From positions 3,418,319 to 3,482,318 of the forward strand of contig NC_088194.1 in the NCBI RefSeq assembly GCF_028769735.1: a stretch of DNA of 64,000 nucleotides, read 5' to 3'. Shown one piece after another: positions 1 to 64,000 of this stretch (position 1 is its first letter; the number at the start of each line of letters is the position of its first letter). Source of the stretch: Zonotrichia leucophrys gambelii. Lineage: Eukaryota > Chordata > Aves > Passeriformes > Passerellidae. A model generated the notes under the pieces. That model was not told the DNA's origin, searched no databases, and saw only the letters and a list, made by a program, of their open reading frames with translations. Both the position numbers and the translations under genes were made by a program.

Positions 1-600
1 TGGGAATTTTCGCAGAAATCCACCATAAATCCATGGGAAGTTTCACAGGAATCCACCATAAATCCAGGGGAATTCCACAAAAATCCATGGGAATTCCACA
101 GAAATTCACCATAAATCCATGGGAATTCCACAAAAATCCATGGGAATGCCACAGAAATCCATGGGAATGCCGCAGAAATTCACCATAAATCCATGGGAAT
201 TTCACAGGAATCCACCAGAAATCCATGGGAATTCCACAAAAATCCACCAGAAATCCAGGGGAATTCCACAAAAATCCATGGGAATTCCACAGAAATCCAC
301 CATAAATCCAGGGGAAGTTTCACAGAAATCCATGGGAATTTCATAGAATTCCACCATAAATCCATGGGAATTTCACAGAAATCCACCATAAATCCATGGG
401 AACTCCACAGGAATTCACCATAAATCCATGGGAATTTTAGAGAAATCCACCGTAAATCTATTGAAACTTTACAGAATTTATGGTCAATTTCGACCATAAA
501 TCCATGGAAATTTCACAAAAATCCATGGGAGTCCGCCATAAATCCATGGAAGTTTCACAGAAATCCACCATAAATCCATGGGAATTCCACAGAAACCCCC
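1..600. repeat. Minisatellite, CCATAAATCCATGGGAATT family
   Basis: Tandem degenerate units of about 20-30 bases built from CCATAAATCCATGGGAA and TTCCACAGAAAT fill the first 600 bases. They lie in a PSMD4 intron or its upstream part. No exon-like segment was seen here; small open frames in it are repeat-encoded. Confidence 0.85.
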
Positions 601-604
601 CCCC

Positions 605-1130
605 TAAATCCCGGGATCTGGGGGGGCAGAGGATCCCCGGTTTCCCGGGAATGGGTTGGGGGATCCCCGGTTTCCCAGGATCTGGGTTGGGGGATCCCCG
701 GTTTGTTTCCCGGGAATGGGTTGGGGCAGCCCCGGTTTCCCGGGAATGGGTTGGGGGATCCCCGGTTTCCCGGGAATGGGTTGGGGCAGCCCCGGTTTGT
801 TTCCCGGGAATGGGTTGGGGCAGCCCCGGTTTCCCAGGATCTGGGTGGGGGATCCCTGGTTTGTTTCCCGGGAATGGGTTGGGGGATCCCAATTTTCCCA
901 GGATCTGGGTTGGGGCAGCCCCGGTTTCCCGGGAATGGGTTGGGGGATCCCCGGTTTGTTTCCCGGGAATGGGTTGGGGGATCCCCGGTTTCCCGGGAAT
1001 GGGTTGGGGCAGCCCCGGTTTCCCAGGATCTGGGTTGGGGCAGCCCCGGTTTGTTTCCCGGGAATGGGTTGGGGCATCCCCGGTTTCCCGGGAATGGGTT
1101 GGGGCAGCCCCGGTTTCCCGGGAGCGTTCC
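605..1130. repeat. Minisatellite, GGTTTCCCGGGAATGGGTTGGGG family
   Basis: About 17 copies of a roughly 30-base GC-rich unit, alternating GGGGGATCCCC and GGGGCAGCCCC cores, directly upstream of the PSMD4 exon at 1157. It ends about 25 bases before the acceptor. Confidence 0.9.
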
Positions 1131-1156
1131 CAGCCCGCGGTTCGGCTCTGGTGCAG

Positions 1157-6291
<5,135 letters not shown>

Positions 6292-6319
6292 CGGATAAGA
6301 GCACCTCGGGATGGGGCGA

Positions 6320-6411
6320 AATAAAGCATTTGGGAGAGGAGTAGTACACGGGAATGGCCGGGGGGGTGGTAATGCGGAAATAACGATTAAAGTTGGGAAT
6401 GGGGAAATAAA
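6320..6411 (+). terminator. PSMD4: PSMD4 polyadenylation signals
   Basis: AATAAA at 6320-6325, 29 bases after the stop codon, and a second AATAAA at 6406-6411. Both share the context AATAAAGCATTT, so the second looks like a local duplicate of the first. Either could serve the short 3' UTR. Confidence 0.7.
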
Positions 6412-6439
6412 GCATTTTTTGGGAGTCCAGGATATTACG

Positions 6440-7090
6440 GGAAGTTTTTGGGGAGTTTCGTGGAATTAAAGAAGAAATTTTTGGGAGTGCGGAATAATTA
6501 AAGAAATTTTTGGGGAGTTCCAGGGATAATTAAAGAAATTTTTGGGGAGTTCCAGGAATAATTAAAGAAATTTTTGGGGAGTTCCAGGGATAATTAAAGA
6601 AATTTTTGGGGAGTTCCAGGGATAATTAAAGGAGTTTCTTGGGAGTTGCGGGAATAATTAAAGGAGTTTCTTGGGAACGGAGAGGATTTATTTTGCGTTG
6701 TGCGAATAATAAAGGGAATGGAAATAAGTTACTGGGAATGGAGGGGATTTGTTGGGAACTGGGGGAAGAGTAAAGGGATTTTTTTGGGGAATTCCGGGAA
6801 TAATTCAAGGGATTTATTTGGAATGGTGGGAATTTCTTGGGAATAATTAAAGGAATTTCTTGGGAATGGTGGCAATAATTAAAGGGGTTTGCTGGGAATG
6901 GTGGGGAGTTCTTGGGAATGATTAAGGAAATGTCTTGGGAATTGTGGGAGTGATTATAGGAGTTTCTTGAGAATGGAAGGTTATTGGGAATGGTGGGAAT
7001 AATTAAAGGAGTGTCTTGGGAATGGTCGGGATTTATTGGGAATTGTGGGAATAATTAAAGGGATTTCTTGGGAATTCTTGGAATGAATAA
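6440..7090. repeat. AATTAAAGAAATTTTTGGGGAGTTCC minisatellite
   Basis: About 15 units of 30-60 bases, most containing GGGAATAATTAAAG. They lie in the spacer between the PSMD4 poly(A) signals and the ZNF687 promoter. AT-rich, in contrast to the rest of the window. Confidence 0.85.
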
Positions 7091-7253
7091 AGGGATTTCT
7101 GGGGAGAATGAAAGGGATTCCCTGTGCTGGGGTTTCTGGGAGCGGAATTCCCGGGAATTCCCAGGAATTCGGGATTTGGGAATTCCCGCAGCGGCTCCCG
7201 GCATCCCCCGCGCGCTGTTTACCGTGAGGCTGAGGGGCGGGGCGGGGCTGCTG

Positions 7254-7991
7254 ATTGGCAGTAGGATAGACCAATCAGGGAGCGGGAGGAGCGGATGTTG
7301 TCATTCTGGCGGCAAATAATACAGGGAGGAAGGCGGGGTTAAATACGAGTGGCAGCTCTGCGGACCAATGAGCGACGAGAATTGGCTTGGCGGGATTTTG
7401 GACACTCCAGCCAATGGGAAGCGAGGAAACAGAGGCGGGCTTGAGTGACAGTGCTAGCCACCAATGGCATCGCGCAACATGCGGACATGGGCGAGACCTT
7501 CCCTCAGACGCCTCTGTGAGTGACAGCGCTGGCTGGCAGCGAATGGGAGGAGGGGGTTGAGGCCATTCCGGGCCGGCCTGGGCGGGTTCTGGTGCTGAGG
7601 GACGAATTCTGCGCCCAATAGGAGCCCCCGGCCGGAGCCGCCGCCATGGACGCTCCCCGAGACCAATGGCGACCGGAACTCGTTCTTGATAAACAGCGCG
7701 CTTTGACCAATGAAATAAGCGAGATGAGGCGGGGGTTAATTGATAAACAGCGCTTTTAACCAATCGGCAGCGAGGTGCGCCAGAGCTGGCAACCAATAGG
7801 AAGCGAGGATATCGCGGTGGGCGAGGTTTGGCGAGTTGAATGACACCCGCGCTTCCCAATCAAAACGCCCGGCGTGGGGCGGGCCCCGCTCAGCCAATGG
7901 GGAGTGCGGACGGCCGCGTTCACTATTGAGTGACAGCGGAATCAACCAATCAGCATGTGGATTTTGACGAGTGATGGGCCCTGCAGCCAAT
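7254..7991 (+). promoter_or_regulatory. ZNF687: ZNF687 upstream CCAAT-box array
   Basis: Fifteen CCAAT pentamers (two as ATTGG) in 740 bases: 7254r, 7271, 7365, 7381r, 7411, 7461, 7615, 7663, 7707, 7760, 7793, 7856, 7894, 7946, 7987. Many are followed by the NF-Y-favoured (C/G)(A/G). They sit in degenerate units that also share GAGTGACAG(C/T)G or TTGATAAACAGCG, so the array looks like an old tandem duplication. It ends some 60 bases before an ETS-type CAGGAAGTG (8054-8062). Function is inferred. Confidence 0.75.
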
Positions 7992-8053
7992 GAGAAAGCG
8001 CGGTGAGGGCGGGAACGCGCGGTGCGAGCGGCCGGCGGGGCGGGGGGGCCAAG

Positions 8054-8205
8054 CAGGAAGTGGCGGAGGGGAAGCGGCGCCGCTGAGGGGCCCGAGCGGG
8101 ACCGGGATCGGAACCGGGATCGGGAATTGGGAACGGGAACCGGGATCGGCAACCGGGATCGGGACCGGCAGCGGCCGCGGGGAGCGCCCCCGCGCGCAGC
8201 TCCAG
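8054..8205 (+). promoter_or_regulatory. ZNF687: Putative ZNF687 TSS region and noncoding exon 1
   Basis: The CpG-dense segment starts with an ETS-like CAGGAAGTGGCGG and ends at a plausible donor, CTCCAG|GTAGCG (8205/8206). The first ATG of the gene lies over 2 kb downstream, behind an acceptor, so a noncoding first exon is expected. The start site cannot be placed exactly from sequence. Confidence 0.5.
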
Positions 8206-8339
8206 GTAGCGCGGCCGGAGGGGCGGGAGCGGCCTGAGGGGGTCAGGGCCTGGGGGGGGGCGCGGCCTGGGCGGGAAGCGCGGCCTGAGGGGCCCGGCCC
8301 CGAATCCCGGGGTTCGGAGGGGGCAGCGTCGCCTCTTCC

Positions 8340-9845
8340 CTCGGAAATTCCCGGGATTTGAGGGGTCACGGTCACCCCCCCCATTGCTGGATTCTGGAGG
8401 GTCACGGTCACTCCCTGCGACAGAAAAATCCCGGGATTTGGGGGGTCACGGTCAGCCATTCACATCCCAAAAACCGCGATTTGGAGGGATCAGGGTCGCG
8501 TCTTCCCACGTAAAAAATCCCGGGATTTGTGGGGATCAGGATCATCCCCCCCATCCTGGAATTCTGGGGGGTCACGGTCAGTCCTTCCCCATCCCAGATC
8601 CTGGGATTGCCAGGGGTCACAGGCATCCCCTCGGTCGCGGAATTTCGGGGAGTTTGGGGTCGGTGTGAGGAGGTTGGGGTGGGGAGTTTGGGATGGGGAG
8701 TTTGGGGTGGGAATGGGGAGTTTGAGATGGGGAGTTCGGGATCAGTGTGAGGACTTTAGGGTGGAGAGTTTGGGATGGGAATTGTGAGTTTGGGATGGGG
8801 AGTTTGGGATCAGTGTGAGGAATTTAGGGTGGGGAATTTGGGATGGGGAGTTTGGGATGAGGATGGGGAATTTGGAATTGCAAGCTTGGGATGGGGATGG
8901 GGGCCTTGGGATCCCGGATATTTGGGAAAAGCCCAAAATCCCACGGAATCCCAGCCCAGAGCCCCGCAGCCCTTGTGGGAATCCGGGGAAAATCGGGAAT
9001 CCCAATAAAACGGGGAATCCCAATAAAACGGGGAATCCCGCGCCGTCCCGGCCCCTGTGGGATTTTCGGGATGCCGGGCTCGGGCCGGGCTCGGGGCCGG
9101 CAGATGGTCGGGAATTAATCCCCTCCAAATCCCGGGAATTTAATCCCGCACGGATCCCTCGGGACGGGGCAGCTGCGCCGGGATGGGGGCGGGGAATTTG
9201 GGATTGGGAGTTTGGGACGGGGAATTTGGGATTGTGATGGAGAATTTGGGATCGGGATGGGGAATTTGGGATCGGGAGTTTGGGATCGGGATGGGGGAGT
9301 TGGAATTGGGGATCTGGGGTTGGGATGGGGATTTAGGATTCTGATGGGGAATTTGGGATCAGGACAGACAGGGAGTTTGGGATTAGGATTTAGGATCGGG
9401 ATGGGGAGTTCGGGATCGGGATGGGGAGTTTGGGATCAGTGTGGGGAGTTTGGGATCGGGATGGGGAGTTTGGGATCGGGATGGGGAGTTTGGGATCGGG
9501 ATGGGGAGTTCGGGATCGGGATGGGGAGTTTGGGATCGGGATGGGGAGTTCGGGATCGGGATGGGGAGTTCGGGATCGGGATGGGGAGTTTGGGATCGGG
9601 ATGAGGAGTTTGGGATCGGGATGGGGAGTTTGGGATCAGTGTGGGGAGTTCGGGATCGGGATGGGGAGTTCGGGATCGGGATGGGGAGTTTGGGATCGGG
9701 ATGGGGAGTTTGGGATCAGTGTGGGGAGTTTGGGATCGGGATGGGGAGTTTGGGATCGGGATGGGGAGTTTGGGATCGGGATGGGGAGTTTGGGATCAGT
9801 GTGGGGAGTTTGGGATCGGGATGGGGAGTTCGGGATCAGTGTGGG
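8340..9845. repeat. ZNF687 intron 1 minisatellites
   Basis: 8340-8640: units with TCCCGGGATTTGGGGGGTCACGGTCA. 8650-8930: GGGATGGGGAGTTTGGG units. 9200-9845: an almost perfect 20-base satellite, GGGATCGGGATGGGGAGTTT, in about 30 copies with occasional GGGATCAGTGTGGGGAGTTT variants. From 9845 to 10570 nothing specific was seen apart from GGGATTTTTGGGATGAAAGG units at 10310-10440. Confidence 0.9.
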
Positions 9846-10580
9846 AGCCGGGATTTGCCGCAGGTGGAATTTCGGGACGATCCCTCCCTGTTCGTGGCTG
9901 TCCCCGCCTCCTTTCCCGAGCCTGAATTCCCAAACCTGACCCCAAACAGCTCCCCCGGGACTGCCCAGGCCATTCCCAAAAGGAATCTGGGATTGGGATT
10001 GGGGTGGGGAAATCGGGGATCACCCCAGACATTCCCAGGGGTTTGGGTGTGAATGGGGAAGGACAAAGGGAGCGATTCCCCCCTGGAAAACAATTCCCAG
10101 CTTTTCCAAAGGAGCCGTTCCCTGCCTGGGGAGGCTTTCCCCGGGATGAAAGGGCAGGAAAAAGGGGATTTGGGCAGGAAAAAGCTTCTCCCAAGGCACA
10201 TTCCAGAGGGAAATGAATGGAATCCCACCTGCTGGGCCTTTCCTGGAGCCTCAGACCCAGAGGGAATCTGGGGCTGGGATTGGGGTTGGATCCCTGATTT
10301 CCCACCTCAGATCCAGAGGGAATCTGGGAAGGGGGAGTTTTTGGGATGGGAAGGGGATTTTGGGGATGAAAGGAGGGAATTTTTGGGATAAAAGGGGATT
10401 TTTGGGATGAAAGGGGGAGTTTTTGGAACGGAGAGCAGGTGTTTGGGGTGGAAGAGGAATGGGAGTGGAAAAGGCTGCGGGACACCAGGATTCCCTGGGG
10501 CCTGTGGGGATGGAAAGCTGGGAATTCCCAAATTCCCCCCAAAGTCATGGTGCCCTCACCCCGTTCCCCCCAGCCCAGCC

Positions 10581-13500
10581 ATGGGGGACATGAAGACGCC
10601 GGATTTCGACGACCTGCTGGCCGCCTTCGACATCCCGGACATCGACGCCAACGAGGCGATCCAGTCGCACCAGGAGGAGCCCGAGGCGCCCGGGAAGGCG
10701 CTGCCGGGGGAGCCGGGCCCCGGTGCCGCCGCGGCCGAGCCCGCGCTGCCGCACGCCGACATCTCGGCCGTCAGCGTCATCGTCAAGAACACCGTGTGCC
10801 CCGAGCAGGCCGAGCCCAAGGACGGCCACGGCCACGGGCACGGGCACGGGCACGGGCTGGCGCCGCGGCTGCTGCAGAACGGCTTCGGCGCCGAGGGCGC
10901 CCGGCCCGCCGAGCCCGCCCCGAACGGCGACTGCTGGGCCAAGGAGAAGGCGGCCAAGGGGCTGGAGCTCTTCTCGCCCTTCGGCCCCGAGCCCGGCCAG
11001 GACGGCGCCAACCTCATCGACCGCGCCCGCGACGGCAAGGCCAAGGACAAGGCGGCGGCCGCGGCCCCCGGTGCCGGCTGCAAGGAGCCGCTGGGGGACG
11101 GCCCCGAGGGGCTGCAGCCGCCCTTCCCGGCGCCCTTCCGGGCCGGGGATGGAGCCCACCCTGTCCCCTGCATCAAGAAGGAGGAGTCGGACCCGGAGGA
11201 GGCTCCGGGCCGCGGCTGCAGCCCCAAGGGGCTGGCGCTGGATCACCTCAAGTCCGTCACCGTCCGGTACCCGGCCGGGGGCTCGCCCGCGGCGCCGTGG
11301 CCGGGAGCGGAGCCGGCGGCGCTGGACGGCGGCCCCGGCCCCGGGGCTGAGCTCAAGCGCTCGCCCGGGAGCCCCCGGGAGCCGTTCCCGTCCCCGGGAG
11401 TGCCCGCGCCGCCCTCGCCCAAGCCGCTCTCCCTGAAGGAGGAGCACGAGGCGCTGGGGAAGGGCGTGGGGAGCCCCCCGAGCGTGTCCAGCGCCGAGGA
11501 CGAGGAGGAGGAGGAGGAGGAGGAGGAAAGCACCAACTCGCCGTCGTCCAGCTCCTCGCGGCCGCTCAAGGTGCGCATCAAAACCATCAAAACCTCCTGC
11601 GGCAGCATCACCAGGACGGTCACCAGGGTGTCCTCGGACTCGGAGCCGCCCTCGGGCAAAGCGCCCGGCGAGCAGAGCTCCCAGGAGCCCCCGGAGGGTC
11701 CCGCCGGCGGCCCCGCGGAGGCGGCCAAGGAGAGGTCGGAGCTCTCGAGCCCCCTGAGGAGCGCGGAGGGGCCCAAAGTCGTCAGCGTGCAGCTGGGCAA
11801 CGGCACCAAGCTGAAGGGCACCGTGCTGCCCGTGGCCGCCATCCAGAGCGCCAGCAGCGCCATGCTCATCGCCGCCAGCGTGGCGCAGCAGAAATCCGTG
11901 GTGCTGCCCGCCAAGGCCGGCAAGTCCGTGGCCAAGAACATCCTGAGCCTGGTGCCGCAGCCCCTGCCCAAGGGCGACGCCCGCGCCAACGGCGGCGCCA
12001 GGGCCGGCGGCGGCGCCAAGGCCAACGTGGCCGGCACCGTCATCTCGCGCAGCCAGTCCAGCCTGGTGGAGGCCTTCAACAAGATCCTCAACAGCAAGAA
12101 CCTGCTGCCCACCTACAAGCCCAACCTGAGCCCGCCGGCCGAGGCCAGCCTGGCGCTGCCGCCCGCGGGCTTCCGCTGCCTCGAGTGCGGCGACGCCTTC
12201 GCGCTGGAGAAGAGCCTGGCGCGGCACTACGACCGGCGCAGCATGCGCATCGAGGTCACCTGCAACCACTGCACCAAGCGCCTGGTGTTCTTCAACAAGT
12301 GCAGCCTGCTGCTGCACGCGCGCGAGCACAAGGACAAGGGGCTGGTGATGCAGTGCTCGCACCTGGTGATGCGCCCCATCGCCCTGGAGCAGATGATCGG
12401 GCAGCCCGACGTGACGGCGCTGGCGCCGCTGGCGCTGCCCGCCGCCAGGGCGGCGCCCGAGGGCGGCGCGGGGCCGGAGCTGCTGCCCGTGCTGCCGCTG
12501 GGCTCCGAGCCCGGCAGCTACAGCTGCTTCCGCTGCCTCGAGTGCAAGGAGCAGTGCAAGGACAAGGCCGGGCTGGCCGCGCACTTCCAGCAGGCCGGGA
12601 CGGGCGGCGGCAGCGGCAGCAGCGGCAGCAGCAGCAGCACGGTGAGGGCAGGGGCGGCAGCGATGGGAGGAGGCGCTGGGAGGGGTTCAGAGTGCTGGGA
12701 GGGCACCAGGAGGTGCCTGGAGATGGTGGGAGAGCAGTGAGAACATCCAGCCCTGGATCCATGGATCCGTTCATCCCCTCCCATCCATCTCGATCCATGC
12801 TGGAATCTTCCCAGAACTCTTTCGGGTCCTGATCCCTGCAGGAATTCTCCCCAGGCTGGTTGGGACCCTGGCCCCCCGAGAGCTGGAATTCTCTGAGTTC
12901 TGAGGGTGATCCCAGGTGGAATTCTGAGGGTTCCAAGGGTGATCCCAGGTGGAATTCCCATTTTTCCAGGTGTGCTCGGCGTGCCCCATGATCCTGGGAG
13001 GAATTCCCAGAATTCCATCATTATCCCGGTGTTTTCCAGGTGTGCTCGGCGTGCCCCATGATCCTGGGTGTAATTCCCAGGATTCCATGATTATCCCATT
13101 TTCCAGGTGTGCTCGGCGTGCCCCATGATCCCGGGTGTAATTCCCAGAATTCCATAGATTATCCCATTTTTCCAGGTGTGCTCGGCGTGCCCCGTGATCC
13201 CGGGTGTAATTCCCAGGATTCCATGATTATCCCGGTGTTTTCCAGGTGTGCTCGGCGTGCCCCATGATCCCGGGTGTGATTCCCAGAATTCCATAATTAT
13301 CCCAATGTTTTTCCAGGTGTGCTCGGCGTGCCCCATGATCCCGGTGTAATTTCCAGAATTCCATAATTATCCCATTTTCCAGGTGTGCTCGGCGTGCCCC
13401 ATGATCCCAGTGTAATTCCCAGAATTCCATGATTATCCCGGTGTTTTCCAGGTGTGCTCGGCGTGCCCCATGATCCCGGTGTAATTCCCAGAATTCCATG

Positions 13501-16500
13501 ATTATCCCGGTGTTTTCCAGGTGTGCTCGGCGTGCCCCATGATCCCGGTGTAATTCCCAGGATTCCATAGGTTATCCCGGTGTTTTCCAGGTGTGCTTGG
13601 CGTGCCCCATGATCCCGGGTGTAATTCCCAGGATTCCATGATTATCCCGGTGTTTTCCAGGTGTGCTCGGCGTGCCCCATGATCCCGGGTGTGATTCCCA
13701 GAATTCCATAATTATCCCATTTTCCAGGTGTGCTCGGCGTGCCCCATGATCCCGGGTGTGATTCCCAGAATTCCATGATTATCCCGGTGTTTTCCAGGTG
13801 TGCTCGGCGTGCCCCATGATCCTGGGTGGAATTCCCAGAATTCCATAATTATCCCATTTTTCCAGGTGTGCTCGGCGTGCCCCATGATCCCGGTGTGATT
13901 CCCAGAATTCCATAGATTATCCCAATGTTTTTCCAGGTGTGCTCGGCGTGCCCCATGATCCCGGGTGTGATTCCCAGAATTCCATAGATTATCCCATTTT
14001 CCAGGTGTGCTCGGCGTGCCCCATGATCCTGGCCAACCGCTGCAGCTTCAGCGCGCACCAGCGCATGCACCGCAGCCGCCCGCCCCACGTGTGCCCCGAG
14101 TGCGGGGGCAACTTCCTGCTGGCCAACTTCGAGTCGCACCTCAAGGAGTCGTGCCTGCACTTCTCGCGCAGGGTGGGCTACAGGTACGGAGCCGGGGAAC
14201 CCGGGAGTGCCGGGAATTCCACGGGGGCCACTGGGGAGGTGCAGAAATGGGGTTTGCCCATGGAATGCGGGGGAATTTCCTGCTGGACAGCCTGGAGTCC
14301 CAGCTCAGGGAGCTCTCCCGCAGGGTGGGCTACAGGTACGGAGCCGGGGAGCCGGGAGTGCCGGGAATCCTTGTTTGGGGTCCTGGTTCCAGTTGGAATT
14401 GTCCCTGAACTGCTTTGGGATCCTGGTTCCAGTTTGGAATTCCCAGAACCATTTGGATCCCAGTTTCCACTGGGAATTTTCCCTGAACTGGTTTGGGATC
14501 CTGGTTCCAGTTTGGAATTCCCAGAATCATTTGGATCCCAGTTTTCACTGGGAATTTTGCCAGAACCGGTTTGGGATCCTGGTTCCAGTTGGGATTCCCA
14601 GAACCATTTGGATCCCAGTCTCCATTGGGAATTTTCCCTGAACTGGTTTGGGATCCTGGTTCCAGTTGGAATTTTCCCTGAACTGGTTTGGATCCCGGTG
14701 TCCATTGGGAATGCCCAGAACTGCTTTGGATCCCAGTTTTCACTGGGAATTTTCCCTGAACTGGTTTGGGATCCTGGTTCCAGTTGGGATTCCCAGAACC
14801 ACTCTGGATCCCAGTCTCCATTGGGAATTTTCCCTGAGCTGGTTTGGGATCCTGGTTCCAGTTGCAATTCCCAGAACCATTTGGATCCCAGTTTTCACTG
14901 GGAATTTTTCCAGAACTGCTCTGGATCCTGGTTTCCATTGAGAATTTTCCCAGAAGAGCTTTGGATCCCAGTCTCCGTTGGGAATTCTCCCAGATCTTTT
15001 TTGGGATCCTGGTTCCAGTTGGGAATTCCCAGAACCATTTGGATCCCGGTTTCCATTGGGAATTTTCCCAGAACCTCTTTGGATCCCAGTCTCCATTGGG
15101 AATTCTCCCAGAACCGGTTTGGGATCCTGGTTCCAGTTGCAATTGCCAGTCCCGCTCTGTGTCCCGGTCTCCGTTGGGAATTTTCCCAGTCCCGCTCTGT
15201 TTCCCGGTCTCCGTTGGCAATTCCCAGTCCCGCTCTGTGTCCCGGTCTCCATTGGGAATTCTCCCAGTCCCGCTCTGTGTCCCGGTTCCCATTGGCAATT
15301 CCCAGCCCCGCTCTGTGTCCCGGTTCCCATTGGCAATTCCCCCAGCCCCGCTCTGTGTCCCAGTTCCCACTGGGAATTTTCCCAGTCCCGCTCTGTGTCC
15401 CGGTCTCCGCTGGCAATTCCCCCAGCCCCGCTCTGTGTCCCGGTTCCCAATGGGAATTTTCCCAGTCCCGCTCTGTGTCCCGGTTTTCACTGGGAATTTT
15501 CCCAGTCCCACTCTGTTTCCCGGTCTCCATTGGCAATTCCCAGTCCCCGCTCCGTGTCCCAGTCTCCGCTGGCAATTCCCCCAGCCCCGCTCTGTGTCCC
15601 GGTCTCCATTGGGAATTTTCCCAGTCCCGCTCTGTTTCCCAGTATCCGTTGGCAATTCCCAGCCCCGCTCTCCCTGGCATTCTCAGGTGTCCCAGCTGCT
15701 CCGTGGTGTTCGGGGGCGTCAACTCCATCAAGTCGCACATCCAGAGCTCGCACTGCGAGGTTTTCCACAAGTGCCCCATCTGCCCCATGGCCTTCAAGTC
15801 GGCGCCCAGCGCCCACGCCCACGTGTACACGCAGCACCCCGGCTTCAGCAACCAGCAGTCCAAGTGAGTGCTCGCGGGGTCCCCAAATCCCCCCAAAACC
15901 CCCCAAAATTCCCTGGAATTCCACAGATCCGCACAGGGTCCCGGGGAGCCGCTCGGGTTCGTCCTGGAAAGGTTGGGGCGGGAGGTTTGGGAATGAGAGA
16001 GGTTGGGATGGGAGGTTTGGGAACGAGAGCTTTGGGAATGAGAGATTTGGATGGGAGATTGGGGAACGAGAGCTTGGGATGGGAGGTTTGGGAATGTTTT
16101 GCTGTGGGAATGCGAGGTTGGGAATGAGAGATTTTGGAATGAGAGGTTGGGATGGGAGGTTTGGGAATGTTTTGCTGTGGGAACGGAGCTGGCTGGGACA
16201 TTTGGGAATGTGGCCCTTGGGAATGATCCCAGAGGGCTTTTCCTGCCTGAGCCATTCCAGGATTGGGAGAACTGGGAATATTTAACTCCCACCTCCCTTT
16301 TTCCATCCTTTTTTCCCCTCTTCTTCCCTCCTTTTCCCCTCCCTTTTCTGTTTTTCCCTTGTTTTTTCTCTGTTTCCCCCCTCCTTTCCCGTCTCCTTTT
16401 TCCTCCCTTTCTCCTCCCCTTTTCCTCCTTTATCCTTCCCTTTTTTCTTTCCTATTCCCTCCTTTTCCCTTCCCTCATTTCTCTCTTTCCCCTCCATTAT

Positions 16501-19500
16501 CCTTCCATTATCCTTCATTTTTTTGTCTCCCATTCCCTCCTTTTATTTTCCCCTTTTCCTTTTCATTTCCCCTCCTTTTCCCTTCCCTCATTTATCTCTC
16601 TCCCCTCCTTTCCCCTCATTTTTCCTTCCCTTTTCCCCCTTTATCCTTCCCTTTTTTCTCTCCTATTCCCTCCTTTTCCTTTCCCGTTTTCCTTCTCATT
16701 TCCCCTCCTTTTCCCTTCCCTTATTTCTTTCTTTCCTCTCCTTTATTCTTTCCATTTTTTCTCTCCTGTTCTCTCCTTTTCCTTTCCCTTCTTCCTTCTC
16801 CTCCTTTTCCCTTCATTTCCTCTCCTTTTCCCTTCCCTTATTTCTCTCTTTCCCCTCCTTTTTTTTTCCCTTTTCCTCCTTTATCCTTCCATTTTTTTTC
16901 TCCTATTCCCTCTTTTTCATTTCCCTTTTTCCTTCTCATTTCTTTTCCCTTTCTCTCCCCTCATTTCTCTCTCTCCCCTCCTTTTCCCCTCCCTCTCCGC
17001 CCCCCCGGCGTGTCTCCCGCCCCGTTTTTTCCCCGTTTTTCCCCGTTTTTCCCCATTTTTTCCCCATTTTTTCCCCATTTTCCCCCGTTTTCCCCCAGGA
17101 TGATTTACAAGTGTGCCATGTGTGACACGGTGTTCACGCACAAGCCGCTGCTGTCGTCGCACTTTGATCAGCACCTGCTGCCCCAGCGCGTCAGCGTCTT
17201 CCGCTGCCCGCAGTGCCCGCTGCTCTTCGCGCAGAAGCGCACCATGCTGGAGCACCTCAAGGTCAGGCCCCGTCCCGGCCAGAAACGGGGAAATTCCGGC
17301 TGAAAACGGGGAAATTCCGGCCAGAAATGGGGAAATTCCGGCCAGAAACGGGGAAATTCCGGCCAGAAACGGGGAAATTCCAGCCAAAAACGGGGAAATT
17401 CCGGCCAAAAACGGGAAATTCCGGCCAGAAACGGGGAAATTCCGGCCAAAAACGGGGAAATTCCGGCCAAAAACGGGGAAATTCCAGCCAAAAACGGGGA
17501 AATCCCGGCCAAAAACGGGGAAATTCCGGCCAAAAACGGGGAAATTCCGGCCAGAAACGGGGAAATTCCGGCCAGAAACGGGGAAATTCCGGCCAAAAAC
17601 GGGGAAATTCCGGCCAAAAATGGGGAAATTCCGGCCAAAAACGGGGAAATTCCGGCCAAAAATGGGGAAATTCCGGCCAAAAACGGGGAAATCCCGGCCA
17701 AAAACGGGGAAATTCCGGCCAAAAATGGGGAAATTCCGGCCAGAAACAGGGAAATTCCGGCCAAAAATGGGGAAATTCCGGCCAAAACTGGGGAAATTCT
17801 GGCCAGAAATGGGGAAATTTCCCCCAGACTGGGGCAGACGGGAGTGAGGAGTGCTCAGGGTCTGTGATTGGCCATTAATTAAAAACAACCCCATGAGCCC
17901 AATCCCAGATGCACCTGTTGCAACCATTGTGTGCATTTAATTTCTGAGGCCTCTCAGCTTCTCTGGAGAAAAATCCCAGCAAAAGGGGTTTTTCAGAAAA
18001 TACCATGGCTACACCTTAGGAGAAAATAGACAATTTACCTTAGGACAAAAATCCTGGCCAAAGGGAATTTTCATAAAATACCATGGGTACACCTTAGGAG
18101 AAAATATACAATGCACCTTAGGAGAAAAATGCCAGCAAAAGGGATTTTTCAGAAAATACCATGGGGAGACCTTAGGAGAAAAATCCCAGCAAAGAGATTT
18201 TTCAGAAAATACCATGGGTACGCCTTAGGGGAAAAATCCTGGCAAAATGGATTTTTCAGAAAATACCATGGGGACGCCTTAGGGGAAAAATCCTGGCCAA
18301 GGGATTTTTCAGCAAATACCATGGGGACACCTTAGGGGAAAAATCCTGGCAAAAGGGATTTTTCATAAAATACCGTGGGGATACCTTAGGAGAAAAGTCC
18401 TGGCCAAGGGATTTTTCAGAAAATACCATGGGGATGCCTTAGGGGAAAAATCCCAGCAAAGAGATTTTTCAGCAAATACCATGGGGACGCCTTAGGAGAA
18501 AAATCCTGGCAAAGAGATTTTTCAGCAAATACCATGGGGGACACCTTAGGAGAAAAGTCCTGGCCAAGGGATTTTTCAGAGAATATCCTGGCTACCAAGG
18601 GATTTTTCAGAAATACCATGGAAATCCTGGCCAAGGGAATTTTTCAGAAGCGCCATGGCTGCAAAGGGAATTTTCAGGAGATGCTGCAGAGGTGTTTTTA
18701 GCCCATCTCCTGCCTGCAGAGCTCCCTGAACGCCCCATCTCTCCCCACAGAACACGCACCAGGCGCAGCCGTGCCCGGACGAGCCCTCGCGGCGCTCGGG
18801 GCCGCTGCCGGCGCCCAAGGCGGAGCCGCCGGAGCCGCCGCGGCGCTCGGGCTCCTCCTCGAGCTCCTCGGAGGAGGAGGAGGAGGAGGAGGAGGCGCCG
18901 AGCTCGCCCGAGCTGCGGCGGGCGCGGCGGGGGCGCTTCCCGCGGGGCCGGGCCGGCACCAAGGGCAAGGGCAGCGGCTGGAGCTGCGGGCTGTGCCACG
19001 CCTGGTTCCCCGAGCGCGACGAGTACGTGGCGCACATGAAGAGGGAGCACGGCAAGGTGGGGACCCGGAACGCCGGGGGTTCGGGGCATTCTGGGCGGGA
19101 TTGGAGGGAATTCCGGGGGGTTCGGGGCATTCTGGGCGGGATTGGAGGGAATTGGAGTTACAGCCTGGAATTCCGGGGGTTTGGGGCATTCTGGGCGGGA
19201 TTGGAGGGAATTCCGGGGGTTCGGGGCATTCTGGGCGGGATTGGAGGGAATTGGAGTTACAGCCTGGAATTCCGATGGTTTGGGCATTCTGGGTGGGATT
19301 GGAGGGAATTGGAGTTACAGCCTGGAATTCCGGGGGTTTGGGGCATTCTGGGCGGGATTGGAGGGAATTGGAGTTACAGCCTGGAATTCCGGGGGATTGG
19401 GGCATTCTGGGCGGGATTGGAGGGAATTGGAGTTACAGCGGCTGGAGGGGGAATTCTGGCTCCTGGATCCTCCTGGATGCTCCTGGAGCTTCCTGGATCC

Positions 19501-22500
19501 TCCTGGATCCTGGGAATGGAAGGATTTGGGAATGGGAATCAGACTTTTGGAATAATTCCTGGCTGGATGAACAATCCCAGATGGGATTTGAGGGAAAATT
19601 GAATTCTTCTGGCTGGAGGGGGAATCCTGGATCCTCCTGGATCCTCCCACTTCCCCCTGGATCCACCTGGATGCTTCTGGATCCCTCCTGGATCCTGGGA
19701 ATGGGGGATTTGGGAATGGGAATGAAATGTTTGGGGCAATTCCTGGCTGGATGAACAATCCCAGGAGGGAAAATTGAATTCCCACCTCCAGCTGGAGTGG
19801 GAACCCCAGCTTTTAAATCCCTCTGGGTCCCTCCTGGATTTTTCCTGGTTTTTCTTAGATCCCTCCTGGGTTTTTCCTGGGTTTCCCTGGGATCCCTCCT
19901 GGGTTTTTCCTGGGTTTCCCTGGGATCCTCAGTGGGTTTTTCCCGGGTTTCCCTGGGATCCCTCCCGGGTTTTTCCTGGGTTTTTTTTTGGGATCCCTCC
20001 TGGGTTTTTTCCCGGGTTTCCCTGGGATCCCTCCTGGGTTTTTCCCGGGTTTTTTTGGGATCCCTCCCGGGTTTTTCCCCGGTTTCCCGTGACCCTGATG
20101 GTTTCCCCCGCAGTCGGTGAAGAAGTTCCCGTGCCACCTGTGCGAGCGCTCCTTCTGCTCGGCGCCGAGCCTGCGGCGCCACGTCCGCGTCAACCACGAG
20201 GGCATCAAGCGCGTCTACCCCTGCCGGTACTGCCACGGTTATTGGGGGCTTCTGGGGGTTCTGGGGTTACCCCTGCCGGTACTGCCGGGATTGCTGGGGG
20301 TTCTGGGGGTTCCAGGGTTACCCCTGCCGGTACTGCCGGGGTTATTGGGGTTCAGGGGGTTCTGGGGTTACCCCTGCCGGTACTGCCGGGGCTATTGGGG
20401 GTTCATGGGGTTCTGGGGTTACCCCTGCCGGTACTGCCACGGTTACTGGGGTTCAGGGGGTTCAGGGGTTCTGGGGTTCTGGGGTTACCCCTGCCGGTAC
20501 TGCCGGGATTGCTGGGGGTTCTGGGGTTCCAGGGGTTCTGGGGTTCCGGGGTTACCCCTGCCGGTACTGCCGGGATTGCTGGGGGGTTCTGGGGTTACCC
20601 CTGCCGGTACTGCCGGGGTTCCTGGGGTTCTGGGGTTCTGGGGTGATTCCTGAGGGATTCCTGGGGTTCCGGGGTTACCCCTGCCGGTACTGCCGGGATT
20701 GCTGGGGGTTCTGGGGTTCCAGGGTGATTCCTGAGGGATTCCTGGGGTTCTGGGGTTACCCCTGCCGGTACTGCCGGGATTACTGGGGTTCAGGGGGTTC
20801 TGGGGTTCTGGGGTTCCGGGGTTACCCCTGCCGGTACTGCCGGGATTGCTGGGGTTCTGGGGGGTTCAGGGGGTTCAGGGGGTTCTGGGGTTACCCCTGC
20901 CGGTACTGCCGGGATTGCTGGGGGTTCAGGGGTTACCCCTGCCGGTACTGCCGGGGTTATTGGGGTTCAGGGGGTTCCTGGGGTTCTGGGGTTACCCCTG
21001 CCGGTACTGCCGGGGTTATTGGGGGTTTTGGGGTTCTGGGGTTACCCCTGCCGGTACTGCCGGGATTACTGGGGGGTTCCTGGGGTTCTGGGGTTCTGGG
21101 GTTACCCCTGCCGGTACTGCCGCCGTTACTGGGGTTCATGGGGTTCCAGGGTGATTCCTGAGGGATTCCTGGGGTTCTGGGGTTACCCCTGCCGGTACTG
21201 CCGCCGTTACTGGGGTTCATGGGGTTCCAGGGTGATTCCTGAGGGATTCCTGGGGTTCTGGGGTTACCCCTGCCGGTACTGCCGGGATTGCTGGGGTTCT
21301 GGGGTTCTGGGGTTCAGGGGTTCCGGGGTTACCCCTGCCGGTACTGCCGGGATTGCTGGGGTTCTGGGGGTTCTGGGGTTCTGGGGTTACCCCTGCCGGT
21401 ACTGCCGGGGTTACTGGGGTTCCTGGGGTTCCGGGGGTTCAGGGGGTTCCGGGGTTACCCCTGCCGGTACTGCCGGGATTGCTGGGGTTCTGGGGTTCAT
21501 GGGGTTCTGGGGTTACCCCTGCCGGTACTGCCGGGGTTGCTGGGGTTCAGGGGGTTCTGGGGGTTCTGGGGTTACCCCTGCCGGGGTTCTGGGGGGGTTC
21601 CTGGGGTTCTGGGATTCTGGGAGAGTGGGAATGTTGGGGCTGGGGTGGCCAATTGGGAAAGGGAACTGGGAGGGAGCGGGGAGGACTGAGGGGGTTTGGG
21701 GTTGTGGTTTGGGCTGGGCAGGGAAAAGGGGAACTTCTCAGGGAATGGGGGTTTAATTCCCAGGGAAATCAGGGTTTAATTCCCAAGGAAATCGGGGATT
21801 AATTCCCAGGGAATCCAAGGATTAAGTCCCAGGGAATTAGGGTTTAGTTCTCCAGGAAAGTCAGGGTTTAATTCCCCAGGAAAATCAGGGTTTAATCTCC
21901 AGGGAAATCAGGGTTTAATTCCCAGGGAATCAGAGATTAATTCCCAGGGAATCAGGGTTTAATTCCTGGGAGAATCAGGGTTTAATTCCTGGGAGAATCA
22001 ATCAGGGTTTAATTCCCAGCGAATCAGGGTTTAATTCCTGGGAGAATCAATCCGGGTTTAATTCCCCCCAGCCGTGCCCGAGGTGGGAATGGCGATCCCG
22101 GGAGCGAGGAGGGTTTGGGGCGGGCTCCGGGCTCTGCGCGGGTCCCGTTGGGCTCACGGGGCCGCTCCGCAGGTACTGCACGGAGGGGAAGCGCACGTTC
22201 AGCAGCCGCCTGATCCTGGAGAAGCACATCCAGGTGCGCCACGGCCTCGCCGCCAGCGGCCCCGCCCGCAGCCAGCAGGTGGTGACGGCCCGCGGCCCCC
22301 CCGGGCCCGGCCCCGGCCCCGGCCCCGGCCAGGTGCGCGATCCCGGGGGTCCGGGGGGGTCCTGGGGGTCCGGGGGGTTTGGGGGGCAGGATTGAGGGGG
22401 GTTTATCCTGGAATTCCTACTGGGAACCCACAAATCCCAGCCCTGAACTTCGTCCAAGTGGGGAGGTTTCGGGTCTGGGAATTCCTGGGGTTTCTTGGGC

Positions 22501-23545
22501 ATTTTCTGTGAACTTCCTTGGAATTTCCTGGGAATTTGAGTGCTCATGGCAGGATTGGAGCCTCCTCATCCCAGAATCCCTTCTGGGAGCTGCCCCAGTT
22601 CCCAAGGGACTTCCAAAGGGGTTTCTCCCAAGGGGAAGAAGGGATTTCCCAAGGGGTTTCTCCCAAGGGGTTTCTCCCAAGGGGAAGAAGGGATTTCCCA
22701 AGGGATGGAAGGAGTTTCCCCAGGGGTTCCTCCTGGCTGGGATCCCCCCCCAGCCCCGCCCGTTCATTCCCGCTGTTCCCCCTCTCTTCCCAGGGGTTTC
22801 TCCTCACTGGGATTCCCCTCAGCCCTGCCCGTTCATTCCCGCTGTTCCCCCTCTCTTCCCAGGGGTTTCTCCTCACTGGGATTCCCCTCAGCCCCGGCCC
22901 TTCATTCCCCCATCCCTGCCCGTTCATCCCCGATGTTCTCCCCCCTCTCTCCCCCATCCCTGCCCGTTCATTCCCTCTCTCCTCTCTCCCCCGGGGGTTT
23001 CTCCTGCCTGGGATCCCCGCCCATCCCCGCCCGTTCATCCTCGATGTTTCCCGCGTGCCCCGCAGGCCCCGGGCCGCCGGCGCAAGCTCTCCTCGGAGGA
23101 GTCGTGCAGCGAGGAGCCCGACAGCACCACCCCGCCCGCCAAGAGCCCGCGGGCGCCGCTGCGCTGCCGCAAGTGCGGCTTCGGCGCCGGGAGCCGCGCG
23201 GAGCTGCAGGCGCACCTGGCGCAGCACCGCCCGCAGGGGGCGCCCCAGTGCCGCGAGTGCGGCCTCTGCTTCACCTCGGCCAGCGCGCTCGGCCGCCACC
23301 GCTTCATCTCGCACAAGAAGCGCCGCGGGGCCGAGCCCGAGGAGCCCGCGGGGAGCGGGAACGGGAACGGGAGCGGGAGCGGGAACGGAGCCGCCCCCGG
23401 CGGGAACGGCGGCAGCAGCGCCGAGGGGAAGCTGGAGTGCAAAGTGTGCGGGAGGCGCTTCGAGAGCCAGCTCAACCTCAAAACGCACTTCAGGACCCAC
23501 GGGATGGCCTTCATCCGGGCCCGGCAGGGCAACGAGGAGAACTGA
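10581..23545 (+). CDS. ZNF687: ZNF687 (C2H2 zinc-finger protein 687)
   Basis: Nuclear C2H2 zinc-finger protein; in mammals a partner of ZMYND8 and ZNF592 in a transcription-regulatory complex. Coding exons: 10581-12641, 14005-14183, 15687-15863, 17099-17261, 18751-19056, 20114-20226, 22173-22332, 23066-23545. Together they give 1,212 codons plus stop (human about 1,237 as I recall). The start [20 protein letters not shown] is the family N-terminus, with a strong Kozak context (GCCATGG). The first exon holds the long disordered acidic/proline region, a possible SUMO site (IKKEE), a [10 protein letters not shown] run, a nine-Glu run, and fingers from about residue 531 ([10 protein letters not shown]). 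Later exons carry [55 protein letters not shown] and the C-terminal CKVCGRRF finger ending ARQGNEEN. Confidence 0.97.
12966..14004 (+). repeat. Acceptor-plus-exon-start array before ZNF687 exon 14005
   Basis: Fifteen copies of TTTTCCAGGTGTGCTCGGCG followed by TGCCCCATGATCC precede the genuine junction. They begin near 12966, 13036, 13103, 13172, 13242, 13312, 13379, 13448, 13517, 13587, 13657, 13724, 13794, 13862 and 13933. The unit is about 70 bases. Each contains polypyrimidine, CAG and the first ~28 bases of the exon, then GTGTAATTCCCAGAATTCCATGATTATCCC. Confidence 0.95.
14270..14345 (+). repeat. Diverged copy of the 3' half of ZNF687 exon 14005-14183 with donor
   Basis: It resembles TGCGGGGGCAACTTCCTGCT.. 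of the exon and ends with the identical GGGTGGGCTACAG|GTACGGAGCCGGGGA junction. About 75 bases, 30% diverged in the middle. There is no acceptor before it, so it is probably not used. Confidence 0.8.
14380..15680. repeat. ZNF687 intron array, GGATCC(C/T)GGTTCCAGTTGGGAATT family
   Basis: About 30 units of 40-80 bases grade from CCAGAACCATTTGGATCCCAG to CCAGTCCCGCTCTGTGTCCC. The right-hand units (TGTGTCCCAGTCTCCGCTGG) resemble the start of the following exon (GTGTCCCAGCTGCTCCGTGG), so they may also be exon-derived; this is less certain than the other arrays. Confidence 0.8.
15965..16215. repeat. GGTTGGGATGGGAGGTTTGGGAATGAGA minisatellite
   Basis: About 10 degenerate units just after the donor of ZNF687 exon 15687-15863, including two copies of GGGAATGTTTTGCTGTGGGAA. 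Confidence 0.75.
16285..17098 (+). repeat. 800-base almost pure pyrimidine tract before ZNF687 exon 17099
   Basis: The coding strand is nearly all C and T (CCTTTTCCCTTCCCTCATTT and variants, then CCCCGTTTTTCCCCG units) up to the CCCCCAG acceptor. Only scattered A and G interrupt it. Long homopyrimidine mirror tracts can form triplex (H-) DNA; that is general knowledge, not something shown here. Confidence 0.9.
17270..17825. repeat. 21-base GGGGAAATTCCGGCCAAAAAC satellite
   Basis: About 26 head-to-tail copies begin a few bases after the donor of exon 17099-17261. Almost every unit contains GGGAAATTCC, which fits the NF-kappaB consensus GGGRNWYYCC. No spacers, so not CRISPR. Confidence 0.95.
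17985..18665. repeat. TTTTTCAGAAAATACCATGGGGA minisatellite
   Basis: About 13 units of roughly 55 bases: AATCCTGGC(A)AAAGGGATTTTTCAGAAAATACCATGGGGACGCCTTAGGGGAAA. Each carries a pyrimidine-CAG that looks acceptor-like. The array lies before the ZNF687 exon at 18751. Confidence 0.9.
19070..20095. repeat. Three minisatellites in the ZNF687 intron 19057-20113
   Basis: 19070-19445: about 55-base units GGCATTCTGGGCGGGATTGGAGGGAATT(GGAGTTACAGCCTGGAATTCC). 19460-19760: TGGATCCTCCTGGATCC units with a second-order ~170-base duplication. 19835-20095: TTTTTCCTGGGTTTCCCTGGGATCCCTCC units. Confidence 0.85.
20227..21590 (+). repeat. Donor-plus-exon-end array after ZNF687 exon 20114-20226
   Basis: About 22 copies of TACCCCTGCCGGTACTGCC, the last bases of the exon (VYPCR) with its donor, are spaced by GGGGTTCTGGGGTT stretches. 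Examples lie at about 20271, 20319, 20371, 20421, 20488, 20554, 20598, 20678, 20758, 20824, 20893 and 20934, and on to about 21571, where the final copy is truncated. The exon-derived core is nearly invariant while the spacer varies in length. Confidence 0.95.
21745..23040. repeat. Intronic repeats either side of ZNF687 exon 22173
   Basis: 21745-22070: GGGTTTAATTCCCAGGGAATCA units. 22605-22745: AAGGGGTTTCTCCCAAGGGGAAGAAGGGATTTCCC units. 22745-23040: three to four ~65-base units with CCCGCCCGTTCATTCCCGC and TTCCCAGGGGTTTCTCCT. Confidence 0.8.
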
Positions 23546-23765
23546 GAGCCCCTGGGATTGTCCTGGGATTCATCCGGGCCCGGCAGGGCAACGAGGAGAA
23601 CTGAGAGCCCCTGGGATTGTCCTGGGAATGTCCTGGGATTGTCCTGGGATTGTCCTGGGATTGTCCTGGGATTCATCCGGGCCCGGCAGGGCAACGAGGA
23701 GAACTGAGAGCCCCTGGGATTCTGGATTGTCCTGGGATTCATCCGGGCCCGGCAGGAAAAGTGAG
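23515..23765 (+). repeat. Tandem copies of the ZNF687 C-terminal coding end including the stop
   Basis: ATTCATCCGGGCCCGGCAGG..GAGGAGAACTGAGAGCCCC, which encodes [10 protein letters not shown] and the stop, is present at 23512, again at about 23569 and 23672, and in part at 23737. TGGGATTGTCC spacers separate them. Translation stops at the first copy (stop 23543-23545); the others lie in the 3' UTR. Confidence 0.95.
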
Positions 23766-23809
23766 AACTCCTGGGAATCCCAGAATTCCTGGGATTGCCC
23801 TGGGATCAG

Positions 23810-24135
23810 CTCTGAGCCCGGGAATCGCGGCATTCCCGGAATTCCGGGATCAGCCCCGAGGAGAGCTGAGCATTCCCGGGAATCTCGGCATTCCCGGAAT
23901 TCCGGGATCAGCCCCGAGGAGAGCTGAGCATTCCCGGGAATCGCGGCATTCCCGCAATTCCGGGATCAGGCCCGAGGAGAGCTGAGCATTCCCGGGAATC
24001 TCGGCATTCCCGGAATTCCGGGATCAGCCCCGAGGAGAGCTGAGCATTCCCGGGAATCTCGGCATTCCCAGAATTCCGGGATCAGCCCCGAGGAGAGCTG
24101 AGCATTCCCGGGAATCTCGGCATTCCCGCAGTTCC
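23810..24135. repeat. 58-base satellite in ZNF687 3' UTR
   Basis: Six copies of GGGATCAGCCCCGAGGAGAGCTGAGCATTCCCGGGAATCTCGGCATTCCCGGAATTCC. GAGGAGAGCTGAG resembles GAGGAGAACTGAG at the stop codon, so it may be another derivative of the coding end. Confidence 0.85.
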
Positions 24136-25158
24136 GGGATGGCTGCAGGGCCGGAACCGGCGCCGTGTACATAAATCCCCCCCGAGCCCTTCCCGGTGTC
24201 CGAGGAGGGAAATTTGGGATTGGGATTGGGATTGGGATTGGGATTGGGATTGGGACGATCCCCAATCCCGCCGGGAACCCCTGGGAATGTTGGATTTTGG
24301 GGGGATTTGGGGTTTCCGGGACCCCTCCGGGCCCTTCCCAGGAATTCCCGGATCCGGACGGGGCGGGTGAAGCTTTTCCAGCAAAATCCACCTTTTTTGT
24401 TATTATTTTTGGGGGTTTTTTTGTTTTTTCCTGGATTTTTTTCCCAGAGGTCCCTGGGAAGGACACTTGGACACTCACTGGACATTCCCGAGGGAGCAGG
24501 AGGAGGAAAAAAGCTGGAAAAATGAGAGAAAAGAAGGAAAGAGGGGATTTTCCTTTGGCAAAGGAATAATGACCCCAAAAAAGCCCCAGGATTGGGAATG
24601 GATCCCCAATCCCAGCCAGGACCCTTTTCCTGAAGGAAAAATGGGAAAATGCTCCCGAATTCCGGGCTGAGGGTGAGGTTTGGGCCTTTTCCAGCTTTTT
24701 TCCATCTCCTCCCAAGGGATCCGGGACCTTTCCCACCCCAATCCCCCCAAAATCCCCTGGAAAAGCCTCGGCCCCGGAATTCCCGGAGAATTCCCGAATT
24801 CCCTGTGGATTCCCTCCCCTCTCCCTGTAAAGCTGTACCATACACTAAAATCCCCAAATCCCAACAACTGCTGTGCTCCCCCTGGGATTTGGTTTGGTTT
24901 TCCAAGGTTTTTTTCCCGTTTTTTTGCGTTTTTCGGGATGGCAGAAGCTGCTTTGGGGTTGATTTTTTTTTTTCCTTTTATTTTGGATTTTAATTCCCGG
25001 TTTTTCTGACTTTTTCCAAGCAGGAATGAGGGGAGTTTCCCCTCCCCTTTTCCCTGCGGGTGGATGGATGGAAAAAGGGTGGGAAAAAACTGGGAAAAAT
25101 CAGGTGGAATCGGCCATTCCCAAAAATCCCCCAGGCCGGGTGTAAATATAGAGAAGAA

Positions 25159-25164
25159 ATTAAA
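25159..25164 (+). terminator. ZNF687: Probable ZNF687 poly(A) signal
   Basis: ATTAAA lies in TGTAAATATAGAGAAGAAATTAAAG. This is the best signal in the 3' UTR, which would then run from 23546 to about 25180. The UTR holds 24150-25150 of mostly non-repetitive, T- and A-rich sequence with a short (GGGATT)n run at 24215-24255. No AATAAA was seen there. Confidence 0.55.
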
Positions 25165-25289
25165 GTTTCTACGAGATTTAGAATGAAAAAATTCCCAAAA
25201 AGAAAAAAACAAACTATGGAAAAATGGCTTTGGACCCACGGTTTTCAGCATTTCAGTGCCTTGAGCTGGATTGGGGCTGGAGGGAGGGA

Positions 25290-25785
25290 GGGGCTGGAAT
25301 TTCGGGGTTGGAGCCCTGGAATTTTGGGGATGTTCCCCCTGGAATTTCAGGAATGTTCTCTGGAATTTTGGGGTTGGACCCCTGGAATTTCAGGGATGTT
25401 CCCCCTGGAATTTTGGGGTTGGAGCTCTGGAATTTTGGGGATATTCCCACCTGGAATTCCAGGGCTGTTCCCCGGGGTTTCAGGGATTTTGGGAATGTTC
25501 CCCCTGGAATTTTGGGGTTGGACCCCTGGAATTTTGGGAATGTTCCCCCTGGAATTCTGGGATTGGACTCCTGAATTTCGCGGCTGTTCCCCCCTGGAAT
25601 TTTGGGGTTGGACCCCTGGAATTTTGGGAATGTTCCCCCCTGGAATTTCGGGAATGATCCCCCCAGAATTCCAGGAATGTTCCCCCTGGAATTCCGGGGA
25701 TTTCGGGAATGTTCCCCCTGGAATTTCGGGAATGTTTTCCCGGGGGTTTCGGGGATTTTTGGGGAATGTGCTGACGGAAAGCCGC
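25290..25785. repeat. CCTGGAATTTTGGGGTTGGACC minisatellite between convergent genes
   Basis: About 15 units of 25-35 bases (CCCCTGGAATTTTGGGAATGTTCC). They fill the interval between the ZNF687 and PI4KB poly(A) signals. Confidence 0.9.
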
Positions 25786-25810
25786 GGGCTCGGGAGGCTC
25801 TCAGGAATTC

Positions 25811-25816
25811 TTTATT
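25811..25816 (-). terminator. PI4KB: Probable PI4KB poly(A) signal
   Basis: AATAAA on the minus strand (TTTATT on plus), 1.09 kb beyond the PI4KB stop. It would give a 3' UTR of about 25795-26904 that contains a minus-strand poly(T) (A-run 26071-26103 on plus), a GGGGACA-type minisatellite at 26105-26260, and otherwise unremarkable sequence. Confidence 0.65.
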
Positions 25817-26063
25817 CTGTAGGAATCGATTCCATTAAACTCCAGTGGTTTCACCCTCTGTGCCCGGCCTGGCTCCCCTGGAATGGGGCGGGGGAGGGGC
25901 TCAGGGCTCGGCTGCATCCCCGAATTTTGGTCCTGCCCCCCAAAAAAGGGGCTTGGGAAGGGTCGGGGTCCCCCTGTCCCCTCCCCGTGTCCCTCTGTCC
26001 CCTCCCTGTCCCCAGAGCCCCCTCCCCCTTCCCTGGGGTTGAAAAACCAAATTTTGGGGGTTT

Positions 26064-26103
26064 GTAACGCTAAAAATAAAAAAAAAAAAAAAAAAAAAAA
26101 AAA
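26064..26103. repeat. Poly(A) run and GGGACA repeats in PI4KB 3' UTR
   Basis: About 30 consecutive A on the plus strand, followed to about 26260 by GGGGACA(T/C)-type units. No retroposon body precedes the A-run, so it is treated as simple repeat. Confidence 0.8.
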
Positions 26104-26867
26104 GGGACATTGAGGGGACATGGGCGGGGGACGGACACAGGGACAGGGGGGACACGGAGGGGACATTGGGGGGGGACACAAAGGGGGGACAATGGGGACA
26201 CCGAGGGGGAGAGGGACACGAGGGGACAATGGGGGGACATTGGGGACACTCCAAGTGTCCCCATCAGGCCAGGCCTGGGGGGAGGGGAAATTCCAGGAAA
26301 TTTCCCTTTCCTGGGAAGCTCCGGATCCTCCCTGATTTGGGATTCGGGATTTGGGATTTGGGGTCGGGACCAGGCCCCCAAACCCCCCCCCCCATCGTGT
26401 CCAACATTCCAGCCCCGAATTCCCGGCTGGAATTACCCGGGAAAGGGGGGAGGGGGGTCCCGGCCCCACCGGGAATTCCCCACCTGGAACCCCCCGGGTG
26501 TCCCAGAGGAGGGAAGGACCCCACGGGGCCTTTGGGAATTCCGGGAATTCCGGGAATTTGGGATTCCCAGCCTTGAGGAGACCCCTCCCCGCACATTCCA
26601 TGGGATTGGGGGCGAATTCCAGGGAATCCCAAGCAGAGCAAAGGGGGAGCTGCCCCCATCCCCATCCCTGCCCCGTTCCCGCCGTTTTTCCCGGTTTTTC
26701 CATGGAATTCTGTCCCATCTCTCAGCAGAGTCCAGGCCCGGGAGCAGCCCCAGGGAGCAGAACCGGGAAGTTTGGAATTCTCCCGTTCCTTCCGGGGGGG
26801 GGGAAGAGGGAAATGATTTCTTTTTCTTTTTTTTCCGGGATTTTTTTTCCGGGGAATTTTTTTGTTG

Positions 26868-26896
26868 CTGTGTTTTGTTTTGTTTTGTTTTGTTTT
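26868..26896. repeat. (TTTTG)n microsatellite
   Basis: Five pentamers on plus, immediately 3' of the PI4KB stop codon in transcript sense. Confidence 0.85.
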
Positions 26897-26904
26897 GCGG
26901 GGTT

Positions 26905-44077
<17,173 letters not shown>

Positions 44078-44105
44078 GGCGGGGCAGGGGCTGCGCGGCT
44101 CAGAG

Positions 44106-46465
44106 CTGGGGAGAAACGGGGAGAAAATGGGGTTAAACCGGGGAAAAATGGGATTGGGGATGGGATTAACAGGAGGAACGGAGCAGGGGCTGCGCGGCTC
44201 AGAGCTGGGGAGAAAATGGGTTAAACTGGGGGAAAATGGGATTGGGGATGGGATTCAACAGGAGGAATGGAGCAGGGCTGTGCGGCTCAGAGCTGGGGAC
44301 AAACGGGGAGAAAATGGGGTTAAACCGGGGAAAAATGGGATCTGGGATGGGATTAACAGGAGGAACGGAGCAGGGGCTGCGCGGCTCAGAGCTGGGGACA
44401 AACGGGGAGAAAATGGGGTTAAACTGGGAAAAATGGGATCTGGGATGGGATTCAACAGGGGAACAAAACAGGGGCTGCGCGGCTCAGAGCTGGGGAGAAA
44501 CGGGGAGAAAATGGGGTTAAACTGGGGGAAATGGGATCTGGGATGGGATTAACAGGAGGAACAGAGCAGGGGCTGTGCGGCTCAGAGCTGGGGAGAAACA
44601 GGGAGAAAATGGGTTAAACTGGGGAAAATGGGATCTGGGGTGGGATTAACAGGAGGAACAGAGCAGGGGCTGTGCGGCTCAGAGCTGGGGAGAAACGGGT
44701 GAAAAGGGGAGAAAATGGGGTTAAACCGGGGGAAATGGATCTGGGTGGGATTAACAGGAGGAACGGAGCAGGGGCTGTGCGGCTCAGAGCTGGGGAGAAA
44801 CGGGGAGAAAATGGGGTTAAACCAGGGAAAAATGGGATTGGGGATGGGATTAACAGGAGGAATGGAGCAGGGGCTGCGCGGCTCAGAGCTGGGGAGAAAC
44901 GGGGAGAAAATGGGAGAAAATGGGAGAAAATGGGTTAAACCAGGGAAAAATGGGATCTGGGGTGGGATTCAACAGGGGGAACAAAACAGGGCTGCGCGCT
45001 CAGAGCTGGGGAAACGGGGAGAAAATGGGGTTAAACTGGGGAGAATGGGATCTGGGTGGATTAACAGAGGAATGGAGCAGGGCTGTGCAGCTCAGAGCTG
45101 GGGAGAAACGGAGAAAATGGGGTTAAACTGGGGGGAAATGGGATCTGGGTGGGATTCAACAGGGGAACGGAGCAGGGGCTGTGCGCTCAGAGCTGGGAAG
45201 AAACGGGAAAATGGGGTTAAACCGGGAAAACGGGATCTGGAGTGGATTCAACAGGGAATGGAGCAGGGGCTGCGCGGCTCAGAGCTGGGGAGAAACGGGG
45301 AGAAAATGGGGTTAAACCGGGGAAAAATGGATTGGGGATGGGATTACAGCAGGAATGGAGCAGGGCTGTGCGGCTCAGAGCTGGGGACAAACGGGAGAAA
45401 ATGGGGTTAAACCAGGGAAAATGGGATCTGGGATGGGATTAACAGGAGGAACGAGTAGGGGCTGCGCGGCTCAGAGCTGGGGAAACGGGGAGAAAATGGG
45501 AGAAAATGGGGTTAAACCGGGGAAAAATGGGATCTGGGATGGGATTAACAGGAGGAACGGAGCAGGGGCTGCGCGGCTCAGAGCTGGGGAGAAAATGGGG
45601 TTAAACTGGGGGGAAATGGGATCTGGGGTGGGATTCAACAGGAGGAACGGAGCAGGGGCTTGCGCGTGTCAGAGCTGGGGAGAAACGGGAGAAACGGGAG
45701 AAAATGGAGAAATGGGAGAAAATGGGGTTAAACCAGGGAAAAACGGGAAATGGATTGGGATGGATTAACAGGAGGAATGGAGCAGGGCTGTGCGGCTCAG
45801 AGCTGGGAGAAACGGGGGAAAAGGGGAGAAAATGGGGTTAAACCGGGGAAAAATGGATTGGGATGGGATTAACAGGAGGAACGGGTAGGGGCTGCGCGGC
45901 TCAGAGCTGGGAGAAACGGGGAGAAAATGGGGTTAAACTGGGGGAAATGGGATCTGGGTGGGATTAACAGGAGGAATGGAGCAGGGGCTGCGCGGCTCAG
46001 AGCTGGGGAGAAACGGGGAGAAAATGGGGTTAAACTGGGGGGAAATGGGATCTGGGGTGGGATTAACAGGAGGAACAGAGCAGGGGCTGCGCAGCTCAGA
46101 GCTGGGGAGAAACGGGAGAAAATGGGGTTAAACTGGGGGGAAATGGGATTGGGGTGGGATTTGAGGTGGGATTTGGAGTGGGATTCAAGAGGAGGAGCAG
46201 CGCAGGGGCTGCATGGCTCAGAGCTGGGAAAAACGGGGGGAATTGGGGTTAAATTGGGGAGAAACTGGGATTTGGGGTGGGATTCAAGAGAACAAGCAGT
46301 GGAGGGACTGCAGGACTCAATGAGGGGGGAAAAAAGGAAAAAATTTCGATTAAATTGGGAAAAAATGAGATTAAGGTTGGGAATCAAGAGGAGAAGGAGA
46401 GGAGGGCTCAAAATTGGAGGAAACTGGTAAAAAACAGGAAAAAATTGGATTAGGGATGGGATTCA
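44106..46465 (-). repeat. Acceptor-edge array before the first coding PI4KB exon
   Basis: About 21 copies of TCCCCAGCTCTGAGCCGCGC followed by AGCCCCTGCTCC, the acceptor and the 28-base 5' UTR part of exon 44105-43256. The ~97-base unit also holds GTTAATCCCATCCCAGATCCC and TTTCTCCCCGTTT. The exon part lies near 44190, 44277, 44377, 44476 and so on to 46207. Confidence 0.96.
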
Positions 46466-46469
46466 AGGG

Positions 46470-47990
46470 GAGAAACCCAGGATACACCTGAAGGGAAGAT
46501 GGACATTAATTCTTTCCCTGTCAATTTAAGGATTTTTCCCTGTTAATTTCAGATTTTTCCTTGCTAGTTTAAGGATTAGCTTTATCCCTTTATTTTTCCA
46601 CCTTCCAAAGAAAGGCGGGAAAAAGCCCTCAGGAATTTTCCCTAAATATTCCAAGTGAGTCAAACCAAGGTCACCTGCCAGATACCACTTCTCCTTTTTT
46701 TTTCCCTCTTCTTTTCCTCTTTTTTTTACCCACTTCTTCTCCAAGAAATCCCAGATGCCCAAATCCTGATCGAAGTCTGAGAGTTTGGCTCCGTTCCCCC
46801 ATTCCCGGCACTCCAAATCCCACATTCCTGACATTTTTGTGGCTGTTAGATCCCAAAAACCCCACGAGAGCCTGAAAAAATCCCTGACGCTCCCATTTCT
46901 CAATGAATCCCAAAAAAATGGGGGTGGAAATTCGGGATTCCACACTGCCCCACAGTTCCCATCCCTGTTTTTCCACAAATCCCAGATTCTCCTCCTCTAT
47001 CCCACTCCCAAATCCTGACATGGCTCCAACCCGAAAATTCCAGGGACCCCAACCCAAAAATTCCAGGGATCCCCTCCCTCCCCAACGCGCTCTGCTCATC
47101 CCAAAAAAGCACATCCAAAGCTTTTCTTTCTTCCCAGAATCGCCTCAGGATTCCAAAGCCCGGAGCAAGCCCACAGTCTTGGAACTCCCTCCTCCCGTGG
47201 ATCGCATTCCGTACACAAATCCCCAATTTTTGGGGTTTTCCAAGTTTTTGGTTTTTCCCAAAGGTTGGGAAATAAGCTGGGAAAGGGCAGAGGGCAAAAA
47301 AAGCAGGATAAAAAAAGCAGGAATCCACATCCCCACCTGGATCCCAAGGGCCGCTCCCGGGCTGATCCCAGCATGGACCCTGAACCGTGGCACCATAAAT
47401 TACCCAGGAAATCTGGAGCAGGGATCGCCCAGGGAACCAGGAACAGAAATCTAGCAGGAAATTCAGGAGCACAGCCCTGAAATCCCACTCAGAATTCCAA
47501 ATAATAAATCAGGGACTGTTATCAGCAGATCCACAGGATCCACACCAGGAACGACTCCAAAACCTCAAAAAACTCTTCCAGCACCGGGAAAATAAAAGCT
47601 GGAAAATCCCCTTTTCCACGCAGTTATTCCCTCCCGGATTCCAGGGAAGCGGAAGGAATAAAAAGGGAGGGATTAAACGCAATTATTTCTCATTATTCAA
47701 ACTTCCCACCAACTCCAGCCGAAGTTTTCCAGGGACAACATTCCCGAGGGGATGAGCGACCCCCGCCAATCCAAATTTTACGCAACCCATGGAATTTTAG
47801 AAGGAATTTTGGGCAATTCCAACGCTCCCAGCGGCCCCAGATGGCCCCGGGAGGGATGAGGGGGGAAAGGCTGGCCAATCTCCCTGAGGAAAAGCGGCTG
47901 GAAACGGCTCTGCAAGGGGAATTGCGCCACTTCCCCCGCGGGGAGCGGGGCCCCGGCAGCGATTCCCGGGAAAAGGGACGGGAAAAGGCT
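46470..47990. other. PI4KB intron 1, no exon recognised
   Basis: Non-repetitive, moderately AT-rich sequence with no recognisable coding exon, RNA gene or element on either strand. GC rises sharply from about 47850 into the promoter CpG island. Confidence 0.6.
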
Positions 47991-48003
47991 TCGGGAGAGG
48001 TAC

Positions 48004-48317
48004 CTGGAGCGATCCCATCCCGCGAGGCTCCGCTCGGCCGGCCCGGCCCTGCGGCCGGCGCGGGCGGCTCATCCCGGGCACCGGCGGCGGCTGCTGCGGG
48101 GAGAGAGAGGCGGAAAAACAGCCGGGATCAGCACCGAGCCGGGAAAAGGCCCAACCCGGCCCCGCTCCTGCGCCACGGAGCCGGCCGAGCAGCAGCAGCA
48201 GGAGGAGGAGGAGGCGGAGAGGAGGAGGCGAGGCCGGACGCGGCCGCGGAACCGCCGGGGGGACCGGGCTGAGGGGGCGGAGGAGGCCGCGGCGGGGCTG
48301 GCGGGGCCGGGCTCACC
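48004..48317 (-). promoter_or_regulatory. PI4KB: PI4KB 5' noncoding exons and CpG island
   Basis: A likely noncoding exon spans 48093-48004: CCCCGCAG acceptor, and donor CTCCAG|GTACCT. A likely first exon ends at 48317 (GCCGAG|GTGAGC). CpG-dense sequence runs 47850-48520, with GGGGGCGGGG GC boxes near 48517. The 48093-48004 exon contains an upstream ATG (see findings). Confidence 0.55.
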
Positions 48318-48539
48318 TCGGCGGAGCGGGGAGGAGCGGCGCGGCGGAGAGAGGCGCGGAGGGGCCCGAAGGGGCCGGTGGAGCGGCCGGAGCGGGGCCG
48401 GGAGCGGGGCCGGCCGGAGCGGAGCGGGGCCGGTGCAGCCTCGCCAGGCCCGGCCCGGCGCCGCCTCACGGGGCTGAGCGGCCACAGCGCCCCCTGGCGG
48501 GCCGGAGGCGCGGGAAGGGGGCGGGGTCTGCCGCCGGGG

Positions 48540-48745
48540 GCGTGGATTGGTATTTATATGAGCGTGTGGGCGTGGTTTAAGCACTAATATGGACTGTGGG
48601 GCGGCATCTGCGTAAGGAATAGGGGCGTGACTTACAGCCCCAGGGGGCGTGGTCGATACGTCGGATACGGAAGAGAGCGCGGTTTATGTACACATATGGT
48701 TAAGAGGCGTGGTCTCACGATGTTTGGGGGCGTGGTCTCGGTATG
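48540..48745. promoter_or_regulatory. GGGGCGTGG repeats between RFX5 and PI4KB
   Basis: Six degenerate ~35-base units with GGGCGTGG(T/A)TTA or GGCGTGGTCT cores (48567, 48623, 48645, 48678, 48705, 48729 approximately). GGGCGTGG matches a KLF/Sp-type box. They sit upstream of the PI4KB first exon. Confidence 0.5.
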
Positions 48746-48889
48746 GAACAAGCCCAAGGCGCCCCGCGGGTTCCGCGTTAACCAAAATCGGCGATTTCGG
48801 GGCAAAATCGCCTCGGATGTCGCTATCACCACCCGAGGGGCGGGGGTGGGACGGGTTGTCCCCCCACTTGTCAGTGTCCTCTTCCACTG

Positions 48890-49035
48890 CGCCGTGTCCC
48901 CTCCCCGCTCCCAGTGTCACCTTCCCACTGCGGCGTGTCCTCTTCCCACTCCCAATGTCCCCTCCCCAGTGCCAATGTCCCCTCCCCGCTCCCGGTGTCC
49001 CCTCCCAGTGCCAATGTCCCCTCCCGGTGCCCGGG
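48890..49035. repeat. CCCCTCCC(A/G)GTGCCAATGT repeats
   Basis: About 8 units of 15-20 bases just downstream of the RFX5 poly(A) signal. Confidence 0.8.
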
Positions 49036-49080
49036 CTCACAGACACACAGCCACACGGCAGTAACTGGTTTTTACTGGTT

Positions 49081-49086
49081 TTTATT
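49081..49086 (-). terminator. RFX5: RFX5 poly(A) signal overlapping the stop codon
   Basis: Minus strand CACCAATAAA: the stop TAA (49084-49082) lies inside AATAAA (49086-49081). This is the first signal after the coding end. The 3' UTR would be extremely short. Confidence 0.6.
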
Positions 49087-52000
49087 GGTGTGACGCAGGG
49101 GACCCCGTCCCTGTGCCCGCCCCCGTGTGTCCCTGCGTGTCCCCGAGGGGGGACCCGGCCGGGCTGTGACCGCGCTGTGCCAGGGCCGCCGGTGCCACCC
49201 TGGTGCCCGTCCTGCCATCCCTGATGACACTGACACGGACGGGAGGGACAGGCCTGTCTCCAGGGGTGGCACTGCCACTGCCAGGCCTGTCCCCAAGGGT
49301 GGCACTACCCCTGGACGGGCACTCCCGGACAGGGATGGTGGCACTGCCACTGACCGGTGTGTCCACTATGGGGGGAGTGCCAGTGACGTGCCTGCCGTCC
49401 CCAGGGGTGGCACTGCCCCTGGATGGGCACTCCCTGACAGGGATGGTGGCACTGCCACCCACTGACCCGGCCCCAAGAGGGAGGGTGGCACTGTCACGGG
49501 ATGGGCACTCCCTGATGGGGACAGTGGCACCGTCCCTGGATGGGCACTCTCTAATGGGGACGGTGGCACTGTCCCTGGACGGGCACTCTCTGACAGGGAT
49601 GGTGGCACTCTCCCTGGATGGCCAGTCCCCACCAGGGACGGTGGCACTGTCCCCAGACAGGCACTCCCTGACAGGGATGGTGGCACTGCCACAGGCCAGC
49701 GTGTCCCCGAGGGGGAGGATGGCACGGCCGGGCACCCTGGACTCCACGATGGTGGCGGTGACCCTGGGGATGGAGTCCCCAACGAGGACGGTGGCACTGA
49801 CGAACACGGGCGTGTCCACGATGGTGGCAGTGCCCCGGGACAGGCTGGCCCTGACGGGGACGGTGACACTGCCCAGGATCCTCCTGTCCACCACGGTGCC
49901 ACTCAGGGTCACCAGCGCGTCCACGATGGCGGCGGTGCCCCGCGACGGGCAGTCCCGGACGGGGAAGGTGGCACTGCCAGCGCCCGCGCTGTCCCCAGCG
50001 GTGCCCCAGGCCCAGAAGGGGCTGTCACCCACAGTGACGGTGGCACTGCCGGTGACGGGCGTGTCCACGATGGTGGCAGTGCCCCTGGATAGGCTGTCCC
50101 TGACGGGGACAGTGGCACTGCCAGGGACCGGCCTGTCCCCAGGAGTGTCACTGCCCCTGGAGAGACAGTCCCTGCCAGGAGGGGTGCCACTGTCACTGAC
50201 CGCCCTGTCCCCAGCAGTGCCACTGTCACTGACCACCCTGTCCCCAGTGGCGCCACTGTCAGTGAGCAGCCTGTCCCCAATGGTGCCACCACCACTGACC
50301 GGCCTGTCCCCACTGGTGCCACTGGTAGTGACCAGCCTGTCCCCAGCGGTGCCACTGTCACTGACCACCCTGTCCCCAGCGGTGCCACTGACAGTGACCA
50401 GCCTGTCCCCAACGGTGCCACCACCACTGACCGGCCTGTCCCCAACAGGGACAGTGGCACTGCCACTGGATGGGCTGTCCCTGTCCCTGATGGGGACAGT
50501 GGCACTGCCAGAGACTGGCACATCCCTGACCGTGCCACTGCCCCCAGCTGGGCTGTCCCTGGCAGGGACAGTGGCACTGCTCCTGCCCAGCCTGTCCCCA
50601 GGGTCAGGGGCCCTGGGTGACCTGTCCCTCATGGGCACGGTGGCACTGTCCCTGACCAGTCTGAGCCCGCTGCCACTGGCCCTGGGTGACCTGTCCCTGA
50701 TGGGGACACTGCCACTGCCCCGCCTGTCCCCAGCGGTGGCACTGCCCCTGCCCGGCCTGTCCCCGCTGCCATTGTCTCTGGGTGACCTGTCCCTGATGGG
50801 GACGGTGGCACTGCCCCTGCCTGGCCTGTCCCCACTGCCACTGTCTCTGGGTGACCTGTCCCTGACAGGGATGGTGGCACTGCTCCTCACTGACCTGTCC
50901 CCAATGGTGACACTGCCCCTGACTGACCTGTCCCCAGTGGTGGCACTGCTCCTCACTGACCTGTCCCCTGGGGTGGCACTGCCCCTGCCCAGCCTGTCCC
51001 CAGGGGTGGCACTGCTCCTCACTGACCTGTCCCCAACAGCAGTGGCCCTTGGTGAGCTGTCCCTGACAGCGATGGTGGCACTGCCAGACACTGGCTTGTC
51101 CCTGACAGGGACAGTGGCACTGCCCCTGGCTGTGCTGTCCCCAGTGGTGGCACTACCCCTGACCAGCCTGTCCCCAGGGGTGGCAGTGCCAGGGACTGGC
51201 CTGTCCGCAGGGGTGGCAGTGCCCCTGGCTGCGCTGTCCCTGACAGGGACAGTGGCACTGCTCCTGACTGACCTGTCCCTGGTGGTGCCACTGGCTCTAG
51301 CTGACCTGTCCTTGACAGGGCCAGTGGCACTGCCACTGTCTGAGCTGTCCCTGATGGGGACAGTGGCACTGCCCCTGATCAGCCTGTCACTGATGGGGCC
51401 ACTGCCCCTGCCTGGCCTGTCCTCGACAGGGACGGTGGCACTGCTCCTGCCTGGCCTGTCCCCACTGGTGGCACTGTCTCTGGGTGACCTGTCCCTGCCG
51501 GGGACACTGCCACTGCCACTGCCCCTACCTGGCCTGTCCCCACTGGTGGCACTGTCTCTGGGTGACCTGTCCCCAGTGGTGGCACTGCTCCTGCCTGGCC
51601 TGTCCCCACTGGTGGCACTGTCTCTGGGTGACCTGTCCCTGCTGGGGACACTGCCACTGCCCCTACCTGGCCTGTCCCCACTGGTGGCACTGCCAGGGAC
51701 TGGCCTGTCCCCAGTGGTGGCACTGTCCCTTGGTGACCTGTCCCTGCCGGGGACACTGCCACTGCCCCTACTTGGCCTGTCCCTGACAGGGACGGTGGCA
51801 CTGCTCCTGCCCAGCCTGTCCCCACTGCCACTATCTCTGGGTGACCTGTCCCTGATGGGGACGGTGGCACTGCCCCTACCTGGCCTGTCCCCACTGCCAC
51901 TGCCTCTGGGTGACCTGTCCCTGATGGGGACAGTGGCACTGCTCCTCCCTGGCCTGTCCCCAGCAGTGGCACTGCCCCTACTCAGCCTGTCCCCAGTGGT

Positions 52001-55000
52001 GGCACTGCTCCTGGAGCTGTCCCTGACAGGGACAGTGGCACTGGCAGTCACCGCTTTGTCCCCAGTGCCACTGCCCCTTGGTGAGCTGTCCCTCCTAGGG
52101 ACAGTGGCACTGCCACAGACTGGCTTGTCCCTGACAGGGATGGTGGCACTGCCACTGACTGACCTGTCCCCAGTGCTGGCACTGCTCCTCACTGGCCTGT
52201 CCCCAGGGGTAGCACTGCCCCTGGATGAGCTGTCCCTGACAGGGACAGTGGCACTGCCACCAGCTGGGCTGTCCCTGCTGGGAATGGTGGCACTCCTGGT
52301 GACCGGCCTGTCCCCAACACTGCCACTGGCTCTGGGTGAGCTGTCCCTGACAGGGACGGTGGCACTGCCAGTGACAAGCTTGTCCCTGACAGGGACAGTG
52401 GCACCACTGACCGGCCTGTCCCCAGTGGTGGCACTGCCCCTGGATGAGCTGTCCCTGACAGGGACGGTGGCACTCCTGGTGACCGGCCTGTCCCCTGTGG
52501 TGGCACCGGCCCTGGGTGAGCTGTCCCTGACAGGGATGGTGGCACTGCCCCGGGATGAGCTGTCCCCAGGGGTGGCACTGCCCCTGGCCCGATTGTCCTT
52601 GACTGGTGTGGTGCCACTGCCACCAGCTGGGCTGTCCCTGACAGGGACAGTGGCACTCCTGGTGACTGGCCTGTCCCCAGTGGTGGCACTGGCCCTGGGT
52701 GAGCTGTCCTTGACAGGAACAGTGGCACTGCCACCAGCTGTGGGGACAGTGGCACTTCTAGTAACCGGCCTGTCCCCACTGGCACTGGCCCTGGGTGAGC
52801 TGTCCCTCCTAGGGACAGTGGCACTGCCACGGACTGGCTTGTCCCTGACAGGGACAGTGTCACCACTGACTGGCCTGTCCCCACTGGTGGCACGGCCCCT
52901 GGATGGACTGGCCTTGAGAGGGACAGTGGCACTGCCACCAGCTGGGCTGTCCCTGCTGGGAATGGTGGCACTCCTGGTGACCGGCCTGTCCCCAGCAGCG
53001 CCACTGGCTCTGGGTGAGCTGTCCCTGACAGGGACGGTGGCACTGCTGGGGACAGGCCTGTCCTCCGTGGTGGCACTGCCAGTGACCGGCCTGTCCCCAG
53101 TGCTACCGGCCATGGGTGAGCTGTCCTTGACAGGGACAGTGGCACTGCCAGTGACCAGCCTGTCCTCTGTGGTGGCACTGCCAGTGACCGGCCTGTCCCC
53201 AGTGTCACTCACCCTGGCTGGGCTGTCCTCAGCAGGGCTGGTGGCACTGCCAGTGTCTGGCCTGTCCTCTGTGGTGGCACTGGCAGTGAGCAGACTGTCC
53301 CCAGTGTCACTAACCCTGGCTGGGCTGTCCTCTGTGGTGGCACTGGCAGTGAGCAGCCTGTCCCCAGTGTCACTGCCCTTGGGTGAGCTGTCCCTGACAG
53401 GGCTGGTGGCCCTGACAGTGACAGGCCTGTCCCCAGTGCCATCGACCCTGGCTGAGCTGTCCCTGACAGGGCTGGTGGCACTGACAGTGACCGGCCTGTC
53501 CCCAGTGTCACTGGACATGGCTGGGCTGTCCTTGACAGGGACAGTGGCACTGCCAGGGACTGGCTTGTCAATGACAGGGACAGTGGCACTGCCACCACCA
53601 GGAGAGCCACAACTGGGGGAGTTGGCACTGCCACTGAGCGGGCTGTCCCCAAGGGGGACAGTGGCACTGACTGAGCTGTCCCCAAGGGGCACGCTGGCTC
53701 TGCCACTGAGCGGGCTGTCCCCAAGGTGGGTGGTAGCACTTCCCCCAGCTGGGCTGTCACTAAGGGGGACGGTGGCACTGCCACCAGCAGCAGAGCCATC
53801 ACCAGGGATGCTGCCACTGACTGGGCTGTCCCCAAGGGGAGTGGTGGCACTGCCCCCAGCCAGGCTGTCCCCAAGGGGAGTGGTGGCACTGCCACTGACG
53901 GAGCTGTCCCCAGGGGGGACAGTGTCATTGCCACTGACCAGGATGTCACTAAGGGGAACACTGGCACTGCCATTGTCCCCAAGGGGGATAGTGGCACTGC
54001 CATTGACCGAGTTGTCCCCAAGGGGGATGGTGGCACTGACACTGACCAAGCTGTCCCCAGGGGGTACAGTGGCACTGCCATTGACTGAGCTGTCACAAAT
54101 GGGGACACTGGCACTGACACTGACTGAGCTGTCCCCAAGGGGAACAGTGTCAGTGCCATTGACCGGGCTGTCACTAAGGGGGACAGTGGCACTGCCATTG
54201 ACCAGGCTGTCACTAAGGGGGACACTGGCACTGACACTGACAGAGCTGTCCCCAAGGGGAACAGTGTCAGTGCCACTGACCGGGCTGTCACTAAGGGGGA
54301 CAGTGGCACTGCCATTGACCAGGCTGTCACTAAGGGGGACAGTGGCACTGACACTGACTGAGCTGTCCCCAAGGGGAACAGTGTCAGTGCCATTGACCGG
54401 GCTGTCACTAACGGGGACAGTGGCACTGCCATTGACCAGGCTGTCACTGAGTAGGACGCTGGCACTGACTGAGCTGTCACTAAGGGGGACAGTGGCACTG
54501 CCATTGACTGGGATGTCCCCAGGGGGGACAGTGGCATTGCCATTGACTGAGCTGTCACTAACAGGGACAGTGGCACTGCCCCCAGCCGGGCTGTCACTAA
54601 CAGGGACGGTGGCACTGCCCCCAGCCGGGCTGTCACTAAGGGGGACAGTGGCACTGCCATTGACTATGGTGTCACTAACAGGGACGGTGGCACTGCCCCC
54701 AGCCGGGCTGTCACTAACAGGGACAGTGGCACTGCCATTGACTATGGTGTCACTAACAGGGACAGTGGCACTGGCCCCAGCCAGGCTGTCACTAACAGGG
54801 ACAGTGGCACTGCCATTGACTGAGCTGTCACTAACAGGGACAGTGGCACTGCCATTGACCAGGCTGTCACTAAGGGTGGCAGTGGCACTGCCATTGTCCC
54901 CAAGGGGGACGGTGGCACTGCCACTGCCCGGGCTGTCCCCACCAGTGACCGTGTCACTGTCCACCTCCATGCTGTCCCCGGCATCCTCAGCAGCACCGCC

Positions 55001-58000
55001 AGCCCCCCCGCTGTCCCCGCCGGGCACGGTGGCACCGCCAGCCCCGGGTGGCGCCCCCGGGGGCGAGTCCCCTCCGTCCTCCCCCCGGGCCACCTCGGGC
55101 TCCTCGGGCTCCGCCGCGCTGTCCCCCGGCCTCTTGCGGGGCCTCCCGCGCCGCCGCTTGCGCGCGTTGCCGTCCGCGGCCGCGCCCTCGGGAGCGCGCT
55201 TGGCGGCGCGGCCGCGCTGCTGCTGCGGCTGCTGCCCCTCGCCGTCCCTCGGCGTCTCGGCCGCGGGCGCGGGCACGCCCACGCCGGGCAGCAGCACGTT
55301 GAGCACGGGGATGGCGGCGGCGCCCACGGGCAGCGGCAGCGCCACCTTCACGGTGCCCGCGGGCCGCGGCACCAGCACGGGCGGCGCGGGCGCCGCGCCG
55401 GGCACGGGCGGGCGCTGCGGGGCCGGGATGCGGGGCAGCAGCAGCGGCAGCCGCGCCACCAGCGCGCTCACCTGCGGGCTGCTGCCCGCCCGCGCCGCCT
55501 CCGGCTTCTTCTTCTCCGGCCGCGGCTGCGCGGGGACCTTGGCGACAGCGTCCTTCTTGGCCTGGGGAGGGGACAGGGTGGCACCGGGCTGGGGGCGCCG
55601 CCGGTGCCCGCCTGGGGAGGGGTTCCGGGGGTCTCACCTGCTCCTGGCTGCTGTCAGCGGGGTCCGGGCCGGTCTTCTTGGGGGCTGAGGGTGGCCGGGG
55701 GTCCTGGGGGGGCTTGTCCGTGTTGTCTGTGGGAGGAGGGGACGTGAGCAGGGTGACACTGGGGATGGTGGCACTGGGGAGGGGACACGGGGAGTGGGGA
55801 GGGGACATTGGGAATGGAAGGGGACACTGACAAGGTGGACGACAACCCATCCCACCCCCCACGATGTCTGTCCCCAGGGGTGACACTGTTCTAGGAGACT
55901 GACTGTGTCCCCAGGGGTGACACTGTCCTCAGGGGGGTTACAGTGTTCTAGGGGGCTGACAGTGTCCCCAGGCAGTGACAGTGTCTGTCCCCAGGGGGTG
56001 ACAGCATCCCCAGGGGGGTGACAGTGTCCCCAGGGCTGGTGGCAGCCCCGGTGTCCCCGGGCTGACCTGAGAGCACCGTGGCCATGAGCAGGTCGGCGTG
56101 GGCCGAGCGGGGGCTGATGATGTGCTGCTGCAGCAGGAACTGCGCCACCTCCACGATGTTGTTGAAGGAGCGCCGCAGGATCTTCTCGGCCCAGTCACAC
56201 GTCAGGGCACACGCGGCCTCCGTCACCTCGGCGCTGTACGAGTGCGCCAGCTCGGCCAGCTCCGCCTGCTGGGGACGGGGACAGGGACATCACTGAGGGG
56301 ACAGGGACAGGGACACTCTCACTGTCACCTCACTGCTGCTGTAGGAGTGAGCCAGCTCGGCCAGCTCCGCCTGCTGGGGACAGCACAGGGACAGGAACAG
56401 GGACATCAGACAGGGACAGGGTGTGAGACCAGGGACAGGAGGATAGCAGGGAGGGGACAGCAGGAGGGTCACGGTGTCAGGATGGGGACAGCAGGAGGGT
56501 CAGGGAGCAGGGCAGGACACAGGGATGAGCCCATGGAAAAGGATGGGACACTGGGATGGGGACAGGAGGGGACACCAGGATGGGGACGGGATGGGATTCA
56601 TGGAGCAAGGCAGGACCTGCATCCCACCAACCCACCGCATCCCACTGTCCCATTATCCTATACGTGTCCCACTATCCACTTCCGCTATCCCACTTATCCC
56701 CCAAATCCCGTCCATTATCCCACCCAAACTCACCGTCTCGGTCACTTTGAGGTCCAGGCTGGGCAGGGGAGGAAGGCTGACCACGGTCTTCCTCCGGATC
56801 CCCCCATAGCAGTACGTTGGGAAGAGTCAAGGATTTTTCCCGAGCCCAAAACACCGGGAACCAACCCCTGAAGAACCCTCAGGAATGGGAAAAACTGGGG
56901 GAAACCAGGAAAAAGAATAGGAAAAAATGGGAAAAAATGTGAAAAAAACAGGGGAAAAAAGAGCAGCTGGCACAGGAATTCCAGGCCAGGGAAGGATATT
57001 TGGACTGGCCGCGGCCCCCCAGGCGCCGGGCTTTGATGTTTGGGAAGATCTCGCGGATGATCTTGCCGAAGTTGGCCGTGCTCAGCGGGCGGCAGCCCAG
57101 GTTGTCACAGTAACGCCTGCGGGGACACCGGCGGTGACACGGAGCAGGGACAGGGCAGGGGGACACAGAGCACATCGGGGACACCGGGGGTGACTCGGAG
57201 CACCCGGGGACAGGGCACGGAACGGCGGGGCAGGGGGACATGGGGACAGCAGGACAGGGGGACACAGAGCAGATCAGGGACAGGGTAGGGAACAGCAGGG
57301 CAGGGGGACACAGGGACATGGGGCACCAGGACAGGGGGACATGGGGCAGCAGGACACGGCAGGGAATGGCAGGGCTGGGGGACCTGGGGATGTAGGACAG
57401 CAGGACAGGGGGACAGGGAGGACGAGGACAGGGGGTCCTCAAGGACACTGGGACATGAGGACAGGGGGTCCCCAGGGAGGTGAAGACACGGGGACAGAAG
57501 GACAGGGGTTTCTAAGGGACGTGGTGATATGGGACACCAGGACAGGGGGGTCCTTGGGACACGGTGACACGGTGACGCGGGACAGCCCGGCTCACTTGTA
57601 GGCGTCATAGACGTCCTGCTTGGGCAGGCAGGTGTCCGTGTGCTCCTCCAGGTGGTTGCGGATCCAGCTGCAGGCGTGCATGTGCTCGGCCGTGCCCAGC
57701 GTGCTCAGCTCCAGCGAGGAGGAGCTGCTGCTGCTGCTGGGGGGACAGGCAGGGAGGGGAGCCCGTCAGCACCTCTGTGCCAGCGCCTCCGGGTGAGGGA
57801 CCTGCCCTGGGGCATCCCTGTGCCAGCTCCAGCCCCATCCCATCCCACCCCATGGATCCCATCCCACCCCATGGATCCCATCCCACCCCATCCCATCCCA
57901 CCCCATAGATCCCATCCCATGGATCCCATCCCACCCCACCCCCAGACCCCACCCCGGGTCCCCCCTGACCTCTTCTCGCCCAGGCTGGGCCCCGAGGGCA

Positions 58001-58572
58001 GTTGCAGGTACAGGTAGAGTTTGTCGCTGTCCGAGAACTTCTGCACGTCCTGCTGCGCTCCGGGACAAGGACAGGGAGAGGGAGAGGAGGAGATGGAGAC
58101 GGATCCCGTGGGGCGAGCCCCAGGACAGCCCTGCCCTGCCCCAGCATCCCCACAACACTCACCAGGATGGAGTCCACCTTGCTCTGCACGGATTTGCTGC
58201 GGGGAGAGAGGCCACGAGTGAGGAACGATCCCAAAAACCCCGGGATCGCAATTCCGGCTCTACCCAGGGCTCCTCAGGTCCCCCCAGAGCCCGAGGGGGA
58301 CCCAGGATGGACCCCAGGGCTCAGAGATCCAGGATGGATTCAGGAGGGATCCAGGATGGATCCAAGATGGAATTCCCAATCCCCCACCCATGAGCCCCCT
58401 CTGGGTTGGGGGATTGGAGGAATTCCCAGATTTTGGGGCGCTGCCCTTACGAGATGTTGCCGCGGAGCTCCTGCAGCAGCGTGCTGGACTCGGTGGCACC
58501 GCCCCGGGCACTGCCAGCTGACAGAGGGCCCCTCCTGGTGGCCCTGGTGCCCAGCTCCTCCTCCTCAGCCAT
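49082..58572 (-). CDS. RFX5: RFX5 (regulatory factor X5) with a giant C-terminal repeat domain
   Basis: DNA-binding subunit of the RFX complex (with RFXAP and RFXANK) that binds the X box of MHC class II promoters. Exons in transcript order: 58572-58451 (start [12 protein letters not shown]), 58196-58163, 58052-57970, 57736-57596, 57116-57000, 56815-56734, 56268-56067, 55726-55638, 55561-49082. The sum is exactly 2,450 codons with stop; human RFX5 is 616 residues as I recall. Seen: oligomerisation helix [34 protein letters not shown] winged-helix domain [59 protein letters not shown]-type docking motif [47 protein letters not shown]. The C-terminal [10 protein letters not shown] resembles human KVSVIKGSR. 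Confidence 0.93.
49270..54960 (-). repeat. RFX5: In-frame coding minisatellite of RFX5 (39/33-base units)
   Basis: About 150 units. Two types are seen: a 13-residue one of the form [13 protein letters not shown] and an 11-residue one of the form [11 protein letters not shown]. Every unit length is a multiple of three, so the frame stays open for about 1,900 residues. N-terminal units favour SDSPVNG/SDSLVNG, central ones [14 protein letters not shown] and [10 protein letters not shown]-terminal ones RECPSRD. The encoded segment is low-complexity, rich in S, T, R, D, G and P, with no cysteine cluster or membrane segment; it is predicted disordered. Confidence 0.93.
55740..56040. repeat. GGGGTGACAGTGTCCCCA repeats
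   Basis: Degenerate 18-30-base units in the RFX5 intron between exons 56067 and 55726. The motif resembles the coding minisatellite (GGGACAGTGGCAC), so the two may be related. Confidence 0.7.
56332..56378 (-). repeat. Copy of the 5' edge of RFX5 exon 56268-56067
   Basis: CCCCAGCAGGCGGAGCTGGC followed by CGAGCTGGCTCACTCCTACAGC repeats the acceptor and first ~40 bases of the exon ([12 protein letters not shown]) about 110 bases upstream in transcript sense. The acceptor is intact; the reading frame stays open for a short distance only. Confidence 0.92.
56816..56999 (-). other. RFX5: U12-type AT-AC intron in RFX5
   Basis: No AG lies at the 3' end required by the protein. The exon ends CAGTCCAA (57000), the intron begins ATATCCTT (56999-56992), a TCCTTGAC branch motif lies at 56833-56826, and the intron ends CCCAAC before exon GTACTGC (56815). 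Joining restores the codons for QSKYCYGG. The branch A is about 11 bases from the 3' end, as expected for minor-spliceosome introns. Confidence 0.88.
57120..57955. repeat. Repeats in RFX5 introns
   Basis: 57120-57590: GGGGACAC(A/G)GGGACA-type units. 57835-57955: CCCATCCCACCCCATGGATCC units. They flank exon 57736-57596. Confidence 0.8.
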
Positions 58573-58637
58573 GGCAGCCCTCTGTGTGTCCTGCAGGGGA
58601 AATGGGAATCTGGGGTAAAAACGGGAATAAATCCCAT

Positions 58638-58702
58638 TTTAGGTGCCCTTCCTGGTGGCCCTGGTGCCCAGCTCCTCTTCCTCAGCCATGGCAGCCCTGT
58701 CC
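58638..58702 (-). repeat. Duplicate of the RFX5 start-codon exon
   Basis: The acceptor, start codon and the next ~45 coding bases ([13 protein letters not shown]) are repeated 117 bases upstream in transcript sense: ATG at 58689-58687. The copy then ends in KGT and a stop at about 58640 and has no donor. Confidence 0.93.
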
Positions 58703-58839
58703 TGCTGAGAACAGGGACAATTTGGGGTAAAAAGGGGAGTAAATCCCATTCTGGGCTCTAATGGGAATCGTGGGCACGGACAGGGGCCACGGAAATGGGA
58801 CAGGGAGACCGGCAGTGACCCCGGCAGGGCTGGGGACAG

Positions 58840-59410
58840 GGGGACAGCAGGACAGGGGGACAGCAGGACAGGGGGACAGCAGGAGACCAGGACAGGGGGA
58901 GAGCAGGGACAGGGGGACACCAGGAAGGGGGGGTCCCAGGGACAGAGGGACACCAGGACAGAGGGACACCAGGACAGGGGGGGTCCCAGGGACGGAGGGA
59001 CACCAGGACAGAGGGACACCAGGACAGGGGGACACCAGGAAGAGACCCACAGCGCCACCGGAAGAGACGCCCAGGGACGCGGGGCCATGAGGCCACCGGA
59101 AGCGACCCCCGGGGCCGCCGCCGCCCTCCGCGCCCTCCCCGCGGTACCGGGGCGGCCCCGGCCCAGCGCGACCGCGGCGCTCTGACCGGACCGGTACCGG
59201 GGGCCGGGACCCCCCTGCCGGGGCCGAGCCCGGGGGTGGCCGGGGGTGTTCCGGGCTGTCCCAGGGGTGTTCCGGGGTGTCCGGGGATGTCCGGGCTGTA
59301 CCCGGGGGTGTCCGGGGGGGTCCTGGAGTGTTCCGGGGGTGTTCCGGGGGGTTCGGGGGTGTTCCGAGGGTGTCTCGGGGGTGTCCCCGGGGGTGTCCCC
59401 AGGCCTGCCC
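58840..59410. repeat. GC-rich repeats in RFX5 intron 1
   Basis: 58840-59045: GGGGGACA(G/C)CAGGACA units. 59225-59410: GGGGTGTTCCGGGGTGTCCGGG units. Between them lies CpG-dense unique sequence. Confidence 0.85.
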
Positions 59411-59433
59411 CCCCTCCCCAGCCCCGCACCCAC

Positions 59434-59730
59434 CTGGTCCCGTCCGGCTCGGGGGGCCCCGGGAGGGGGGGGGGAGGGGAGGGGTCCCGCCACGTGCCCC
59501 GCGCCCCCCGCGCGAACCGAAAGTGGACGCGCCCCTCGCTCGCCGCGCGCGCGGCCCCTTCTTTTTTCTGATTGGCTGCAACGGCGCTGGTCTGCCCGGA
59601 TACGGCAGCACTCGCAGCTGTGATTGGCTGAGTCCTCCCCCCCCCTCAGCTGGGGGTAAGCGCCCGGATGTGGCGGGGCGGGAGGGGCCGAAATCTGCCT
59701 GGCAACAGCGATCTGATTGGCCGGGGCGGG
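59434..59730 (-). promoter_or_regulatory. RFX5: RFX5 promoter and putative noncoding exon 1
   Basis: A plausible 5' UTR exon ends at 59434 (GGGACCAG|GTGGGTGCG). Upstream in transcript sense are three CCAAT boxes in minus sense (ATTGG at 59571-59575, 59623-59627, 59716-59720), each followed by C in ATTGGC(T/C), within a CpG island. The transcription start cannot be fixed. Confidence 0.6.
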
Positions 59731-59786
59731 CGGCGCGAGGGGAGACGGGTGTGCGGCGAGTGTGCAAACGGGTCACGCGGGGCGGT

Positions 59787-60010
59787 CACGTGTGAGGGGG
59801 GTTGTGCAACGGGTGTGTATCACGTGCGCGTGTGCAAGGGAGGGTCGCGCGGGGAAGTCACGTGGGGGGTTGTGCAACGGGTGTGTCACGTGCGCGTGTC
59901 ACGTGTGCAGGGAGTGTGCAAGGCGCGTGGAAGGAGTGTGCAAGGAGATCTCCGGAGCAGGAAAAGGAAAAGGATTTTCTTTGGATTGATTTCATCCCGT
60001 GGGTCACGTG
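59787..60010. promoter_or_regulatory. CACGTG (E-box) cluster upstream of RFX5
   Basis: Six palindromic CACGTG hexamers at 59787, 59821, 59859, 59887, 59900 and 60005, most as GTCACGTG, in degenerate GTGTGCAACGGGTGTG repeat units; a seventh lies at 59491. bHLH-ZIP factors of the USF/TFE/MITF type bind such sites; use here is inferred. Confidence 0.6.
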
Positions 60011-60379
60011 CGTCCCGCAGTTCCCAACTCCTGGAATTCCCAAATTCCTGAGTTCCCGAATCCCGGAATTCCCGAATTTCCAAATCCTGGAATTGCCAAA
60101 TTCCCAAATCCCAAAATTCCCGGGGCATGCGAGACGTGCAGGGAAGAGGATCTGGAACTTCCCGACTTTTCCAGGGGCTCCTTTGGAATGGGGAAGAGGA
60201 AATCCCACATTCCCAGGGATTTTGGGGAAGGGGAAATCCCACATTCCCAAGGAATTTCGGGGAGCCTGCAGATTTTTATCGGGAAGGGGAGAACTGGAAA
60301 TCGGGGTTTTAATTGCAGGGAGTGAGGCTGAGTCAGAGCCGGCTCCGGCTTTGGAACTTTGCCGAGTTTGGGATTTTGG

Positions 60380-60545
60380 GATTGTGGGATTTTTTTGGGA
60401 TTGTGGGATGGATGGGATCTCAAAGCTCATCTGGTCCAACCCTTTGGGCGGCTCCTGCTGGCCCAGGTGGCTCCAAGAGCTGCCCGAGCTGGGCTGGGGC
60501 AATTCCAGGGATGGGGAATCCATGGAAAAACCTGGGCCAGGGGAG
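60380..60545 (-). mobile_element. Decayed CR1-like LINE 3' fragment
   Basis: ATCTCAAAGCTCATCTGGTCC, then AACCC, GGCTCC, CCAGGGATGGGGAATCC and ACCTGGGCCAG in order. These resemble the reverse complement of the 3' end of bird CR1 elements (GATCATCTAGTTCCAACC .. CCAGGGATGGGGCATCCAC). It is short and old, without coding capacity. It is the only transposable element I recognise. Confidence 0.6.
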
Positions 60546-60859
60546 GATTTATCCCAGATATCCACCTGGATGATCCCACTTTATTTGTATCCACCTGGAT
60601 CCCACTTTATTTCGGGGCAAAACTTTCTCCAGGAGCCCCCAGGGATAAAATAGGGGAATAAAGGAGGGGAACATAAAAAGGATAAAAGGGGGATAAAATG
60701 CCCATCTGGAAGCAAACCCCGGGAAAAGAGGCAGCGCCGGGAATTTCCCCCAGACCCTTCCCGCGGTCCCGGCTCCGCCCGCGGCCCCCCCGGGATTTGT
60801 TTGTCCCGGGATTTTCCGGGAATGAGCCTCGGCAAGCGGCGGCTGATGCAGGAAACAAC

Positions 60860-60865
60860 TTTATT
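60860..60865 (-). terminator. SELENBP1: SELENBP1 poly(A) signal
   Basis: Minus strand CATCAATAAAGTTG, about 280 bases past the stop. Between them lies a (GGGACA)n microsatellite at about 60872-60925. Confidence 0.75.
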
Positions 60866-60871
60866 GATGGC

Positions 60872-60878
60872 AGGGAAA

Positions 60879-60923
<45 letters not shown>

Positions 60924-60925
60924 GC
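60872..60925. repeat. (CAGGGA)n microsatellite
   Basis: About 9 hexamers in the SELENBP1 3' UTR. Confidence 0.9.
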
Positions 60926-61143
60926 CGGGAATGGCCCGGCGGACCCCGAACCCCGAAATCACCCGAGGGGACCCCAAAGCAGGAATCCCCCGTGGGACCC
61001 TAAAGCCCAGAATCACCCGGGGCACCCCAAAGCCCCGATCCCCCCCAGCCCCATCACCCGGGGCACCCCACAGCCCCAATTTCCCCCCGGGACCCCGATC
61101 CCGCCCCGGCGCCGTTTGCCGAGCGCGGCGCTGCCGGCGCCGC

Positions 61144-64000
61144 TCAGGGCAGGGTCACGGACTTGGCATCGCCGCCGGGGAAGCGGATCTGGTGCGCCAG
61201 GCACGGCCCGTTGGGCTCCTTGCCGAAATCCACCAGGAAGTTCTTGTTGACGCTCAGGCCGCCCTTGTCCGTGTCCACGTCGAGCTGCAGCATCACCGAG
61301 CCCTCCCTGCGCGGGGACAGCGGCGGCTCAGGGCGACAGCGACCCCCGCGCCCGGGGCCAGCGGCACGGGCTGGGATGGGGGCGGCTGGGGGTCCGCAAT
61401 TCCCGATGGAGGGGACAGGATGGGCACAGGGACACCTTTGGGTCCCCAGCTCCCTCAGGACGGGCACGATTCCATTCAGGAGGGGCTCGGGGCCGTTTCC
61501 CCTCCCCAGCTCCCTCAGGACGGGCACAAATCCATCCAGGACGGGCTCGGCGCCGTTTCCCCTCCCCAGCTCCCCCGGGCTCGGCTCAGGCTCTGCCCGC
61601 CCGGCCAGGCCGGACCCCCTTGCGCTGAGCTCAGCCCGGGCTCTGCCCGATCCCGACCCGGCCGGCAGCGGCTCCGGGGCAGCCCCGGGGGGGTCGCGGC
61701 CCCTTCCCCGCTCCCACCCTGGCCCGGGAAGCCCCGGGCAGCCGGGAGGGGCTCACTTGATCAGGCTGGGGTAGAACTGCCGGTCCCAGGTGCTGTAGAA
61801 GGAGTTGGTCACGTAGAGCCGCTTCCCGTCCAGGCTCAGCTGCAGCGCGGCGGGGCCGCCGTACACGCGCTTGCACTGGGACACAGGACTGGGGTTATTG
61901 GGGGCACTGGGACACAGGACTGGGGGCACTGGGGCTGGATTCCAGCAGGGGCACTGAGAGCAGGCTCAGGCTCATGGTCAGGTGAGGACACACACTCACA
62001 CTCAGGTGAGCACACACACTCACACACAGTCCCACACTCACGCTCACCCCCGGTCCCGCCCCCCCGCCCCGCCCGGAGCTGCAAGCCCCGCCCCAGCCCC
62101 GCCCAGACGCGCCGGCCCCGCCCCGCTCACCTTGACCACCAGTGGCTCGGGCTGGCACTTGAGCTCCTCGTCCCTGCACACGGTCACGGGGCCCCCTCGC
62201 AGGATGCTGCCCCCCACGAACACCTGCAAGGGCCGCGCTGGCACACGAGCGTTCCCCGGCCCGGCCCCCCGGGCCCCCCGGCCCCGCTCGGCCCCCCGGC
62301 CCGGCCCTGCCCCTCACCTGCCCCACCAGCCGCGGCTTGCAGCTCCGCGACAGCTCGTACTGACGGATGTCCCCGTGCAGCCAATTGCACACGTACAGGA
62401 ACCGGTCGTCCTGGCTGATGACGAGGTCCACGATGAAGGCTGCGGGCAGAGCCGGGGCTCAGGGGCACGGCCAGCACCGGGGGAGCCCACACGGGCCAGC
62501 CCTGAGATGGGCTTTGGGACAGGGACCAGGACTTTGGGCTCGGTCAGCATTCGGGCTCAGTAATCATTTGGCGTCAGCCTTGATTTGGGTCAGTCAGGAT
62601 TCAAGGTCACCCCGCAGGATTCGGGGTCCCCCAGCCGGCTCTGGGGTCCCCCCGCAGGCCGTGCCCGGCTGCAGAGCTCGCCCAGCCAACAGGAATGCCA
62701 CCCCCGAGGGCACACGCACCCGGCATCTTGGGCATGATCCAGCCCGACACGTCCTTGGCCGGGATCCGGATCACTTCCTCCACGGCCCAGTTGTCTCTCT
62801 GCACAGGGACACCGAGCCCGGCTCAGCCCGCGCTGCCCCGGCCCGAGCCGAGCCGAGCCGGGCACGACGGGCTCAGCCCCCGCACCCTCCCCGGCCCCGC
62901 TCCCGCTCCCCGCCGCCCCGCACTCGCCTCGCAGGATTTGTAGAAGCGGAAAATGGCCCCGCTCAGGGCACAGCCCACGTAGCCCTCGGCGGCCTCGGGG
63001 TTGTGCAGGAAGCGCACGGTCATGGGCAGAGAATCCTCGCCCAGGTCGAAGCACTGCGTCAGGCTGCGGCACGACAGGTTCCACACGTTCAGGCGGCGGC
63101 CGAAGACCCCTGCGGGACACGCGGGAGAGGCTGGGGGCGGCCGGGGAGAGACCCCCGAGGGGCTCCTGGGGGGCATCGGCACGGGAACGGCGGGAACCGG
63201 GGACGGGGAACTGGGAAATGCGGGAACCGGGGAGGGGGACTGGGAAATGCGGGAACCGGGGAGGGGGACTGGGAAATGCGGGAACTGGGGAGATCACAGA
63301 GTAATACGGGATTTTGGGAGAACACAGGGAAATGCAGCTTTGGGGGCAGCAGGACCCTGCCCACCCGGGGTTCCTCCCCGCCCATCCCCAGCCCGAGCCC
63401 GGCCCAGGCTCCGGCCGCAAATCGGCCTCTCGGGGGCACCGAGCGCTGCCGGCCCCAGCTCAGCCCTGCCGGCGCTGCCACCCGCGTGTCCCCACCTTTC
63501 TTGAGGTCATCGGGGTTGAAGCCGCGCCCGGCCACTCTGGGCACCATCCCGGCCGAGCTGACCAGGACGTTGTGCCGGGCCTGGTACCAGAAGTCGTGCC
63601 CGGTCGGGGGAGCCTCACACTCGTTCTCCCAGTTGCCCTTCAGCTCGAAGGTCTCTCCGTCCAGCACCACGAAGCCACCTGGGACACACGAGGGACGGGC
63701 GGGGACAAATCCAGGCTTCTGCATTTCCAGCGGGACCCCCGGGGTGGGAGTTCGGGCAGGGAAATGGGAATTCGGGCAGCGACATGGGAATTCGGGCAGG
63801 GACATGGGAATCCCGGCAGGGAAATGGGAATCCCGGCAGGGAAATGGGAATTCGGGCAGGGAAAATTTACCTTTGCCGTGGCCAGCGGCGTCGCCCATGT
63901 TGGCGACCAGGACGTCGCCGTTGGGCAGGGGGTGGGTGACGGACAGGTAGCCCTTGTTGCACTTCCAGAACACATCCACGGGCTCGATCATCTGCACGAA
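61144..64000 (-). CDS. SELENBP1: SELENBP1-like selenium-binding protein (methanethiol oxidase family), partial
   Basis: Family members are cytosolic beta-propeller proteins; human SELENBP1 is a methanethiol oxidase. Exons in transcript order: beyond 64000 to 63871, 63678-63496, 63109-62928, 62798-62720, 62439-62318, 62223-62131, 61875-61757, 61306-61144. They give 357 codons including stop; the N-terminal third lies right of the window. Conserved blocks: [118 protein letters not shown]. The segment [20 protein letters not shown] and the SVTLP end differ from human, so this may be a bird-specific or divergent paralogue. One intron appears to be GC-AG. Confidence 0.9.
61430..61575. repeat. ~75-base tandem duplication in last SELENBP1 intron
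   Basis: CCCAGCTCCCTCAGGACGGGCAC(G/A)A.TCCATCCAGGA..GGGCTCGGGGCCGTTTCCCCT occurs about twice, with a partial third copy. Confidence 0.85.
63180..63300. repeat. GGGAACCGGGGAGGGGGACTGGGAAATGC repeats
   Basis: About 4 units of 29 bases in a SELENBP1 intron. A similar GGGCAGGGAAATGGGAATTC array lies at 63755-63860. Confidence 0.85.

Follow-up and report, generated by a model that had tools for sequence, protein, structure and literature searches.

A predicted in-frame minisatellite of 1,898 codons in the last exon of the songbird immune regulator RFX5

Coding variable number tandem repeats (VNTRs) of the mucin and filaggrin type consist of units of 3n bases that stay in frame and encode low-complexity protein. 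The array described here, located in RFX5 within a 64,000-nucleotide stretch of contig NC_088194.1 of Zonotrichia leucophrys gambelii (the window), resembles them in all three respects, as it is made of tandem 3n-base units inside an open coding exon; the array difference observed is one between species (versus Molothrus). However, proteins with mucin- or filaggrin-type VNTRs are mostly secreted or structural, whereas RFX5 is a sequence-specific transcription factor.

In birds, a 2026 study of ‘sequence stuttering’, in those parts of its text available to us, describes repeats that are confined to introns and leave coding regions intact, reports no case that crosses into exons in a screen of chicken, and associates stuttering with dot chromosomes and with length variation among individuals (PMC12954441). 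The contig here is 4.04 Mb long. The array here is likewise a local, imperfect tandem expansion, and two RFX5 exons are flanked by stuttering-like partial copies of the exon edge that include acceptor-side sequence (85 of 96 aligned bases identical for exon 1, and 62 of 67 for exon 7). The copy of the exon 1 edge may lie in an intron or in the 5′-UTR. Unlike the published cases, the gene's largest array lies wholly inside coding exon 9 with the frame kept, and it looks like a coding, in-frame counterpart of intronic stuttering. Among the literature matches listed, no RFX5 repeat was found from titles and the beginnings of abstracts.

The reading that we favour, at a probability of roughly 0.78, is that the last exon of the one RFX5 gene detected holds an in-frame array, 1,898 codons long, which arose from a duplicated 13-codon segment and is predicted to be translated. 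On MHC class II promoters, RFX5 forms a complex with RFXANK and RFXAP. The gene is on the minus strand, from 58572 to 49082 of the window, and is composed of the following parts:

58451..58572, minus strand: coding exon 1, with the ATG at 58572 (open frame, donor GTAAGG)
58163..58196, minus strand: exon 2 (gene model)
57970..58052, minus strand: exon 3, contributing to the RFX5_N domain (domain match and gene model)
57596..57736, minus strand: exon 4, where the DNA-binding domain begins (structure and domain matches, gene model)
57000..57116, minus strand: exon 5, RFX DNA-binding domain (structure and domain matches, gene model)
56734..56815, minus strand: exon 6 (gene model)
56067..56265, minus strand: exon 7, with a CAGCAG tandem acceptor; alternative start 3 nt upstream possible
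55638..55726, minus strand: exon 8 (gene model)
49082..55561, minus strand: exon 9 (last), 6,480 nt, a single open frame to TAA
49081..49086, minus strand: AATAAA, a polyadenylation-type signal overlapping the TAA stop (sequence)

The gene product matched PDB 8zjr_M (‘DNA-binding protein RFX5’; E 1.1e-66), and the Pfam domains RFX_DNA_binding (PF02257; E 1.5e-29) and RFX5_N (PF18326; E 2.1e-14) are both present, as is the tail motif VSVI[QR]DGR 3′ of the basic motif, a feature of RFX5 membership. PF14621, the C-terminal RFX5-specific region, found no match in the exon 9 frame or in its first 211 codons; this absence is not discriminating, because four of four other bird RFX5 proteins were also without a match. 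Exons 1–8 are open and all eight introns have usable borders, with that after exon 5 being of the AT-AC, U12-like type (start ATATCCTT, end CCAAC). An AG directly precedes exon 9 and its first stop is the TAA at 49082; the exon runs from 55561 to 49082 just as the first-pass annotation gave it, within a minus-strand open reading frame (49082–55633) of 2,183 codons. The present model, like that annotation, has nine exons, but 2,448 codons plus the stop where the annotation counted 2,450 including the stop; the one-codon gap would fit the tandem acceptor of exon 7. Searching 48800–58800 against Rfam at gathering thresholds returned no match.

Exon 9 is organized around the array as follows:

55127..55150, minus strand: RGRPRKRP, a basic, AT-hook-like motif that lies 5′ of the array (motif search)
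54929..55126, minus strand: pre-array block, rich in G, D and S (gene model and comparison with relatives)
49235..54928, minus strand: in-frame minisatellite, 5,694 nt or 1,898 codons, with units mostly of 13 and 11 codons
53579..54928, minus strand: acidic zone of 450 codons at the start of the array (38 D, 1 R, 0 K, 0 E)
50429..53128, minus strand: zone of 900 codons in the middle of the array, with R and D mixed (141 R, 10 K, 86 D, 2 E)
49082..49234, minus strand: conserved C-terminal tail, beginning with VSVIRDGR and ending at the stop (motif and relatives)

The array thus has the approximately 1,900 in-frame residues proposed earlier and accounts for 1,898 of the 2,448 codons of the predicted protein. 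Recognizable sequence does lie on both of its sides, with 1,964 residues (1,898 of them array) separating RGRPRKRP (residue 427) from VSVIRDGR (residue 2399). It is rich in S, G, V, P and T over its whole length, which corrects the earlier description as serine/arginine/aspartate-rich; arginine is uneven, with one in the first 450 residues and 141 in residues 600–1500. Arginine-rich mixed-charge domains are, in the available part of their description, composed primarily of Arg and Asp (PMC9324279), and by comparison the charge in the middle zone is sparse (141 R plus 86 D in 900 residues).

Of nine places found by searching the assembly for the RFX domain, the one in the window alone overlaps matches to RFX5 exons, the sole respect in which the remaining eight were compared; searching for RFX5 exons found three places in the window locus plus one 40%-identical place on C12. 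A separate intact RFX5 gene elsewhere, which the first-pass annotation had named as evidence against itself, was looked for in the assembly and not found. A 601-bp piece of the array gave 17 DNA matches, 15 of them in the array (the piece itself included; one extends ~30 bases beyond the 5′ end of the array) and two outside it that are short and 69 and 75% identical. With 15 of 17 matches in the array, a dispersed satellite was ruled out, and no second copy of the array was seen in the one assembly. That the array was inflated or wrongly joined in assembly is very improbable: G+C content and repeats are reported to be harmful to bird assemblies (PMC9516821, in the part available), but mismatches make up 15.4% of the columns in the best local alignments of array pieces, no frameshift is seen in the array although errors would bring some, and Molothrus carries the start of the array as well. 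Duplication in assembly is further argued against because the longest exact repeat within the array is only 76 bp.

The first-pass annotation had pointed to the absence of stop codons over 6.5 kb. The observation holds but is not decisive, since 2,172 codons of the antisense frame 49170–55688 are open as well. A stop there requires a sense Tyr, His or Gln codon, and the frame is open because of the composition of the array (0 Tyr, 0 Gln and 2 His codons). Stop-freeness was thus dropped as proof of coding. The dN/dS ratio between units was dropped as well, as it is not frame-specific: it is 0.77 in the true frame (bootstrap 0.64–0.98), 0.81 and 1.20 in the two remaining sense frames and 0.84–1.29 in antisense, with nine of the 28 window arrays as controls. 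Mismatches between units are spread evenly over the codon positions (213, 261 and 256), and there is no clear constraint on the array at the amino-acid level. The frame appears to be protected by selection and the array sequence not.

The phase of repeated words was far more telling. Identical 12-mer pairs in the array are distributed 12,162:0:0 by distance modulo three at any distance and 4,448:0:0 within 600 bp; by the 600-bp measure, all 28 other window arrays of at least 300 bp are of mixed phase. Among 80 control arrays in 264 kb of the contig, 77 are mixed and three fully coherent, two of which are keratin-like frames that serve as positive controls and the third a 402-bp array with an 18-bp unit that is not an evident gene. 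The anchor word AGTGCCAC occurs in 91 copies with 19 spacing lengths, and 90 of 90 spacings are multiples of three; 39 and 33 bases are the main unit lengths, as proposed, and all lengths are multiples of three, but these two are not the only ones. Exact runs of at least 10 in nucleotide alignments of the array are in phase in 261 of 261 cases (278:257:235 in controls), and start and end phase agree in 70 of 71 alignments (77 of 189 for control arrays); these run-phase and gap-count controls comprise 22 of the 28 window arrays, with six, mostly short, left out. Gaps in the array alignments number 77 divisible by three and 51 not, and as judged from the phase of exact runs nearly all of the latter cancel; raw gap counts being ambiguous, the phase of exact runs was used in their place. 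Shorter words include a few out-of-phase pairs (30,458:13:14 for 9-mers, 22,256:0:2 for 10-mers and, for the 7-mer GTCAGTG, 4 of 29 spacings), which we take for chance words.

Three-base phase coherence, not the open frame, is thus the strong evidence that the array is coding. The contrary proposal, a non-coding or pseudogene array open by chance of composition, draws on the equally open antisense frame, on a mixed-phase window array that is open for 432 codons and on a longest open stretch of 612 codons in a control array; yet phase coherence was found in none of the control arrays of similar size, exons 1–8 are open with usable borders at all eight introns, and Molothrus keeps the frame over the stretch of array that it shows. 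We regard it as the least credible of the explanations considered.

The protein search for relatives listed 120 of 597 matches. Other bird and turtle RFX5 proteins have RFX5_N, the RFX DNA-binding domain, the RGRPRK basic motif and the VSVI tail in common with RFX5 here. Records of at least 500 aa in the bird set (n=70) range from 505 to 738 aa with a median of 607.5, versus 2,448 here; the earlier prediction of a protein three to four times the usual size is thus borne out as a prediction, with the predicted RFX5 about fourfold. Its computed mass is about 243 kDa, against an estimate of roughly 60 kDa for an ordinary bird RFX5. Among the 68 bird-set records with the basic motif, 59 have a recognizable end motif, and in these the linker has a median of 50 residues (range 31–100), versus 1,964. 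A strict unit motif is present once in 46 of the 59, before the conserved tail, absent from 13 and present twice in none (for named birds only, single in 45 of 57 and absent from 12); the falcon records, scored zero, contain the near-unit AISPLGDG. A looser pattern finds two copies in 7 of 59, six of them by overlap inside one unit, and a short second unit was seen by eye in Calidris pygmaea (P0098) and C. pugnax (P0121). Because 46 of the 59 records hold one unit before the conserved tail, the array likely originated by amplification of an ancestral coding segment.

One relative carries the array start. In the cowbird Molothrus aeneus (P0001, 738 aa), the pre-array block is followed by an array start that aligns in frame (417 columns, 58% identity), with number and order of units unlike those here; its public model stops ~244 residues into the array and is without the VSVI tail. 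The MEVDSDTV stretch of the pre-array block is common to Molothrus and Onychostruthus, the public model of the latter (435 aa) ending inside or before the array. The comparison with other bird RFX5 proteins proposed in the first-pass annotation thus gave a single unit in most records and an in-frame array start in M. aeneus, and these two results, together with phase coherence, uphold its claim of an internal in-frame expansion. Residues 24–200 of exon 9 found no match among the candidates scored in a protein search. A search for long RFX5 proteins (first 434 residues of a query of 1,472; candidates of ~810–2,576 aa) yielded 33 proteins among the candidates scored, the only bird-named one being from Calidris pugnax (973 aa). 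That protein lacks a long array, and its second half is a repeat of its own RFX5 sequence; a long RFX5 may exist elsewhere among protein records. In the snake Erythrolamprus reginae, an RFX5-like protein (P0123; annotation RFX7-like) likewise carries coding tandem repeats in this linker, downstream of the basic motif, with 15 matches to a 7-residue core, but its unit is unrelated and the repeat far shorter; the two are likely of independent origin.

An exitron, or alternative intron in the last exon, might instead remove the array wholly or mostly and leave a short usual protein, with phase coherence as the trace of a minority isoform or of past coding use. Scored for donors only, the array has ten donor-like sites with a score of at least 8, therefore partial removal by splicing is possible; sites of score 8 are about twice as dense in the array (1.76 per kb, versus 0.67 and 0.85 in the first 48 kb of the window), but those of score 9 are not enriched (0.18 per kb versus 0.12 and 0.42). 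The public Lonchura model (543 aa), with one unit before the tail, would suit such splicing; however, it may be truly short, because its linker (44) is of the same length as that of Aphelocoma. Moreover, strict phase over 5.7 kb is unexpected for a sequence that is always spliced out, most nearby arrays being mixed. Both this splicing and the corresponding origin of the coherence are considered unlikely.

Under the favoured reading of a translated array, a 13-codon coding segment, single in 46 of 59 bird-set records, would have been duplicated repeatedly, probably through the local repeat instability that fills the region with arrays. In introns and intergenic sequence indels of any length would survive, whereas in exon 9 only multiples of three would, because a frameshift loses the tail or adds an aberrant one. 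Because exon 9 is the last exon, truncated products would escape nonsense-mediated decay, and the cost would lie in losing the tail. The amino-acid sequence of the array may, more tentatively, be nearly free to drift, so that its length could change fast. If translated, the array would form a spacer, long and predicted to be disordered, that separates the DNA-binding half from the conserved C-terminal tail. We further speculate, with considerable doubt, that in one songbird lineage the local repeat instability of GC-rich avian chromosomes has entered a coding exon of RFX5, where it is held by frame selection only, to give a giant RFX5 of evolving length, and that its acidic and R/D mixed-charge zones alter nuclear gathering and thereby tune MHC class II output.

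RFX5 is the master regulator of MHC class II, a switch gene for immune display, and its remarkable form here is a prediction about the protein. If translated, a conserved transcription factor would have been enlarged approximately fourfold by one intragenic array, in which selection apparently demands that the frame be kept and leaves the sequence nearly free. The array is a candidate exception to the account, in the available part of that study, of stuttering that leaves coding exons intact (PMC12954441). Since public models of two relatives stop at or inside the array region, annotation may hide similar cases, and phase coherence of repeated words offers a simple aid in telling coding from non-coding arrays without RNA. 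The RFX5 array is a test case for whether the length of RFX5 varies among songbirds and for any effect of long disordered spacers on an essential immune regulator.

The RFX5 coding model consists of nine exons on the minus strand (58572 to 49082; 2,448 codons plus stop), with intron borders of GT-AG at seven and AT-AC at one. Its exons 3-6 piece matched the PDB RFX5 structure (8zjr_M; 1.1e-66) and also the Pfam families RFX_DNA_binding and RFX5_N. As the first-pass annotation had described, the last exon is stop-free with known motifs on both sides: exon 9 is open, and the in-frame minisatellite that it harbours (the array) is flanked by the AT-hook-like motif RGRPRKRP (residue 427) and by VSVIRDGR (residue 2399), at which the conserved C-terminal tail starts, 1,964 residues apart. 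The array has ~150 units (a rough estimate) of 11 to 13 codons, with SAT counted 93 times.

Features of RFX5 and of the arrays compared with its own (window coordinates unless prefixed by the contig)
55561-49082, minus strand: RFX5 exon 9 (last), open frame
54928-49235, minus strand: array proper; 5,694 nt, 1,898 codons, 78% of the predicted protein
49170-55688, plus strand: antisense open frame, 2,172 codons
56999-56816, minus strand: AT-AC intron 5/6 of RFX5; start ATATCCTT, branch-like site TCCTTGAC
49081-49086: AATAAA signal, containing the RFX5 TAA stop
58741-58645: partial copy of the exon 1 start with ATG and acceptor side, upstream of exon 1; identity 85/96 aligned bases
56393-56324: 5' edge of exon 7, copied in part together with its CAGCAG acceptor; identity 62/67 aligned bases
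14373-15671: mixed-phase array, 1.3 kb, adjoining zinc-finger exons; one frame free of stops for 432 codons
C26:3293061-3293540 and C26:3297084-3297557: keratin-like frames, phase-coherent GYGGS repeats

The AT-AC intron, between exons 5 and 6 within the DNA-binding domain, is probably U12-type. The location of the stop inside AATAAA implies a very short 3' UTR if that signal is used. On the minus strand of 61000-64000, exons judged by eye to be SELENBP1-like were seen, and a fused alligator model (P0145) combines RFX5-like sequence with Pfam PF05694 and PF00454; both fit an RFX5-SELENBP1-PI4KB neighbourhood.

Stop-freeness by itself is no proof that the array codes: stop counts by frame are 0, 14 and 72 for the coding strand and 41, 0 and 136 for the opposite one, where the long antisense frame is open because Tyr, His and Gln codons are nearly absent from the sense frame (0, 2 and 0, respectively). 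The telling signal was phase. Insertions and deletions accumulate in minisatellites, and repeats that do not code slip out of any three-base register. Identical 12-mers (minimum distance 15 bases) formed 12,162 pairs in the array, every one of them spaced by a multiple of three (4,448, again with no exception, within 600 bp); by the 600-bp measure, all 28 other arrays of at least 300 bp in the window were mixed in phase. Shorter words were almost wholly coherent (9-mers, 30,458:13:14; 10-mers, 22,256:0:2). The first-pass annotation had all units at 39 or 33 bases; divisibility by three held for all 90 intervals among the 91 copies of AGTGCCAC, but these take 19 lengths rather than two. Three further anchor words were fully in phase (94/94, 55/55 and 92/92), and GTCAGTG was so at 25 of 29 intervals.

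Phase was also followed in nucleotide local alignments of the array. Exact runs of at least 10 were in phase in 261 of 261 cases; for 22 of the 28 controls the split by phase was 278:257:235. The phase at the end was that of the start for 70 of 71 alignments, versus 77 of 189 in controls. Gaps were multiples of three in 77 cases and not in 51 (controls, 48 and 443), yet 8,944 of 9,086 aligned columns were in phase, and the non-triplet gaps nearly all cancel one another. In a contiguous 264-kb block of contig C26, 82 arrays qualified (at least 300 bp with at least 30 12-mer pairs), two being pieces of the RFX5 array. Three of the 80 controls were fully coherent (control total 54,057:50,056:52,820): the two keratin-like GYGGS-rich frames, by their look real genes and usable as positive controls, and a 402-bp array of 18-bp units without evident gene. 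The array at 14373-15671 is mixed in phase and therefore likely intronic; its neighbouring zinc-finger exons appear by eye POGZ- or ZNF687-like.

Constraint on the frame is thus shown, whereas constraint at the amino-acid level is not, because dN/dS between array units, at 0.77 in the true frame (bootstrap 0.64-0.98), carried no frame-specific signal (0.81 in another sense frame) and unit mismatches are spread across codon positions (213, 261 and 256). A frameshift in a last exon escapes clearance by nonsense-mediated decay, so one in the array would not be removed that way; its price would be loss of the tail, which is common to other birds and turtles.

Splicing within the array was also weighed. 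Of eleven donor-like sites with a matrix score of at least 8 in exon 9, ten are inside the array, a density of 1.76 per kb versus 0.67 and 0.85 in the window's first 48 kb; at score 9 there was no enrichment (0.18 versus 0.12 and 0.42). Short gene models exist in three relatives. It is possible that some transcripts splice the array out in part.

An RFX domain search of the 1.124-Gb assembly, in which C26 spans 4.04 Mb and the window occupies C26:3418319-3482318, found nine places, one being RFX5 of the window. A second RFX5, which would have undercut the first-pass reading, did not appear: RFX5-specific exons gave three matches at the window locus and one, 40% identical, on contig C12, taken for RFX7. 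A 601-bp array piece had 17 matches, 15 of them within the array, and origin by assembly duplication is unlikely since the longest exact repeat inside it is 76 bp.

RFX5 of other birds was compared, as the first-pass annotation had suggested. From the best 120 of 597 relatives, 21 were set aside (20 reptiles or amphibian plus one). Of the remaining 99, the basic motif is present in 68, accompanied in 59 by a recognisable end motif, and the linker between the two was measured in these 59 records (several may come from one species). Its median length is 50 residues (31-100). The strict unit motif was present once in 46 and absent from 13 (45 and 12 of 57 among named birds); falcon records, scored zero, hold a near-unit. 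A typical non-passerine form reads GGGSATSPLGDSPAGG, then SLPTQ or SLPAQ, then VSVIQDGR. By eye, the five-residue unit core is doubled in two Calidris records, P0098 and, from a separate protein search, P0121; the second copy is short, possibly a two-copy state.

Aphelocoma and Lonchura linkers have 44 residues and one unit each, though the Lonchura model could hide an array. Among the nine records that lack an end motif are those of Molothrus aeneus and Onychostruthus taczanowskii, both with an extra pre-array block containing MEVDSDTV. In Molothrus, first of the songbirds that are closest among the best 120 of 597 (91% identity, 97% query cover), the array starts after this block and runs for ~244 residues before the model ends without a tail; its best alignment to the window is 58% identical over 417 columns, and gaps in a second are mostly whole 13-residue units or multiples. 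Given bird family relationships, the simplest history we infer is that one ancestral coding unit was amplified, once Estrildidae had split off, in the songbird branch that gave rise to the nine-primaried families and Passeridae.

No Pfam family was above cut-off in the exon 9 frame, and composition plainly reads as a long predicted disordered spacer. The first-pass annotation called the repetitive part serine/arginine/aspartate-rich; residues 600-1500 of the array contain 141 R, 10 K, 86 D and 2 E, and the first 450 contain 38 D and 1 R. In addition, 61 SP/TP and 15 RDSSPR or RDRSPR motifs occur. Entry into nuclear speckles has been reported for R/D mixed-charge domains (PMC9324279); charge here is sparse, so the likeness is a lead only.

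'Sequence stuttering' is described in introns of chicken dot-chromosome genes, in some cases duplicating the edge of an exon together with its splice site, with no crossing into exons observed (PMC12954441, whose main text does not name RFX5). RFX5 here resembles it in the two exon-edge copies, of exon 1 (own ATG opening 16 codons to TAA) and exon 7, but the array lies inside a coding exon; it acts like stuttering yet is not located where that paper places such repeats. The same linker carries a different repeat with ~15 core matches in the snake Erythrolamprus reginae (P0123, RFX5-like, annotated RFX7-like) and short GGDSGH-type repeats in P0049, P0051, P0053 and P0056 (three galliform plus one further; linkers of 63-77 residues in all). 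The RFX5 linker may therefore accommodate repeats in more than one lineage, perhaps in several.
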